This document shows positions 1 through 64,000 of a DNA stretch of 64,000 bases, piece after piece (position 1 is the first letter of the stretch; every line of letters starts with the position of its first letter). Source of the DNA: Bdellovibrionota bacterium (GTDB lineage: Bacteria; Bdellovibrionota; Bdellovibrionia; Bdellovibrionales; Bdellovibrionaceae); contig CAUJGP010000022.1 of NCBI GenBank assembly GCA_963170155.1, positions 1 through 64,000 of the forward strand, in the 5' to 3' direction. The translations under genes were made by a program, and so were the position numbers. The notes beneath the pieces were generated by a model. The model worked only from the letters and a program-made list of their open reading frames with translations. It was not told where the DNA came from and did not search any database.

Positions 1-140
1 TAACGGAAGGTTTACATCGAAGAATAGATGAGATATTGAATCGAGCTTACGGAATGAGAAATTTTAATAATTTTAAAATCCGAGTAAAAGCCTATGCTGG
101 CTAACAAAAGTTCGACTGCCCCAGTCTTTGGCGTAGAGCC
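1..140 (+). mobile_element. Right end of an ISL3-family insertion sequence
   Basis: The element runs in from beyond the window's left edge. It contains the transposase C-terminus (3-104) and ends at 140. Read inward from 140 on the minus strand the terminus is GGCTCTACGCCAAAGACTG, which matches the GGCTCT-type terminal inverted repeat of ISL3-family elements. The next eight bases, ATTTTTTT (141-148), are a plausible AT-rich 8-bp target duplication of the kind this family makes. The left end and second copy of the duplication are outside the window. The flanking sequence on the right continues as the 3' part of umuC. Confidence 0.75.
3..104 (+). CDS. ISL3-type transposase, C-terminal fragment (cut by window edge)
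   Basis: The last 33 codons of a gene whose start lies left of the window; TAA at 102-104. The visible peptide runs T-E-G-L-H-R-R-I-D-E-I-L-N-R-A-Y-G-M-R and then a basic/aromatic tail. The pattern E-G-L/N...I...RAYG-(F/M)-R is the end of the DDE domain of ISL3 transposases. The gene stops about 36 bases inside the inferred inverted repeat end at 140, as is normal for such elements. Family assignment rests on this short tail plus the GGCTCT terminus, so it is good but not certain. Activity cannot be judged from this fragment. Confidence 0.7.
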   Translation, partial: TEGLHRRIDEILNRAYGMRNFNNFKIRVKAYAG

Positions 141-337
141 ATTTTTTTGGTTTTGCGGACTCTGAGCGCGAGGATATTTTAATGGCTACTATGGATGCTA
201 TCAACCGTCGTGAAGGTAAAAGTACATTGAAGCCTGCCGCTTGCGGAATCGACAATTTCTGGGAAATGCTAAATGAAATGAAATCTCCTGCTTTTACGAC
301 AAGATGGTCGGACCTATTGAAGGTTGGAATGGAATAA
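141..337 (+). pseudogene. umuC: umuC 3' end (Pol V subunit), separated from its 5' part by the IS
   Basis: Reading in the frame of codon 182-184, the sequence encodes F-F-G-F-A-D-S-E-R-E, then M-A-T-M-D-A-I-N-R-R-E-G-K-S-T-L, ending with F-T-T-R-W-S-D-L-L-K-V-G-M-E and TAA at 335-337. This is the C-terminal DUF4113 region of UmuC: the E. coli protein ends with a very similar D-A-L-N-A-R-Y-G-R-G-T-L ... Y-T-T-R-S-S-D-L-L-R-V-K. The frame is stopped upstream at 134-136, inside the IS terminus, so the fragment starts exactly where the element ends. The catalytic domain must lie beyond the IS. The SOS error-prone polymerase is therefore probably inactive in this strain unless another copy exists. 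Confidence 0.75.
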
Positions 338-399
338 TAAACAGAACTCAAAAACTGCAGGTAATGTCTGTATGATGGTGGAACGTGTGATTTAAAAAA

Positions 400-475
400 T
401 GGCGGGGTTGACGGGACTTGAACCCGCGGCCTCTCGCGTGACAGGCGAGCGTTATAACCACTTAACTACAACCCC
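400..475 (-). tRNA. tRNA-Asp (anticodon GTC)
   Basis: Read on the minus strand the sequence folds as a full cloverleaf: acceptor GGGGTTG/CAACCCC, D arm with GTTAAGTGGTTATAAC, anticodon stem CTCGC/GCGAG with loop CTGTCAC giving anticodon GTC, and a T arm GCGGG-TTCAAGT-CCCGT. Discriminator G is followed by an encoded CCA (400-402 on the plus strand reads TGG). As a GUN-anticodon tRNA it is a substrate for queuosine, and tgt, queA and queC occur later in this window. Confidence 0.97.
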
Positions 476-788
476 AAACGAAATAATTGCAGAACCTCAA
501 TCTATACAGAATGGCAGAGTTATTCGCAAATCTTTTTTATTAACAAGGGGCAAAAATCTATTATCACTTCATTTTGAGCAATCTATTGGCAAAATGAGTT
601 AATAGAGCATAAAAACTAGACTCTTCTTTCTAATTTTCTACCATAACAGCTTAAATTCTTTGTAACTTTTCCCTGTTTTTGATCAAATAAGATGAGATTA
701 AAAAAGGGAAAAAATCTACCCCGCTTTGGCCTCTCAATAAATCGGTCAGTTGATGCATAAATAATGATCACGAATAGGAGTTTTACCA
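476..788. other. Intergenic region between tRNA-Asp and fadD
   Basis: AT-rich, with no convincing gene. It holds the tRNA promoter candidate at 501-529 on the minus strand. On the plus strand it must hold the fadD promoter, for which I see no strong consensus. The fadD ribosome site AGGAG lies just before its ATG. Confidence 0.6.
501..529 (-). promoter_or_regulatory. Candidate sigma-70 promoter of tRNA-Asp
   Basis: On the minus strand TTGCGA (529-524) and TATAGA (506-501) are separated by 17 bases. Initiation about 7 bases after the -10 box would give a leader of roughly 18 nt before the tRNA 5' end at 475. Spacing and distance fit; no experimental support. Confidence 0.5.
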
Positions 789-2465
789 ATGAGTTATCCT
801 TGGCTTAAAAATTATCCCGAAGTTGTTCCTGCAGAAGTCGATGTCAAACGTTATAATAACCTCTGTGAAGCCTTTGATGAAGCTTGTAAAAAGTTCCGTG
901 AGAAACCCGCTCTTTCAAACTTAGGAGCCACACTCACCTATCATGATTATGATCGTCTGACTGGCCAATTCGCCTCTTTTCTTCAACACGAACTCAAACT
1001 TAAAAAAGGAGATCGGATTGCCATTCAAATGCCCAATTTACTTCAGTATAATATTGCGCTCTTTGGTGCTTTCCGTGCGGGACTCGTTGTTGTCAATACC
1101 AACCCTCTTTATACAGCTCGAGAAATGGAACATCAGTTTAAAGACTCTGGTGCAAAAGCCATCGTTATTCTTGCTAACTTCGCTCACCTTTTAGCAGAGA
1201 TCTTACCAAGTACATCCATTCAACACGTGATCATTACGGAGGTTGGAGATCTTTTAGGTTTTCCTAAAAAACTTATTGTTAACAGTGTCGTAAAATATCT
1301 TAAGAAAGGTGTTCCTTCTTATTCTATTCCTAAAGCGATTAGCTTTAACAAAGCTCTGCAAATGGGAAGCCATAAGCCTTTTCAAGAGGTACGAGCCAAG
1401 TATGAAGATCTCGCTTTCTTGCAATACACTGGAGGGACAACAGGTGTGTCCAAGGGAGCGATGCTCTCTCATGGAAATGTATTATCGAATTCTTTACAGA
1501 TTTGCGCGTGGCTTAAGTCCAGTCTTATTGAAGGATCTGAAGTCGCCATCTGCGCTCTCCCCCTCTATCATATCTTTTCACTCACCTTAAATGCCTTTTC
1601 TTTCATGATGTATGGAGCAAGAGTCGTTTTAATTACAAACCCCAGGGATTTAGGAGGCTTCATTAAAGAACTTAAGAGCTCTTCTTTTTCAGTCTTCTCT
1701 GGTGTGAATACCCTCTTCAATGGTCTCATGAATCATCCTGATTTTAAAACCATTGATTTTTCAAAAGTGAAAGTAAGTGTTGCTGGTGGAATGGCTTTAC
1801 AAGCCGCTGTCGCTGAGAAATGGATGAAGTTCACGAACAGCTTATTGATTGAAGGATATGGTCTTACAGAAACAAGCCCTGTTGCGGCTGTCAATCCCAT
1901 TAGTACCACAGGAAACCGTGTAGGAACGATTGGATTGCCTCTCCCTAATACCGTGATCAAACTTCTGGATGACAACGGCAATGATGCTCCTCAAGGAGAA
2001 CAAGGTGAGCTGGCCATCAAAGGTCCTCAAGTCATGCAAGGCTACTGGGAACGTCCTGATGAAACCGCAAAGGTCATGACTGCAGATGGTTTTTTCAAAT
2101 CTGGCGATATTGGTGTGATGAGTGAAGATGGTTACTTTAAAATCGTAGACCGCAAGAAGGATATGATTTTAGTCTCGGGGTTTAATGTGTATCCGAATGA
2201 GATTGAAGAGATCCTCGCTGGCTTGAGTGGGGTCTTAGAAGCGGCTGCCATTGGCGTTCCGGACGAAAAATCAGGAGAAGTCGTGAAAGCCATCGTTGTT
2301 AAAAAAGATCCTGCATTAACGGCTGAAGACGTAATCCAATACTGTCGACAGAATTTAACAAACTATAAAGTTCCTCGTTATGTTGAATTCCGACACGAGT
2401 TGCCCAAGACAAACGTTGGAAAAATTCTTCGCAGGGCTTTACGGGACAATCAAAAGATCTCATAA
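789..2465 (+). CDS. fadD: Long-chain-fatty-acid--CoA ligase
   Basis: A 558-residue AMP-forming acyl-CoA synthetase that activates fatty acids to acyl-CoA with ATP. The AMP-binding P-loop Y-T-G-G-T-T-G-V-S-K-G-A is at residues 213-224. The adenylate motif G-Y-G-L-T-E-T-S-P lies near 355, and the G-D-I / D-R-K-K-D hinge region follows. The C-terminal catalytic lysine sits in V-G-K-I-L-R-R (K545). Length equals the E. coli FadD family (about 560). ATG 789 is preceded by AGGAG at a normal distance. It is followed after 80 bp by tolC- and RND-type genes in the same direction, so it may be co-transcribed with the efflux pair. Exact chain-length preference cannot be read from sequence. Confidence 0.9.
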   Translation: MSYPWLKNYPEVVPAEVDVKRYNNLCEAFDEACKKFREKPALSNLGATLTYHDYDRLTGQFASFLQHELKLKKGDRIAIQMPNLLQYNIALFGAFRAGLVVVNTNPLYTAREMEHQFKDSGAKAIVILANFAHLLAEILPSTSIQHVIITEVGDLLGFPKKLIVNSVVKYLKKGVPSYSIPKAISFNKALQMGSHKPFQEVRAKYEDLAFLQYTGGTTGVSKGAMLSHGNVLSNSLQICAWLKSSLIEGSEVAICALPLYHIFSLTLNAFSFMMYGARVVLITNPRDLGGFIKELKSSSFSVFSGVNTLFNGLMNHPDFKTIDFSKVKVSVAGGMALQAAVAEKWMKFTNSLLIEGYGLTETSPVAAVNPISTTGNRVGTIGLPLPNTVIKLLDDNGNDAPQGEQGELAIKGPQVMQGYWERPDETAKVMTADGFFKSGDIGVMSEDGYFKIVDRKKDMILVSGFNVYPNEIEEILAGLSGVLEAAAIGVPDEKSGEVVKAIVVKKDPALTAEDVIQYCRQNLTNYKVPRYVEFRHELPKTNVGKILRRALRDNQKIS

Positions 2466-2545
2466 TAACTTTATAAAGAATAGAGATCGCACTGAGGATG
2501 GATCCTCCAGTCTCGCTGAATGAATCCAAGAAGGAGTCTGCAACA

Positions 2546-4033
2546 GTGATTGGCTTCAATAACTTTGACATCAAACCACGATGGGCAAATTCGTTTGCAT
2601 TTTTATTAACTCTTTCCGGCGCCATCTTTTGGCCCCTTCCAAAAGCGAATGGGGCTCCAACTCCATTAACGGTTCAAGATGTCATTACAATGACTCTTCA
2701 ACAGAGTTTGAGTCACAAAGACATTAACCTAGGGTATCAAAAATCAGAAATCGCACGACTTTTAGCCGCATCCAATTTTGAAACCTCCCTCGTTGCAAAA
2801 GTTCAGACAGAAGATTCCAAAGCTGAAACCCTGGGAGTTATGGCGAATGAACGGGATCAAACTCAAAGCTGGATTCTAGGCGTCAACCGTAAGTTCTCGA
2901 CAGGCTCCACGCTTGGTCTTGACTATTCTTTTCTGCATCGTGAAAGCGATCTCAGCACTTTTGCCATCAACAATAACGTGAATCCCACTCAATACTATCA
3001 CTTAACCACCCTCAACTTTAAACAAGAATTGTTAAACAATGGGTTTGGTTATCGTGATCGTCGGCTTTTGCTCTCGGCCGATTTGCAGTTCCAAAGATCT
3101 AAACTTGAACGCGATGAAACCATTGAAGAATTAGTTTTACAATCCATCAGGCTTTACCTGGACACTTATTTTGCTCAAGAAAATTTAAAACAGAGTCTTG
3201 CGGCCAAAGAAAAATACTTTCTTTTACTCAAATCCATTCAACAAAAAAATAAAATGGGTTTTGACGACCGAAGTGAGTTGATTAAAACAAAAGCTGAAGT
3301 GCAAAACCAAGAACGCAATGTAAAAAGCGCAACACTAACCTATCAAAATTTAGTTCAAAAACTCTACACGCTGCTCAATACGCCTCTCCCCGAGGAGGTT
3401 ATCATTGCTGTTCCTGAGTCGAGTTCATCCTTAGCTCCTTCCAAAGCAGCATCCTCCATTGAAAATTTGAGGAAATCCAAATCATCACAACTTTTGATCC
3501 AGGCTACTGAAGCTGAAAGCGAGGCCTCTCAGAACAGCGAATGGGTGGGGCTTAACTTTTTTGCTCAAGCCGCGTATTCCGGTCTCGACAGTTCTCGTTC
3601 TCCTGCATTTTCTGAAATGAAAGATCGAGAGAATCCCAAATACACTCTAGGGCTTGAGTTCTTTATGGCTTGGGGGGCCTCTGCTCAAAAGGCTGAAAAA
3701 CTTTCTAAGTACATAGCTCATGAAGAAGCTCTCAACACTCAGAAAAAAATAAAAAATGATTTAATGGAAACTATCGATCGAACAGAGCGCAACTTAAAAT
3801 CACGTTTTGATGTCATGACCCAAGCGCAAGAAACCGTAAAAATTTGGGAAGATGCCATGAAAAGCCAAGAACGCAATCATCGTTATGGCCATATCACTAC
3901 AGCGGAGCTCATTATGGATTATACCAGTTATTTCCGAGCAAAAGCTTCGTTGAGTGGAGCCATCGCCGACTATCAAATGTCACTTTATGAATACCAAGCG
4001 GCCCGGGATGAACTCATAACTTCAAAAGACTAA
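2546..4033 (+). CDS. TolC-family outer-membrane channel protein
   Basis: About 495 residues. An N-terminal signal sequence (basic start, then a hydrophobic F-A-F-L-L-T-L-S-G run) is followed by the coiled, Gln/Glu/Lys-rich helices typical of outer-membrane efflux proteins; the repeated OEP domain spans the rest. I chose GTG 2546 because AAGGAG (2531-2536) lies 9 bases upstream. The longer frame from ATG 2498 has no spaced ribosome site, and that ATG falls inside a small hairpin (2491-2511). The gene ends 11 bp before the RND pump, so the two are probably an exporter pair: this protein as the outer-membrane exit duct, the pump in the inner membrane. No periplasmic adaptor gene is adjacent. Confidence 0.8.
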   Translation: MIGFNNFDIKPRWANSFAFLLTLSGAIFWPLPKANGAPTPLTVQDVITMTLQQSLSHKDINLGYQKSEIARLLAASNFETSLVAKVQTEDSKAETLGVMANERDQTQSWILGVNRKFSTGSTLGLDYSFLHRESDLSTFAINNNVNPTQYYHLTTLNFKQELLNNGFGYRDRRLLLSADLQFQRSKLERDETIEELVLQSIRLYLDTYFAQENLKQSLAAKEKYFLLLKSIQQKNKMGFDDRSELIKTKAEVQNQERNVKSATLTYQNLVQKLYTLLNTPLPEEVIIAVPESSSSLAPSKAASSIENLRKSKSSQLLIQATEAESEASQNSEWVGLNFFAQAAYSGLDSSRSPAFSEMKDRENPKYTLGLEFFMAWGASAQKAEKLSKYIAHEEALNTQKKIKNDLMETIDRTERNLKSRFDVMTQAQETVKIWEDAMKSQERNHRYGHITTAELIMDYTSYFRAKASLSGAIADYQMSLYEYQAARDELITSKD

Positions 4034-4044
4034 GGTGATCGAGT

Positions 4045-7000
4045 ATGAATATTATTACGACCTCCATTAAAAGGCCTATTTTTATTACTTGTATTTTCTT
4101 TTTGATATTGGCGATTGGAGCGATTTCTCTTCTTCGATTGCCGGTCGATTTGTTTCCTGACATCACCTTTCCTATCGTGGTGGTATCCACTCCTTACCCT
4201 GGAGCAGGCCCTCATGAAGTGGAAACTCTTGTTTCAAGAATCATTGAAGATGAATTGAGTTCTATCTCAGGAATGAAAACTCTCCGTTCCGTCAATAAAG
4301 AGGGCGTTTCCACGGTTATCGCCGAATTCAGTTTAAAAACGGATGTCAAATACGCGGAACAACAAGTTCGAGATAAGATGTCTTCTGTCAAACGTAAACT
4401 CCCCGAAGAAGTCGAAGATTATGTGATTCGAAGAGTGGATCCCGCGGATCAACCCATTCTCACCCTTGGCGTAACAGGGACGGCGAAACCCCATGAATTG
4501 TACGATTACGCTGCTGAAGTGCTTAAGCCTCAATTGCAGCAAGTAGATCAGGTGGGATTGGTAGAGGTTCTAGGAGGTAGAAAACGTGAAATTCATGTGG
4601 AGCTCAATCAAAATAAACTAAAACTATATGGAATCTCCGCCCAGAGCGTCGCTCAGCGGATCAGTACTGCAGGACAAAACATTCCCGCAGGTAAAGTCAG
4701 TAATAAAGATGGAGATTTAGTATATCGAACTTTAGCGGAGTTCAGTAACCCCCAGGAAATCGCCAATACGATCGTTAGTTTTCTTGGAAATGAAAAGCCC
4801 ATCCGCGTAAAAGATTTAGCAACCATTTCTGATACGCTCGAAGATGAAAGAGCCCGTGCTTTTTTGAATAGCGAACGATCCTTGAATCTTTGGGTTTTCA
4901 AGCAATCAGGAACTAACACAATTAGCGTCGTAAATGCTCTCAAGAAAAAAGTAGCAGCGATCAACCAGCAAAACCAAGAACAAAAAATCCCTTACCAAAT
5001 TAATTTGATCCGAGACAATTCAAAGCCCATTAAGGCTAACGTTGATGACGTATATGAATCTATTTTAATTGGTATTGGATTGACCATTCTAGTGGTCCTC
5101 TTTTTTCTAGGAAACTTTCGCTCCACTCTGATCACAAGCATCGCTCTTCCGAACTCACTCTTAGGAGCTTTTATTCTGATGGCTCTTAGCGGTTTCACGA
5201 TTAACATCATGACCTTACTGGCCTTGAGTTTAGCCGTGGGCCTTTTGATTGATGATGCCATTGTGGTGCGGGAAAATATATTTCGACATCTTGAACTAGG
5301 GGCTTCTCCTTTCAAAGCCGCCTACGAGGGAACGAAAGAAGTCACTCTTGCTGTCATTGCAACTACTTTCACCGTCCTTGCTGTTTTCGGTCCTATCGCT
5401 TTTTTAGAAGGGGTTGTCGGGCAATTCTTTAAACAATTCGGATTAACCATTTGCTTTGCCATGCTGATCAGCTTGTTTGATGCTCTGACGATGGCACCAA
5501 TGCTTTCAGCTTACTTTGCAGGAGCTGGACACGGAGAAAAAGAAAATTCTTCCCTAGAGGGTTTCAAAGCAAAAGGCCTCTTCTCTGCTTTGCGCCTTTT
5601 ATTGCGAAAAATATTATTACAAATTGAGCGGCTCTATGACTCAACCTTTGGGATCTTACTCAAGGCTTTTGATCGATTTCAATCCTGGCTTGAAGATGTT
5701 TATGAATCCACTCTTAAACTCACTCTTCGTTACCGAAAATCCACTCTCTCTTTAGGTCTTCTGATTTTTATTGGAAGTCTTTTAATCCTCAAACACGTTC
5801 CTAAAACTTTCATTCCTCCTCAAGACAATGGTGAGTTTCAAGTGGGTATTGAACTCAAGCCCGGCTCCACGCTCGATCAAACTCAATCTGTCGCCAATGA
5901 AATCAGTGATTTGATCCGCAGTCATCAAGAAGTGCAAAGTGTTCTGATGATCGTCGGCAATCGTGACCTTGAAAACCACAAATCAAGTCTCACCATTTTA
6001 TTGAAAGGCAGCAAAGAGAGATCTATGACAACCAGTCAATTCAAAGATCTTCTCAGAGAAAAACTAAAAGCGTTTCAAGAATACAAACCCACTGTCACCG
6101 ATATTGATCCTGTGGGCGGAGGACAACGTCCCTTCATGCTCGTCTTTAGTGGGGCCGATTTAGAAGCTCTCGAAACTTATGTCACAAAAGTCTACGAACA
6201 TCTTAAAACTCATCCTGGATTAAAAGACCCCAGTATTTCGATAGCAACGGGTAAACCCGAATATCAGATTATCATTGATCCTGTTAAAGCGGAGCAATTT
6301 GGAGTTTCAACTAAACAAGCGGGCCTTGAACTTCGAACCCTTGTGGAAGGCATCATTCCAGGCGTGCTTCGTGAGAATGGAATCGAATATGATATTCGTG
6401 TTCGCTCGCAGCCATCCCAGAGAGATTTAAAACAACGGTTTAGAGACATCACGGTTCCCAATATTAATATGAAATCCGTACCTCTTTCCATGATCTCGCG
6501 AGTAGAAGAAAAAATTGGCCCCGCGACCATCAATCGTGAGAACCGTAATCGCTCCGTCACCATCGCTGCCGACATTGCTTCTCAAGGTCCTGGCATGGGA
6601 GGAGTCATTGCTGACATTAAGACTCTCACCGCCGAAGGAGACCTGAAGTTACCAACAGGTATTGTTTACACCTTCACCGGCCAAGCTGAGAACTTTCAAG
6701 AACTCGGCGTGAACATGGCCATTGCTATGGGACTTGGTATTTTATTCATTTACTTGGTTTTATCGAGCCTCTACGAATCGTTCATCATTCCCTTTACGAT
6801 CATGTTGGTGCTGCCTTTGGCTTTATGTGGTGCCTTTTACGCCCTTTTTGTGACACAACAATCCCTGGATTTATTTTCCATGATTGGATGTGTGATGCTC
6901 CTCGGAGTCGCCACAAAAAACTCCATTCTCTTAGTGGATTACACTTTGCAACTCCGAGAAACAGGTATGGCTGAAATCGCCTCGATTATTAAAGCAGGAC

Positions 7001-7314
7001 GCACGCGTTTGCGTCCCATCTTAATGACGAGCTTCGCTCTGATTGCCGGTATGCTTCCTGTGGCGATTGGCCTTAATGAAGCCTCTAAACAAAGAACAAG
7101 TATGGGAGTCGCCATTATCGGAGGTTTGATCAGCTCAACCCTTTTGACCTTAGTCATTATTCCTGCCGCTTATGGTTATATCGATCGTTTTGATCAATGG
7201 ATTAAAAGCTTTTTTCGAACTCAAAAGCCAGGCGCTCCCAATCACTTTGAAACCATTGCAAATAAGGAAGATGCTGTTTCAACTACAGAATCACTCTCTG
7301 AAAATCAAGGCTGA
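4045..7314 (+). CDS. RND-family efflux pump, inner-membrane permease (HAE1/AcrB type)
   Basis: 1089 residues, the usual size for AcrB/MexB-like pumps. It starts with the classic N-terminal I-K-R-P-I-F helix and D-L-F-P-D-I-T-F-P segment. A first periplasmic domain follows, then the TM4 proton-relay pair D403-D404 in G-L-L-I-D-D-A-I-V-V. A duplicated second half contains the TM10-type segment G-V-A-T-K-N-S-I-L-L-V-D. It uses proton motive force to export hydrophobic compounds through a TolC-type channel, here the gene immediately upstream. Residues 515-565 form a long loop before the second half. Its stop codon (7312-7314) abuts the stop of the convergent gene at 7315, leaving no space for a separate terminator. 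Substrate unknown. Confidence 0.9.
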   Translation: MNIITTSIKRPIFITCIFFLILAIGAISLLRLPVDLFPDITFPIVVVSTPYPGAGPHEVETLVSRIIEDELSSISGMKTLRSVNKEGVSTVIAEFSLKTDVKYAEQQVRDKMSSVKRKLPEEVEDYVIRRVDPADQPILTLGVTGTAKPHELYDYAAEVLKPQLQQVDQVGLVEVLGGRKREIHVELNQNKLKLYGISAQSVAQRISTAGQNIPAGKVSNKDGDLVYRTLAEFSNPQEIANTIVSFLGNEKPIRVKDLATISDTLEDERARAFLNSERSLNLWVFKQSGTNTISVVNALKKKVAAINQQNQEQKIPYQINLIRDNSKPIKANVDDVYESILIGIGLTILVVLFFLGNFRSTLITSIALPNSLLGAFILMALSGFTINIMTLLALSLAVGLLIDDAIVVRENIFRHLELGASPFKAAYEGTKEVTLAVIATTFTVLAVFGPIAFLEGVVGQFFKQFGLTICFAMLISLFDALTMAPMLSAYFAGAGHGEKENSSLEGFKAKGLFSALRLLLRKILLQIERLYDSTFGILLKAFDRFQSWLEDVYESTLKLTLRYRKSTLSLGLLIFIGSLLILKHVPKTFIPPQDNGEFQVGIELKPGSTLDQTQSVANEISDLIRSHQEVQSVLMIVGNRDLENHKSSLTILLKGSKERSMTTSQFKDLLREKLKAFQEYKPTVTDIDPVGGGQRPFMLVFSGADLEALETYVTKVYEHLKTHPGLKDPSISIATGKPEYQIIIDPVKAEQFGVSTKQAGLELRTLVEGIIPGVLRENGIEYDIRVRSQPSQRDLKQRFRDITVPNINMKSVPLSMISRVEEKIGPATINRENRNRSVTIAADIASQGPGMGGVIADIKTLTAEGDLKLPTGIVYTFTGQAENFQELGVNMAIAMGLGILFIYLVLSSLYESFIIPFTIMLVLPLALCGAFYALFVTQQSLDLFSMIGCVMLLGVATKNSILLVDYTLQLRETGMAEIASIIKAGRTRLRPILMTSFALIAGMLPVAIGLNEASKQRTSMGVAIIGGLISSTLLTLVIIPAAYGYIDRFDQWIKSFFRTQKPGAPNHFETIANKEDAVSTTESLSENQG

Positions 7315-9561
7315 TTATTTTGCTTTCCAGCAACCTGTTATTTTGCGGAGATCCCCTTGAGGCATAACACAATGGGCTTTAAGGTTTGTTTTTTGCCCTT
7401 GAGCTGCGCTTCCCCAAGTAGGACAGCGTAGCCTTACGTGAAAATGATCATCATGACCTGGCTCTGGATAAAGTCTCCTCAGAGCATTAAACACAATGGG
7501 ATCAACAGGATCTGCATCTGATTTTCCCAGTTCTCCCAGTCGAGTGGCCTCAGCACACATGGCTTGTTTTATTTTGGGATGAACAAAAATCATATAAACC
7601 TGATCGTGATAATGAGACATCATTTTTTTTAAATAAGCCCACAAAAGAGCGCGATCAAACTTGGGATCAAAATTCTTTTTATTGGCAGAGAGAGCGCTAC
7701 GCCCATAATACTGATTATCAATGCCATTAAAAAAATATCCAATATCCATATCTAAACCATTTTTATGGCTTTTATGCCGACCGATGGGACCACCTTTTTG
7801 GGCGCTGATGTCACCAACATCAAGAGTCAGACCTCTCTTCAGTTTATTGACCCAGTAAGAAGACTTGAGAAGGAATTCCATACTAGCAAAATTCCCGTAG
7901 TATCTTTGCTTGCTGGTTCGACTTGAATGAATTCTGAACTTTTCTGTCAGGTTTTCATTTTGAATATTGTCAATCATCTGCATGAGGCTAGAAGCCCTCT
8001 TCATCCCTCCTCGTTGATGATGATATCCATAGCTCTGAAAGGGATAAAAAGAACCAATCAAAGAATTTTCTGGATAGCCATTTTTTCCACCAACAGCAAA
8101 GATTTCTTGATCATCAAGATCGCCACTGTCCTGATCTGATAATCCTGTCAGTGGAGGCAGCTCAGGCTTACGCCCAGGGATAATAGTCATTCTCTTTAAT
8201 TCTGGGTTTTGCTCTTCATCTTCAACTAAAACCACAGTATTTTCTTTTTCTAAATTTTCTCCCTGATGCGATTTACGAGGAGGAACAACGGGAGCAGGAG
8301 GAAGATCATTCATCTCTACAGAAAGATCTTCTTGTTGCTTATCACCCTCCTCATCATCATTGAGGCTTTCACTGTTTTTACCCTGTTCCCTTATCGGTTT
8401 GATCTGAGGGATAGGAATAGGAACTTTATTTTTCGCTTTTCTAGCATCTTTAATCTCAGATGTTGTGCCTTCTGTTTTTTTCTCTTGTTTTTTTATAGTC
8501 GGATTTCGTTGTTTTTGATCCAACGTCGAAGAAGATGGTGTTTCCGAATCATCTAACAAATCTTGATCCATTCCCTTTTCATCGGATTGAGATGTAGAAG
8601 ACGATGGAACCTGAAAATTTTTTTCTTCAGAATTTTCAGCTCTATTTTTTTCATTAATAGATCTAATAATTTGTTCTAGCTCAGTATCTTCAATCTTCGG
8701 TAATGAATCTTCTTCAGACCTGACGGGTTTACGTGGTGACGCAGGAGCATTAACAATAACATCACTGGAGCCATCAATATCTTCTGTCTCAAATAACGTT
8801 TCCACATCACCGGCTTGAGTTCCATCCACAACTTCCATTGGGATATTCAAATCATCAAAACCATCATGGTATTCTTTATCATCGGGCCATTCATCGTGAG
8901 CGATCTCTTCAACGGGAGCCGTTTCTTCAATGGATCCACTTTCTCGCTGTCCAGAATAAATGACAGAACCGACTCTTACATAAACTTCCACAATAGTAGC
9001 ATTACATTCAAAGCTTTCATTCATTCCTATACAATAAGCTCTTCCACGCACCACTTGATCTCTGTTTAATGGATCCATTTCATTTTTAATCATAACCAGG
9101 TCAGAGCTCCCTGTGGTCGGGTCCCAGTTTCCGGCCAAAGAAAAGCGGATGCTTCCCATGTTTTTACTGATAGGGTCAGTCCACTGAGAACGGCCTCGAG
9201 CAAAAATTCTAGATTTGTTAGAATTCCAAATAACCTTTAAGTCACTGACAAGTAATGTACGCGGGAGCCATTGTTCTCCGTGCTTTAAAATTTTAGGTAA
9301 ATTAAGATCATTTCTATCAGAATAGTTTGAAATACTGATATCGATGACTGGCTTCTCTTCTATTTCAAACTGCTGCCAATCCTCAGAGAGGGCCTCCCGG
9401 CCTTTTCTATTGGATGAATCTTTAGTTGTCGTTAGGCGATCCTTAAATGCCTTATGAGAGGGAACGCATGATGTTAAAAAGGCAACAAAACCAATAAGCA
9501 TGATTATTGATGCCAATGAAATACGCTTTCTTCCTAATCCCAATGGATTTAGTTTCAGCAT
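7315..9561 (-). CDS. MepA-like (M74) murein endopeptidase fused to a long disordered lipoprotein N-terminus
   Basis: 748 residues. Signal peptide with a canonical lipobox ending L-T-S-C near residue 32. Residues 35-260 form an unrecognised domain. Residues 260-500 are acidic, Lys/Glu/Pro/Ser-rich and probably unstructured. The C-terminal 230 residues are penicillin-insensitive murein endopeptidase: R-H-K-S-H-K-N-G-L-D-M-D gives H599 and D606, and G-H-D-D-H-F-H-V-R gives H703, H706 and H708, with spacing identical to the E. coli MepA zinc/catalytic set (H110, H113, D120, H206, H209, H211). It should cleave D-Ala-meso-DAP cross-links (D,D- and possibly L,D-). MepA itself is about 270 residues, so the rest is an extension, perhaps a tether that lets an envelope-anchored enzyme reach the murein. 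Confidence 0.85.
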   Translation of the reverse strand: MLKLNPLGLGRKRISLASIIMLIGFVAFLTSCVPSHKAFKDRLTTTKDSSNRKGREALSEDWQQFEIEEKPVIDISISNYSDRNDLNLPKILKHGEQWLPRTLLVSDLKVIWNSNKSRIFARGRSQWTDPISKNMGSIRFSLAGNWDPTTGSSDLVMIKNEMDPLNRDQVVRGRAYCIGMNESFECNATIVEVYVRVGSVIYSGQRESGSIEETAPVEEIAHDEWPDDKEYHDGFDDLNIPMEVVDGTQAGDVETLFETEDIDGSSDVIVNAPASPRKPVRSEEDSLPKIEDTELEQIIRSINEKNRAENSEEKNFQVPSSSTSQSDEKGMDQDLLDDSETPSSSTLDQKQRNPTIKKQEKKTEGTTSEIKDARKAKNKVPIPIPQIKPIREQGKNSESLNDDEEGDKQQEDLSVEMNDLPPAPVVPPRKSHQGENLEKENTVVLVEDEEQNPELKRMTIIPGRKPELPPLTGLSDQDSGDLDDQEIFAVGGKNGYPENSLIGSFYPFQSYGYHHQRGGMKRASSLMQMIDNIQNENLTEKFRIHSSRTSKQRYYGNFASMEFLLKSSYWVNKLKRGLTLDVGDISAQKGGPIGRHKSHKNGLDMDIGYFFNGIDNQYYGRSALSANKKNFDPKFDRALLWAYLKKMMSHYHDQVYMIFVHPKIKQAMCAEATRLGELGKSDADPVDPIVFNALRRLYPEPGHDDHFHVRLRCPTWGSAAQGQKTNLKAHCVMPQGDLRKITGCWKAK

Positions 9562-9910
9562 AAGAATAATCCCTTCTCGTAAGTCCTACCTCATAGAGGT
9601 TCAAAGAGTGAGCCGATATCTTGAAACTAAAAATCCTATTTCTAATTTAAGAATAACAACCACTTTTATCTAAATAAGGTATTTTTTGCATTTTACAGGC
9701 CAATTTATTAAGGAAATAAAATGCTTAAGAAGAAATACGCCTCCTCTTTTTAGGCTTTTTTATGACAAAAAAAGAAATTTTGTGACAAAATATGACACTC
9801 TTCGTGGAGTCTTTACCTACCCACAATTTCATAAATTTAAAATTTAAATTTTCTCAGTTGATACTAGACAGACCTATAAAAACCTGTTTTTATTCCCGCC
9901 AGGAGGATTC
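9562..9910. other. Divergent intergenic region
   Basis: Lies between the minus-strand mepA-like gene and the plus-strand nuclease-like gene, so it should carry promoters for both. I see three related direct repeats, TATGACAAAA (9761), TGTGACAAAA (9781) and TATGACACTC (9791), about 115-150 bp before the downstream ATG; they could be a regulator site. An AGGAGG ribosome site precedes 9911. No gene seen. Confidence 0.5.
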
Positions 9911-11131
9911 ATGAAACGCATAATAAATTTCATATTTCTCATAGTGTTGCTTGTTTTTTATAAACCTGCCGTTTTTGCGGGAGCTCCTCCCTCCCCTGAA
10001 ATTCCCATTGGTCCGAATCAAGTCTTTATTCAAGGTACCGCTATTAATGAATTAAAAATTATGTCTTATAATGTCTTAAATCTCTTTGATGCAGATAAAG
10101 ATTCTGCAAAAGACGACTGGCTCTGGTTACCAATTAACGCTCCTGGAAAACAAAACTATTGCCAAAATATTTCCAGTTCTAAGGATCGTCAATATTGCAG
10201 TCAATTTGACTGGACTTATGAAAAAGTGAATTGGAAGCTCCAGCAAATTAAAAAGGTTGTTGATTTCCAAGGATCAAAACCCGACATGATTGCCGTTGTT
10301 GAAGTTGAAAATGAAAATGTTTTAAGTCTGCTTGCCGCGACACTGGGTTACCAGCACTATATTATTACAAATAGCCCAGACCTGCGTGGAATTGATGTTG
10401 GGTTGATGTTTAATACCAAGCCTGGATTAAGCTATTCCAATTGGGAAGCAATTCGTGTCCCCTTCAAATCAGGCCGCCCCGGTCGAGATTTACTCAGAGT
10501 GGATTTTGTTTGGAATGGAAAACCTCTTTCTGTTTATGTCAACCATTGGCCTTCTCAAAGAAATCCCATTGATGAAAGAATTTCATGTGCGGAATACCTT
10601 GCTCACAATATTGATGTGATGTCACAGGCGAATGGTCCCACTTGGTCAGCCATTGCCGTCGGAGATTTTAATACGCTGGATTCAGAACAACCCAATGCTT
10701 TTTATGATATCATGCATAACTCTCACTGGTCCAATTCCCTTTATGATGCTGAACTCTATGCGCGAGAGTCTCGTCAGAACCCTGCTTTACCATACACTCC
10801 TCCTGGAACTTACTACTACATCAAAGACGATGCCTGGAATCGATTGGATCGTGTAATCGTCACGAAGAATTTAATTGATCAAAAAGATATGGAGTTTGCA
10901 CAAGAAAGCTTTAGAATTTTATTTCCACAATTCATGAGCTTTAATTTTAAACGCTATGAAAATGGTCCTCCTCAGAACAAGGGTAAAAACATTAAGGACT
11001 CTGCTTCTAATGGATCAAATGGATTTCGATATGTTCGGATTCCTAATCGTTACAATTTCGATACAATTGATGAATCGCGACGTGGGTTCTCTGACCATCT
11101 CCCTATTGTTTTTAAATTAAGATTTCAGTAA
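9911..11131 (+). CDS. Secreted endonuclease/exonuclease/phosphatase (DNase-I fold) protein
   Basis: 406 residues with a cleavable signal peptide (hydrophobic 5-20, cleavage about A-F-A-G). The DNase-I-fold catalytic motifs are all present in order: S-Y-N-V-L-N-L-F-D (N54), V-V-E-V-E-N (metal-binding Glu131/133), Y-V-N-H-W-P-S (N211, H212), V-G-D-F-N (D252, N254) and S-D-H-L-P (D395, H396). The N-V-L-N-L-F and N-H-W-P-S variants are typical of secreted bacterial EEP nucleases rather than Mg-phosphatases, so extracellular DNA or RNA cleavage is likely. A strong AGGAGG site precedes the ATG. In a predatory-lineage genome it may digest prey nucleic acid; that is inference. Confidence 0.8.
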   Translation: MKRIINFIFLIVLLVFYKPAVFAGAPPSPEIPIGPNQVFIQGTAINELKIMSYNVLNLFDADKDSAKDDWLWLPINAPGKQNYCQNISSSKDRQYCSQFDWTYEKVNWKLQQIKKVVDFQGSKPDMIAVVEVENENVLSLLAATLGYQHYIITNSPDLRGIDVGLMFNTKPGLSYSNWEAIRVPFKSGRPGRDLLRVDFVWNGKPLSVYVNHWPSQRNPIDERISCAEYLAHNIDVMSQANGPTWSAIAVGDFNTLDSEQPNAFYDIMHNSHWSNSLYDAELYARESRQNPALPYTPPGTYYYIKDDAWNRLDRVIVTKNLIDQKDMEFAQESFRILFPQFMSFNFKRYENGPPQNKGKNIKDSASNGSNGFRYVRIPNRYNFDTIDESRRGFSDHLPIVFKLRFQ

Positions 11132-11143
11132 TTTTTAATAAGG

Positions 11144-11162
11144 AGTGCCCCTCAGCGGCACT
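11144..11162 (+). terminator. Weak hairpin after the nuclease-like gene
   Basis: AGTGCC (11144-11149) pairs with GGCACT (11157-11162) around a 7-nt loop, 13 bases after the stop codon. No T tract follows, so terminator function is only tentative. Confidence 0.25.
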
Positions 11163-11288
11163 ACTGTCAAAATAATAAACTATAATTATTTATCATACCG
11201 AATAAATACGTCCTCCATTGAGGCATACATTTCGCAAACGAAAGCTTGACTCTAGTTTTCTAACCTATCTTTCCTCATGGAGATAAAA

Positions 11289-13490
11289 ATGAAATGTATT
11301 AACCGGAAGCCATTTAAAAAGTTTTTGTTAATATTAATCTTGTCCATGTCAGTTTCTCTTCAAGCCGCAGATAGGATTGTTCATTACTATTACGATATGG
11401 TGATGGGTCTAGCTGGAGGCCTTAATGCTTATGATGCCATTTACTACTCTCTCTCCAATGAAATGATAGATAGTGGGGTTGCCACTCATCCCATGGGCCT
11501 TGTGGGAGCTCGTTTAATAAACCATTTTTTAGGTACTCCAATGAATATTGTTACAGATGGAGGGTTCATTAGAAATGGAGTTGCCATCGCAACCATTGAA
11601 CATCCACTGGCTTACACATTGCTCGATATAGCGCTAAAAACAGGTAACAAAATGATGATCGGTGCCGTTCGTCATCGACTTATTGACACCTTCTTTCACT
11701 CAGGATGGTCGAGTTTGTTTGGACACATGGAAGGTGGGCATGGTCCGGATCATGCCCCAAAAGAAATCCGTAAAGCCCAAGCTTGCTTTCAAGCCATCAT
11801 GGAACTCACTTTCTTTATTCGTGATATGACCGAAGGAGGGGGAAAAGAAAATAAACACAACATCACTCACATTTTAGGGCTGCAAACACCAAAAAAACTT
11901 GAAGCCTTATATCAATCATCAGGAACAAGAGATTTAGAGAGCCTTACTGATTACATGATGAAAAAACCAGGGGAATACGCAGAAGTTCTTTGGTACACTC
12001 CCGTTATTGAAAAAGCTTTTGGAATTAATGTAGAGAACTCAAGTCAATACAGGGACTTTGCGCTTGAAGAGTTATTTAAAAGCATGAAGAAAGACAAAAT
12101 AATAGATATCAATGTTGAAGAATATTTTGCTGTAAGAAAACTATTTACTGATATTAGATCAAGACATGACTTGTCTCCCCAAGACTCTTTCAAATTAGCC
12201 TTATATAGAGTCTATCAAGTTCTGACAGACACCAAAGTAGAAAACACCAAACATTTAGAAATCACCCCAGAGTTGCAAAATAAGCTTAATTTAGCTCGTC
12301 TCAATGGAATCAATGATCTTTCTTCTCTCATGGCCGATGTTTCAAAGAGGCAAATAAAAGAAGCTCATAATCTGAGATTTCATGTTGCCGACTTTAAGGA
12401 TTTTTTAGAAACTAATAGTAATGAGTGGAAACCCTCCTCTCAATTAGGGATGTATGAATTAGCTAAGTTAGAAAAAATAATTGCAACCATTATCAGTTGG
12501 AAAGAAGTAATAGATCTTCAGACATTAGAGCCGCATAGGGTTGAAAGTATCCGAGTGGGTGATGTTCCTGATTATCGGGATAGAGAAAATTTTCGAAAAG
12601 ACATTTATAACAATGATCCTCAAAGATTTAAGATCTATGTAGATCAATTAAGTAAGCTAGCAGAAAACCCTGAAAAACTAGATTACTTTTCGAGGTTAAA
12701 AGCCATCGCTGAATTAGCGTCTTTGGCGGCGACGGAAGCACACAAAGATATTATTCCAAATTCAAGAATCAGTACAACCCAGCAAGTGAACTTTGAAAAT
12801 GATAATCTATCGCACGCTTGTTTTTCATCTCGTTGCAGAGAAACTTCTGCTCGCATTGCAATAGCAGAGTTATTTGGCATCAATGCTGAGTTAGGCAAGC
12901 TTGGCACCTTAGGAGCTAAAGAACACGTTGCGGATTTCAAACAAAGCTTCATGGCTAAAATTTATCACTTTATGAGTAAAGTGATAAAGATGCCTAAGTT
13001 CCATGAAGATCGACAAAGAGCTGAAGATGAAAGATTAAGATTGGATTCTGCTGAGCGAGAGTTTCTTCTGGAAATAGGTCTTGCAAAAAAAATGGACGAC
13101 AAAATAGTAACAATTCTCGATGAAGCCAATAATAAGAGTTTAACGTCAATTAAGCCAAATTTTACCGTCTCAGGATTAAAAAGCTGGTTTAGTTGGTCTA
13201 TGCAAGAGCTTTTGCCAGTGATATCAAGATTTGACATGGTTAGAATGAGCAGATCAAGAGAAATAAAAAAACGAGTGGATGTGGGAATGGCCTTCAAATC
13301 TTATTTTGTCCAACTCACAAATTATTGGTATGGAGATGGCACTCCAGTGTCTCCTGAAGTGCAAAGAAGTTACCCCTTACTCACGCCTGGGAGCCCTTCA
13401 CAATTAAGCAAAGAAGGCTATTTAAAATTAACGCCTCAAGGAAATAACGTTTATTTCGGGAAAATGCGCTGTGCAGACATCCTGAAATAA
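11289..13490 (+). CDS. Secreted protein of unknown function with a His/Asp cluster
   Basis: About 733 residues. ATG 11289 is chosen because GGAG (11279-11282) precedes it by 6 bases; the in-frame ATG at 11277 overlaps that ribosome site. Signal peptide: basic M-K-C-I-N-R-K-P-F-K-K, hydrophobic run, cleavage after S-L-Q-A-A. Residues 30-160 include H-R-L-I-D-T-F-F-H-S-G-W and then H-M-E-G-G-H-G-P-D-H (His/Asp around residues 129-155). This recalls metal-binding hydrolases of the phospholipase C/S1-P1 type or the DUF6765 family, but I am not sure of either. The rest (160-730) is helical and charged with no motif I recognise. A hairpin with T tract follows at 13494. Confidence 0.6.
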   Translation: MKCINRKPFKKFLLILILSMSVSLQAADRIVHYYYDMVMGLAGGLNAYDAIYYSLSNEMIDSGVATHPMGLVGARLINHFLGTPMNIVTDGGFIRNGVAIATIEHPLAYTLLDIALKTGNKMMIGAVRHRLIDTFFHSGWSSLFGHMEGGHGPDHAPKEIRKAQACFQAIMELTFFIRDMTEGGGKENKHNITHILGLQTPKKLEALYQSSGTRDLESLTDYMMKKPGEYAEVLWYTPVIEKAFGINVENSSQYRDFALEELFKSMKKDKIIDINVEEYFAVRKLFTDIRSRHDLSPQDSFKLALYRVYQVLTDTKVENTKHLEITPELQNKLNLARLNGINDLSSLMADVSKRQIKEAHNLRFHVADFKDFLETNSNEWKPSSQLGMYELAKLEKIIATIISWKEVIDLQTLEPHRVESIRVGDVPDYRDRENFRKDIYNNDPQRFKIYVDQLSKLAENPEKLDYFSRLKAIAELASLAATEAHKDIIPNSRISTTQQVNFENDNLSHACFSSRCRETSARIAIAELFGINAELGKLGTLGAKEHVADFKQSFMAKIYHFMSKVIKMPKFHEDRQRAEDERLRLDSAEREFLLEIGLAKKMDDKIVTILDEANNKSLTSIKPNFTVSGLKSWFSWSMQELLPVISRFDMVRMSRSREIKKRVDVGMAFKSYFVQLTNYWYGDGTPVSPEVQRSYPLLTPGSPSQLSKEGYLKLTPQGNNVYFGKMRCADILK

Positions 13491-13493
13491 TAT

Positions 13494-13522
13494 CAGATCA
13501 GAATAACGGATCTGCATTTTTT
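13494..13522 (+). terminator. Rho-independent terminator of the 11289 gene
   Basis: CAGATC (13494-13499) and GATCTG (13509-13514) form a 6-bp stem with a 9-nt loop, followed by CA and a run of six T (13517-13522), directly after the stop codon. It overlaps the last codons of the convergent gene. Confidence 0.55.
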
Positions 13523-14682
13523 AGAGGAAATTGTAGTTGAATCGTCATATTAAGAATTCTTTCTCCCTCAATGGTGTGAGGACATCCTTTGTGATGAACA
13601 TGAGTTGATTCTGAATTTGCCAGTAATAAAAAATTATCCCCGAGGGACTCTCTATGAGAGTAAGGATACTTTTGTTGAATCATTGTAATTTCCAATATGC
13701 GATCGGCAATTTTGTCCATAGCAACAGACATTTTTTCATGGAGTGCTTTTTCTTCAACAGGAAGTTCTCTATAAATGCTCTCCCCTAAATTTACTATCCG
13801 CATATAATTTTTAAGAGCGATATTTGCTGTTGAATGGATATACTCATTACTGGTGGGCGGAGCATATTTTATTGTATCAGAAGCATCCTTTAAAACTGCC
13901 TCAATAGTCATTTCTTCCAGAGGAAATTGAACTAACTGTTCATCTAAGCTCTCTACGAAGTTAAGGTAGGGTTCAACGGCATCAGTCGCCATTTTGATTA
14001 TTGAAATATCCTCGCGCGCTAAAATACTTTTTAAGTTTTCAAAATTTTTTGAAAAATTTATCAGGCTGACGTCTGGATCATAACCTTTTTCCCTCGAACG
14101 AAGCATAAAGAGATGATGCATGAATTCATGTATTAAAGTCCAACGATTAGTATTCTCTCTTATAATAATAGCCCCACTTGAATGGAGAGATGGGAAAAGA
14201 TGAGATTTCGTTGGAGGCAGGTAAAGCCCAAGAACAAAGCCATCATCACCATCTTTATCATCAATTTGCTGAATAGATGTCGTCCATTTATCTTGAATAT
14301 CCTGAGGCATGGTAGAGGCGCTTGAAAAAAGAGAGGATGAACAGTACTCTGTTTCAATCAAAGATGATTTGTAAACAGTGACGCCTGTTTGGTTGACAAA
14401 ACGAAGAGTGGCCTCAACGCTGGCTGAACTGATCGCTTCTAAATAATTTTTATTAAACTCTTTGCCGAAGTAAGCTTTTGAAATCGAAGATGTTCCGATA
14501 ATATTATGATTGATCGAATTTCCATCGGTAAAAGTAAAATCACAACTTTTAGTATTATAATGATAATTTTTTTTATCTTCTAAGAGCGAAAGGCCATGAA
14601 TATTGATGGAATCGTTTTGAGAGCATGCCATGCTACTTATTAATAAAACAAACACCAACCCCTTTTTTACAAACCCCACCAT
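13498..14682 (-). CDS. Putative zinc metallopeptidase lipoprotein (HExxH), family not recognised
   Basis: 394 residues. Signal peptide with lipobox S-M-A-C (C20). The only motif I recognise is H-E-F-M-H at residues 185-189, inside a hydrophobic helix W-T-L-I-H-E-F-M-H-H-L-F, which fits a gluzincin/metzincin active-site helix. No third ligand can be assigned with confidence. A GAGGAG ribosome site precedes the ATG. It converges on the 11289 gene, with stop codons only a few bases apart. Not similar to the M48 enzyme at 16114. If active it would be an envelope-anchored protease; substrate unknown. Confidence 0.6.
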   Translation of the reverse strand: MVGFVKKGLVFVLLISSMACSQNDSINIHGLSLLEDKKNYHYNTKSCDFTFTDGNSINHNIIGTSSISKAYFGKEFNKNYLEAISSASVEATLRFVNQTGVTVYKSSLIETEYCSSSLFSSASTMPQDIQDKWTTSIQQIDDKDGDDGFVLGLYLPPTKSHLFPSLHSSGAIIIRENTNRWTLIHEFMHHLFMLRSREKGYDPDVSLINFSKNFENLKSILAREDISIIKMATDAVEPYLNFVESLDEQLVQFPLEEMTIEAVLKDASDTIKYAPPTSNEYIHSTANIALKNYMRIVNLGESIYRELPVEEKALHEKMSVAMDKIADRILEITMIQQKYPYSHRESLGDNFLLLANSESTHVHHKGCPHTIEGERILNMTIQLQFPLKNADPLF

Positions 14683-15147
14683 GGCTTCTCCTCAGTTTGT
14701 TTTGTATTTGTATATATTCAATTAATTGGAGCTTTTTGTAAGTGAGCCGTTACCTTGATGTCAATAAAAGGCACAACAATGGTAAAAATAACACTATCAA
14801 AGAGAAATGAAGTTTTCCCAGCATGAATCAGTGAGAGACGCTCAAAGAGCCAGTAGACTTAATCATTATGAAACAAAACCAATATCCACAGAATCACTTT
14901 GAGATGAATTCATATTCATATGCGCTTGCATTTCAAACGACTAATTTAATTAAATTTTTATTAAATAAAATTATCTTTTTTTGTAAAAACTTTTGTTTAG
15001 TTTAAAAAATAGGGAGAGATAGATTCAACTTTTTCTTAAGATTTGTTAAGATTTGTTAAACGGGACGATCTTTGATAAAATAACCAAATACTTGGTTATA
15101 AATTATTGTTTTACTGCACCATCTATTTAAAAATGATGAGGTGTTTT
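14683..15147. other. Regulatory region upstream of the desaturase
   Basis: AT-rich divergent region without a gene. It contains a tandem 10-bp repeat TTAAGATTTG (15036-15045 and 15046-15055) and a perfect palindrome at 15080-15099 (listed separately). The promoter of the minus-strand 13498-14682 gene must also lie here. Confidence 0.55.
15080..15099. promoter_or_regulatory. Palindromic operator candidate upstream of the desaturase
   Basis: ATAACCAA-ATAC-TTGGTTAT is a perfect 8-bp inverted repeat with a 4-bp centre, ending 48 bases before the desaturase ATG (15148). Size and symmetry are typical of a dimeric TetR/FabR-DesT-type repressor site. No regulator gene is adjacent. Confidence 0.45.
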
Positions 15148-16194
15148 ATGGATTCATTGAACCGTCCTTTATCTCCAGCTCTGCGAGGAGATAAAAATGC
15201 ACTATCTCCTCGAGCCTACAAAGAAATTCAACTCCTTAGAGGCCCACAACCACGGGCTTTCCTGAGACAAGCCGTAAGTGCTTGGGGAGTCATTATTGCC
15301 ACCATCACTCTGGCTGTTCATATCGATAGCTTTTGGGCAAGTTTATTCGCGATCCTCATTGTAGCCACTCGATTCAACATCCTGGGATTGCTCATTCATG
15401 AACAAGTTCATTTTCTCGGATTTAGAGGACCTTGGGGCGATAATATTGCGAATCTTCTCGCTGCTTATCCTATAGGAATCACAGTGGAAGGTTATGCAAA
15501 AGTGCACTTATCTCATCATAAAAATTATTTTACAGAAGAGGATCCCGATTTTCTACGCAAATCGGGAGTGGATTGGGTTTTTCCAATGCCATTCAAACAT
15601 CTTGCAAAATTATTATTAAGCGACATTACCAGCCTCAGTTTTTTGAAGCTTTTCAAGGGCAAACAATTTTATAATAAAAATGTTTACAATCGCCCCTACC
15701 CAACCCCAAAATGGCTTCGGTTCGCTTTTTATGCGATCGTGGCATCATCATTAACGATCTTTCAAATGTGGTCAATCTTTCTAGTTTACTGGGTCTTGCC
15801 ACTACTCACTGTCTTACCTTTGATTGTTCGTCTGGGCGCTATCTGTGAACATATTTATAATTTACCAAAGGCAAGCCTTGTTGAATCCTCACCTCTTATT
15901 ATACTTCGTTGGTGGGAAAAATTAGTTTTACCTAACCTCAATTTTACATATCACACTTACCACCACTTTTTTCCCGGAATTGCATACTGTCACTTACCAA
16001 AAGTGCATGAAATCTTTAAACGTGAAAACTTAGTGAATGAAGAAGCTGTCTTTTATGGCTACTGGTCTTATTTGAAGTATCTTCAAAAAACTCCTGCGGA
16101 CAACAGTGAACTCTCACTGGCCAGAAATCACAGCAAATCTCTTGATCATTCCCATATTATTAAAGACTGGGGCAGGCAAAGGCATACCCAATAA
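15148..16194 (+). CDS. Membrane fatty acid desaturase
   Basis: About 348 residues, integral membrane di-iron desaturase. The three histidine boxes are present: H-E-Q-V-H (84-88), H-L-S-H-H (120-124) and H-T-Y-H-H (269-273), separated by hydrophobic helices at about 45-75 and 190-230. It should introduce a double bond into acyl chains of membrane lipid, or into a related lipid or carotenoid-like substrate. ATG 15148 has GAGG six bases upstream; the longer frame begins at a TTG without a ribosome site. The 3' end overlaps the convergent M48 peptidase gene by 81 bp. Preceded by a palindromic operator candidate and tandem repeats, so expression is probably controlled, for example by temperature or lipid state. 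Confidence 0.85.
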   Translation: MDSLNRPLSPALRGDKNALSPRAYKEIQLLRGPQPRAFLRQAVSAWGVIIATITLAVHIDSFWASLFAILIVATRFNILGLLIHEQVHFLGFRGPWGDNIANLLAAYPIGITVEGYAKVHLSHHKNYFTEEDPDFLRKSGVDWVFPMPFKHLAKLLLSDITSLSFLKLFKGKQFYNKNVYNRPYPTPKWLRFAFYAIVASSLTIFQMWSIFLVYWVLPLLTVLPLIVRLGAICEHIYNLPKASLVESSPLIILRWWEKLVLPNLNFTYHTYHHFFPGIAYCHLPKVHEIFKRENLVNEEAVFYGYWSYLKYLQKTPADNSELSLARNHSKSLDHSHIIKDWGRQRHTQ

Positions 16195-16974
16195 ATTTAA
16201 ATTCGAGTCCAAAAATTTCACACGATCTTCAAAAGAAGGATGTGTTTTAAGTAATCCCTGGGATTTCTCTTTTTGGTTTTTAGCAAGTCGAGAAATAAAC
16301 TCACGAAAATAACGAGGGTCATAACCTGAGGCCCAAGTGTATTCCACACCACTGAGGTCAGCTTCGTATTCTAATTCTGATTTTAACCCTTGATCCAATA
16401 ACATTTTCATCCCGCGATTCACCGCCTGACTCAAAGCAAAGCTGACGTCAGAACCTCCACGAGAGATGAAGCGGTATAAAGTCTCATCGGGACTGACTTC
16501 TCTCTTAAGAGCCACATTCTTAAAAAGATGGCGATGATTGATATGCCCCATCTCATGAGCCAAAACACCAGCTAACTCTTGCTCGTTTTGAATATTTTTG
16601 AGGAGACCTTTTGTTACAAGGATGTAACCACCCGGCGCTGCGAAAGAGTTGATTTCATCTGTATCAAGAACTCCCACACGATAAACAATCTCCGGCCGTC
16701 CTACTTTTTCCGCTAAAGTCCTGAGAATTAAATTAAGATATTCGAGCTGCTTTTTTTCTTTATTCAAGTCACCGTATGTCCCAAAGAGTTTTGCGGCAAC
16801 TTCTCGACCCATATTAACTTCATCTTGAAGTTCTCTTGTTTGAGTTTCTTTTATTGAATCAGCAGTTATTTGTTGCAATGGCTCTTTTCGAACTTTAGAA
16901 GAACAAGCTCCTAAAAAAAGACCCATAAAGACTACTAACAAAAGTTTCTTATTTTCAAGAATTGTACTGTTCAT
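16114..16974 (-). CDS. M48-family zinc metalloprotease lipoprotein
   Basis: About 286 residues from ATG 16974; a longer frame to ATG 17010 adds 12 residues before an otherwise good lipoprotein signal. The signal ends G-L-F-L-G-A-C (Cys24). The active-site helix L-A-H-E-M-G-H (HExxH, 140-144) is followed by the third-ligand region E-L-E-Y-E-A-D, as in BepA/LoiP/HtpX-like M48 peptidases. The N-A/S-F-A-A-P-G-G-Y-I-L-V strand before it is also characteristic. Such periplasmic lipoproteins degrade misassembled outer-membrane proteins; it lacks the TPR part of BepA, so it is nearer LoiP/YcaL. The C-terminus overlaps the desaturase on the opposite strand by 81 bp. Confidence 0.85.
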   Translation of the reverse strand: MNSTILENKKLLLVVFMGLFLGACSSKVRKEPLQQITADSIKETQTRELQDEVNMGREVAAKLFGTYGDLNKEKKQLEYLNLILRTLAEKVGRPEIVYRVGVLDTDEINSFAAPGGYILVTKGLLKNIQNEQELAGVLAHEMGHINHRHLFKNVALKREVSPDETLYRFISRGGSDVSFALSQAVNRGMKMLLDQGLKSELEYEADLSGVEYTWASGYDPRYFREFISRLAKNQKEKSQGLLKTHPSFEDRVKFLDSNLNLLGMPLPAPVFNNMGMIKRFAVISGQ

Positions 16975-17041
16975 AATTCTGAGTACAGAGATTCTTTCAT
17001 TGAAAGTCAAGTAAACAAAAATAAGAGAAAAATGAAAAATC

Positions 17042-18292
17042 TCACTCCTTGAGAAAGATTTCCTGTGCCTCCGGCCTAAGATTATAATGACTGCTCATGA
17101 CCTGGCCGTAAGCACCAGTATCCAGAACCACTAAAAAATCCCCTTCTCTTAAATCTTCCAAAAGAACCTCAGCCCCTAAAACATCGGAACTCTCACAAAT
17201 AGGCCCCACCACCTGATAGCTTTGCAAAGACAATCGATTCTCTTTTTGAGGAGTCATTAAGTCATTTTCTTGAAGAGAGGATGATGATAAAGATGTTTTT
17301 TTCACTAAGGGCACAATGCGATGTTTTGCTTGATACAAAGCGGGCCGTAGTAAGTGATGCATTCCAGTGTCCACAACAGCAAAGGTATGATGGCTGGTTT
17401 TTTTGATGTACTCCACCCGCGTTAGTAAAACCCCCCCGTGAGCCACAAGCCATCGTCCTGGTTCTACTAAAATTTTATCGGAAAGCCCTTTCCAACTTTT
17501 CTCGATTCGCTGCCCCCATTCATGAGCTAAAGCGATCTCTTGAGCTTCATCAAATCGATCATAAAAAATCCCCAATCCACCACCCGCATCTAAAGTTTCA
17601 AAATGGTACCCTTGAGCTTTCCACTGCTTGATCACGGGAACTAGTTTTTCAAAGGCTTCGCTATAAGCATTTAAATCAACCAGCTGAGAACCAATATGAA
17701 GGCTAAAGCCTTTGAAAATCAGAAAAGGATTGGACTTTAAAAGTTGATCACATTCTGTCAGAGCATCAACTTCAATTCCAAATTTGTTATTTTTTAAACC
17801 TGTTGCAATATAAGGGTGTGTCTGCGCATCCACATCAGGATTCACGCGCAATCCAATAGAAGCTCGAAGCTGAAGCTTTTGAGTGAGAGCATGAAGCCGG
17901 TAAAGCTCAGGCAAACTTTCTACGTTGATCTGCCGAACCCCCACTTTAAGAGCATAAATAAGCTCTTTCTCCGTTTTTCCAATTCCGGAGAAAATAATTT
18001 TATGAGCGGGGCATCCCTGTTCCAAGCTCCACTGTAGCTCTCCCTGAGAAACGACATCCATCCCTAAGCCACACGCAATGAACAAGCGCAAGACATCTTT
18101 GTGATAGTTGGCCTTCAAGGCGTAATAAATTTCAGTCTGGGAAGGCAAGGCCTCTTGTAATGTTTTGGCCCGCAACGCCATTTGTTTACCACTGTAAATA
18201 TAAATGGGTCCTTGATAATCAGATGTCAGAGAAGATAATGTGGTGGGCTCATCTTTAAATTGTAATTGACCTTGTTTATAATTTAATAACAT
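17042..18292 (-). CDS. lysA: Diaminopimelate decarboxylase
   Basis: 416 residues. PLP enzyme converting meso-DAP to L-lysine. PLP lysine K60 in Y-Y-A-L-K-A-N; H-I-G-S-Q, the G-G-G-L-G phosphate loop, E-P-G-R-W and the catalytic C-E-S-S-D near residue 360 are all present, in the fold-III order. Length matches the family. It is divergently transcribed, 53 bp away, from an MpaA-like murein-peptide amidase followed by dapD, so DAP synthesis, salvage and use are grouped here. No lysine riboswitch is visible in the short upstream region. Confidence 0.93.
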   Translation of the reverse strand: MLLNYKQGQLQFKDEPTTLSSLTSDYQGPIYIYSGKQMALRAKTLQEALPSQTEIYYALKANYHKDVLRLFIACGLGMDVVSQGELQWSLEQGCPAHKIIFSGIGKTEKELIYALKVGVRQINVESLPELYRLHALTQKLQLRASIGLRVNPDVDAQTHPYIATGLKNNKFGIEVDALTECDQLLKSNPFLIFKGFSLHIGSQLVDLNAYSEAFEKLVPVIKQWKAQGYHFETLDAGGGLGIFYDRFDEAQEIALAHEWGQRIEKSWKGLSDKILVEPGRWLVAHGGVLLTRVEYIKKTSHHTFAVVDTGMHHLLRPALYQAKHRIVPLVKKTSLSSSSLQENDLMTPQKENRLSLQSYQVVGPICESSDVLGAEVLLEDLREGDFLVVLDTGAYGQVMSSHYNLRPEAQEIFLKE

Positions 18293-18308
18293 AGAAGCCA
18301 GACTAACA

Positions 18309-18349
18309 TTTGACTTTTTAAGGAGTCAAAACCAATAATGCCCAGATGA
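18309..18349 (+). promoter_or_regulatory. Leader with mini-hairpin and 3-codon ORF before the mpaA-like gene
   Basis: TTTGACT (18309-18315) and AGTCAAA (18324-18330) form a small inverted repeat that includes the AGGAG site (18321-18325). The first ATG after it, at 18338, encodes only Met-Pro-Arg and stops with TGA at 18347-18349, overlapping the gene's ATG at 18346 (ATGA). The real start has no closer ribosome site, so translational coupling through the mini-ORF is possible. Confidence 0.35.
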
Positions 18350-19056
18350 TTCAAAGCTTACAAAATAACAACTCTCATTCGTCTCATTTTTCCTCTTACA
18401 GCCTTGGGCTTTCCGCTCAAGGCCAACCCATCAAAGCCTTTGAATTTGGTGCCCCTCACTTTCCTCGAGTGCTGTGCCTTGGTGGTGCGCATGGTGATGA
18501 AATCGAAGGCGTTTGCCTTGCCTGGTCTCTCTGGGAAGAATTCATTAAAAATTATTTATTTCGCTTGAATCTTGTTTTGATTCCAGAACTCAACCCTGAT
18601 GGCGTTTTATACAAAACAAGATGCAATGCTAATAATGTCGATCTGAATCGAAATCTGCCAACAGCGGATTGGACCGCCCAAGTTTTAAACCCGAGATATC
18701 CTCCTGGTACAACAGCTGGTTCAGAACCAGAAAACCAAGCCCTTCTTAAGCTTTGGAATAAGCATCCTGTGCAATTTGTCTTCTCTCTTCACTCTTGGAA
18801 TCCTCTGATTAACACCAATGGGCCTTGTGAGCCTGAAGCGCAAATTTTGCATCAATTCTTAGGCTCTCCCGTGGAAGCCACCATTGGTTACCCCACACCT
18901 GGGTCTCTGGGCTCCTTTGCGGGCCTTGAAAAAGGGGTTGGCACCATCACTCTTGAAATTCAAAGAGGTTTAAAAATCAGCGAAGTCATCGCTCAATATA
19001 AACCGGCTCTCTTCGCAGCCTTACAATCCCTGGATCAACGCCTTAACAAGGAGTAA
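18346..19056 (+). CDS. M14-family zinc amidase, MpaA-like (murein tripeptide amidase)
   Basis: 236 residues, close to E. coli MpaA (about 240). G-G-A-H-G-D-E supplies H49 and E52, C-N-A-N-N-V-D-L-N-R-N the substrate-carboxylate Arg/Asn pair (residues 93-103), S-L-H-S-W H149, and T-L-E-I-Q the catalytic E204: a complete M14 active site. No signal peptide, so cytoplasmic. MpaA cleaves gamma-D-Glu-meso-DAP to release DAP during murein recycling, and the next gene, 4 bp on, is dapD, with lysA divergent. That context favours MpaA over an aspartoacylase or carboxypeptidase, though succinylglutamate-desuccinylase-like enzymes share the same motifs. Confidence 0.75.
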   Translation: MIQSLQNNNSHSSHFSSYSLGLSAQGQPIKAFEFGAPHFPRVLCLGGAHGDEIEGVCLAWSLWEEFIKNYLFRLNLVLIPELNPDGVLYKTRCNANNVDLNRNLPTADWTAQVLNPRYPPGTTAGSEPENQALLKLWNKHPVQFVFSLHSWNPLINTNGPCEPEAQILHQFLGSPVEATIGYPTPGSLGSFAGLEKGVGTITLEIQRGLKISEVIAQYKPALFAALQSLDQRLNKE

Positions 19057-19059
19057 ATT

Positions 19060-19896
19060 ATGACATCATCACCTCTCATCACATCCATAGAAACTATTTA
19101 TCAAAAAATCACCTCAGGATCATCGCCTTCTGATTTATCCCCCATAGAAATGGCCGTTATTGAAAAAGTCATCGCACAACTCAACGATGGTCAACTCAGA
19201 GTCGCAGAAAAGATCAAAGATCAATGGGTCACCCACTCATGGATCAAGCAGGCTATCTTACTCTTTCTGAGGCTGACTCCTGCAAAAACCATGGAGGCTG
19301 GAGATTTTTCTTTTTTTGATAAAGTGCCCGTCAGAAAATGGAATGGAAAAGAAAAAGTTCGTGTCGTCCCTCCTGCTTTTGTTCGCCATGGCGCTCATGT
19401 TGAGCCCGGAGCTGTTCTTATGCCTTCTTACGTCAATATCGGCGCTCGTGTGGGAACTGGAACAATGGTCGATACCTGGGCCACTGTAGGATCCTGCGCG
19501 CAGATCGGAGCTCATGTTCACCTATCCGGAGGCGTGGGGGTTGGTGGTGTCCTTGAACCACTCCAAGCGAGCCCCGTCATCATTGAAGATCATGCGTTCA
19601 TAGGAAGCCGCTGCATCCTCGTTGAGGGAGTGGTTATTGAAGAAGGCGCCGTTCTCGGTGCAGGAGTGACAATCACCGCCAGTACTAAAATTATCGATGC
19701 GACTCAGAAAGACCCCGTGATTTATCAAGGACGCGTTCCGAAAAGATCTGTCGTTATTCCTGGTACCACCATAAAAGAATTCCCTGGAGGAAGCTTTGGT
19801 GTTCCCTGTGCTTTAATTATTGGGGAGCGCAAAGCTTCAACAGACCTAAAAACGTCTCTGAACGACGCCCTCAGGGATTTTCAAGTCTCTGTTTGA
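19060..19896 (+). CDS. dapD: 2,3,4,5-tetrahydropyridine-2,6-dicarboxylate N-succinyltransferase
   Basis: 278 residues (E. coli DapD is 274). It succinylates tetrahydrodipicolinate in the succinylase branch of DAP/lysine synthesis. An N-terminal helical domain (1-100) precedes a left-handed beta-helix of hexapeptide repeats (110-240), with the conserved V-R-H-G-A-H, V-N-I-G-A-R-V-G-x-G-T-M-V-D-T-W, G-S-C-A-Q-I-G and G-G-V-G-V-G-G-V-L-E-P segments. A-A-G-G-A-G-T precedes ATG 19060, four bases after the mpaA-like stop, so the two are one operon. Confidence 0.95.
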   Translation: MTSSPLITSIETIYQKITSGSSPSDLSPIEMAVIEKVIAQLNDGQLRVAEKIKDQWVTHSWIKQAILLFLRLTPAKTMEAGDFSFFDKVPVRKWNGKEKVRVVPPAFVRHGAHVEPGAVLMPSYVNIGARVGTGTMVDTWATVGSCAQIGAHVHLSGGVGVGGVLEPLQASPVIIEDHAFIGSRCILVEGVVIEEGAVLGAGVTITASTKIIDATQKDPVIYQGRVPKRSVVIPGTTIKEFPGGSFGVPCALIIGERKASTDLKTSLNDALRDFQVSV

Positions 19897-19942
19897 TCTC
19901 ATTGATTTTAATGTCATTTATCATTGATAAAAAGGATACTCT

Positions 19943-20785
19943 ATGAGCAAAAGCCCAACAGAAAATAAAACAGGTCTGGCCGATGGTTATATTCATGGGT
20001 TTACTAAAGAGGAGCAAGATCGACTTTTCGAACAAGCTCGTGTGCATGAAAATATCATCTACTCTCATGTTGATCTTCAGCATTGCCAAAATTTAATTGA
20101 AATTGGTTCTGGTGTCGGAGCTCAAACAAAAATCCTCTTGGAACGATTCCCTCATCTTTCCATTCAATGCATTGATGCCTCTCATGAACAAGTCGCGCGC
20201 GCGCAACAAGCTCTTGCTCCAGAACTTCAATCAGGGAGAATCAAGATTAATCAAGGTGATGCCCTTCGTCTTCCTTTTAAAAGTAACTCCTTTGATGGAG
20301 CCTTTTTATGTTGGCTCTTGGAGCATGTTCAAGATCCTGTGGGAATTTTACGAGAGGCGGGGCGGCTTTTAAAACCCGGCGGCGTCATTTATTGTAATGA
20401 AGTTTTCAATTCCACATTTTATATCCATCCTTATGCTCCGGCCACTTTGAAATACTGGTTTGAATTCAATGATTATCAATGGTCTCTCAAAGGAGATCCT
20501 TTTGTCGGCGGCAAATTAGCTAATTATCTCATGGCCGCCGGTTACCAAAATATCGTCACCACAGTCCTCACTCATCAATATGATAATCGTATGCCCAAAC
20601 GTAGAGCGGTATTTATTGACTATTGGACTCAACTTCTTTTAAGTGGAGCACCAGGTTTGTTGGAAGCGGGACGAATCACAAAAGATATTGTTGATGAAAT
20701 GAAACAAGAGTTTGAAACTCTGAAAAAAGCGAAAGATGCTGTTATTTTTTACTCTTGGATTTTAGCCCGTGCCGAAATTTACTAA
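19943..20785 (+). CDS. Class I SAM-dependent methyltransferase
   Basis: 280 residues, Rossmann methyltransferase of the Methyltransf_11/25 group. Motif I is I-E-I-G-S-G-V-G-A-Q-T (about residues 51-61), the acidic ribose-binding loop I-D-A-S-H follows, and motif III-IV is F-D-G-A-F-L-C-W-L-L-E-H. The post-motif L-K-P-G-G-V-I-Y segment is also present. It is a cytoplasmic small-molecule methylase by type, with no clue to substrate. It follows dapD after 46 bp in the same direction, but a functional link is unproven. Confidence 0.8.
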   Translation: MSKSPTENKTGLADGYIHGFTKEEQDRLFEQARVHENIIYSHVDLQHCQNLIEIGSGVGAQTKILLERFPHLSIQCIDASHEQVARAQQALAPELQSGRIKINQGDALRLPFKSNSFDGAFLCWLLEHVQDPVGILREAGRLLKPGGVIYCNEVFNSTFYIHPYAPATLKYWFEFNDYQWSLKGDPFVGGKLANYLMAAGYQNIVTTVLTHQYDNRMPKRRAVFIDYWTQLLLSGAPGLLEAGRITKDIVDEMKQEFETLKKAKDAVIFYSWILARAEIY

Positions 20786-20888
20786 CATTCTTCGCAAATG
20801 TGCTTTTGATGACAAGATTCCTTTCATAAGGTTTTCTGTGACAACGCTCATGTTAAAAGTGCTTTGGGATTTAGAAAGGAAATTTTGT

Positions 20889-21815
20889 ATGAATGTGTTA
20901 CTGATATTAGCTTTAATCTCCTCATTTTCCCTTCCCAGCCTAGGATCTCTAAAAAATATAGAATTGGCTCTGAACTGGAAGGCCGAACCAGAGTTTGGTG
21001 GATTCTACGCAGCTTCAGATTTCTTGAAAAAAGAAGGTCTTTCAATGAAAATTATTGAAGGCGGCTCTGGAACACCCACCATTCAAATGTTAGCGGCAAA
21101 AAAGGTGAGTTTTGCTATTGTCAGTGCTGATGAGCTTGTCATTGCAAGAGACAAAGGGATGGATTTAGTCGCCCTGTTTGCTGTTTATCAAGAAAACCCT
21201 CAAGGAATTATGGTCCGAGAAGACAGTCCATGGAAAACTCTTGAACAACTGCTCAACGATGCTAAAGCCACCGTCGCTGTTCAAATTGGCCTTCCCTATG
21301 TCGCCTACTTGAAAAAAACTTTTCCAAAACTCAAGGCCAAACTGGTTCCTTACCAAGGAGGGCTTACTCTTTTTCTTTCTCAAAAGAATTATGCACAACA
21401 AGCCTTTCTAACAGCAGAGCCCCTTCTTGCCCAGAAATCAGGGGTTAAGACTCGTGGCTTTTCTCTCGATGAAGTAGGGTTTAAACCCTACTTAGCAGTT
21501 CTCGCTGTCCACGGGGAGACTTTAAAACAGTCTCCGGATCTTGTTCGAAAAGTCGTCGAAGGCGTTCGTCAGGGTTGGGAGCACTATCTTTCGCAACCAG
21601 AAGCCACTGATCTTATGATGAGCCAATTAAATCCGTCCATGTCTCTTGAAACATTCAAAGAGTCAGGGAAGCTCCAAAGTAAATTGATTAAACCAACTAG
21701 TGATTTTAAAATCGGTCAAATGTCAGAAGAACGCTGGAAAACGTTAAGCCTTCAACTGAAGGATCTGCGATTAATCAAAAAAACCCAAGATCCCAAAAAT
21801 TATTTTTATCAATGA
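20889..21815 (+). CDS. NMT1/THI5-like ABC substrate-binding protein (orphan)
   Basis: About 308 residues. ATG 20889 follows AAGGA by 8-9 bases and begins a signal peptide (M-N-V-L-L-I-L-A-L-I-S-S-F, cleavage near L-G-S). The longer frame from 20769 overlaps the methyltransferase and lacks a signal. The mature start I-E-L-A-L-N-W-K-A-E-P-E-F-G-G-F-Y-A-A matches the NMT1/THI5 domain (thiamine pyrimidine, taurine or nitrate binding proteins), and the G-G-S-G-T-P-T-I-Q-M-L ligand loop follows. No permease or ATPase of this class is nearby, so it may act with a remote transporter or as a sensor. Ligand unknown. Confidence 0.75.
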   Translation: MNVLLILALISSFSLPSLGSLKNIELALNWKAEPEFGGFYAASDFLKKEGLSMKIIEGGSGTPTIQMLAAKKVSFAIVSADELVIARDKGMDLVALFAVYQENPQGIMVREDSPWKTLEQLLNDAKATVAVQIGLPYVAYLKKTFPKLKAKLVPYQGGLTLFLSQKNYAQQAFLTAEPLLAQKSGVKTRGFSLDEVGFKPYLAVLAVHGETLKQSPDLVRKVVEGVRQGWEHYLSQPEATDLMMSQLNPSMSLETFKESGKLQSKLIKPTSDFKIGQMSEERWKTLSLQLKDLRLIKKTQDPKNYFYQ

Positions 21816-21930
21816 TCTTATAATTTCAATATTCAAGAAAACCCAATAAAAGATTCACGACATTAATAAAAACCATTTATTTATTTGTTTGATAGAATAG
21901 GAGAGAGCTTTCAAGCAAGAGTGATTTCTT

Positions 21931-22482
21931 TCAATAACGGGGATTTTTTGAATTTCTGGAGGAATTCAATTGTTCACCAAAATACCTTATTTGGCCTTGA
22001 AGCTGTAAGATCAAATCTTCTAATCTTTTGACCCTTGCTTCAAGCTCAAATTCTCTTTGTCGCTTTTGTTGTTGCTCTTCCTCCGACGGAGGTGGGTTGG
22101 AAGCAAAAGTCATTTCTCCTTCCAATAATTCACGACTTAAATTGGATTGTTTTTTGTAGTGTTCACGAACTTCTTCAAAGTCGGACATCTCAGGATCAGT
22201 ATAGCCGGAGCTGTCCGCTCTCCCCACGGGTTTCGCTGAACGCCCTCCCCTTCGGTCACTAGAAGCCTCACCGCCCCCGCCTCCAAGCGCACCGACAAGA
22301 GAGTCTTTTCTCAAGTCAGCGAGAGCTGTAAGCCTGGTTTTTACTGTTTTGATATCGTTCAAGGTGGGAGGGAATCGATTATTAATCAGCGACACTGTAA
22401 CAATGAAGCCGAAGACTCCCACAATAAGAGAGTACAATAGTCCCTTTGTTAGACCCAAGATCAAATGAGCGAAAGCATTCAT
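21931..22482 (-). CDS. Membrane-anchored coiled-coil protein, unknown
   Basis: 183 residues. One N-terminal transmembrane helix (about residues 10-33). A Gly/Ser/Arg-rich flexible part follows (62-95), and a Glu/Gln/Arg-rich C-terminal coiled coil (125-175) has heptad Leu positions, as in R-V-K-R-L-E-D-L-I-L-Q-L. No family recognised. Short Gly-rich linker plus coil suggests a structural or partner-binding role at the inner membrane. Divergent from the metal ABC importer that follows. Confidence 0.55.
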   Translation of the reverse strand: MNAFAHLILGLTKGLLYSLIVGVFGFIVTVSLINNRFPPTLNDIKTVKTRLTALADLRKDSLVGALGGGGGEASSDRRGGRSAKPVGRADSSGYTDPEMSDFEEVREHYKKQSNLSRELLEGEMTFASNPPPSEEEQQQKRQREFELEARVKRLEDLILQLQGQIRYFGEQLNSSRNSKNPRY

Positions 22483-22524
22483 ATTACTAGTTTAAATAAA
22501 ACTTTAAGCTTTTTCTAGTCCTAT

Positions 22525-22538
22525 TTATGGATCCATAA
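22525..22538. promoter_or_regulatory. Palindrome TTATGGATCCATAA in the divergent region
   Basis: A perfect 14-bp palindrome between the coiled-coil gene and the metal ABC importer. It could be a dimeric regulator site, but it does not resemble a Zur or MntR box that I know. Confidence 0.25.
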
Positions 22539-22671
22539 GAACAGCTGATCAACGGCTCATAATGAGGCTTTTCTCTTCTATCAAATATTTTTTATCATAA
22601 ACCTCGACACTTCAGAAAACTTTGTAAAAAAATTATAATTAGGCCCTAGGTCAATAAAATTTGATAGTCTA

Positions 22672-23442
22672 ATGATTAAAAATAACCTATTTAGTTCAGT
22701 CATAATGGTAGCTCACGGAATCAGCCTCAATAACTTAACTCTGACCTATGAACGGCACCCTGCTGTTCATCATCTCTCAGGTTTTTTCCCCACAGGGTCA
22801 ATGACGGCCATTATTGGTCCGAATGGAGGAGGGAAATCAACGCTTCTTAAAGCTCTTGCTGGACTCCATCCGATTGATGAGGGATTCATTCAACGTGATC
22901 CTCATTTAAACCTTAAAAAGACGGCTTATCTTCCTCAAAACTCCCACTGGGATCGACAATTTCCCATCACAGTCTTTGATTTAGTCTCCCAAGCTCTCAT
23001 CACCGAACCTACCTTCTGGTTCCGCTTTAATCAAAATCAGAAAACTCGCATTCAAGAGGCTTTAGAACAAGTCAAACTCTGGAACCAACGGAATGTCTCC
23101 ATTGCCCATCTGTCTTTGGGTCAATTCCAACGAGTGCTCTTTGCAAGGGCCATCCTGCAAAATGCGAATCTGATATTACTGGATGAACCCCTGACAGGAC
23201 TAGACGAGGCTTCGATTCAAGATTTTTTCACTCTTGTGCAAGAATGGAAAAATCAGGGCAAAACTCTGATTGTAGTGCTTCATGATCGTACTTTAATCTC
23301 AAAATACTTTGAGACCACTTTAATTTTAGCGAAAGAGGCCGTTGCTTGGGGGTCTACAGAACAAGTTTTAAATCCACAATACTATTCTCCTTCTCACCTC
23401 AAAAAACCTTTTTCTTTTTCTGAGGAGGAATGCCTCCGATGA
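22672..23442 (+). CDS. Zinc/manganese-type ABC importer, ATP-binding subunit
   Basis: 256 residues. Walker A is G-P-N-G-G-G-K-S-T (49-57), the signature L-S-L-G-Q-F-Q-R-V and Walker B L-I-L-L-D-E-P follow, then D-loop and H-loop L-H-D-R. It belongs to the ZnuC/MntB-like group of metal-chelate importers, supported by the permease and metal-binding protein that follow. The start is uncertain: ATG 22672 or ATG 22705 (12th residue), with no clear ribosome site for either. It lacks the C-terminal extension of ZnuC. The metal (Zn or Mn) cannot be fixed from sequence. Confidence 0.85.
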   Translation: MIKNNLFSSVIMVAHGISLNNLTLTYERHPAVHHLSGFFPTGSMTAIIGPNGGGKSTLLKALAGLHPIDEGFIQRDPHLNLKKTAYLPQNSHWDRQFPITVFDLVSQALITEPTFWFRFNQNQKTRIQEALEQVKLWNQRNVSIAHLSLGQFQRVLFARAILQNANLILLDEPLTGLDEASIQDFFTLVQEWKNQGKTLIVVLHDRTLISKYFETTLILAKEAVAWGSTEQVLNPQYYSPSHLKKPFSFSEEECLR

Positions 23443-23464
23443 ACACCCAAGAGAACATTTAAGA

Positions 23465-24334
23465 ATGTCTTTTATTTATTTTATCCAAACTCTTCAAGAA
23501 TTCGACTTTCTTCGTCAGGCTCTGTGGATTAATTTAATTACAGGCATTGTCACAGCCCCACTGGGAGTTCTTCTCGTGCTCCGTCGCATGAGCCTCATGG
23601 GAGATGCTCTGAGCCATGCCCTGCTTCCAGGGATTGCGATCAGTTATTTTTTCTATGGACTCTCCATTCCTGCCCTGACAATAGGAGGGTTTTTGACGGG
23701 AGCACTGATTATCTTCTTCACCGCCTTTGCAGAACGCCATTCTCCCGTCAAAGAAGACAGCAATTTCGCCGCCTTCTATTTACTTTCGCTTTCGTTGGGA
23801 GTTCTTATCATTTCTCTTAAAGGAAACTCTACTGATTTACTGCATCTTCTATTTGGATCTCCTCTCCTTACCAGTGACGAAAGCCTTAAAACAGCTCTTT
23901 TAGTTTGCGTTTGCGTGGGGTTGCTCTTTTATCGATTTCAAAAATTCTTTTTGTTGGAAATCTTTGATCCTACTTATTTAAAATCCCGCGGCCTTAACTC
24001 TTCGTTCTATCAAATTTTTTTTCTTTTACTTGTTGTCGCTTGTCTTGTCGTGAGTTTTCAAACCAATGGGACGTTGTTGGCCATAGGCCAACTTCTTCTC
24101 CCGGGAATTATTAGTCGTTTCTGGGCTCAAAGAATTCCCTCGATTTTCATCATCGCCATCCTCATTTCCTGCTTAGGCTCAAGCTTGGGTCTATTTCTGT
24201 CTTTCGAATTTAATTGGCCACTAGGCCCCACCACTCTTCTCCTCTGGGGCCTCACCTACGTTATCAGCCTCCTTGTTCATCCAACTCACGGCCTCCTTCA
24301 ACAAATTTTCAGAAAAAAACACTATGATTTATAA
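23465..24334 (+). CDS. Zinc/manganese-type ABC importer, permease subunit
   Basis: 289 residues, ABC-3 family (ZnuB/MntC/TroC-like), with about eight hydrophobic segments. The conserved early G-V-L-L-V-L-R-R-M-S-L-M-G-D-A-L-S-H-A-L-L-P-G segment that contacts the ATPase is clear at residues 37-59. It begins 23 bp after the ATPase stop and overlaps the binding-protein start by 11 bp, so the three genes are one operon. It forms the membrane channel as a dimer. Confidence 0.87.
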   Translation: MSFIYFIQTLQEFDFLRQALWINLITGIVTAPLGVLLVLRRMSLMGDALSHALLPGIAISYFFYGLSIPALTIGGFLTGALIIFFTAFAERHSPVKEDSNFAAFYLLSLSLGVLIISLKGNSTDLLHLLFGSPLLTSDESLKTALLVCVCVGLLFYRFQKFFLLEIFDPTYLKSRGLNSSFYQIFFLLLVVACLVVSFQTNGTLLAIGQLLLPGIISRFWAQRIPSIFIIAILISCLGSSLGLFLSFEFNWPLGPTTLLLWGLTYVISLLVHPTHGLLQQIFRKKHYDL

Positions 24335-25259
24335 ACAAGTATTATGTTTCATTTATTTTTTATCAATGGCGTCCACCCTCCCCTTGGCTCGAGCCTTCGC
24401 AAGTTCTTCTTCATCCCCCGGTGGAATCATAACCAGTATTCCCATCCTCACTTTAATAACCAGAGAAATTGCTGGCTCTGAAATTGAAATTGAAACCCTG
24501 GCAACATCTGGAGAAGCCGCTCACCACTTTGAGCTTTCTCCGAAATTTATTTTAAGGCTCACTCAAAAAAATCTGGTCATCCTCAATGGACTTCATTTTG
24601 AACCCACCTTGCTCGCTCTCAAAACCAAACCCATTCTCACATCCAAAATGATTGAAGCCACCCAAGGGATTACGCCCTTGCTTGATCAAAAAGGACACCC
24701 GGATCCTCATGCCTGGCATGACCCAGATCATCTCATTAAATACATCAGTAATATTTCAGCCGCGCTTGAAAAAACCTTTCCTGATAAAAGTAAACTTTTT
24801 CAAGCAAATGCTTCAGAAATGAAAAAGAAACTGATGCTTTGGAAAAAAGAAAAAATCGCTCTTTTATCATCACTTCCTAAAAACTTTTTAATGATCACTC
24901 CTCACGATGGCTATCGTTACCTTGCTCAGGCGTTGGATCTCAAAACATTAAGTCTTCTCAATGATCACCACGGAGAAACCCTGTCTCCCAAAGATTTGAC
25001 GATTAAAATAAAGGAACTTCAAAAATATCCTCATCGTTGTTTCTTTGGAGACGGAAGCGCCAAAGATTCATCATTCAAAGCCTTAGCTCAAAAAACCAAA
25101 AGTCCTTGGGGAGGTGTTTTATGGGGAGAGTCTTTACCTGTACCCCCACCTTCATCCTTAATCGATTACCTCGATCATAATTTTAACGTGATTTTCGCGG
25201 CCTATAAGAAATCCAGTGCTGATGTTTCCAACGCCAATAAACCTACCGCCGATCCGTAG
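24324..25259 (+). CDS. Zinc/manganese-type ABC importer, metal-binding protein
   Basis: About 311 residues from ATG 24324, which gives a proper signal peptide (M-I-Y-K-Q-V-L-C-F-I-Y-F-L, cleavage near A-R-A-F-A-S). The longer frame from 24273 lies inside the permease gene. Metal-site histidines of the ZnuA/TroA cluster A-I fold are visible: A-H-H-F-E-L-S-P, P-H-A-W-H-D-P, T-P-H-D-G-Y and a C-terminal acidic F-G-D-G-S-A-K-D. ZnuA's His-rich loop is missing, so Mn or a mixed metal is possible. It delivers the ion to the permease encoded upstream. Confidence 0.83.
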   Translation: MIYKQVLCFIYFLSMASTLPLARAFASSSSSPGGIITSIPILTLITREIAGSEIEIETLATSGEAAHHFELSPKFILRLTQKNLVILNGLHFEPTLLALKTKPILTSKMIEATQGITPLLDQKGHPDPHAWHDPDHLIKYISNISAALEKTFPDKSKLFQANASEMKKKLMLWKKEKIALLSSLPKNFLMITPHDGYRYLAQALDLKTLSLLNDHHGETLSPKDLTIKIKELQKYPHRCFFGDGSAKDSSFKALAQKTKSPWGGVLWGESLPVPPPSSLIDYLDHNFNVIFAAYKKSSADVSNANKPTADP

Positions 25260-25373
25260 TCTTGCATCATAAAATTAAAAAATTTGATTAAAAAGAACTC
25301 AAACTTGTTGGCATTGAGACTGCAAAGTATGAGATTAATCTCTTCGAGAACAACACTATTGAAAGACTGCGTT

Positions 25374-26060
25374 TTATTCAGCCCATTCTTCTATTTCTGT
25401 TTTTAAAACTTCAGCGCCTTTAAAGATTTTACGCTTCATAAGGTAAAAAAATAAACCAAAGACAAGACCGGCCATAAAACCAAAAAAATGACTTTGATAA
25501 CTAATGTGAGGATCAAAAACTTCTGAAGGCATAAATAAAATTAATGTAATACCTAGAGCTCTCATAATTCGTTGAAATGAAGTTTTTCGCGCTTCCAAAA
25601 AGACATAGAGGAGCAACCAAACAGCCCCCATCCAAAAAACCACTCCGGACATACCAAGAAGCGTCGCTTGCGGTGGCATCTGCGAAAGCACCATCAAATT
25701 CACCAGGCCCCCAAAAAGAATGGCCATCACGGGAAAAACCATCAAACCAAAATAGCCATTTAAAAAGTAGCCTAAAATAGTAAATAAAAATGTATTTCCC
25801 AGGAGATGACCTGCATCTGCGTGGATAAATAAAGTAGTCCAAGCTCTCCAAAATTGCCCCTGATGAAACACAAGTGAGGGTGTTGCTGCAAGAAACTCTG
25901 AAAAACCAAACCAATGATACCAATAAGTAAAACTCATTAAAAACATTAAAAGCGTGGCACTCAAAACGACAATAATACTATTCGCATTGGGTTTTTGAGT
26001 TAACCAATGTGATTCAATATAAGTATGATATCGTAAAGTCGGTGCTGAATCCTGTTCCAC
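25374..26060 (-). CDS. Rhomboid-family intramembrane serine protease
   Basis: 228 residues with six predicted transmembrane helices. The catalytic serine is S138 in G-M-S-G and the catalytic histidine H191 in S-H-F-F-G-F. H85 and N89 in H-L-L-G-N form the usual oxyanion region, and the L1-loop W-R-x-W-T motif (W71-R72-A73-W74) is present. All active-site residues are intact, so it should cleave membrane proteins within the bilayer. It is GlpG-like without the cytosolic N-terminal domain. Alone on the minus strand, convergent with the metal ABC operon. Confidence 0.87.
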   Translation of the reverse strand: MEQDSAPTLRYHTYIESHWLTQKPNANSIIVVLSATLLMFLMSFTYWYHWFGFSEFLAATPSLVFHQGQFWRAWTTLFIHADAGHLLGNTFLFTILGYFLNGYFGLMVFPVMAILFGGLVNLMVLSQMPPQATLLGMSGVVFWMGAVWLLLYVFLEARKTSFQRIMRALGITLILFMPSEVFDPHISYQSHFFGFMAGLVFGLFFYLMKRKIFKGAEVLKTEIEEWAE

Positions 26061-26260
26061 TTTAAAAAAGTGAGACTAAGTTCTTCTTTGTCAAGCTGAG
26101 GCCCATGTAAAAAGAAACTTTCACTTTGAATATGAAGAAAATTAAATGACGAAATATCAAATTCGGTAATCTTCGTTATTGATGAAACTGATGAGGTTAA
26201 ACATCACAATGCCTCTCTTTGAGACTTTCCCTCAAGTTACTAGAATAGCTTCTTTTTATC

Positions 26261-26290
26261 ACTTTTTACGACAAATCTTTTATCTATAAT
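26261..26290 (+). promoter_or_regulatory. Candidate promoter of the FAD oxidase cluster
   Basis: TATAAT at 26285-26290 is a consensus -10 box. A T-rich, poor -35 (CTTTTT) lies 17 bases upstream. Transcription from about 26297 would give a leader of near 90 nt. Confidence 0.4.
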
Positions 26291-26343
26291 AAGCCACCGA
26301 ATCCTCTTAATCTGAATAAGAACTCAATAGAATTTTAACAATC

Positions 26344-26365
26344 AGAGCTTTTACAAAGAAGCTCT
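26344..26365 (+). promoter_or_regulatory. Leader hairpin before the first FAD oxidase
   Basis: AGAGCTT (26344-26350) and AAGCTCT (26359-26365) pair around an 8-nt loop, 19 bases upstream of ATG 26385. It may stabilise the leader or tune translation. Confidence 0.35.
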
Positions 26366-26384
26366 CAAAGAGGTTAGGTTCATT

Positions 26385-28076
26385 ATGTCAAACATAGAGA
26401 CTGCATTTAAATCCCCCTCAGAAAGAGAACGTCTGATTGAAGCTCTCATTGCTATTGTTGGAGAGGACTTTGTCTTAAGTTCTGAAGACATGAGGCAAAA
26501 GCATTCAATGGACACATTACCGGAGAACAAAATATGCTCTCTCGCCATTTATCCTTCTTCAACCTCAGAGGTACAAGCCATCCTAAAGGTGGCGAGAGAT
26601 TTTCGTTGTCCTGTTTGGCCTTTCAGCCGCGGAAACAACTGGGGCTATGGCACCAAGAATGCTCTTCATGAGAATGCCATCATTCTTATTCTTGAGCGAA
26701 TGAATCGAATTATAGAGGTAAACGAAAAGCTCGCCTATGCAGTGGTTGAGCCCGGGGTCAGTCAAAAACAACTCAATGATTATTTGAAAAAAAATAAATT
26801 AAAATTATGGATGGACTGTACAGACTCAACCCCCAACGGAAGTGTTTTAGGAAATTCCGTAGAACGAGGATACGGGTACACTCCCTATGGGGATCATTTC
26901 GCACATTTATGCGGATTAGAAGTTGTTTTACCCAATGGAGATATCCTAAAAACAGGGGGCGAGCACTCCAACGCGAAAACATGGAACACCTTCAAGTGGG
27001 GTTCTGGTCCTTTCATAGACGGACTCTTCAGTCAATCGAATCTGGGGATCGTCGTGAAAGCCGGAGTTTGGCTCATGCCTGAACCTGAAGACTTCCAACT
27101 TTTTAGCTTTGAAATCAATGACTCCAAAAATTTACCTGCGGCGATTGATGCGCTTCGCGAACTATCTCTCGATGGAATTATTCAGTGTCATACCCACATG
27201 GTCAACAGCTTCCAAATGATGAGCCTTTTAGATTCCTACCCCTATGAAAAAAGAGGGGATAATCATTATTTATCTGAAACAACTCTCTCAGAGATAAGAA
27301 GTCAATTCCATCTTCCAGAGTGGTCTTTGATCGGTGGCCTTTATGGATCAAAAAAAATTGCAAAAATAAGAAAAAAATCACTTAAAAATAAATTAGGACC
27401 ACTGGGAACCTTGGAATTTTTTGATGAAAATAAAATAAATTTTGTTCGACGATTTGCAAAATTTTATGAAAACTCCTCTAGAAATCAACTTTTATTTTTC
27501 CTCGCCTCCCTGGTTAAATCTGTCATTTCACCAAAACCCATTAAATTAATCAAACTCTTGCCAGAGATTTTTGATATTCTTAAAGGAATTCCCAATGAGA
27601 GTATTTTAGCTTCTGCTTACTTTAAATCTAAAACACCACCTCCAGCTCAAGAGCTCAATCCCGCCCAAGATGGCTGTGGGATTATGTGGCTCGCTCCAAC
27701 TCTTCCGGCTCTGGGATCCGAAGCCGAAACTATTTTAAATATCGTCAAACCCATTTACCAAAAACATAGCTTTGAGTTTTCAGGTTGCTTTACATTAATT
27801 AACCCACGAACTTTCTTTTTACTGCTAGGAATCTTTTTTGACCCCTCCAGCAATGATGAAAAAAAGAGGGCGATCACCCTTTACCAAGATTTATTATTCA
27901 ATCTCAAGGAAGCAGGATTTTATCAATACCGATTAGGGTTGCCCTCTATGGAAAACTTTCTTTCTCATTCTCCAGAACACGCAAATTTTTTGTTGAACCT
28001 CAAGGCATCTTTAGACCCAGAAAATATTTTAGCACCCGGTCGCTATGCGAAATTAACAAAGGAGTTATCCAAATGA
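26385..28076 (+). CDS. FAD-dependent oxidase, VAO / 4-cresol dehydrogenase type (copy 1)
   Basis: 563 residues. N-terminal FAD-binding_4 (PCMH) domain: the pyrophosphate loop P-F-S-R-G-N-N-W-G-Y-G-T (79-90), V-V-E-P-G-V-S-Q-K-Q-L (120-130), and the D-S-T-P-N-G-S-V-L-G-N-S-V-E-R-G-Y-G motif resemble p-cresol methylhydroxylase and vanillyl-alcohol oxidase. The C-terminal half should be the FAD-oxidase cap that forms the substrate site. It ends with A-P-G-R-Y, also typical. Such enzymes oxidise para-substituted phenols or similar alcohols. No signal peptide and no cytochrome partner adjacent. Its stop overlaps the next ATG (ATGA), so it is translationally coupled to the dioxygenase. A paralogue lies downstream at 29312. 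Confidence 0.8.
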   Translation: MSNIETAFKSPSERERLIEALIAIVGEDFVLSSEDMRQKHSMDTLPENKICSLAIYPSSTSEVQAILKVARDFRCPVWPFSRGNNWGYGTKNALHENAIILILERMNRIIEVNEKLAYAVVEPGVSQKQLNDYLKKNKLKLWMDCTDSTPNGSVLGNSVERGYGYTPYGDHFAHLCGLEVVLPNGDILKTGGEHSNAKTWNTFKWGSGPFIDGLFSQSNLGIVVKAGVWLMPEPEDFQLFSFEINDSKNLPAAIDALRELSLDGIIQCHTHMVNSFQMMSLLDSYPYEKRGDNHYLSETTLSEIRSQFHLPEWSLIGGLYGSKKIAKIRKKSLKNKLGPLGTLEFFDENKINFVRRFAKFYENSSRNQLLFFLASLVKSVISPKPIKLIKLLPEIFDILKGIPNESILASAYFKSKTPPPAQELNPAQDGCGIMWLAPTLPALGSEAETILNIVKPIYQKHSFEFSGCFTLINPRTFFLLLGIFFDPSSNDEKKRAITLYQDLLFNLKEAGFYQYRLGLPSMENFLSHSPEHANFLLNLKASLDPENILAPGRYAKLTKELSK

Positions 28077-29251
28077 AAAAAACTACAAAAACTTTAACTG
28101 AAGAATTCAAAAAAAATGGATACGTCGTTTTAGAAAACGCTCTTCCAGAAGACTTTGTTCAAAAAATGAAAGAATCGTTCATGATTCACATGAATAAAAA
28201 AATCCGCCGTTTTGGTCTGGCTCCTGTTGAAACTCATGATGAAAGACATTTAAGCAACAATAATGTACAAAGAGATTTTAGACCAGAAGGTGGAAATCAT
28301 GATTTGAATCGTTGGAATATGCATTTACCAACAGATCCACTTTTTATTAACGAACAGTTGATTGCTCACCCGGGTATTTTATCTATCTTAGATAATCTTT
28401 TAGGAAAAAATTACGTGGCATTTTTGATCGCATCCGATACTCCCTACCCAGGTTCTGGCTTTCAAAACATCCATCAGGATTTTCCAAGATTTGGTCTCAC
28501 GGTCAATATTCCTTTGGTTGATTTTACGACTGAAAATGCTCCTTTAGAAATATGGCCAGGCTCACACATTAAAAAAACAAAAGATCAGGATTGTTCTTTT
28601 CATACCAATAACGTCAATTTATCTAAACGAGATTTAATTGAAATTAATAATACAATCCCTTCTCAAAAAATGCTGATCAAAGCAGGATCGATCCTTATCA
28701 GAGATCAACGCCTTGTCCACCGTGGCACGGCCAACAGTGGTCAGGCTCCTCGACCCTGTTTATCCATTTGGTATAAGAAAGTAGAAAATAATTTTGACCC
28801 TCTTAATCTTACAATTCCAATCCCTCACCGTTCACTTTCAGATCGGATTGCCAAATTAGCTTTAAAAATTCGTGAAGAAGGAAAAGGCCATGGTCATTCC
28901 ATCTCTAATCGAGCCCTTCTCAACTTAGGAAATTTTCTTGGAAGATTAGTTGAAGAGTTTTCGGCTTCGGACCGAGATTACAGACGCGCGATTCCAGCGA
29001 CTCTTTGGGAGAGCTTCAGTCCTAGAATGCGTCAGCTCCTTCGGTTCTCTTCCATCGAAAAAATAAACAAGGCTAATGGATCAAATCTGTCCCAAAACTC
29101 ATCCATGAAAGGCTCTTACCTTGGTTCGGCATTCCTACTCTTAGTCACATTTTTGTTTTTGGGCGCTCGGCAATTTTTTAAAATGAAATTATTTCTTCAT
29201 TCTGCCAAAAATTCAAAAAAAGAGAGCTACACCGAAAGTAAGGCGGCTTAA
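28073..29251 (+). CDS. Phytanoyl-CoA dioxygenase (PhyH)-family Fe(II)/2-oxoglutarate enzyme with C-terminal membrane anchor
   Basis: 392 residues. Double-stranded beta-helix dioxygenase: H134-x-D136 in H-Q-D-F, distal H216 in V-H-R-G-T-A-N and 2-oxoglutarate-binding R227. The segment A-P-L-E-I-W-P-G-S-H is the usual PhyH strand. Residues 345-365 (S-A-F-L-L-L-V-T-F-L-F-L-G) form one transmembrane helix near the C-terminus, unusual for the family, so the enzyme may be held at the inner membrane with its catalytic part in the cytoplasm. Translation overlaps the upstream oxidase stop (ATGA), which argues strongly for a joint pathway. Substrate unknown; hydroxylation of a lipid or phenolic compound is a guess. 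Confidence 0.78.
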   Translation: MKKTTKTLTEEFKKNGYVVLENALPEDFVQKMKESFMIHMNKKIRRFGLAPVETHDERHLSNNNVQRDFRPEGGNHDLNRWNMHLPTDPLFINEQLIAHPGILSILDNLLGKNYVAFLIASDTPYPGSGFQNIHQDFPRFGLTVNIPLVDFTTENAPLEIWPGSHIKKTKDQDCSFHTNNVNLSKRDLIEINNTIPSQKMLIKAGSILIRDQRLVHRGTANSGQAPRPCLSIWYKKVENNFDPLNLTIPIPHRSLSDRIAKLALKIREEGKGHGHSISNRALLNLGNFLGRLVEEFSASDRDYRRAIPATLWESFSPRMRQLLRFSSIEKINKANGSNLSQNSSMKGSYLGSAFLLLVTFLFLGARQFFKMKLFLHSAKNSKKESYTESKAA

Positions 29252-29311
29252 TTAATAAGGCATCACTGTATCTTATTTTTTAAGTGTGAAAGCAAAGGGG
29301 AGGGGAAATTT

Positions 29312-30982
29312 ATGCTTACTTTAAACAATTGGAATCATGAGTCTGAAATCAATTCTTTTTCATCTCGCAGGGATATTCACCTCCATACCTTGAATCCAGG
29401 ATCGCTCTTTCATAGAAACGTTATTAATTTTATAAAAAATAATTTTCTCCAGAGCAAAAATGACATTGAAATAGAACTTTTCAGCAGTCAGGAAAATATC
29501 TCCGGGCTTCAACGAACCGTTCTAGGAACCTTGAAACCCTTTTCACAAAAAGCCTTGAAAAACATTGTTCTGCTCGCCAACCAATACAAAATCAAAATCA
29601 ATCCCATTAGCACAGGTTACAACTGGGGCCTAGGCTCCTCTCTTCCAGTACAAGCCGGGGGATTTATTGTTGATTTGAGCCAATTGAATAAAATCAGAGA
29701 TTACAACGCCCCATTTGGCTCTGTTGTCATTGAGCCTGGTGTCACCCAAAGGCAACTCAGTGATTTTTTAACTTATATGCAATCCGATTTCTTTTTGGAT
29801 ACCACAGGATCTTCCGCCGATACGTCTATTATCGGAAATACCCTCGAAAAAGGCATTGCCTACAATACTCTTCGTCCTGATTGCATCGTCAATATGGAGG
29901 TTCTGCTCGCTAATGGTGAAACCATCAAAACAGGTTATCAAAATTGGGAAAAATCCAAAGTGAAGGGATTGTATAAATACGCTCCTGGAGCTCAATTGGA
30001 AGGACTCTTTTTACAATCTAATTTTGGAATTGTCACATCCATGACTTTTCAATTGCGTCCCAGGAATGAATGTAATGAATTTCTGAGTTTTGAGTTCAAT
30101 GAATCCAATCTTGAAGCCGTCATTGAAGCGATCAGGCATTTAAAAACAAAACTACCTTGGGATTCCGTCATTCATATCGCCAATAAAGAAAGAGTTCATC
30201 TCGCTTTCAACCTCAACAAAAGCAATCCCTCCAATGGTGTTGATCGCTTATTTTTAAAAGCGTTGCCTCATATCACCGTAAAATGTGAATGGATCGCGAC
30301 AGGATCAGTCAGCGGCACGAAAGTTGTTGTGAAAGCAATAAAAAAAGAAATTGAAAAATCCTTAAAACACTACGGTCGCATCAAATGGCTGAACGATCGC
30401 AAAATGAACTTTCTTCTCAAGCTCTCTTCTTGGCTTAAAGCAGAATCAATGAAATCTTTTGTAAAAATAGCCCACTCTTTAGTCCACTTAAATATTGGAG
30501 CTCCGACGAATCAATCCATTCAGTGTTATCTAAAAGAAGATCACACTCGTGCAAAACATCCTTCTTCCCAAGCAAATGAAGCGGCTCGAGTGGATCAAGA
30601 GGGCTTTGGTTTCATGTATTGTTTATCGATGGCCCCTCTCACAAATCGTGATGGAAATTTGATGCTCGCTAAAATTCGAAATATTTGCCAAAAATACCAA
30701 TTTAAAGAAGAAGTCACTCTGAATGCTCTTAATAAAACAACTTTAGAATCCGTTGTCAGTATTTCCTATGATAAATCCAATCCAGCGATGGTCAAAAAAG
30801 CCAAGGCCTGCATCCGAGAGCTGCACCAACAGCTCATTGAAATCGGGTATCCTCCTTATAGAATGAATATTGAAATGATGGATCTCATTCAATACAAAAA
30901 AGAAACCTATTCTTTGTTGAAAAAATTGAAATCAAATTTTGATCCAAATAACATCCTCAGTTTGGGGAGGTATTTATCATAA
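29312..30982 (+). CDS. FAD-dependent oxidase, VAO / 4-cresol dehydrogenase type (copy 2)
   Basis: 556 residues, clearly a paralogue of the 26385 gene. FAD pyrophosphate loop N-P-I-S-T-G-Y-N-W-G-L-G-S-S (97-110), V-I-E-P-G-V-T-Q-R-Q-L, G-S-S-A-D-T-S-I-I-G-N-T, and the same end L-S-L-G-R-Y. A strong GGGAGGGG ribosome site precedes the ATG. It is 60 bp after the PhyH gene and probably in the same operon. Copy 1 and copy 2 may use different substrates or form a heterodimer. Followed by a stable stem-loop at 31007. Confidence 0.8.
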   Translation: MLTLNNWNHESEINSFSSRRDIHLHTLNPGSLFHRNVINFIKNNFLQSKNDIEIELFSSQENISGLQRTVLGTLKPFSQKALKNIVLLANQYKIKINPISTGYNWGLGSSLPVQAGGFIVDLSQLNKIRDYNAPFGSVVIEPGVTQRQLSDFLTYMQSDFFLDTTGSSADTSIIGNTLEKGIAYNTLRPDCIVNMEVLLANGETIKTGYQNWEKSKVKGLYKYAPGAQLEGLFLQSNFGIVTSMTFQLRPRNECNEFLSFEFNESNLEAVIEAIRHLKTKLPWDSVIHIANKERVHLAFNLNKSNPSNGVDRLFLKALPHITVKCEWIATGSVSGTKVVVKAIKKEIEKSLKHYGRIKWLNDRKMNFLLKLSSWLKAESMKSFVKIAHSLVHLNIGAPTNQSIQCYLKEDHTRAKHPSSQANEAARVDQEGFGFMYCLSMAPLTNRDGNLMLAKIRNICQKYQFKEEVTLNALNKTTLESVVSISYDKSNPAMVKKAKACIRELHQQLIEIGYPPYRMNIEMMDLIQYKKETYSLLKKLKSNFDPNNILSLGRYLS

Positions 30983-31287
30983 AATAAAATGAACCCATAA
31001 ATGAACTTTAGAGCTACAAACGAAGTCTTTGCAGCTCTAAAAATTCAACTTTTAATACGTCTCAGTTTAAGATTTAAACCTATTTCTCGCTTCGAAAAAC
31101 CTAGCCTTAGGAATAGGCGCCCTTCATCTTGCGCTATTTTTTCAAAGCGCTCGGGTCTCAAAAAATTTTGACTTAAAACTCTTTGTTTCAATATTAGAAT
31201 GATTGAGCTTAACTTGAGTCGAATTTAAATTAAATAGCGAATATTTCTGAATATAATGATAAAATGAAATGACTAAGTAAGGATGGT
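30983..31287. other. Intergenic region after the flavoprotein cluster
   Basis: Holds the stem-loop at 31007-31041 and the promoter region of the RCC1 lipoprotein. No other gene or strong promoter seen. AAGGA lies just before ATG 31288. Confidence 0.5.
31007..31041 (+). terminator. Stem-loop after the flavoprotein cluster
   Basis: TTTAGAGCT-A-CAAA (31007-31020) pairs with TTTG-C-AGCTCTAAA (31028-31041): 13 pairs, one A-C mismatch, 7-nt loop. It begins 25 bases after the stop codon. The T tract is poor, so it could be an mRNA 3' stabiliser as well as a terminator. Confidence 0.5.
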
Positions 31288-34200
31288 ATGAATAAGGATT
31301 ATTTAAAAAAGATGCACCATTTTTTTAAAAGTGTCTTATGGAAAAAGAATTATTGTTTTATCCGTTTTTCATTCTTTCTCTCCCTTACTTTTATTCTTCT
31401 CTTTCAAAACTGCAGTTACGTCGGAAATTTTTCACTCCACGAATCCAATTCTCTAGCAAGTCTTTTTGATCCCTCAGCACGCCACTCGGGCTCAGGCACA
31501 GGAACGACCTATGATGGTAAGTTAACGCTTCATTTGATTAACCCTCCGTCGTCTCCTCATCATGATCTCAATCTTAATATCGGAATCGGGGGCAATGTCA
31601 CAACTATTCGTTACAAGTGGGGCCCTGTCGATTCTACTCATTGCAGTGATCCCTTTAACTACAGCTCTAGCATTTCGGCAACTTTGGGCATTCAAGATTC
31701 ACTTGTTGGTCTTCCTGATGGTCCATCACTGATTTGCGTGGTGGGAGGGAATGATCAAGGAGACTTTATCCCTTTCACTGAAGCTGTGAGTTGGACATGG
31801 ATCCAAGACTCAATGGTTTTCGCTTCAATCAAAGAACAAGATCAATCTTATTTTAAAAACTCCTCAACCGCCACATGGACTATCACTCTCTCTCAAGTTA
31901 AACCTTATGATGTTAAAATTTACTTTTCAACCCATGGAACAGCTCTCTATGGAGTTGATTTTCACCTGATAAAAAATGCTCAGGTGAAAATCCCCGAGCA
32001 AACTCCTCACTTGGAAGGAATAATCACTGTTCCTGCGGGAACTCAAGAATCAAAAATACAATTATCACTTGTTGATAATGCTAACGCCTTTCAAACCCCT
32101 CAAAACCTGTACCTTCATCTTTGGAAAAGTGAAGCCTCAAGCGTGATCTTTGGTAAGAAATCCCTCGCCAGAACTTTAATTAAGGATCCCCAAACTGAAG
32201 ATCTCAAGCCTCAAGCGATGTCTCTTTATTCCGGCCCCAATGCCTCTTGTTTCATCGACAAACACAATCGTTTGTTTTGTTGGGGTGATAATAAAAATGG
32301 TTTATTCACTCAAGGGGATAAGACCTCTCTTTTTATCAATAATCCCCTCCAAGTAAATCCTGGGGAACACTACAAACAAGTCAGCCTCAGCAATCGTCAT
32401 GCCTGTGGGATCAACCTTGAAGATAAACTGAGATGCTGGGGCCTGACTGAAGGAGGGGTCATTGGTAACGGACTCATCACTAACAATTTCACGCCTCCAC
32501 AAACAATTGACAGTCAGTACAAATATCAAATCGTTTCTGTCGGTGATTCTCATACATGTGCCATCACCCAAGACAGTGACTTAAAGTGCTGGGGATTTCG
32601 GTATGTAGCAGGTTGCAATTCAGCGGATTGTAAAATTTCTGTTCCGCAAGTCTTGCACTCAGGTTTAAAATTCAAATCTTTGGCCTCGTATAATGGTTCT
32701 TCCTGCGCCATCACTCTCTCCGATAAACTTTACTGCTGGGGAGACAATGGAGCCAAAAGACTGGGAATTCCTCCTGATGCGAGCCACACTGTCACACGAA
32801 CATCGACCCCTCTTCCTGTTGATCATGAAACAAATTATTGGAAACTTGCAGAGGGAACAGAGCCTTGTGCCATAACTACAAAGGGTCAGTTAAAATGCTG
32901 GGGCAATGGTATCATGAGCAGCACATACAGTCATAATAATGCCACTTCGGATATCATTCACCCTTCTGAATTCATTCCTGAACAGCCCTCTCCTGTTGAC
33001 ATGAAAGAGTCCTATCAACACTTTTCCACTGGCTCCATCAATTGCGGAATAACCACCACTCATAAGCTGCGTTGTTGGCTTAAAGGTTCTCCATCCTCTA
33101 ACAATTTGTCCCTCTTTGACGATACGAACTCTTTAGATCGTGAAACCTGGGACAAAGCCAGACCCCATGACATCACTCTCTCAGGAGAAAATATTGTTGA
33201 TGTCACAACGGGTCCTCATCATAGCTGCTATTTAACAGATAAAAATATTATAAAATGTTTTGGTTTGATTGGAGATCAACCCCTCAAAAACACCTCTCCC
33301 CCTCCCATTCTCGAGCGATCAGACTTCACTCAAGTCTCCTTATCCTCTTATTCCAATATTTGTGGACTCATCAAAAATGGAGATCGAATTTGCTGGGGAA
33401 GAAATTCCAGCGGACTTTTAGGTGATGGAAGCAATTTAGAGAAAAACACGCCTACTTATATCACGAGTCCCACACCTCTACAGGACCTCAGCTTGCATTC
33501 ATCTGGCCATGCCTGTGCGATCGACAAGAATCAAGATCTTTACTGCTGGGGACACAACTATAGTTATCAAGCCGGTCCTCGCTCCACCTATAAAGACACC
33601 GAAGTCTTAAAGCCAAGGCTGATCTTTCAGGATAAAAAATTCTTAAGTTTTTCAATCTACCATAACACGACTTGTGCAATCGACACTCAATTTAGTTTAT
33701 GGTGCTTTGGAGAAGGGTCAGGAAAGCAATTTAATGATCAAGCTCTTGTCGCCAATCACCCTCAGCATTTAGACCCCACCACAAAATATCTTCAAGTTTC
33801 AATCAATGACCGCGCCATTTGTGGAATTACAACCCATCATCAACTCAAATGCTGGGGAACATCCGTTAGCGGAGCGATACCGACGTCGACTCCTTTTGAA
33901 ACCTCTTTCATATCCTCACCCACAGTGATTGATGCAGCAACTCAATATCAATCGGTTTCCTTAAGCCAATACTCCGGTTGTGCTTTAACCATGGATCAGA
34001 CAATGAAGTGTTGGGGTTGGGCAATGCTGGGATTAAAGATATTCAACTCACGAAATGATTTTTCTCTTCCTTTCGCCATTGATCCCAAAACAAAATACAA
34101 AAAAGTATTTACTAAGGACAGTACCATCTGTGGCCTCGATAAAGACGATCAACTGAGATGCCTGACTAAAGAGCGTAGCCACTTCAATATTTCTCGTTAT

Positions 34201-34395
34201 CAAAAAATAGAAGGATCTGATTTTTCTATTGTTAATCCAGGTGAAAAGTACCGAGACATGGATTCCTCATTCTCTTATCTCTGTACCATCAACATTAAGG
34301 GACAGCTCCAATGTTGGGGTTCAAACCTCAACTCAGGAAATGACCTTTTAGGATTAAGAACCACCATTTTTGGTTTCAGCGAAATTATTTACTAA
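31288..34395 (+). CDS. RCC1-repeat surface lipoprotein with a Calx-beta-like domain
   Basis: 1035 residues. The long N-region ends in the lipobox I-L-L-F-Q-N-C (Cys42). Residues 180-300 look like a Calx-beta domain (Y-F-S-T-H-G-T-A-L-Y-G-V-D-F, then a V-P-A-G-T-Q-E-S-K strand). From about 310 to the end there are more than a dozen RCC1/BLIP-type blades, each with C-A-I-T/D-x-x-x-L-x-C-W-G. That fits two or more seven-bladed propellers, stabilised by many Cys pairs. Probably exported to the outer membrane surface as a binding protein. The stop lies within the convergent lysS gene (11-bp overlap). The partner is unknown. Confidence 0.75.
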   Translation: MNKDYLKKMHHFFKSVLWKKNYCFIRFSFFLSLTFILLFQNCSYVGNFSLHESNSLASLFDPSARHSGSGTGTTYDGKLTLHLINPPSSPHHDLNLNIGIGGNVTTIRYKWGPVDSTHCSDPFNYSSSISATLGIQDSLVGLPDGPSLICVVGGNDQGDFIPFTEAVSWTWIQDSMVFASIKEQDQSYFKNSSTATWTITLSQVKPYDVKIYFSTHGTALYGVDFHLIKNAQVKIPEQTPHLEGIITVPAGTQESKIQLSLVDNANAFQTPQNLYLHLWKSEASSVIFGKKSLARTLIKDPQTEDLKPQAMSLYSGPNASCFIDKHNRLFCWGDNKNGLFTQGDKTSLFINNPLQVNPGEHYKQVSLSNRHACGINLEDKLRCWGLTEGGVIGNGLITNNFTPPQTIDSQYKYQIVSVGDSHTCAITQDSDLKCWGFRYVAGCNSADCKISVPQVLHSGLKFKSLASYNGSSCAITLSDKLYCWGDNGAKRLGIPPDASHTVTRTSTPLPVDHETNYWKLAEGTEPCAITTKGQLKCWGNGIMSSTYSHNNATSDIIHPSEFIPEQPSPVDMKESYQHFSTGSINCGITTTHKLRCWLKGSPSSNNLSLFDDTNSLDRETWDKARPHDITLSGENIVDVTTGPHHSCYLTDKNIIKCFGLIGDQPLKNTSPPPILERSDFTQVSLSSYSNICGLIKNGDRICWGRNSSGLLGDGSNLEKNTPTYITSPTPLQDLSLHSSGHACAIDKNQDLYCWGHNYSYQAGPRSTYKDTEVLKPRLIFQDKKFLSFSIYHNTTCAIDTQFSLWCFGEGSGKQFNDQALVANHPQHLDPTTKYLQVSINDRAICGITTHHQLKCWGTSVSGAIPTSTPFETSFISSPTVIDAATQYQSVSLSQYSGCALTMDQTMKCWGWAMLGLKIFNSRNDFSLPFAIDPKTKYKKVFTKDSTICGLDKDDQLRCLTKERSHFNISRYQKIEGSDFSIVNPGEKYRDMDSSFSYLCTINIKGQLQCWGSNLNSGNDLLGLRTTIFGFSEIIY

Positions 34396-35863
34396 ATCGC
34401 ATCGTCGGAAAAAATAAAATATCACGAATAGAGTGGCAATCTGTGAGAATCATCACAATGCGTTCAACACCCAAACCCACTCCGCCAGCGGGAGGCATAC
34501 CCACTTCAATAGCATGAATAAAATCATCATCCATTGGCTGGGCCTCTTCATCGACTAAGCGCTTGGCTTCTTGCTCTTTCAAACGAAGAAGTTGATCCTC
34601 AGGATCATTCAACTCACTGTAAGCATTGCCAATCTCCATCCCGGCCACAAAAGGCTCAAAGCGCTCCACCAACCCAACTTGTCTTCGATGGGCCTTTGTC
34701 AAAGGAGAGATTTCAACGGGATGATCCATTACAAAAGTCGGCTGCCACAAATGCTCCTCCACTGTTCGTTCAAACAGCTCCATGAGCATTTCTCCCTTGC
34801 TAGAAGGCTTCTTCAAATCAGATCCTTTTTGCTTCAGCATCTTAAATAAATTTTCTTCGTCGATTGTGTTTGGCTCCACTTGAGCGTATTCACGCAATCC
34901 ATCATAAACCGTCAAGCGCCGCCAAGGGGGTGTGAAATCCACCTCTTTACCTTGATACATGACTTTCATGCTCCCGGTGATCTTCAATGCCAACTGAGAA
35001 ACTAATTCTTCAAATTGTTTAAGCTGATATTCATAATCAGTAAAGGCCTCATACCATTCCAACATCGTGAATTCCGGATTGTGAGAACGATCAATGCCTT
35101 CATTACGAAAATTCTTTCCTATTTCATAAACTTTTTCAAACCCTCCGACAATCAAGCGCTTGAGATAAAGCTCCGGAGAAATTTTAAGAAACAATTTCAT
35201 GTCTAAAGCTCTATGATGAGTTTGAAAGGGATGAGCCGCTGCGCCACCGTAAAGAGGTTGAAGAACCGGAGTTTCCACTTCCAAAAATCCCCGTGCATCC
35301 AAAAAGCTGCGAATTTCTCGAATAATCTTTGATCGAGTCTCAAAAACCTTTCGAGTTTCTGGATTTGCAATCAAATCCAAGTGACGATGACGGTATTTAA
35401 TTTCAACATCCGCGATCCCGTGATATTTCTCTGGAAGCACCTCTAAACTTTTACAAAGCATTTGAAGGCCTTTGCAATGAATTGAGGTCTCTCCTTTCTT
35501 TGTCTTGAAAACAAAACCTTCAATACCAACAATATCGCCAATATCCAAATTAAAGAAAACGTCTTGGTCCTCTTTTGATAACTCTTCAACCCGCAAGTAA
35601 CCTTGAAGAGAACCTGATTGGTCTTGAATATTAAAGAAAGCGGCTTTTCCCATAGGTCGCTTGGTCATAAGACGACCCGCTAATTTAAAATGGGTTTCAG
35701 GGCGAGTCTCCCCTTCCTTTAGAACAGCATCGTAGTCTTTTAACAAAGAGGCAATGGATGCGGTTTTGTCAAAGCTATAGGGATACGGGTTAATTCCTAA
35801 CCGACGAAGCTCATGAAGTTTTTTTCTCTTCTCAGCCTTAATTGGATTCTCATTTTCGCTCAT
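34385..35863 (-). CDS. lysS: Lysyl-tRNA synthetase, class II
   Basis: 492 residues. N-terminal OB-fold anticodon-binding domain (about 55-150: F-N-I-Q-D-Q-S-G-S-L-Q-G-Y). Class II motif 1 follows V-F-E-T-R-S-K-I-I. Motif 2 is F-R-N-E-G-I-D-R-S-H-N-P-E-F-T-M-L-E, and motif 3 G-L-G-V-E-R-I-V-M-I-L-T-D near the end. Length is the family norm (E. coli 505). It overlaps the RCC1 gene at the 3' ends by 11 bp. Followed by an aldolase in the same direction upstream (35904-36830) with 40 bp between them. Confidence 0.96.
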   Translation of the reverse strand: MSENENPIKAEKRKKLHELRRLGINPYPYSFDKTASIASLLKDYDAVLKEGETRPETHFKLAGRLMTKRPMGKAAFFNIQDQSGSLQGYLRVEELSKEDQDVFFNLDIGDIVGIEGFVFKTKKGETSIHCKGLQMLCKSLEVLPEKYHGIADVEIKYRHRHLDLIANPETRKVFETRSKIIREIRSFLDARGFLEVETPVLQPLYGGAAAHPFQTHHRALDMKLFLKISPELYLKRLIVGGFEKVYEIGKNFRNEGIDRSHNPEFTMLEWYEAFTDYEYQLKQFEELVSQLALKITGSMKVMYQGKEVDFTPPWRRLTVYDGLREYAQVEPNTIDEENLFKMLKQKGSDLKKPSSKGEMLMELFERTVEEHLWQPTFVMDHPVEISPLTKAHRRQVGLVERFEPFVAGMEIGNAYSELNDPEDQLLRLKEQEAKRLVDEEAQPMDDDFIHAIEVGMPPAGGVGLGVERIVMILTDCHSIRDILFFPTMRFSK

Positions 35864-35903
35864 TCATACCTCACTTCAATACATCAATATCAACCCGTTC
35901 AAT

Positions 35904-36830
35904 TTAGTTCAAAGGGCGACCGGCAAAAGTTTCCATCACTTCTTTTAAAAGAGCAAGGGCCTCTTTTTTAGGCCGTTGAAAAGCATTTCTTCCCATAATG
36001 CTTCCAAAAGCACCACCACGAGCCAGCTCATGCACTTCCTGTAAAAGATCAGCTGTGGATTGGACCTCTCCGCCAGAAAAAATCAAAATTCGCCTTCCAC
36101 TAAAAGTGGATTGAACCACATGTCGCACGCGATCAGCAAGAGTCCTGACTTTGATTCCATTATCTAAATATATTTTTTGAGTTCTCTCATTTTGAATATG
36201 AGCCTTCGGTGGCTTAACCTTAATAATATGAGCCCCTAATTGAGCGGCCAGGTGAGCGGCATACGCAACCACATCAATGGCGGTTTCATCTTCTTTTGAG
36301 AGTTGCTCTCCACGCGGATAAGACCAGGCGACAACGAGTAATCCCGCTTTGCGCGCTTCTCTTGCTAGTTGTGCAAAAATTTCATACATGGGTTTTCTCT
36401 CCGCACTTCCAGGGTAAAGAGTGAATCCAATGCCTACACATCCCAAGCGAAGAGCGTCTTCCACACAAGCAATCACTGCTGAATGAGGCACTTTACTTTC
36501 ATACAACAAATCAGAGTGGTTCACCTTCAAAATTAAAGGAATTTCCCCTGCGTAATCGCGGGCGCAAACCTCCAAAGCGCCAAGGGGTGCGGCATAAGCA
36601 TTACACCCAGCTTCAATGGCAAGTTCGAGGTGATAAGAAGGGTCATAACCATCAGGGTTTTTAGCAAAACTTTTGGCAGGGCCATGCTCAAAGCCTTGAT
36701 CCACAGGAAGAATGAGGAGTTTTCCACTCCCTCTCAAGAGACCATGATTGAGAACTCGAGCTAAATTGGTCAGAACACCTATATTATCAGCCCCATACCA
36801 ACTTAATATTTCACGCACTCTTGGACTCAT
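35904..36830 (-). CDS. fbaB: Class I fructose-bisphosphate aldolase, DhnA/FbaB type
   Basis: 308 residues. The DeoC/FbaB TIM barrel, with L-P-V-D-Q-G-F-E-H-G-P (41-51), L-K-V-N-H-S-D (101-107), W-S-Y-P-R-G (169-174) and the Schiff-base region I-I-K-V-K-P-P (Lys204/206), then the phosphate-binding S-G-G and G-R-N-A-F-Q-R-P segments. It splits fructose 1,6-bisphosphate to triose phosphates, or works in the gluconeogenic direction. GAGGCGG precedes the ATG at 36830. Close relatives in this family also do transaldolase-like or 2-amino-3,7-dideoxy chemistry, but the size and motifs favour FbaB. Confidence 0.85.
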   Translation of the reverse strand: MSPRVREILSWYGADNIGVLTNLARVLNHGLLRGSGKLLILPVDQGFEHGPAKSFAKNPDGYDPSYHLELAIEAGCNAYAAPLGALEVCARDYAGEIPLILKVNHSDLLYESKVPHSAVIACVEDALRLGCVGIGFTLYPGSAERKPMYEIFAQLAREARKAGLLVVAWSYPRGEQLSKEDETAIDVVAYAAHLAAQLGAHIIKVKPPKAHIQNERTQKIYLDNGIKVRTLADRVRHVVQSTFSGRRILIFSGGEVQSTADLLQEVHELARGGAFGSIMGRNAFQRPKKEALALLKEVMETFAGRPLN

Positions 36831-37268
36831 AATCCGCCTCTATTCCTTCTTTATTTCTCTCTTTTTTAATTTAACGGTATCGATTCCATTAATTCACCTT
36901 CAGCGCAAAAATCAAGGAATCTGTCAGTCTTGCCTATAAACCACTCCTTTTTAAGTTCATCTCTCACGACGAACCCCTTTTGAATCCTTCTCATTATCAA
37001 AACGAATCCATAAAAGAAACTCTATCGTTTTTTTCATTTTTTATTGGTGTGTGCAAAAGGCTCTCATTGAATTTTATTTGTATCCATTTCTGGAGCTCAA
37101 CCACAAATATAAAAAGAGGATTTTTATATTTACAATTGACGAATATTCAGGCATTTATAGAGAGGTTAAATTAACATATCGAACCTTGCTAACAGAAATA
37201 AAAAATAGAATACATAGAATAAAATAACTGGATAAATAAGCCCAGCAAGACACAGGAGAATCAGACCT
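36831..37268. other. Divergent intergenic region fbaB / nfuA
   Basis: 438 bp, AT-rich, no convincing gene; short frames here have no ribosome site or codon pattern. Must carry both promoters. A sequence TTGACG...TATAGA around 37137-37162 has a 14-base spacer, too short for a normal promoter. AGGAG precedes nfuA. Confidence 0.5.
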
Positions 37269-37838
37269 ATGAGCGCAACCCCAACACGAGAGCCAATCGT
37301 TCAATTTGAACAAACGCCCAACCCTCAAGTTTATAAGTTTTCCTGGGGACAAAAAATTACAGATCAAACTCTCGCCTGCATGAATAGTGACGAAGCTTCG
37401 ACTTCTCCTCTGGCTTCAAAGATTTTTGGATTTCCCTGGGCACAATCCGTTTTTATTGGAACAGACTTTATAACCGTAGAAAAACAAGATTGGGTTAGCT
37501 GGGAAGTTCTCGCCGAACCTTTAGCCCATCTCATTGAAGAGCATTTAGAACAAGGAGAGCCGATCATTCTCAGTCAATCCTCTGAGACAACAGAAGGTGA
37601 CAATGGTGAATCCTCAGAGCTTATAAATAAAATTAAATGGGTTCTTGAACATGAAATTCGTCCTGCTGTGGCTGTAGACGGAGGAGATGTTCAATATATC
37701 TCCTTCAACAATGGTTATCTTAAAATTGCCATGAAAGGGGCTTGCTCTGGCTGCCCCAGCTCTCAAATCACCTTAAAGGAAGGAATCGAATCTCATCTCA
37801 AGTCACTCTTTCCAGAAGTCATTAGCGTAGGAATTTAA
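37269..37838 (+). CDS. nfuA: Fe-S cluster carrier, NfuA/NifU-like
   Basis: 189 residues. An N-terminal Nfu_N scaffold domain (about 10-100, Q-T-P-N-P-Q-V-Y-K-F start) precedes the C-terminal NifU-type domain (115-189). The cluster ligands are C159 and C162 in A-C-S-G-C-P-S-S. It receives a [4Fe-4S] cluster as a homodimer and hands it to apo-proteins. Here the N-terminal domain is the Nfu_N type of alphaproteobacteria and mitochondria, not the degenerate A-type domain of E. coli NfuA. ATG 37269 has AGGAG upstream. Convergent with the haem-protein block that follows. Confidence 0.88.
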   Translation: MSATPTREPIVQFEQTPNPQVYKFSWGQKITDQTLACMNSDEASTSPLASKIFGFPWAQSVFIGTDFITVEKQDWVSWEVLAEPLAHLIEEHLEQGEPIILSQSSETTEGDNGESSELINKIKWVLEHEIRPAVAVDGGDVQYISFNNGYLKIAMKGACSGCPSSQITLKEGIESHLKSLFPEVISVGI

Positions 37839-37860
37839 AAAATATATCAATGCAAAACTC

Positions 37861-38529
37861 CTAATTGTTAGGAGCCCCAGCATCGATCCATTGTAATAAA
37901 AAGCTTTTCTCTTCAGCCGTAAGCTGTGGAGAGTTGACGGGAGGCATTGTATTGCCACTGACTCGAGTACGTAGATTATTGTTGGCTATGGCAGCAGAAA
38001 TACTGGCATAGGTATCCAGACGAACATTCCGATTCACATGACAAGTAAAACACTTGCTCAAAAAAACATTCACTCGTAATGAAGTGAAATTAGGAGCTAA
38101 AGGCGTTGTCAGAGGTCCACCTCCTCCTGGGCTCGGAGCTTCGTTAAAGTTGGTGATCCAATCTTTTAATAAATTAATCTCTTCAAAGCTCAAAGGCTGA
38201 CCGGGAGGCATCTCCGCCGTACTCACCAATTGGTAGAGAGGCGATAAATCAGGTTCACCAGGAATAATCAAACGGGTTCTGAGCAGGTAATCCACATTGG
38301 CAATATCCGTAATGGGATCAGAACCAGGAACAACATTGGCGTAAGCGGAATCCCCGGAATGACAAGCATTACAACGTTCCGCAATCAAATCCACAGATTT
38401 GGATTGCAAAATTGTTTGTGCCGAGACAAATTCTCCACTGTTTACGATAGGCTTCTTGGAGCAGTTTTGAAAAAAAACTCCCATGATCACTAATAGTCCT
38501 GAAACGATCCCTAATTTTCTATAGCTCAT
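37861..38529 (-). CDS. Dihaem c-type cytochrome lipoprotein
   Basis: 222 residues. Signal ends V-F-F-Q-N-C (Cys23). Two CxxCH haem motifs: C-N-A-C-H (53-57) and C-F-T-C-H (160-164). Each is followed by a Met-Pro-Pro axial-ligand loop (E-M-P-P-G-Q and T-M-P-P-V-N) and a W-I-x-x-G-A/D ending, the pattern of Planctomycete-type cytochrome domains. Last gene of the minus-strand block that runs from 46901. It probably carries electrons on the outer or periplasmic face; the partner is unknown. No cytochrome c maturation gene is in the window. Confidence 0.78.
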   Translation of the reverse strand: MSYRKLGIVSGLLVIMGVFFQNCSKKPIVNSGEFVSAQTILQSKSVDLIAERCNACHSGDSAYANVVPGSDPITDIANVDYLLRTRLIIPGEPDLSPLYQLVSTAEMPPGQPLSFEEINLLKDWITNFNEAPSPGGGGPLTTPLAPNFTSLRVNVFLSKCFTCHVNRNVRLDTYASISAAIANNNLRTRVSGNTMPPVNSPQLTAEEKSFLLQWIDAGAPNN

Positions 38530-38616
38530 ACGAAAAACCTCAATTTTTATCTTATCCCTCTATATCGCGTTTTTAAACAATACTTCGTAAAATTAACAAT
38601 CTGATTTGTTTGGTTT

Positions 38617-40284
38617 CTAATTGTTTTTAGCTCCTGACCTAATCCAAGATTCCACAATTAATGTGAGATCTTGAGTTAAAAACCCATCTAAAGGCATGGG
38701 TGTTATCGTTCCTGCGTTCGGAGCGTCTGGATTCATTCTTCGGTACATTTTATGATTGTTAGGCGTTAAATTACCCGGGATAATGACTCCTTTGTTCACC
38801 ATCTCTTGATAATCCGTCATATCGTAACCACCTTGACGATCTAAGCTGTTATGGCAGCGAACGCAATTCATCTCCAAAATACCACCTGGATTCATAAGCT
38901 GAGCAAAAGTAATACTTCCATCTGGCGCAGGATTATAATCAGGAAGAGTGATGACAACACTCGACTGTGTCCCTAAGCTTCCTCCAAAAGGATCGGTGAG
39001 ATTTAATGTTAATGTTTTTGTGACGTCATCCCTTAAGTCATCAGAAAAAATAATCTCCACATATTTTTTTGTCTCTCCCGGAAGAAAGGTCACATTCAAT
39101 GATGAATTAAAGCGATAATCCCAATTAAAACGACTCCTTCCACTGGCATCCAGAAGCCCTTTCGCCACATTTGCTTGAGCTTCATTGCCTGTCCTGCTGA
39201 TAGTGACAGAAACAGGGCTCGAGTTATCTCCAACCAAACTAACCCCTAACTTATAAGGGGTCGCGTAGCCCAATTGAGATTCAGCAATTGTTACAGCAGA
39301 AGCATCAAATTGCACTTTGGGTGGCGGTGGAGGCTCGGACATCTCAACGATCTTGAGATCACCAATAGACAGAGAGATTTGATCTCCCTCTTCCATAGGT
39401 CCAAGAACCAGCATCGATCCACCTGAAATCATAACTTCATTTTGTTTATAAACAGAAGCATCCACCCGTTGAAAAGTGTAGCTGTACCCAACAGGTCGTC
39501 CATTCATGAGAACATGTAAACCATTTAAATTGAGACTTGAGCTCCCAGCTTTCAATTTGGGCATTTGAATCAAGTAACCAGTAGCTCCGGAAGGATTAGA
39601 GTATCCCGAAATAACAATGGATAACGAGGCACCACCAGTGCTAGGCACAGGTTTTTCCGTCATTGCCAAAAGGTCTTGATCCAAATTAAAAGTCACAACC
39701 GTGCTATTGTAGGTGATGACATCAATAGCAGAACCATTCACGGTGATCCGCGATGGAGTCCCTTTGATGGCAGGAAAAGTTTTCTTGTTTGTCATAAACT
39801 GAGGGTTAAAAGAACGAGACGTAGTGGGGTCATCTGTGGGTGTGGAACCCGGCGTTTTGCAATTCGCTTTTTCAATTTGATAAGTCTTCCACTGACTCTT
39901 TAAATTATTAACAGCCTCAAGGTGATGCCCCCCTGTATAGGGAAAATTATGGGAGTCACTGACGGCCATGGATGAAATTTTATCAACTCCCAAAGATTGA
40001 AATGAAGCAAATGCGAGATTGGCATCAGGATGAGCAAAGGTTCCTTTCCCTGGACCAGAAAAATGACAACTTGTACAATTCGTTTTTAAAAAGGAATGAT
40101 ATCCGAGAGAAAAGAGATCCAATTCCGATTGAGAGCAAACGTCCCCAAGCCCCGCAGAAGAATTCGACGACTTCTGGTAATTCTCATCATAGGTCATTTT
40201 ACTTGAACTACAATTACTGTAGTTCAAGAGAATGACGGCTAAAAAAGTAAAGGGCCCGATCAAACGTAACCTTCGTGACCTCAT
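38617..40284 (-). CDS. Lipoprotein with two CxxCH haem sites and a Calx-beta-like domain
   Basis: 555 residues. The lipobox ends N-Y-S-N-C (Cys25), non-canonical. First haem motif C-T-S-C-H (70-74), then an all-beta middle part (170-320). A Calx-beta-like segment (about 325-450, F-D-A-S-A-V-T-I-A-E and T-F-L-P-G-E-T-K-K-Y-V) follows, and a second haem motif C-V-R-C-H (474-478) with a downstream T-P-M-P-L-D axial-Met loop. The same end W-I-R-S-G-A-K-N-N as in the 37861 gene shows the haem domains are related. Likely exported surface redox protein. Gene is in tandem with the DUF1501-like gene. Confidence 0.72.
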   Translation of the reverse strand: MRSRRLRLIGPFTFLAVILLNYSNCSSSKMTYDENYQKSSNSSAGLGDVCSQSELDLFSLGYHSFLKTNCTSCHFSGPGKGTFAHPDANLAFASFQSLGVDKISSMAVSDSHNFPYTGGHHLEAVNNLKSQWKTYQIEKANCKTPGSTPTDDPTTSRSFNPQFMTNKKTFPAIKGTPSRITVNGSAIDVITYNSTVVTFNLDQDLLAMTEKPVPSTGGASLSIVISGYSNPSGATGYLIQMPKLKAGSSSLNLNGLHVLMNGRPVGYSYTFQRVDASVYKQNEVMISGGSMLVLGPMEEGDQISLSIGDLKIVEMSEPPPPPKVQFDASAVTIAESQLGYATPYKLGVSLVGDNSSPVSVTISRTGNEAQANVAKGLLDASGRSRFNWDYRFNSSLNVTFLPGETKKYVEIIFSDDLRDDVTKTLTLNLTDPFGGSLGTQSSVVITLPDYNPAPDGSITFAQLMNPGGILEMNCVRCHNSLDRQGGYDMTDYQEMVNKGVIIPGNLTPNNHKMYRRMNPDAPNAGTITPMPLDGFLTQDLTLIVESWIRSGAKNN

Positions 40285-40358
40285 GGGATGACTCCTTCTC
40301 CACTTCTTCTCATCACTTCATAATTGGAGTGATTTCCAAAACATCCACCACGTTTTTA

Positions 40359-41849
40359 TTAGAACACTCGAATGCCATCAAGCTCAACAACAGTAAAAAC
40401 CCGTGGCAAAGTAAGTTCAAAAAGGTCTAGGCGTTTTCCAAAAGAGAGATAGTTTGCAAACATTGCGGCGGCAGCTCTTTCAGGACTTGATCCTACTAAA
40501 GTTTTATCATCAGCAGCCTGGGCGGCAACGTAATGACCTAATTGAAAACTTTTGGCAGAAGAGTTTCCTGAAGGATCCATCGCCAACATAAAAGAGGAAC
40601 CACGGATACCGCCATCACTACCCCATGGAGATCCAGCAGAATCTGATTCTGTTGAAGTGACTGACCCATCCGATGTCACAATAATAAAAACTTTTTTATT
40701 AAGACGGTAAGCTGATGTTAAAATGCGTCCAATCACAGTTCCTGCATCCGCATCTCTGGCATCTCCCGTGGCTCGAGTTCCATTGTGATAATCGTAGCCT
40801 CCCATGGTAAGATTTGCAGAACCCGCATTTCCTTTAAGGGCATTATAAACAAGAGTTGCAAAAACATAGTCTCGGCTGGCTCGGGAAGTATTATTGTTGA
40901 GTCCCCAAACAGCTGCAATTTGAGGCTCTGAAAGAGGATCTGTCGCTATGGCATTTGGATTTGAAACGAGATTCGTATTATCTTTGCTTCGACAAACGAC
41001 AAGTTCTTCGAGTTGTCTGCCATAATTCATCTCTGCATACTTCTGTGCTTGTAAAGCATTGAGCCGTTCAATCGTCGTGAACAATGCAGGAGCTCGATTT
41101 GCAATTTTTGAAAGACTTCCAGAGACTCTCAGAGCTCCAGCCACGTCTTCATATCTTCCCACCACAAGAGGAGAAGGAGGTGGTAGAAAGGCCGCTTGCG
41201 TGTTATTTCCTGTTGGCGTATTGGAAGTTCCTAAGTTTGCCAATAAAGTTCCCGTCAATCCAGCCGCTTTAGCCAAACCCGTAATATCAAAACGATTGGC
41301 GTTCGTATCGTCTTGAGAGCGAACAGCCACTCCGACGAAATTAGTATTCATCACTGCTTGAGCATCAAGAGATGCTGCTTTAAGAGCTGTCAGGAAAGGG
41401 TTTCCGGCATAGAATGGAGCCTTATTTGCAAAATCGGTAACAACGGCAGGATTCACTCCCCATCCCATCTTAGAATAAGATGCTAAGGGTTGGAGTCCTT
41501 GATCTAAAGGCATCCAATTCGCAGAAAGCCCAGCTCCTCCAGCTAAATTCAGTGTGATTAAAGCTGGGAGTTCAGAAGATTTTGCAGCACTACAAACAAT
41601 GTCAGCGGCTTTAGACATACCGCCAGTTCCCATCACCTTCAGCATTGGAGGAAGCGCTAAAAATCCACCAAACTGAATGATGCCGGCTCCAAGAAAATCT
41701 CTTCGAGTCAAAGGAAGGCGATCATGCATCTTGATGAATTCCTCTGTTTTTCTTTCTACGCTTTCTGGGTTGGTATCAATCGCCTGCGCCTTCTCATCAT
41801 GATCCTGTATTTGATCTACCTTATATTTTATCTTATTATTTTTTCCCAT
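40359..41849 (-). CDS. DUF1501-like secreted protein with twin-Arg leader
   Basis: About 496 residues from ATG 41849, preceded by GGGGGA seven bases upstream; the longer frame starts at a TTG. Residues 50-65 hold L-T-R-R-D-F-L-G-A-G, a Tat-type signal sitting after a long N-terminal extension. The remainder is rich in small residues and carries G-Y-D-Y-H-N-G-T-R and V-F-I-I-V-T-S-D-G-S, which resemble the conserved G-W-D-T-H and V-V-V-V-T-x-S-E-F-G segments of DUF1501 (alkaline-phosphatase-like fold). I assign the family by those segments, so moderate confidence. DUF1501 proteins in Planctomycetes are encoded with cytochrome-like partners, as here. Activity unknown. Confidence 0.65.
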   Translation of the reverse strand: MGKNNKIKYKVDQIQDHDEKAQAIDTNPESVERKTEEFIKMHDRLPLTRRDFLGAGIIQFGGFLALPPMLKVMGTGGMSKAADIVCSAAKSSELPALITLNLAGGAGLSANWMPLDQGLQPLASYSKMGWGVNPAVVTDFANKAPFYAGNPFLTALKAASLDAQAVMNTNFVGVAVRSQDDTNANRFDITGLAKAAGLTGTLLANLGTSNTPTGNNTQAAFLPPPSPLVVGRYEDVAGALRVSGSLSKIANRAPALFTTIERLNALQAQKYAEMNYGRQLEELVVCRSKDNTNLVSNPNAIATDPLSEPQIAAVWGLNNNTSRASRDYVFATLVYNALKGNAGSANLTMGGYDYHNGTRATGDARDADAGTVIGRILTSAYRLNKKVFIIVTSDGSVTSTESDSAGSPWGSDGGIRGSSFMLAMDPSGNSSAKSFQLGHYVAAQAADDKTLVGSSPERAAAAMFANYLSFGKRLDLFELTLPRVFTVVELDGIRVF

Positions 41850-41891
41850 AAATCTTTCCCCCAAAATTAAAAATAAAAATCAAAAATTATC

Positions 41892-42527
41892 TTATAGAGT
41901 TAACGTATCTAATGATGCCAGCATCGAAGTGCATAAGAACAAAAAGGCATCAGAAGTGTCGATCGCTCCTGAACTGAACTGTGACTTTACGGCGTCCAAA
42001 ACAATCTGTCGCTCGACGTCTTCTTCAGGACGTTGCCAACAAGAAAGGGCTAAACCTCTAACCGCATCGCCTAAAGCGTTGTCTGCAGGAAGAACAGTCC
42101 CCATCCAATTGATATTATTGAAGAGACGTGGACTTACTTTTTCTTGATTCACTAAATCACGGCAAACATCTCCTGCAATAGTGGAAACAGCCATCAACAT
42201 TGGAGCTGTAATCGTTAATACGGTTCCATCAATAGAAATGGCTCCTTTTTTAGATGACCAAGTTGCTAATGTTAAATCAGAAGGAACTCCCAAACCAGAA
42301 CATGAAACCAAATGATCTAAAACCTGTTTATTATAAACCAGCGATAGAGTTTGGGCGTTTGGATCAGGAACATAATCTCCTGTACCATTCGTACCATTGG
42401 AGTTATTGGAGTAAGAGCCTCCTGTATCGGCGCTTTGGAATGGTTTTGCGCACCCTTGCCCTAAAGCAATACCAACAGCTAATGAAACCATTATCAAAAA
42501 AATGGATTGCCCTATTTTCTTTTTCAT
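41892..42527 (-). CDS. Small lipoprotein of the haem/DUF1501-like block
   Basis: 211 residues. Signal peptide ends A-L-G-Q-G-C (Cys26), a weak lipobox. No CxxCH. The C-terminal F-L-F-L-C-T-S-M-L-A-S-L-D-T-L recalls the end of DUF1592-type domains (usually ...L-A-S-P-x-F-L), but the likeness is short. The middle has no motif I recognise. It sits between the LamG/haem gene and the DUF1501-like gene in one run of the same direction, so it probably serves the same complex. Confidence 0.55.
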   Translation of the reverse strand: MKKKIGQSIFLIMVSLAVGIALGQGCAKPFQSADTGGSYSNNSNGTNGTGDYVPDPNAQTLSLVYNKQVLDHLVSCSGLGVPSDLTLATWSSKKGAISIDGTVLTITAPMLMAVSTIAGDVCRDLVNQEKVSPRLFNNINWMGTVLPADNALGDAVRGLALSCWQRPEEDVERQIVLDAVKSQFSSGAIDTSDAFLFLCTSMLASLDTLTL

Positions 42528-42592
42528 TTTTCCCCCTCTTAATAATCTTTAAATCCCCATTTAAAATCTTTAATACTTACGTTTTATTTTTT

Positions 42593-44941
42593 TCAAGACC
42601 CCAAACATTGTGGAAAACCTGCCACCTTTTTAAATAAAAACTTTAATTTATATCCCTGCGCCTCAAACTCTTTGGCTGTGGATTGGATCATTCCATCTTC
42701 ACTGGCTTGAGCATCTCTCTTACACAGAGTCTTGAAAACTCTCTTAGTCATACATCGGCTAAAGCCCTCTGATTGAGATATCATCATCCCAAAATCATGA
42801 GCCCCTTTACCTGATAAATTGCCTCTCCAACCAAAATATTTATTGCTCTCTTTATCTATGGATTCATTGATGAAGCTGTTGTCGTAAGTGACGTAACCTC
42901 CATCAAAAACGTGATCGTTATGATTCATTTTTTTAACTACATAATTAACATGGCTATTCCCTCCTGGAAGACGACCCGTTCCAGGATCTGCAGTTCTCAA
43001 TCCTGTAAGCACGATATGATTCATATCTTCATCGTCAGCAAAGTTACTGGAGCGAGGAACCACAAGTGTGTTCTTTGTATAGTTATTGCTGAAAGTGAAG
43101 TAAGCGAACGCCCCTCTCAAGGGGTCCATAGTGGAATGACAAGATCGACAGTTTTGCACAAACTTAGTTGCGCTTCCTCCTGGGATTCGATCAATGTCCC
43201 TTCCTATTTTAGCATCTCCTGCTTGAGTTCCACCGGCCCATTTTTCGATGGGGATACAAAGAAACTCTCTAAAAGTATATTCAATGATTCGGCGATTGGT
43301 CCCTGCAATCGCATGAGCCTCCATAAAGGTTCGGGATGTAATCAATCCAGCGGGATCCGGATTATCAACCAATGTCGTTCCATTAAATAATTTTTGTGGC
43401 ACCTTCTTTAAAACTTTTGCTAAATTAAAACCCCCAGCGGCCAAAGAAGAGTAATGCAAATTTGAACGCACAATATCCCTTTCCATATTGGAGGGCACCG
43501 CAGCTTTCAAAGGATCGGCCATATAAATATAATTTCCAGAAAGGAGTTCTTTCGCACTGAGATTATCCCTGACATTTCCGATCAGCGTTACGATAAAGTC
43601 ATTTAATCCTGTGTTGATGCTTTCATCTCGAGTTGACATAGGGGCAGCAAAATCCCTTACAACAATATTGTAAAAAGAAGGGTTGTAGTAGGTGCGATCA
43701 CTGGGATTGTTAAAATCAGGGCCGTTTCCATCTTCTATGGCATGCCCAGCAGCATCGAAAATTCGATTTTCATCGATTAGATTCGCCATCTGCTTAAGGC
43801 GAGGGTTGTAAATCGGAGTGGCGACCCCATTCAACATTTGAAATAATTTTTGTGCCTTTTTCAGAGAAGGCGTTACGTTCACCGTTAAATCCAAAGGAAT
43901 TTTTTCAAATCCTTCACTGTTAGGAGCCCTTGCTCCAAGAAGTTCATCTTTCGTCAATTCACGACAGTAAATCGCAGCCAAATAAATTTTACCGACCCAA
44001 GGATAATTCCGACTGTTAAAAGTTCTTGATTCAGGAGCTGGAGCTTTCGAAAAATCATTAGGAGCGCTGGCTTCGTTACCAAATGCCAAACGCATATCTA
44101 AAGCTCTTTCCACCGCATTAATATTATTGTCATCCAAGGTGTTATACCTGACGCTTTCACCCGTTGAATACCATCCTGCAGAAAGATTACCGGCAAAATC
44201 TTGAGATACTGTCTGCGTCAGAGTATCTAAATACATTTCATCACTACGATAGAAATTAACAACCCCACCTTTACTTCGTGTGATCACAAGATGCTGAGGT
44301 AAATTAGAAGAGATTGGAAGAACATCCTCTCTTGCACTTAAAAAAGGATTTCGCAACATTCCTTGAACATTTGAAAAATTGGTATTTTTAGCACTATTCT
44401 CACTGGTCCGAATTGCTGATTTATAAATTTCTCCATCATTATAACCCTGGTAAACGGCAAAATTTGAAAACTCTTTAAAGTAAGTGTCTCCTAAAGATAA
44501 AATACGAAGAGATTGTTTAATTGGCGGGTTATTGTCAGATTCATTGTTAACAATCCTCTGAGCAGGAGTACGGTTTTGAATCCAGAGCTCAATGCTCATT
44601 TCATTTGAGGACTTGCATTTATCGATAATTTTTGTTTGCGCAGAGTTAATGCTTCTCAAAACATTCGTTTGAACAAATTCAAAATACTCAGAAGTCAGTT
44701 TGTAGTTTGAACTAGAACCATCAAAGAGTTTTAAATCAAGCGGAGCTCCATGTTTTGAATCAGCGATATCATGAATGACAACTCCATTTGCATCCACCGT
44801 GGCATTCGTCGAATTGAATCGATAAAGAACGACCGCGTCGCCTCTCATGCTGCCATTACCATTGATATCCAAGGCTTGCAAAGGAGTCGCAAACAAAAAG
44901 GTTAACAGCAAAAACCCTATTATTTTATTTACTCTAATCAT
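42593..44941 (-). CDS. Secreted LamG + DUF1588/DUF1585-like haem protein
   Basis: 782 residues with a cleavable signal peptide (cleavage after P-L-Q-A). Residues 25-335 form a concanavalin/LamG-like beta sandwich (M-S-I-E-L-W-I-Q-N-R, L-P-Q-H-L-V-I-T-R and W-V-G-K-I-Y-L-A-A-I-Y strands). A haem motif C-R-S-C-H at 598-602 is followed by M-D-P-L-R-G-A-F, the C-x-x-C-H-x-x-M-D-P signature of DUF1588. The end (F-S-R-C-M-T-K-R-V...G-Y-K-L-K-F-L-F-K-K-V-A-G-F-P) resembles DUF1585. These domains occur in large Planctomycete and myxobacterial proteins encoded beside DUF1501/DUF1552. Here LamG replaces the usual N-terminal cytochrome. Function unknown. Confidence 0.7.
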   Translation of the reverse strand: MIRVNKIIGFLLLTFLFATPLQALDINGNGSMRGDAVVLYRFNSTNATVDANGVVIHDIADSKHGAPLDLKLFDGSSSNYKLTSEYFEFVQTNVLRSINSAQTKIIDKCKSSNEMSIELWIQNRTPAQRIVNNESDNNPPIKQSLRILSLGDTYFKEFSNFAVYQGYNDGEIYKSAIRTSENSAKNTNFSNVQGMLRNPFLSAREDVLPISSNLPQHLVITRSKGGVVNFYRSDEMYLDTLTQTVSQDFAGNLSAGWYSTGESVRYNTLDDNNINAVERALDMRLAFGNEASAPNDFSKAPAPESRTFNSRNYPWVGKIYLAAIYCRELTKDELLGARAPNSEGFEKIPLDLTVNVTPSLKKAQKLFQMLNGVATPIYNPRLKQMANLIDENRIFDAAGHAIEDGNGPDFNNPSDRTYYNPSFYNIVVRDFAAPMSTRDESINTGLNDFIVTLIGNVRDNLSAKELLSGNYIYMADPLKAAVPSNMERDIVRSNLHYSSLAAGGFNLAKVLKKVPQKLFNGTTLVDNPDPAGLITSRTFMEAHAIAGTNRRIIEYTFREFLCIPIEKWAGGTQAGDAKIGRDIDRIPGGSATKFVQNCRSCHSTMDPLRGAFAYFTFSNNYTKNTLVVPRSSNFADDEDMNHIVLTGLRTADPGTGRLPGGNSHVNYVVKKMNHNDHVFDGGYVTYDNSFINESIDKESNKYFGWRGNLSGKGAHDFGMMISQSEGFSRCMTKRVFKTLCKRDAQASEDGMIQSTAKEFEAQGYKLKFLFKKVAGFPQCLGS

Positions 44942-45005
44942 TTCGTCCCCCAGTCACTAACCCTTAACCCTTATTGAACTCAAAAAATTTTCTTAAAAAC
45001 AAATT

Positions 45006-46901
45006 TCACGGCGCAATCACGTTGAAGAAAGTCGCACTTCCCGCTGTGGAGTATCCCAACTCCTGATCCAAAGGCGCTCCCACCAATAAAAAATTACCTG
45101 AAACTGCTAATGCAGAACCAAAACGATCCAAAGGTCCTTGATTTAAAGCATAGTAATTAAATCTGAGCGTCGTATTGACAGAGCCATCCGATGGAAGTGC
45201 CATCTGATAAACTCGGCCTCGCTTACTTAAGGCTTCCTTTGCACCAATAAAAAAACTTGTATTCCCAAAGGCTATGGCCGACCCCATCTGTTCTTCACCG
45301 CCACCTCGAAATGCTCGGACAGACGCATTGCTACCACCACCATTTAAATCGATCAACGCCACCCATCCATTACGGATTGCGGGAGGGGTTGCCATATTTG
45401 AAGGGTACCAATTTTTTGCACTCACCAGCAGTAAGTTATTTTTAAGCGCAACACTACTGCCTAAACGCGATGAAACAGGAATGACTTCATTACCAACTCT
45501 GTTGTTTGTTAACACCCAAGCCGAGCACGTCGGCGCACTAATATTAGCGATATTACATTGATGAAAGGTCCCTGTCGTTGACGTGTTCACGGCACTTCCT
45601 GGGGCTCCTATCACTAACCGCGAGCCTGAAACGGCCAAACTCGCACCAAAATCACTTTGCACATCCACTCCAGAAATAGAACTGGTAGCACTAAAAGTTC
45701 CACTGCTGAGAGTGTAAACATGAACGGCTCCAACGCCACTCACACTCGGAGCTCCCACAAACAACCGATTGGATTCAAAAGCTAAACTGGTACCAAACTT
45801 ACTGGAAGCTCCTCCATCGAGAGTCTGTACCTTGCTCCAATTACCTGATCCATCCCTTTGAAAAAACCAAACACGCCCACTTTGATTACCAAGGGCCGCA
45901 TTTCCGATAAATAAATAATTCCCACTTAATAAAACAATATTAGGTTTCACATTATTTTCTAATTCAGCAGTCGGTGGAATCACTGTCGTGGAATAAACCC
46001 AAGAACTTCCATTATTTTCGTAGATACGCACGCCACCCACATTCACGAAAGCATAGGCGTTCAATCCGGTTGTCAGAACAGCCGCGCGGTTCCCAGAAAT
46101 ACTCACTGATTCGCCAAAAAGCCCTTGAGCTTCAGCTTCCACTTCAGCGTTGACTTTTTGTTCTTTAGGACAAGCATTCGTCACATTCACTTTAAAAGTT
46201 CGCGATACAGAATTTTTATTGTAAGGGCTACGAAGCCTCACCGTCACTGTAGCTGATCCCTCCATGCAAACTCGCACATCAGAAGTCACATCAGGATCTT
46301 GAGATCGGGGTCTAATCTGCAATGTTGTTTTGCTCGGGCGCGCGGTTGGAGTCCGTCCGGGGACGTCAATATCTAAATCAGCACTCGACGTCACACATTG
46401 AATATCTCTGTTATTGGCAGTCCCTCTTTCATCCGTTCCCCAAAGTACACCTGTTGCACCCGCATCCCATCGAATGTCACATTGCACAGTTGCGCTTTGA
46501 TCACACACATCGACAGGAGTAACATTGGTCTTTAATAGGCTTAATTCCAAAACGGGTGTGCTCAATGCATTTCCAGAATTTTCCGTGTAACCAGATTTAG
46601 TAGTGACTGTTGTAGCAACGGCACCCGAACCAACAACCGTGATATTACTGATCTCAGGGTTTCCTTGCTTATCAGCAGGACAAGGGTTAGCGACGGGAGC
46701 ATTCGGATCCGTCGGCATGCCAGGCGTTCCGGGAGGAGGTGTGCTGCTGCTATTATTAGATCCGCCACCGGAACTTGGTTTATTAACAAAATCGCCTCCA
46801 CTCATTCGGCAATTTTGAAACGATATCAGCAGTAAAAAAGACAATCCCAAGAACACCACTGTTTTTTTCTTTGTATGTGTTTGTAATTGTTTTAAATTCA
46901 T
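45006..46901 (-). CDS. FG-GAP-repeat lipoprotein
   Basis: 631 residues. Lipobox L-I-S-F-Q-N-C (Cys32) followed by a Gly/Ser/Pro linker with many Cys-containing strands to about 230. From 250 to the end are six or seven FG-GAP/integrin-like blades, e.g. D-F-G-A-S-L-A-V-S-G-S-R-L-V-I-G-A-P and R-F-G-S-A-L-A-V-S-G-N-F-L-L-V-G-A-P. Such a propeller binds ligands, often with calcium. First gene of the six-gene block, with its promoter in the AT-rich region beyond 46901. Probably a surface-exposed adhesin or scaffold. Confidence 0.75.
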   Translation of the reverse strand: MNLKQLQTHTKKKTVVFLGLSFLLLISFQNCRMSGGDFVNKPSSGGGSNNSSSTPPPGTPGMPTDPNAPVANPCPADKQGNPEISNITVVGSGAVATTVTTKSGYTENSGNALSTPVLELSLLKTNVTPVDVCDQSATVQCDIRWDAGATGVLWGTDERGTANNRDIQCVTSSADLDIDVPGRTPTARPSKTTLQIRPRSQDPDVTSDVRVCMEGSATVTVRLRSPYNKNSVSRTFKVNVTNACPKEQKVNAEVEAEAQGLFGESVSISGNRAAVLTTGLNAYAFVNVGGVRIYENNGSSWVYSTTVIPPTAELENNVKPNIVLLSGNYLFIGNAALGNQSGRVWFFQRDGSGNWSKVQTLDGGASSKFGTSLAFESNRLFVGAPSVSGVGAVHVYTLSSGTFSATSSISGVDVQSDFGASLAVSGSRLVIGAPGSAVNTSTTGTFHQCNIANISAPTCSAWVLTNNRVGNEVIPVSSRLGSSVALKNNLLLVSAKNWYPSNMATPPAIRNGWVALIDLNGGGSNASVRAFRGGGEEQMGSAIAFGNTSFFIGAKEALSKRGRVYQMALPSDGSVNTTLRFNYYALNQGPLDRFGSALAVSGNFLLVGAPLDQELGYSTAGSATFFNVIAP

Positions 46902-47299
46902 TCTTCCCTACCCCCAAGAAAGACCTCTTATCTCATTATTAAATAATACACGAGATGTAGTTAATATTGTTAAAAAAAATAATTTTGGCCCATTTTAAAC
47001 CGACAACTTATTAAACATATTTTCCACCATTTTTTATAAATGTTAATTATTTAATAAATGAGACCTAAATTGCTCATATAAAGACAACAAAAATATATTT
47101 TTATTGATTATCGTATTGATACAAAATCATTTATTTTCTCTTAAAACAATGGCCGCAGAACAAATAAAAAATGCTCTTTGCATACAAAAAATGTCATTTT
47201 TTTTAAAATAAATTCTATTTATATATGAACAGTAGCTATTTTCCATAATTTGATTTACTCATCCTTGTTCAGTTAAAAAAATAAAGGAGGATCTTTTTT
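46902..47299. other. AT-rich divergent intergenic region
   Basis: 398 bp, strongly AT-rich, between the haem block and the repeat protein at 47300. No gene. TTAACA...TATTAT on the minus strand near 46940-46975 has a 19-base spacer and could be a weak promoter. AAAGGAGGATC precedes 47300. Confidence 0.5.
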
Positions 47300-48019
47300 A
47301 TGAAGAATTTTATCTTTATCAAATATATCTTATTGGTAGGCCTACTCACTCTCAGCCATATTGCAACAGCTCAATCTAACAGCAACAGACATATGAAAAA
47401 TAAAATTTATAATTTCTTGGATGAGATTAAATACACTATAAGAAGCAACGATTACTCTAACGATCAACTACGGCAAGTTCTGCATTATTTATCACTGGCC
47501 CAAGAGAGTTTGAATGATTCAAACCGCCCTCAACCACCCACTCAACCTGAGAGACCCAATCCCTCTTTTAACTTAATATGCATGTCCAGAGATGGTGACA
47601 ACAGATCTCCCTATGCGATAGGGATTCAAAATACTTTAGACTTATCAGTTATAAAAACAAATATTATTTATACCAAAGAAAGTGATTGCCAAAGTATTGT
47701 CAAATCCCCCTTTCAAGTCAAAGATGTTGTTTACGTCTGTGGATCTAGGGATAAAGATGGGATGTCTCCATATAGCATTTATACCATTAATAATAATTCA
47801 AGCACACAGCTCAAGCTAACATATGATAGCGTTGTTTCATGTCAAACCTCACTCGCTCGATCAAAAATAACACCCCAAGTTCTTGGAGTTTGTGCATCCA
47901 GAGATAATGATGGAAAATCTCCATGGTCTTTTTTCACAATAAACCACCAAACAAATGCAGTTTCAAAAATAGATATAACTTATCCCTCACTCGATGAATG
48001 CCAACAACGAAGTTTGTAA
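47300..48019 (+). CDS. Secreted protein with three copies of a Cys-S-R-D-x-D-G-x-S-P repeat
   Basis: 239 residues, signal peptide cleaved after T-A-Q. Residues 28-85 are a charged helix and Pro-rich linker. Then come three copies, about 45 residues each, of one unit: I-C-M-S-R-D-G-D-N-R-S-P-Y; V-C-G-S-R-D-K-D-G-M-S-P-Y; V-C-A-S-R-D-N-D-G-K-S-P-W. Each is followed by an I-N strand and a later Cys (x-x-x-D/S-C-Q), so each unit has two Cys and an Asp-rich loop that may bind calcium. AAAGGAGG precedes the ATG. I recognise no family. Followed by a small perfect hairpin at 48102. Confidence 0.6.
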   Translation: MKNFIFIKYILLVGLLTLSHIATAQSNSNRHMKNKIYNFLDEIKYTIRSNDYSNDQLRQVLHYLSLAQESLNDSNRPQPPTQPERPNPSFNLICMSRDGDNRSPYAIGIQNTLDLSVIKTNIIYTKESDCQSIVKSPFQVKDVVYVCGSRDKDGMSPYSIYTINNNSSTQLKLTYDSVVSCQTSLARSKITPQVLGVCASRDNDGKSPWSFFTINHQTNAVSKIDITYPSLDECQQRSL

Positions 48020-48101
48020 TTCATGACCAATGGTTCTTCACCAATGAGGAAAAGAAAATTGATTGCTCTTTTTTTTGAATGCTTTAAGTGGTCGGAGCGA
48101 A

Positions 48102-48121
48102 CGCAACGGGAGAACGTTGCG
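48102..48121. terminator. Hairpin between convergent genes
   Basis: CGCAACG (48102-48108) pairs perfectly with CGTTGCG (48115-48121) around GGAGAA. It lies between the stops of the 47300 and 48134 genes. No T tract on either strand, so bidirectional terminator function is only possible. Confidence 0.35.
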
Positions 48122-48133
48122 CTTTACGGTTCA

Positions 48134-48979
48134 TTATATTTCTTTTGGTAAGCAACTATTTTTTGTTTTACTTCCCGAGAGTCGTCCTTGTATGCATCGT
48201 CTTTCTTCGAAATCACAATGACCTTTTGGGTTTTTATCAGAGACAGTCGCTATTTCTTCAGAAAAAGAGACGATCGCCGAACCATCAGGGATCTCTAATC
48301 CATTTAATTTGCAACCGTAAGCAGTCCCACTGGCTGGCTTATAAAAGCTCTCACCACAAACATAAGAAGAATACGCATTACTTCCGGTCAGATTGCCATT
48401 GATACAACGTCGAATCTGACCGACGCAATTGGAAGCGCCATTGACAACAGGATCTTTAAATAAAACGACAAGATGACCATGAAGAATCGTTTTTCCTCCG
48501 GCCATACAAGAAGCTGTTCCCGCGGGATTCACTAGAGGTGGAGCAATACACTCTGTTTTACTTGGATCACCAACGCTGAGAGGATTAATCATTCCATCTA
48601 AGCATTGTCTTAGTTCGAATAAGTTACAAACGGCATGGTTATTAGGAGGCGTTGGAGGAAGATTTTTTAACCCCCATTGAGACCATAAATGAGGCTTCTC
48701 CATCCCATCAATATTGCAACTTTTATAATTTACAAGCGGTGGTAAATAGCCACCGCCATCTCCTCCACCATTGGTAGGAGGATTATTACCTCCGGGATTT
48801 GTTCCTCCTCCTCCCACAGAGCCATCACGATCGGGATCAGCGGGATCTTGAACTCCTGATCCTGGCCCAGCGCTGCTGGCCGTCACTTTTTCAAGATGAA
48901 TTGAGTCCCTTTGCGCACAATTTTGAAATAACAGAAGGACCCCGAGATTAAAAAGGAGTAACATTAACAGCCGTTTCAT
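48134..48979 (-). CDS. Cys-rich FQNC lipoprotein (paralogue A2)
   Basis: About 281 residues from ATG 48979 (AGGGG five bases upstream; the longer frame begins at a non-ATG codon). Lipobox L-L-L-F-Q-N-C. A Gly/Asn/Pro-rich linker is followed by a Cys-rich domain: K-S-C-N-I-D-G, P-H-L-W-S-Q-W-G-L-K-N-L-P, C-N-L-F-E-L-R-Q-C-L-D-G-M-I-N-P-L-S-V and R-R-C-I-x-G-x-L-x-G-S. The plus-strand gene at 53208 is the same protein family along its length. Each lies immediately downstream of a Gly/Asn-rich lipoprotein gene. Function unknown; probable surface protein with disulfides. Confidence 0.65.
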   Translation of the reverse strand: MKRLLMLLLFNLGVLLLFQNCAQRDSIHLEKVTASSAGPGSGVQDPADPDRDGSVGGGGTNPGGNNPPTNGGGDGGGYLPPLVNYKSCNIDGMEKPHLWSQWGLKNLPPTPPNNHAVCNLFELRQCLDGMINPLSVGDPSKTECIAPPLVNPAGTASCMAGGKTILHGHLVVLFKDPVVNGASNCVGQIRRCINGNLTGSNAYSSYVCGESFYKPASGTAYGCKLNGLEIPDGSAIVSFSEEIATVSDKNPKGHCDFEERRCIQGRLSGSKTKNSCLPKEI

Positions 48980-49095
48980 TGAATCCCCTTTCAGAACAAA
49001 CAATAATCCATTACAATCATTGTTTCACAACCATCTTTAAAGAAACTTATTTCCCATCATCCCTTCTGAAACTTACCAAGACTGTTCACTCATCA

Positions 49096-50703
49096 TTAGT
49101 AATAACGAAACCACAAGTCGAACATGAGTTGGATGGTATCATCAGTCATTTGCACAAGAGATTTGTAACGAATTTCATTACCATAAATATCTTTTTCATA
49201 ATAACTGGGATCATACTTTAACTCTATCGCCTTGATCTTAAGGAATTCGAGCGTAAAGAGTTCCCCAGGTTCCGCAATCCCATTCAAATTGGCATCAGAC
49301 CAAAGACGAAGTTTGTCAAAAATCTCATCTTCATTATCAATTACAGAGTCCGCATTTAAGTCATGCTTAGATAATGCATGATAACCATCTTTTGAAAATT
49401 TACGATCAGGCCCAAGAGTATTATCACCAAACATTTGGTCAATACCACTCACTCTTCCAGAGTTAGATGGATTCACAAGAAACATGAACTTGTCATTATG
49501 AAACCACGAGATTTGCTTTTTTGTATAAGCTTTTGGAAACGAGTTGGCTCCCAGGATATCAAATTTTATACCCGCTTTCGGAGAAGACAATACCAATGTT
49601 TCATGAGTTCCTAAATCGATAAAAAGCGGCGAAGCTTTATGATCGCACTCAGCATCAACATTCGCCTCTCCTTGGTATCTATTCAGCAAAACATAAAGAA
49701 CTTCTTTTTTATTTTTAAGATTGCTAGGAGAATAAACCTCACCTGCGTAAGTGACACCGTCAACTTTAGCCTCTGAATAAAGAAAGTTCTGACCCTTTTT
49801 TTCATAGAGCTCTACATCCACTGTGGATTTATTAGAAAATTGAGGACAAGATTCAGGGATTGGAATCAGATTTTCATACAAAATAATTTCTTTCAAATGC
49901 TCATAAGTTTGTTCACATAAAACCCGTTTTGTTTTTTTCTCTCGAAAGACGACAGTTAACTCTTTAGTGGATTCTCTTAAGTTACCATTATTTTTACTTG
50001 ATTTTGCTGTTGAACACAAAAATTTGACCGGAATTGATGGTCCAAAGTCATCGATAAATTCTCCGTTGTTGCCGCCACCACCAATATTACCAGACGATCC
50101 ATTCCCTGAAGAGGATCCTCCGTTATTCGAAGAGCTACCGCCGTTATTGGAATTTCCTCCGCTACCTATAGTCCCATTATTTCCGGAGCCATTATTACCA
50201 CCGTTATTAGGTGGTGTTATTCCATTACCTCCGCCATTATTTCCAATTGTTCCATTATTCCCATTATTAGTGTTTCCGTTGTTATTGCCATTATTATTAG
50301 TTTGGTTTCCGTTACCACCACCAACAACTCCATTGCCATTATTTCCTGTTCCATTATTTCCCGGTTGAGAGCTGTTGCCATTATTGGTAGAGCCATTTCC
50401 GCCTATGGTTCCTTCATTATTATTGCCGCCATTACCGTTGTTAGGAGGATTACTTCCAATAACTCCATTGTTTCCTGTGTTTCCAGTTCCGGAATTCCCC
50501 CCAATGGATCCTTGTTGTCCATTATTATCAACAAGAGTTTCTGATGCTTCGGCGAGGATGCTTGTATCAAAAACGGTTCTTTGAGATAAGACCTCTGCTC
50601 TTTCGGCTTCGCTTTTCAATTTGAAATTTTGATTCGAACAAGAAAGTGATACAGCTGAAACTAAAAATACAGCTAAAAACCCTCTTTGATTTTTATATTC
50701 CAT
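49096..50703 (-). CDS. Gly/Asn-repeat lipoprotein with EF-hand-like C-terminus (paralogue A1)
   Basis: 535 residues. Lipobox S-L-S-C (Cys22) then F-K-L-K-S-E-A-E-R-A-E-V-L-S-Q-R-T-V-F-D. Residues 65-220 are low-complexity Gly/Asn/Thr repeats (N-N-G-T-I-G-type units). A folded C-terminal half (about 225-535) contains the calcium-loop pair D-L-N-A-D-S-V-I-D-N-E-D-E-I-F and S-D-A-N-L-N-G-I-A-E-P-G-E-L, typical of large secreted calcium-binding proteins. The whole protein is a paralogue of the plus-strand 51279 gene; N-terminus, middle and C-terminus all match. Likely outer-membrane attached, flexible stalk plus binding head. Confidence 0.65.
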   Translation of the reverse strand: MEYKNQRGFLAVFLVSAVSLSCSNQNFKLKSEAERAEVLSQRTVFDTSILAEASETLVDNNGQQGSIGGNSGTGNTGNNGVIGSNPPNNGNGGNNNEGTIGGNGSTNNGNSSQPGNNGTGNNGNGVVGGGNGNQTNNNGNNNGNTNNGNNGTIGNNGGGNGITPPNNGGNNGSGNNGTIGSGGNSNNGGSSSNNGGSSSGNGSSGNIGGGGNNGEFIDDFGPSIPVKFLCSTAKSSKNNGNLRESTKELTVVFREKKTKRVLCEQTYEHLKEIILYENLIPIPESCPQFSNKSTVDVELYEKKGQNFLYSEAKVDGVTYAGEVYSPSNLKNKKEVLYVLLNRYQGEANVDAECDHKASPLFIDLGTHETLVLSSPKAGIKFDILGANSFPKAYTKKQISWFHNDKFMFLVNPSNSGRVSGIDQMFGDNTLGPDRKFSKDGYHALSKHDLNADSVIDNEDEIFDKLRLWSDANLNGIAEPGELFTLEFLKIKAIELKYDPSYYEKDIYGNEIRYKSLVQMTDDTIQLMFDLWFRYY

Positions 50704-51278
50704 AACGAAGCCCCCTCAATACTAAATATAAAAGTCCCTTTCTTCTCTTGCTGCAATTTTAAAACCAAGCCTGGAGTTTGATTTAACGTGTACTCAAAGA
50801 AGGGCTTCAACCCACATCGTTGCCACTAGTCATTGTTTTGACGATCTGAATAATAATTATTCATCTGTGAAAATACATGAATTTATTGATTAATTCCCTT
50901 CAAAAAAGCAAAAACGTATTTTTTTGCAAACATCTTCTTCAGTTTTGTATCCTATATAAATTTAATTTATGTAAAATCAGGAAAAACTTCATAAGCCATC
51001 GATCGCAAATTTTTATCTGAAGATAAAAAATCTTTACTCAATAAGACCTTTGAAGTGAAAAAATAGTTGTCACTTGTTTAAATCTTTTAAACCACATCTA
51101 TTTATATTAATAAATTCAGGTGATTAAAAAACTGTCGATCTTCTATCCCACTGTCTAACTCATTTCGAATCAGTTAACTTTAAGTCAGTTGTCAATTTTA
51201 AAACGCGATTAATAGCTTTTAAAACTGGACTCTCGTTTGCATAGAACTTTTTGGAAGCTCTTTGAAGGGGGTTTGAGT
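50704..51278. other. Central region between the two divergent paralogue pairs
   Basis: 575 bp with no gene, AT-rich. It must hold promoters for both halves of the inverted duplication. An operator-like palindrome lies at 51010-51029 (listed separately). No sequence similarity between its two arms is obvious, so the genes, not their promoters, are what is mirrored. Confidence 0.5.
51010..51029. promoter_or_regulatory. Palindrome in the divergent region
   Basis: TTTTTATCT-GA-AGATAAAAA is a perfect 9-bp inverted repeat with a 2-bp centre. The centre is too short for a hairpin but suitable for a dimeric regulator of the two pairs. Confidence 0.35.
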
Positions 51279-53006
51279 ATGCAACAGGGTGTTATCATCC
51301 CAATTTTTAAAATAGCAATCATTGCTTTTGTTTTGTCTGGATGTACCAACAAACAATTTAAATTAACAGATGACAAAGAAAGACAAGAAATTCTCTCAGA
51401 GAGAACTATTTTCGATGAAAGAACTTTAGTAGAAAAAACAGGGACCACCACTCCTCTCCTCTCTCTTCATGCTGAAGAAGATGCTAAAAGCGGAACAATT
51501 GGAGAAGGTGATTTCCTGAATGATGATGACAAAATAGGAAGCATTGGTGGCGGCCATAGCCATGGAAACAACAACGGTGCTGACAACAACTCAGGAAGCG
51601 TTGGGGAAGATAACCATAGCGGCAATGACAGTTCTTCTGGAACCATCGGTGGTGGCGGAAATAATGATGGCAGTGACCACTCTGGAACCATCGGTGGTGG
51701 TAGCAACAGCGGCGGTCATAGTAATGATGGTTCTTCAGGAGCCATTGACGGCGGCAACAATAATGATGGCAGTGACCACTCCGGAACTATCGGCGATGGC
51801 GGCAACGGTGGTAACGATAGCAACTCCGGAACCATCGGTGGTGGTGGCAATGGTGGAAACAATGACGGCGACTCTGGAACCATAGGCGACGGCGGCAATA
51901 ATAATGACGGAAGTGACAACTCCGGAACTATTGGCGACGGCGGCAACGGTGGTAATGATAGCAACTCCGGAACCATCGGTGGTGGTAGCAATGGTGGAAA
52001 CAATGACAGCGACTCTGGAACCATCGGCGACGGCGGAGGCAATATTCGAGAATTTATTCCCGTCCAATTTCTTTGCTCACGTAGCGCTACAACTAACAAC
52101 CGTGGAAATATCAAAGAATCCACAAAACCGCTCACGTTGTTGTTTACAAACAAATCAACTAATGAAATTCTTTGCCGAAGCACAATCTCTGATCTTAAAG
52201 ACACAATTCTCAATGAAGAGCGAATCCCTGTCCCTTCTCATTGCAAAGAATTCGTCAAGAACTCTCACGTTAAAGTCTTCATTTATGAGACCCAAGGACA
52301 AAACTTTGTTTACTCTCAAACTAAAGTGAATAATGTCAATTTTTATGGAGATGAGAATCGTACTTATCGATATGCTGATTCAAAGGGGAAATACCAACTT
52401 CTGGTGCTGATTGATAGACACGATCAATTTAAAAATAAAGCCGGTGATGAACGTTGCGACAGAAAAACATCTCCCCTCTTTGTAGATTTGGGCACCGATG
52501 AGCGACTCACTTTATCGGCCCCCACAAAAGGAATTCAATTTGATATTTTAGGAAGAAATTCCTTTCCTGTTGCTCACGAGAAAAAACAAATCTCGTGGTT
52601 TGCGAACGATAAGTTTTTATTTCTTGTGAATCCATCAACCTCGGGTGAGGTGTCTGGTATCAATCAGATGTTTGGCAACAATACGATGGGACCTGATGGA
52701 AAATTCTCTCCAGACGGTTATGACGCCCTTGCAAAACATGATTTAAACTCTGATGGAGTGATCGATCAAGAAGATGAGATTTTTGACAAACTCCGCCTTT
52801 GGTCTGATGCCAATTTGAACGGGATTGCAGAACCTGGGGAACTCTTTACGCTCGAGTTTCTCAATATCAAAGCCATTGAGTTGAAATACGATGCCAAATT
52901 CTTTGAAAAAGACATGTATGGCAATGAAATCCGTTATAAATCCCTGATTCAAATGAAAGACGGAAGTAAAAAATTAATGTTCGATCTGTGGTTTAAGTTT
53001 TTATAA
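51279..53006 (+). CDS. Gly/Asn-repeat lipoprotein with EF-hand-like C-terminus (paralogue B1)
   Basis: About 575 residues. ATG 51279 is seven bases after GGGGG; the longer frame starts at TTG 51237. Lipobox V-L-S-G-C (Cys22), then N-K-Q-F-K-L-T-D-D-K-E-R-Q-E-I-L-S-E-R, the same as paralogue A1. Residues 65-250 are repeats of S-G-T-I-G-x-G-G-N-x-x-x-D/N, including a DNA tandem repeat of 141 bp. The C-terminal half carries H-D-L-N-S-D-G-V-I-D-Q-E-D-E-I-F and the second loop S-D-A-N-L-N-G-I-A-E-P-G-E-L, probable calcium sites. Followed by a stable stem-loop and by B2. Confidence 0.65.
   Translation: MQQGVIIPIFKIAIIAFVLSGCTNKQFKLTDDKERQEILSERTIFDERTLVEKTGTTTPLLSLHAEEDAKSGTIGEGDFLNDDDKIGSIGGGHSHGNNNGADNNSGSVGEDNHSGNDSSSGTIGGGGNNDGSDHSGTIGGGSNSGGHSNDGSSGAIDGGNNNDGSDHSGTIGDGGNGGNDSNSGTIGGGGNGGNNDGDSGTIGDGGNNNDGSDNSGTIGDGGNGGNDSNSGTIGGGSNGGNNDSDSGTIGDGGGNIREFIPVQFLCSRSATTNNRGNIKESTKPLTLLFTNKSTNEILCRSTISDLKDTILNEERIPVPSHCKEFVKNSHVKVFIYETQGQNFVYSQTKVNNVNFYGDENRTYRYADSKGKYQLLVLIDRHDQFKNKAGDERCDRKTSPLFVDLGTDERLTLSAPTKGIQFDILGRNSFPVAHEKKQISWFANDKFLFLVNPSTSGEVSGINQMFGNNTMGPDGKFSPDGYDALAKHDLNSDGVIDQEDEIFDKLRLWSDANLNGIAEPGELFTLEFLNIKAIELKYDAKFFEKDMYGNEIRYKSLIQMKDGSKKLMFDLWFKFL
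51768..52040 (+). repeat. 141-bp tandem repeat inside the Gly/Asn lipoprotein
   Basis: The unit starting at 51768 recurs at 51909 with few base changes, a period of 141 bp (47 codons), encoding G-S-D-x-S-G-T-I-G-D-G-G. The second copy is nearly complete. Shorter S-G-T-I-G units of about 16 residues occur upstream. In-frame repeats of this type expand and contract readily. Confidence 0.8.
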
Positions 53007-53025
53007 ATTCAAATGAGTTCATGAA

Positions 53026-53054
53026 CCCTCGAGTCATAGTTTGTGACTCGAGGG
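53026..53054 (+). terminator. 11-bp perfect stem-loop after paralogue B1
   Basis: CCCTCGAGTCA (53026-53036) and TGACTCGAGGG (53044-53054) pair perfectly with a 7-nt loop, 19 bases after the stop codon. No T tract follows, so it may be a transcript-stability or processing element between B1 and B2 rather than a full terminator. Confidence 0.45.
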
Positions 53055-53207
53055 CTAAGATGAACAAAAGAAGCGTTTTCAAAAAACCAAAGGAGTAAAG
53101 AATTTTAACTAAAATATATTTAGGTAAAAATTTTATGTCCGATAACATTACTATGAAAGGTATGAACATTTGGCCTTTAGACCAAACTCATAACATGGAG
53201 GATATCA

Positions 53208-53978
53208 ATGAAAGCCAACAAAATAATGAGGCTACCCAGTAAGGCTCTCTTAAGTTTCTCAACTTTATTACTCTTAATGATTCTCTTTCAAAATTGTTCC
53301 AAAAACCAAGCTCTTCATCTAGAGTCCACGGGCGTCACCATCAACAATGACAGCACGATAGGAGACATCACTCCACCTGATAATGGAACACAACTTCCTC
53401 CTCTGGTTGACTATAAAAGCTGTATGATAAACGGTGTGGAAAGGCCCCATCTTTGGACTTCTTGGGGATTAAAAAATTTACCACCGGCTCCTGGATCAAA
53501 TAACGAAACTTGTGATCTCTTCGAACTTCACCAATGTATCGATGGCGTCATTAACCCGCTCTCTGTGGCTGATTCCAGCAAAAGTTCTTGCGACACATTA
53601 CCTCTCCCTGCAGGAACGGAAACCAATCCTTGCGTTGTTGATGGTCATTCCATTCCTCATGGTCAAGTGAGCTTACTCTTTAAAAACGCCATTGCTTCTG
53701 ATGGCAAAAACTGTTTAGCGCAAATTCGTCGTTGTGTTAACGGGGCTCTCACGGGTGATAATGATTACACTCTCTTCAGTTGTGGCGAGAGCCACTACAA
53801 GCCCTCCAGCGGCCAGTATTATGACTGCGAAGTCAATGATACAAAAATTCCAGATGGTGCGGCCATGGTTTTCTTTCGTGAAGAAAAACCAGGAGGATCT
53901 TGCGATATGCAGGCCAGACGATGTGTTCAAGGGCGGCTCTCGGGGCGCTACCTCAATACGAGCTGTCAGCCACAATAA
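53208..53978 (+). CDS. Cys-rich FQNC lipoprotein (paralogue B2)
   Basis: 256 residues, paralogue of 48134-48979. Lipobox M-I-L-F-Q-N-C (Cys30). The shared core has C-M-I-N-G-V-E-R-P-H-L-W-T-S-W-G-L-K-N-L-P, C-D-L-F-E-L-H-Q-C-I-D-G-V-I-N-P-L-S-V and R-R-C-V-x-G-A-L-T-G-D, with the same Cys positions. The Gly-rich linker after the lipobox is shorter than in A2. GGAGG precedes the ATG. The stop overlaps queC by 13 bp on the opposite strand. Function unknown. Confidence 0.65.
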   Translation: MKANKIMRLPSKALLSFSTLLLLMILFQNCSKNQALHLESTGVTINNDSTIGDITPPDNGTQLPPLVDYKSCMINGVERPHLWTSWGLKNLPPAPGSNNETCDLFELHQCIDGVINPLSVADSSKSSCDTLPLPAGTETNPCVVDGHSIPHGQVSLLFKNAIASDGKNCLAQIRRCVNGALTGDNDYTLFSCGESHYKPSSGQYYDCEVNDTKIPDGAAMVFFREEKPGGSCDMQARRCVQGRLSGRYLNTSCQPQ

Positions 53979-54619
53979 ATCTGGGCTCGTTGAAAACGCA
54001 AACAGGATTCACAGTGTCCACACCAGTGATCTCCTGCTAAATAACAAGGCCACAATCGCTCGAAGGGGACGCCAAGGGTGCGTCCCATTTTCATAATTTC
54101 TATTTTATTCAAATGGGTCGTATAACAAACAACCTGTACCTTATTAGACGTTGAAAAAGAAAAACTGTGGGTGAGAGATTTTAAGTAATCTTCCGAATTG
54201 TCTGGAAAGGTCGAAGCCTCTTCCAAATTAAAGCCCGGAACCACACCCTCAATTCCAAGAGCTTCTGCAAACCCTGCTGCAATATTAAGAAAAATCCCAT
54301 TGCGATTGGGAACCCAAACTGCTGACGCTGTTTTCAAAGATCTCTCATGATCATCAATCAAAACGGCCCCGCCTTGTGGAACCTCACAAGAAGAATCAAG
54401 CAACCCAGATTTTCCAAACTCTTTAAACCAAGGAAGAGAAATGATCTTATGGGGAATTTGAAGTTCCTGAGTCAAAAACTGCGCCGCTGCGACTTCTTTA
54501 CTCGCGGCCCTCTGGCCATAATCAAACGTGAGAGCTAAAGTTAACTGACTCTCCTGAGCCGCTTTATAAAGATTAACGGCAGAATCCAATCCCCCTGAAA
54601 GCAAGACAAGAGTTTTCAA
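53966..54619 (-). CDS. queC: 7-cyano-7-deazaguanine (preQ0) synthase
   Basis: 217 residues. PP-loop ATPase: S-G-G-L-D-S at 8-13. Four C-terminal zinc cysteines C192, C200, C203 and C206 in C-x7-C-x2-C-x2-C form. It converts 7-carboxy-7-deazaguanine to preQ0 with ammonia and ATP, leading to queuosine. The start is TTG (54617-54619), with AAGG upstream, one base after the stop of the basic protein gene. It is the last gene of a long minus-strand run including tgt and queA. queD, queE and queF are not in the window. Confidence 0.92.
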   Translation of the reverse strand: MKTLVLLSGGLDSAVNLYKAAQESQLTLALTFDYGQRAASKEVAAAQFLTQELQIPHKIISLPWFKEFGKSGLLDSSCEVPQGGAVLIDDHERSLKTASAVWVPNRNGIFLNIAAGFAEALGIEGVVPGFNLEEASTFPDNSEDYLKSLTHSFSFSTSNKVQVVCYTTHLNKIEIMKMGRTLGVPFERLWPCYLAGDHWCGHCESCLRFQRAQIYCG

Positions 54620-54620
54620 G

Positions 54621-55085
54621 TTAAGCCTTCTTCTGCTTTTTCAAAGGAGTGGCTTTTCTTTTCTTACTCAATAAAGAACCCACAGGATTAGCAAGGATCG
54701 GAACGACTTTGATTGTCTCAGTGACTTCCATGGCTTGTTTTAAAACCTTGTATCCTAAAGTACGCAGATCGTATAAATTAAAACTTGTTTTATCGAGTGT
54801 CTTAAAAACCTGATCAATTTGCCCTTGAACTTTTGGTGATAACCTCATAAGAGCGTCATCAACTCCCTTTTGGATTTCACGACATAAGTGCCCAGAAGTG
54901 AGAGCTGAATTTAAAATCCGTGATGTGTTTGACCCATCAATGGAACGATTCAAATTCTTTTTCTTTACTGTTTTTGATTTTAATTTGGAACTGCGACTCC
55001 TCTTTGAGGCCGATTTAAGCTTTACTTTGGACAACAGTGGCATCCTCGCCGATTTTTCCTGCAATGGTTTCAGTATCTCCAACAT
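54621..55085 (-). CDS. Small basic protein, unknown
   Basis: 154 residues, very Lys/Arg/Ser-rich at the N-terminus (S-K-R-S-R-S-S-K-L-K-S-K...) and again at the end (K-K-R-K-A-T-P-L-K-K-Q-K-K). The middle is amphipathic helix (G-V-D-D-A-L-M-R-L-S-P-K-V-Q-G-Q-I-D-Q-V-F). ATG 55085 follows AAGGGA by a few bases and lies 71 bp inside the recJ gene; the later ATG 55043 has a worse ribosome site. It may bind nucleic acid or a polyanion. No family recognised. Tightly spaced between recJ and queC. Confidence 0.6.
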   Translation of the reverse strand: MLEILKPLQEKSARMPLLSKVKLKSASKRSRSSKLKSKTVKKKNLNRSIDGSNTSRILNSALTSGHLCREIQKGVDDALMRLSPKVQGQIDQVFKTLDKTSFNLYDLRTLGYKVLKQAMEVTETIKVVPILANPVGSLLSKKRKATPLKKQKKA

Positions 55086-56802
55086 GTAATTCCCTTCTGG
55101 TTGGCCGAAGGGCTTTCACCAGTAATTGAATTTGTTTTCTACTTTTGAAGTAGTTCCACTGCATTTCTACCAAAACGTCAACAAAGAAGTGGGCTTCTAA
55201 ACAACTTAGTTGCTCTTCTGTGGGTCCAAAGATCAAAGCTTCTTGCTTTAAGCCTTTCCAAGCAATTTCCAATTTACGATGTCCTCCCCTCAACTCTTTC
55301 ACAGATAAAATATTAACATCTTCTATTTTAAATAAAGGAACTTCAAAAGACTGGCCAAAGGGACCTAAATGATCAATCCAAGACATCAGAGCCGGTGTGA
55401 CCTGTTCTAAATTCAAATCAACATCATAATAATGAGGAGAAGAATCGACATCAATGGAATGAGAAAGCGCAAAATAATCCTCAAGAATTTTTGCAATGGT
55501 GTCTTTTTGCGATAAAGAATATTCAAATCCTGATGCCTGAGCATGGCCTCCAAAACGATGCAAATAAGAAGTTGCCGACGTCAGCGCCTCTACTAAATTT
55601 CCATTCCAATGCTGAGGAGCCCTTGCACTCCCCACGACAATGCCATCTTCAGATTCCGAGCCAACAAAAGCGGGTTTTTTATAAAGTTGGCAAAGCCTTG
55701 TCGCAACTAAACCCACGACTCCCTTATGAAAATGAGAATGCGAAATAAAAACAAAAGGTTTATCGCTCCATGCTTCAGCCATGGTGATGGCAAGTTGTTC
55801 CGCCGTCGCTTGCAAAGTGACCCGCATGTTATTTTGTGATAAAACTTGGGAGATTAAATTTTTCGCTTCTGCTTCATTATCCACAATAAAGAGATCTAAA
55901 GGACGTAAATTGAGTTCCATTCGACTAAGAGCATTGAGCTTAGGAGCAAAACGAATGGCGACATCTTGGCCTGTCAATGCCTTTCCCCACAATCCCAACT
56001 CTTCCAATAACAGACGAATCCCCGGACGTTTGGTTTTAGCTAATTGTAAAAGCCCATGCTTCACCAACACTCGATTCTCGTCCTTGAGGGGAACCATATC
56101 TGTAAGAGTCCCAATGACAAAACAATCGAGAAGTTCTTTTAAATCCAGAGATGATTCTGAGACCTTTTCCATCTGTATTAGTTTTCTTCGAAGAGCCCAA
56201 ACAAGATAAAAAGCAACACCCACACCTGATAAGTGTGAAAGCCCCGAGAGACAATTTCCTTGGTTGGGATTAATCAATGCATAAGCTTTGGGTTTTTCCG
56301 CTGCGGGAAGATGATGATCGGTAATGATTAAATCAATCCCCAAAGATTGGCAGGTCTTAGCAGCCTCAAGTGCGGTAATCCCAACATCAGCGGTAACGAT
56401 AACTGAAACGCCTTGCAAATGAAGCGACTCGACGGCTTTGACGTGAAAGCCGTAACCTTCCAGCAATCGGCTGGGTTGATACAAAACAAAATCAATGTAA
56501 CCAAGTTTTTGAAAAGCTGTTCTTAAAAGAGCTAAAGCCGAAGTGCCGTCTAAATCAAAATCTCCATAAAGACAAATTTTTTCTTTCCGCTCATGAGCCA
56601 TCGCCAAACGCTCAACAGCGAGTTCCATATTCAGCAGAAGAGAGGGATCGCGAAGATCTGCAAGACGCGGCTGAGTCCAGGCTTGAAAACTTTTTCCATC
56701 AAGCCCTCGAACCTGAGCCAATTCCCGAATTTTTTCAGGAATCTGCTCGTCCCATCCCTCTTGTTTTTCATAAGTTTGGCAGCGCGATTTCCATTCTTCC
56801 AT
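55015..56802 (-). CDS. recJ: Single-stranded-DNA-specific 5'-3' exonuclease
   Basis: 595 residues, DHH-family nuclease. Motif I G-D-F-D-L-D-G at 80-86, D-H-H at 161-163 and the C-terminal DHHA1 G-G-H-A-Q-A-S-G-F are present, followed by the RecJ OB-fold (about 470-570). It degrades ssDNA in recombination and repair. Residue 81 is F where most RecJ proteins have Y, a mild change. The 3' end overlaps the next gene by 71 bp. It follows secF closely (7 bp). Confidence 0.92.
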   Translation of the reverse strand: MEEWKSRCQTYEKQEGWDEQIPEKIRELAQVRGLDGKSFQAWTQPRLADLRDPSLLLNMELAVERLAMAHERKEKICLYGDFDLDGTSALALLRTAFQKLGYIDFVLYQPSRLLEGYGFHVKAVESLHLQGVSVIVTADVGITALEAAKTCQSLGIDLIITDHHLPAAEKPKAYALINPNQGNCLSGLSHLSGVGVAFYLVWALRRKLIQMEKVSESSLDLKELLDCFVIGTLTDMVPLKDENRVLVKHGLLQLAKTKRPGIRLLLEELGLWGKALTGQDVAIRFAPKLNALSRMELNLRPLDLFIVDNEAEAKNLISQVLSQNNMRVTLQATAEQLAITMAEAWSDKPFVFISHSHFHKGVVGLVATRLCQLYKKPAFVGSESEDGIVVGSARAPQHWNGNLVEALTSATSYLHRFGGHAQASGFEYSLSQKDTIAKILEDYFALSHSIDVDSSPHYYDVDLNLEQVTPALMSWIDHLGPFGQSFEVPLFKIEDVNILSVKELRGGHRKLEIAWKGLKQEALIFGPTEEQLSCLEAHFFVDVLVEMQWNYFKSRKQIQLLVKALRPTRRELHVGDTETIAGKIGEDATVVQSKA

Positions 56803-56809
56803 ATTAAAG

Positions 56810-57748
56810 TTAAGAGTGAGCCGGAGTTAAACCTTTATTCACTTTTCGTTCAAAGAGCATCATAAAGGGAGCGGCCACATAGATTGAAGAATAAGTTCCA
56901 AAAGCGATCCCAATCATTAGGGCGAAAGCAATATCAGCCACCACCCCATCAGCAAAGATCCAAAGAGCTGTCGCTGAAGTCAAAGTCGTCCCAGCGGTAA
57001 TAATGGTTCTTTGTAACATCTCATTGATGGCCTTATTAATGATGAACTTGATTCCTCGATCGGCATAAGTTCCTTCAATCTCTCGAATCCGATCAAACAC
57101 AACAATAGTATCGTTTAAAGAGTAACCAATAAGAGTTAAGATAGCCGCCAAGACTGGGATATTCACTTCTTTTCCGACAAACACGAAAATCGCCATGGTG
57201 ATAACCGCATCATGAAATAAACAAATCACGGCTCCAGGAGAATATTTGTAGTCAAAGCGAAGGCCAATATAAATCAAAATGATGAGAAGACAGTAAAAGA
57301 CAGAAAGATATCCATTCTTTTTCAACTCAGCACCAACTTGAGGGCCCACAGAGTCCACACGACGAATATCCGGTTTTTGTGAAGCAAATTCTTGAACCAA
57401 AGCTCCTCTTAAACGCTCAATATTCTCACGATTGATTTCATTGATCTCTTTATCTGTGCCTTTGCCCGGAAGTTGAAAACGGATAATGTACTCTTTATCA
57501 TCTCCAAATCCTTGAATTCCTGGATTCACCAACCCTTGATTATCAACCAGTTTTCTCAACTCATCGATAGTAACAGGCGAATCAAATCGAACTTGGACTT
57601 CTGTTCCTCCCACAAAATCAATTCCCCACGTCACGCCCCTCACTCCTAAATAAATCAAGGAGATCAATACCAACAACGCAGAGATTGAACTGAAGAAAAC
57701 ACTCTTACCAACAAAATCAAATTGACCAAAGGATTCTTGCTTTTTCAT
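56810..57748 (-). CDS. secF: Protein translocase subunit SecF
   Basis: About 312 residues from ATG 57748, which has GGAG seven bases upstream; the frame to 57781 overlaps secD and lacks a site. Conserved G-I-D-F-V-G-G-T-E-V (near residue 41) and the D-T-I-V-V-F-D-R-I-R-E segment in the transmembrane part are SecF features. Six membrane helices with one large periplasmic loop are predicted. With SecD and YajC it uses the proton gradient to help SecYEG export. Upstream of recJ in one operon. Confidence 0.95.
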   Translation of the reverse strand: MKKQESFGQFDFVGKSVFFSSISALLVLISLIYLGVRGVTWGIDFVGGTEVQVRFDSPVTIDELRKLVDNQGLVNPGIQGFGDDKEYIIRFQLPGKGTDKEINEINRENIERLRGALVQEFASQKPDIRRVDSVGPQVGAELKKNGYLSVFYCLLIILIYIGLRFDYKYSPGAVICLFHDAVITMAIFVFVGKEVNIPVLAAILTLIGYSLNDTIVVFDRIREIEGTYADRGIKFIINKAINEMLQRTIITAGTTLTSATALWIFADGVVADIAFALMIGIAFGTYSSIYVAAPFMMLFERKVNKGLTPAHS

Positions 57749-57759
57749 TTTCCGGCTCC

Positions 57760-59451
57760 TTAGATTGAAATTTTCTGCCAACCCAGCTTGTTGATCAGTG
57801 TGTCCATCACAACTTTTCCAACAAAAACATTAGCAAAGAGAGTTGTAAAAATACCTATTAAAAGAGTCACGGCAAACCCTTTGACTGGCCCTGTTCCGAA
57901 ATAAAGAAGAACGACAGCGGTGGCCGCCGTTGTAATATTGGCATCCAAAATAGCACTCATCGCTCGATGATATCCTTCTACCAGCGCTAATTTGAAACCG
58001 GCTCCTTTAGCCAATTCCTCTCTCATTCTTTCAAAAATAAGAACGTTAGAATCCACCGCAAAACCAATGGTCAAGGCTATCCCTGCAATTCCCGGAAGAG
58101 TTAGAGTTGCATTCATGGAAGAAAGGGCTGCGATTGAGATCATCACGTTAAGAATCAACATCAAAACCGCAATGACTCCACTTCCACGATAACGAATGAG
58201 CATAAAACTTGTAATCAAAAGAAACCCAACAAGGCTTGCAATTTGTGATTTTTGAACTGAATCGGCACCCATGGTCGGCCCCACTCGGCGCTCTTCCAAC
58301 TGATCAAGAGTGGCCGGCAAAGCTCCAGCTCTCAACGCTGTTGCAATCATTTTGGCTTCATTAACGGCCTGTTCTCTCATGCGTCCTTGTCCTAAAGTGA
58401 TCACCGCTCGACCTCCAGAAATCTGAGATTGAATCACGGGAGCTGATTTCACAACTCGATCTAAAACAATGGCCATTGATTTACCAAGATTTGCTCCTGT
58501 TAAATCTGAAAATCGAGTGGCACCCATACTGTTAAAAACGAGACTCACTTCGGGTACGCCATACTGATTAAAAGAAACAAAGGCATCATCCAGAGCGTCC
58601 CCACCGAGCCCCGTGTCTGTTTTTACCAGCATGGGTCTGCGTCCTGCTTCTAAAGTGGTTGCATTTTCTAACTTTTCAAAAATAATCATCGTTTTATCAG
58701 GCAATCGACCTTTTAAATCTTCATTTAATTTTGCCACGTACTGAGTGTAGCGCAGAGACTTAAAATCATAAGCACCTTTAGACTCCACCTCATTGATCAA
58801 CCCCTGGAGTTCATCTGCGGATTTTGAAGTGTCCACCATCATGAAATCCAAGCGAGCTGAAGTATGGATCAAAGACTTTGCTTGTTCTGCATCAGCCACT
58901 CCCGGCAATTGAATGCTAATACGATCACTCCCTTGGGCAGCAATGCTAGGCTCAGCCACACCAAATTCATCAATACGGTTACGAATGGTCTCAACGGCCT
59001 GTTGAAGAACACGATTTTTATAATCTGTTAAATAATTTCCATAATAGCGATAGTGAAGAGCTCCATTCTGCACACCTAAAGCTTGAAAAACAGTCGCGTA
59101 TCGTTCTTCAACCAAAGCTTCAATCGCTTTTTTCTGCGCCTCACCGGTAAATTCGATTTTAATCTCACCGAGTTGAAGATCAACGGTTGTGATGTCTTTA
59201 AACTCTATCTTCTTTTCTTGAAGTTCTCCCTTTAACTGAACAGCGGCTCTCTGAATCTGTTCCGCAATCACGCCTTGCACATCCACACCCATGACAAGAT
59301 GAAGCCCACCTTGAATGTCCAAACCATAATTCAATTTCTTTTTAGTAAACCACCAACGGTTTTCTAAATTCACGAAATTCGGCACAAGCCAAATAAAAGC
59401 CGTAACAACACCGATGATCCCAATCCATAGACGCAGCCTGAAATTCTCCAT
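57760..59451 (-). CDS. secD: Protein translocase subunit SecD
   Basis: About 563 residues from ATG 59451; the longer frame reaches back over yajC. N-terminal membrane helix, then G-L-D-I-Q-G-G-L-H-L-V-M-G-V (SecD first periplasmic domain start) and a large P1 domain to about 380. The SecD/SecF-type five-helix unit with F-A-V-D-S-N-V-L-I-F-E-R-M-R-E-E (transmembrane proton path, Asp in G-F-A-V-D) follows. Size is near that of many deltaproteobacterial SecD. It lies between yajC and secF, the usual order. Confidence 0.96.
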   Translation of the reverse strand: MENFRLRLWIGIIGVVTAFIWLVPNFVNLENRWWFTKKKLNYGLDIQGGLHLVMGVDVQGVIAEQIQRAAVQLKGELQEKKIEFKDITTVDLQLGEIKIEFTGEAQKKAIEALVEERYATVFQALGVQNGALHYRYYGNYLTDYKNRVLQQAVETIRNRIDEFGVAEPSIAAQGSDRISIQLPGVADAEQAKSLIHTSARLDFMMVDTSKSADELQGLINEVESKGAYDFKSLRYTQYVAKLNEDLKGRLPDKTMIIFEKLENATTLEAGRRPMLVKTDTGLGGDALDDAFVSFNQYGVPEVSLVFNSMGATRFSDLTGANLGKSMAIVLDRVVKSAPVIQSQISGGRAVITLGQGRMREQAVNEAKMIATALRAGALPATLDQLEERRVGPTMGADSVQKSQIASLVGFLLITSFMLIRYRGSGVIAVLMLILNVMISIAALSSMNATLTLPGIAGIALTIGFAVDSNVLIFERMREELAKGAGFKLALVEGYHRAMSAILDANITTAATAVVLLYFGTGPVKGFAVTLLIGIFTTLFANVFVGKVVMDTLINKLGWQKISI

Positions 59452-59452
59452 A

Positions 59453-59806
59453 TTACTTTTTAACCTCTTGTTGCTGTTGTGACAAAGTCGATGCAATTTG
59501 TGATCTCAAAACTTTAATGGATACACCATCTGCAATTTCCAAAGTCACAAAACGATCTGTTAAGCCTCCAATCGTTCCCAAAATACCACTGGAAGTGATA
59601 ATCTCATCTCCTTTTTTCAACTCTGAAATAAACTTTTGATGAGTTTTTTGACGTTTCACTTGAGGGCGAATCACTAAAAAATAAAAAATAGCAAAAATAA
59701 AAATAAAGGGCAGCATCATTTCTAAAGCCCCTGGTTGCTTAGGACTACCAACAGCCTGAGCGGCCTCTTGAGCATGCGCTAACGTAGAATAAAAAAACGG
59801 AATCAT
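59453..59806 (-). CDS. yajC: Preprotein translocase subunit YajC
   Basis: 117 residues. One transmembrane helix (about 30-47: M-L-P-F-I-F-I-F-A-I-F-Y-F-L-V-I-R-P-Q) with the family signature R-P-Q-x-K-x-x, then the small beta-rich cytoplasmic part G-D-E-I-I-T-S-S-G-I-L-G-T-I. Ribosome site GGGAGGTG before the ATG at 59806. Upstream is a candidate promoter (59884-59912) on the same strand. Confidence 0.94.
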   Translation of the reverse strand: MIPFFYSTLAHAQEAAQAVGSPKQPGALEMMLPFIFIFAIFYFLVIRPQVKRQKTHQKFISELKKGDEIITSSGILGTIGGLTDRFVTLEIADGVSIKVLRSQIASTLSQQQQEVKK

Positions 59807-59883
59807 TCAACACCTCCCCATTGAAAATTAATATGCTCTTGTCTTTCTGATAAAACACAGAACTTCTAGACTTAATAAAAATC

Positions 59884-59912
59884 ATCCTAAGTTACAATGA
59901 ATTTACTGACAA
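59884..59912 (-). promoter_or_regulatory. Candidate sigma-70 promoter of yajC-secDF
   Basis: On the minus strand TTGTCA (59912-59907) and TAGGAT (59889-59884) with a 17-base spacer. Predicted leader about 70 nt. So secDF may have its own promoter in addition to read-through from tgt. Confidence 0.4.
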
Positions 59913-59949
59913 TAGCTACGTATTAAAGATTGCAATTTTATTCATGCCA

Positions 59950-61086
<1,137 letters not shown>

Positions 61087-61179
61087 TTAATTTTACTCTC
61101 TTGCTTTGCCGTCTTCTGCTCTCAGATCCCATGAACGCTTACACTCTTTTGATCCCCATCAAGAATTCAGATCCAAAAG

Positions 61180-62196
61180 TTATGGTTCCCACACAGACAA
61201 ATCACCGTAGCTGAACAATCTAAAGCGCTTTTGAATAGCCCATTGATAAGCCGTGTTTACTTTTTCAATTCCAGCAAAAGCCATTACTAACGCTAATAGA
61301 GTACTCTCAGGTTGATGGAAGTTCGTCAACAATCGATCCGTCATTTTAAATGTAAAGCCAGGTAAAATCAGTAAATCCGTATTGCCTATGTAAGAAGACG
61401 TCTCTTCCCTAAAAGTTAATAATCCCGCTCCATAAGATTCAAGAGCTCGTACCACTGTTGTTCCCATAGCCCACACACGATGGTTATGACTCTTCGCTTG
61501 TTCAATATGATTTAAAACAGAGATTGGAATTTCCGCATACTCCTTATGCATCACATGCTGCTTTAGATCTTCTGTTTGAACAGGTAAAAAAGTACCCAAC
61601 CCCACATGCAATGTGAGTGTGCAAACATGAACCCCTTTTTTGCGTAAAAATGTTAAATGCTCTTGAGTAAAATGCAAGCTTGCTGTGGGAGCAGCAAAAC
61701 TCCCTGGCTTCGCAAACCACTGAGTTTGATACCATGATTCATCCGCTTTCTGAGTATGCCGCTCTTCCCGCGCCTTTTGAATATAAGGAGGCAAAGGCAG
61801 CTCTCCATGAATTTCAAAATAACTCTCTTCTAACCTCTGATCTATTTTCACTTTTTGCGGACGACCCTTTTCGCGCAATTGAAGCGTCCTATTTCCTGGT
61901 AGAGGAATTTCGCTTCCGAGTGGGTAAGACCGAGAAGGAAACAAAACGGACCAGTGAATTCCATCAGAAGAATCCAAAAACAAAATCTCGAGTCCTTCTG
62001 CATTGAAAACTCTGCGTTTTAAAACCTTTGTATCATTTAAAACGAGAACATCACCGGCTTGAAAAAAAGAGAGGAAAGTCATCCAATCCACTTCGCAGGG
62101 TCCATCTTTTTGAACCGCACAAATCCGAGAAGGCCTTTGCGGTTCTCGAGCAATCAATTCTTCTGGAAACTCATAATGTAATGTTGATTTATTCAT
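61180..62196 (-). CDS. queA: S-adenosylmethionine:tRNA ribosyltransferase-isomerase
   Basis: 338 residues, QueA fold: N-terminal F-P-E-E-L-I-A-R-E-P motif, the D-V-L-V-L-N-D-T-K-V-L-K-R-R segment, L-P-L-P-P-Y-I and the S-L-H-F-T and L-H-V-G-L-G-T-F-x-P segments, ending Y-G-D. It transfers the ribosyl part of SAM to preQ1-tRNA to make epoxyqueuosine. 114 bp separate it from tgt; no preQ1 riboswitch seen in either gap. Confidence 0.95.
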   Translation of the reverse strand: MNKSTLHYEFPEELIAREPQRPSRICAVQKDGPCEVDWMTFLSFFQAGDVLVLNDTKVLKRRVFNAEGLEILFLDSSDGIHWSVLFPSRSYPLGSEIPLPGNRTLQLREKGRPQKVKIDQRLEESYFEIHGELPLPPYIQKAREERHTQKADESWYQTQWFAKPGSFAAPTASLHFTQEHLTFLRKKGVHVCTLTLHVGLGTFLPVQTEDLKQHVMHKEYAEIPISVLNHIEQAKSHNHRVWAMGTTVVRALESYGAGLLTFREETSSYIGNTDLLILPGFTFKMTDRLLTNFHQPESTLLALVMAFAGIEKVNTAYQWAIQKRFRLFSYGDLSVWEP

Positions 62197-62368
62197 AAAA
62201 ACTTGAACCCACTCATCAATTCGTAAAATTTACTCTTATTAGCTCTTTGTTTTCATCCCCTGCGCTGATGAGACGGCAAAGAAAAAATTTTCTTGATCTC
62301 AACTCACTCATGAGTCATCTCTCATAAAACCCTTTTTGTATCGAACGCGTCAGTGTCACCAAATTAAG

Positions 62369-63124
62369 TTAATTAAGGCAATCACAAACATAACTTTTTG
62401 CCGGATCTCGACGACACTTGATTAAATGCCCTTCATCTTTAATGGAAATGCTTGCCATCACGTCATTCCATTTTTCAATGCCAATCTGTAAATCATTATT
62501 GAGTTGCACTAAACGAGTTTCAGCCAGCTTCGTCACTTCGCCCTGACTCTTGAGATGTTCAAACGTCACAAGATCCCGCTCTAAATTATCAGGCAAATCC
62601 ACAGAGCGAGGAAACCCATCTTGATCATTTTCGTGCCAGTAAAGATCGCCTCCTTCATCGGGACTAATCCACTCATACACTAAGGTCCGAGTCTTCCCAT
62701 CCTTCATGGTCAAGGTAGCTCTTCGCTCTAACAGTAAATCTTCTTGCACCGGCCCCAACTCATTTTTTAAGGCCACCAAAAACTGATTTAAATCCCCTTG
62801 CACTTTGGAGACTTGCATAATAGCGCCTTCTCCAAAACACATTTTTACTTCATCCAAAATAGGTCCGGCAAAATCAAAACTAGAGGATGCAACAGGAATT
62901 TTTAAAGTTTTAGGATTTGCTGTGGAAGACTCTTTCTTAAGTAAACTGGAGCCCCAAAAAGTTTCAGGAAGCCTTAGCCGAGATTCTGTAATAACAGTTA
63001 TCGCTCGAGCTTCATTCATTGTAATTTCAGGAAGGCCATATTTTTGCCACCACTGATAGGGGTACCAATAACCCCATAATACAAACAAACTTAAGAAGAT
63101 AGAATAAAAAGGACCGTTCTTCAT
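62369..63124 (-). CDS. Membrane-anchored periplasmic protein, unknown
   Basis: About 251 residues from ATG 63124, with AAGG six bases upstream; the longer frame to 63190 lacks a ribosome site. One N-terminal hydrophobic segment (F-Y-S-I-F-L-S-L-F-V-L-W-G-Y-W-Y-P-Y) with few charges before it, so an uncleaved anchor. The remainder is a soluble alpha/beta part with a Cys pair near the end (C-R-R-D-P-x-x-S-Y-V-C-D-C). No family recognised. Shares the 172-bp divergent region with the truncated barrel gene. Confidence 0.6.
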   Translation of the reverse strand: MKNGPFYSIFLSLFVLWGYWYPYQWWQKYGLPEITMNEARAITVITESRLRLPETFWGSSLLKKESSTANPKTLKIPVASSSFDFAGPILDEVKMCFGEGAIMQVSKVQGDLNQFLVALKNELGPVQEDLLLERRATLTMKDGKTRTLVYEWISPDEGGDLYWHENDQDGFPRSVDLPDNLERDLVTFEHLKSQGEVTKLAETRLVQLNNDLQIGIEKWNDVMASISIKDEGHLIKCRRDPAKSYVCDCLN

Positions 63125-63231
63125 CGCGAACCTTAGACCATAATCCAGAAAAAAGCGCAAGTGGAGAGCTACTTCATGAAAATTGATCATTCAATGTGTC
63201 GTTTTAAGACACTCCAATAAAGTTGTAGATG

Positions 63232-63284
63232 CCTCCACTAAAATGAATCATAATAAAGATAAATAAAATTCATTTTAGTGGAGG
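63232..63284 (+). promoter_or_regulatory. 17-bp perfect inverted repeat masking a Shine-Dalgarno site
   Basis: CCTCCACTAAAATGAAT (63232-63248) and its exact complement ATTCATTTTAGTGGAGG (63268-63284) are separated by a 19-base A/T-rich loop. The right arm contains the GGAGG (63280-63284) of the gene starting near 63297. If transcribed from upstream of 63232, the mRNA would hide that site in a strong stem. It may be an RNA thermometer, a riboregulator or, as DNA, a large operator. Confidence 0.6.
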
Positions 63285-63296
63285 GATCCTGAAGTG

Positions 63297-64000
63297 ATGC
63301 GCATAATTGGCCTCAGCCTTGTAATTTGTTCTCTCTTGCTCACCCCCTTGGATTCTGAGGCTAAAAGAAAAAAACGCTCTAAGCCCTCCAATTATGGTCG
63401 AGCCCCCGCTCAAATGCATCCAGGTAATGATTCTGATAGCGAAGAAGATGTCTTTGATCCCTTTGCTGATTTTTCAGAGTTTGAATCCAATCCCGAAGAA
63501 GAAGAAGACATTAATTTTTTCAAAAATGGACGAATGCTCACCGTTGGATTTTTGGGAGGGATGATTAACTACACGGGTGAAATGGCCCAAAAGCATCAAT
63601 CCTCTTTTCGTTACGGCCTCTTTGCCAGTTACTTTTTTGATTTGCGCTTCGCCGTTCAATTACAATGGCTCGGCACGGATTCCCCTGTCTCTTATCGAGC
63701 CCCTAACTCGAACCTCGTCGGTAACTCCAGCCTCAGTTCTCTGGGCTTCGCGGTGAAGTACTTTTTAAACACTCAAAATGTTAAGAAAGGCTTAGCGGAT
63801 CTCAATCCCTATTTCTTCCTGGGAATGTCCAGTTACACGAGAGTCATCCATTTCAGCGCGATCAGTGGCAGTCTCTCCGATAAACCCATGGGATTTAGTG
63901 GCGGAATGGGTATAGAACTCCCTATGCTTAGGAAGAAAATGTTTTGGGGAGCTCAAATCACCTATGATCTCGTTAACTTTAAAGATGAAAATCGACCTTT
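63297..64000 (+). CDS. Outer-membrane beta-barrel-like protein, truncated by the window end
   Basis: About 234 visible codons; open to the last base, so the C-terminus is missing. The start is ATG 63297 or GTG 63294; SD GGAGGG at 63280-63285 suits either. Signal peptide: M-R-I-I-G-L-S-L-V-I-C-S-L-L-L, cleavage near S-E-A. A Lys/Arg run, then an acidic segment with E-E-E-E-D, then alternating hydrophobic strands ending in aromatic residues (L-T-V-G-F-L-G-G-M-I-N-Y-T-G, F-R-Y-G-L-F-A-S-Y-F-F). These fit an OmpA/OMP_b-brl-type barrel. The family is not assigned. The leader can fold into a hairpin that covers the ribosome site. Confidence 0.65.
   Translation, partial: MRIIGLSLVICSLLLTPLDSEAKRKKRSKPSNYGRAPAQMHPGNDSDSEEDVFDPFADFSEFESNPEEEEDINFFKNGRMLTVGFLGGMINYTGEMAQKHQSSFRYGLFASYFFDLRFAVQLQWLGTDSPVSYRAPNSNLVGNSSLSSLGFAVKYFLNTQNVKKGLADLNPYFFLGMSSYTRVIHFSAISGSLSDKPMGFSGGMGIELPMLRKKMFWGAQITYDLVNFKDENRP

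Follow-up and report, generated by a model that had tools for sequence, protein, structure and literature searches.

A perfect 17-bp palindrome lies immediately upstream of a conserved outer-membrane beta-barrel gene in a Bdellovibrionota genome, where one of its arms contains the gene's Shine-Dalgarno site and the best -10 matches fall across its left arm and loop. The arms are unique in their own genome and absent from the relatives that we searched. Our preferred explanation, which we put forward tentatively and with somewhat less than even confidence, is that this is a lineage-specific palindrome covering both the core promoter and the ribosome site, that the native transcript starts inside it, and that only RNA begun further upstream would be silenced. 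Considering how common such repeats are in these genomes, the evidence does not mark this one as a special regulatory device, and we think it most probably an unremarkable feature of recent origin. The analysis concerns a contiguous 64-kb stretch of DNA (the window), whose relevant features are as follows.

62369 to 63190, minus strand: divergent gene of 273 aa, without a family match; translation may actually begin at ATG 63124.
63196 to 63212, no strand assigned: upstream dyad TGTGTCGTTTTAAGACA, candidate operator of the barrel gene, matching the ortholog dyad at 11 of 14 positions.
63228 to 63288, no strand assigned: extended imperfect hairpin with 21-nt arms, 95% complementary.
63232 to 63248, plus strand: left arm of the perfect 17-bp inverted repeat, CCTCCACTAAAATGAAT, the exact reverse complement of the right arm.
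63249 to 63267, no strand assigned: A/T-rich loop of 19 nt, with the -10-like CATAAT at 63249-63254 and the start of TAAAAT (63264-63269).
63268 to 63284, plus strand: right arm, ATTCATTTTAGTGGAGG, carrying the Shine-Dalgarno GGAGG at 63280-63284.
63294 to 64000, where the window ends (the gene continues to contig position 64079), plus strand: conserved outer-membrane beta-barrel gene of 260 to 261 aa, starting at GTG 63294 or ATG 63297.

A preliminary description of this region had reported the perfect repeat and the position of GGAGG within its right arm, 12 nt before ATG 63297, and both observations were confirmed: the arms match at 17 of 17 bp, and GGAGG also lies 9 nt before the in-frame GTG 63294. 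Allowing one mismatch extends the stem to the 21-nt arms listed above, and the bases directly 3′ of the stem are GATCC. No other perfect inverted repeat in the window is as long, the runner-up measuring 13 bp. The downstream product, previously described as of outer-membrane type, does resemble outer-membrane beta-barrels (PF13505, E value of 7e-6, just under the Pfam cut-off), and comparisons with solved structures and NCBIfam gave no match. It is a conserved protein, present in 64 of 66 family genomes with one match each, and its named relatives belong to the Bdellovibrionales. Its surroundings are not conserved: none of the neighboring genes is shared with relatives, and the divergent 273-aa gene is not syntenic in them. 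At the Shine-Dalgarno position most orthologs carry AGGGGGA, with a run of five G, versus GGAGGG in the window.

The palindrome itself appears confined to this lineage. It is present as a single copy in its own genome, the exact-arm pattern had zero matches among 290 further genomes from the phylum, and a DNA search of 60 genomes returned nothing but short chance matches. Among 39 inspected orthologs of the barrel gene, all from relatives outside the genus, none has a comparable hairpin before the start codon, and the arms matched no RNA family in Rfam. The search of related genomes for the same arms, which had been proposed earlier, thus found them absent both by exact pattern and in the ortholog leaders. 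A mobile or repeated palindromic element of the MITE or REP kind was rejected on the single copy and the lack of any other in the 290 genomes, and a conserved structured leader or riboswitch on the 39 orthologs and Rfam. A REP-like hairpin of a different kind occurs in another genome (G017), with eight copies in 250 kb; its core TGTCTGATAnAATnGCGAAGCnATCAGACT is conserved while its arms covary (AAAGATTA/TAATCTTT and GATGATTA/TAATCATC), and it also stands downstream of one barrel ortholog (L035).

We compared the repeat with its background in the same genome. In five order-3 Markov sequences of 800 kb the longest arm was 14 bp at most, so the repeat itself is not a product of chance. Its length, however, is not exceptional here, because an 814-kb sample of the genome contains 12 perfect inverted repeats of at least 15 bp (14.7 per Mb), including one of 24 bp, and the density in two family members is 12.5 and 28 per Mb. 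Most of the genome's long perfect repeats are intergenic. We put the total for this genome at roughly 40 long inverted repeats; extrapolated from the sample, roughly 35 per genome would be intergenic. When a 53-nt palindrome was placed randomly in non-coding DNA, 3.2% of placements had an arm covering 4 nt or more of a Shine-Dalgarno site. Chance alone should thus produce about one such overlap in each genome, an approximate figure given that the underlying gene calls were simple ORF calls. Two further repeats of this genome can be described individually. An 18-bp perfect inverted repeat lies about 1.7 kb from the palindrome (contig C22, 65026-65070), inside the gene for a 400-aa protein; adjoining this gene are one that is TonB-like and one that resembles TonB-dependent receptors. 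On contig C24 (351671-351721), a 24-bp hairpin, perfectly paired around a 3-nt loop, stands about 20 nt 5′ of a gene of about 400 aa and forms the strongest leader fold among 434 sampled genes.

Whether the hairpin could form in the mRNA depends on where transcription starts. On the plus strand, 5/6 matches to TATAAT begin at 63239, 63249 and 63264, giving predicted starts near 63251, 63261 and 63276, whereas just one candidate would start transcription a little upstream of the left arm (63230), and it matches at 4 of 6 positions. The -35 partners of these matches are poor (3/6 at best), a promoter scan using both hexamers gave no match in this region, and -10-like matches occur on both strands of the loop, where A/T-rich DNA yields them by chance. 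Orthologs offer a second line of evidence. About 20 orthologs of the Bdellovibrio type carry a FliA-like TGAAGTTT-N12-TTCGATAA promoter whose -10 element ends 17 to 19 nt before the start codon; a leader begun there would measure only about 10 to 15 nt, too short for a hairpin. This resembles the FliA-controlled promoters mapped in attack-phase Bdellovibrio bacteriovorus, with consensus TTAAG-N16-CCGATA (PMC3627812), although the window's copy of the gene differs in having no recognizable FliA promoter upstream (best match 10/16, P = 0.88). The window's genome encodes FliA. Because the FliA-like promoter is unrecognizable here, the promoter of this copy may have moved relative to that of the orthologs. 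The best -10 matches, which put the start between 63251 and 63276, and the ortholog geometry both suggest a start downstream of the left arm. A start downstream of 63248 was what the preliminary description had named, together with a lack of protein binding to the palindrome, as grounds for rejecting its interpretation, and these lines of evidence weakly favor such a start.

A second element upstream of the gene is conserved where the palindrome is not. Orthologs with the FliA-like promoter also share a dyad, TGTCTCA-N3-TGAGACA, that ends at -81 to -84, and the window's TGTGTCGTTTTAAGACA matches it at 11 of 14 positions (shuffle P = 0.007) and ends at -82 from GTG 63294. Since the neighbors differ in relatives, the dyad seems to have stayed with the barrel gene itself, and it, rather than the palindrome, is the better-supported operator candidate. 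Its position upstream of the ortholog promoter suggests an activator site; if it is one, the promoter in the window would fall between 63213 and the start codon, the interval that holds the palindrome. Genome-wide, the dyad had 99 matches versus 13 for a reversed control in G006, and 21 versus 8 in the window's genome; in both it also precedes similar-looking lipoprotein or exported-protein genes (L107/L117 and L111/L126). This distribution hints at an envelope regulon. Published work linking TGAGACA to Bdellovibrio did not turn up in a literature search.

The fold of the leader bears on several alternatives. If the RNA includes both arms, the computed energy of the hairpin is -27 kcal/mol at 37°C, and from 4 to 42°C the Shine-Dalgarno site has an unpaired probability near 0. 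RNA of this kind would hardly be translated unaided, because the site is essentially never free. In computed folds of RNA begun in the loop or the right arm, the site is about 35 to 55% unpaired, which would remove the block. The earlier proposal that the stem occludes the ribosome site is therefore physically sound for an mRNA that includes the left arm, and is weakened by a predicted start downstream of that arm. Folding the leader over temperature, a check suggested earlier that we ran from 4 to 60°C, left the site hidden throughout. An RNA thermometer, also suggested earlier for a ribosome site within a stem, is thus scarcely credible: no mismatches tune the melting, pairing of the site still exceeds 99.5% at 60°C (unpaired probability of at most 0.004), and melting cannot expose it at living temperatures. 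We give as little credence to a transcription terminator or attenuator, for which the strong stem would speak. The stem is followed by GATCC instead of a U-run, has a 19-nt loop, scored negative in a terminator scan and lies between divergent genes. The stem could instead act as a leader switch. Transcription would then begin upstream of 63232, and translation would stay blocked by the hairpin until it was opened by a small RNA, RNase III or a helicase. We regard this as unlikely, if worth serious consideration. The hairpin, if transcribed, would be very stable, and this leader fold ranks fifth among the 434 sampled genes, with one uninterrupted stem over the ribosome site. There is a precedent in the 5′ untranslated region of the ISPpu9 transposase, where a very stable stem over the ribosome site would likewise need an outside factor to open it and an antisense RNA has been proposed as the opener (PMC8450116); here, by contrast, there is no mobile element and no known antisense RNA, and the stem may not be transcribed. 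Against a switch stand the missing hairpin in the 39 orthologs, the lack of a good promoter match 5′ of the left arm or of an Rfam match, and the expectation of about one chance overlap with a ribosome site per genome.

If the palindrome acts instead as DNA, a dimeric protein could bind both arms across the promoter and repress transcription. The repeat is perfect and its arms flank -10-like sequences on both strands, but we consider such an operator improbable: the arms have no second copy in the genome and recur neither at other promoters nor in orthologs, and the conserved upstream element is the different dyad described above. Moreover, 17-bp arms spaced 36 bp apart are long and wide for a single dimer. 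Alternatively, the palindrome may be a functionless mutational relic without effect on the gene. Long perfect repeats are common in the genome, one even lying within a coding sequence, and chance should place one over a ribosome site; so strong a stem over the site would nevertheless matter in any RNA containing both arms, and we view a wholly inert relic as distinctly unlikely.

We return to the preferred explanation, a promoter and ribosome site enclosed by a lineage-specific palindrome. We infer that template switching during replication probably copied the ribosome-site segment in reverse to create the palindrome. Template switching is reported to make perfect hairpins in one event (PMC8794818); the likeness is that a perfect reverse-complement stem can come from a single event, and the difference is that this work treats RNA genes. 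The native transcript would then start in the loop or the right arm, lack the left arm and be translated normally, with normal control coming from the conserved dyad at 63196-63212. The hairpin would form, and the ribosome site be covered, only in RNA whose start lies further upstream, so any effect would be the silencing of such stray transcripts. Against this explanation, the upstream neighbor is divergent and a source of stray transcripts is not evident; the exact match of the arms, moreover, implies either recent origin or maintenance. A bolder version, that a promoter nested in a perfect hairpin serves a host gene as a filter of transcript origin, with loop-begun RNA translated and upstream-begun RNA silenced, seems to us improbable. 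Filtering by transcript origin is otherwise tied to transposase genes, some of which avoid outside transcription. In protection of the IS10 or IS200 type, too, the hairpin forms only in upstream-begun transcripts and the native start lies inside; the present case differs in that the gene is a chromosomal barrel gene, the neighbor is divergent and the start is a predicted one.

If the palindrome is functional, this lineage would have acquired strong control, translational or at the promoter, over an outer-membrane protein found across the family, and in one mutational step. As matters stand, the chief result is a calibration: palindromes of this length and perfection are frequent in these genomes, and each genome can be expected to carry one over a ribosome site. 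The conserved dyad beside the palindrome may be the more useful lead to the control of envelope genes in predatory bacteria.
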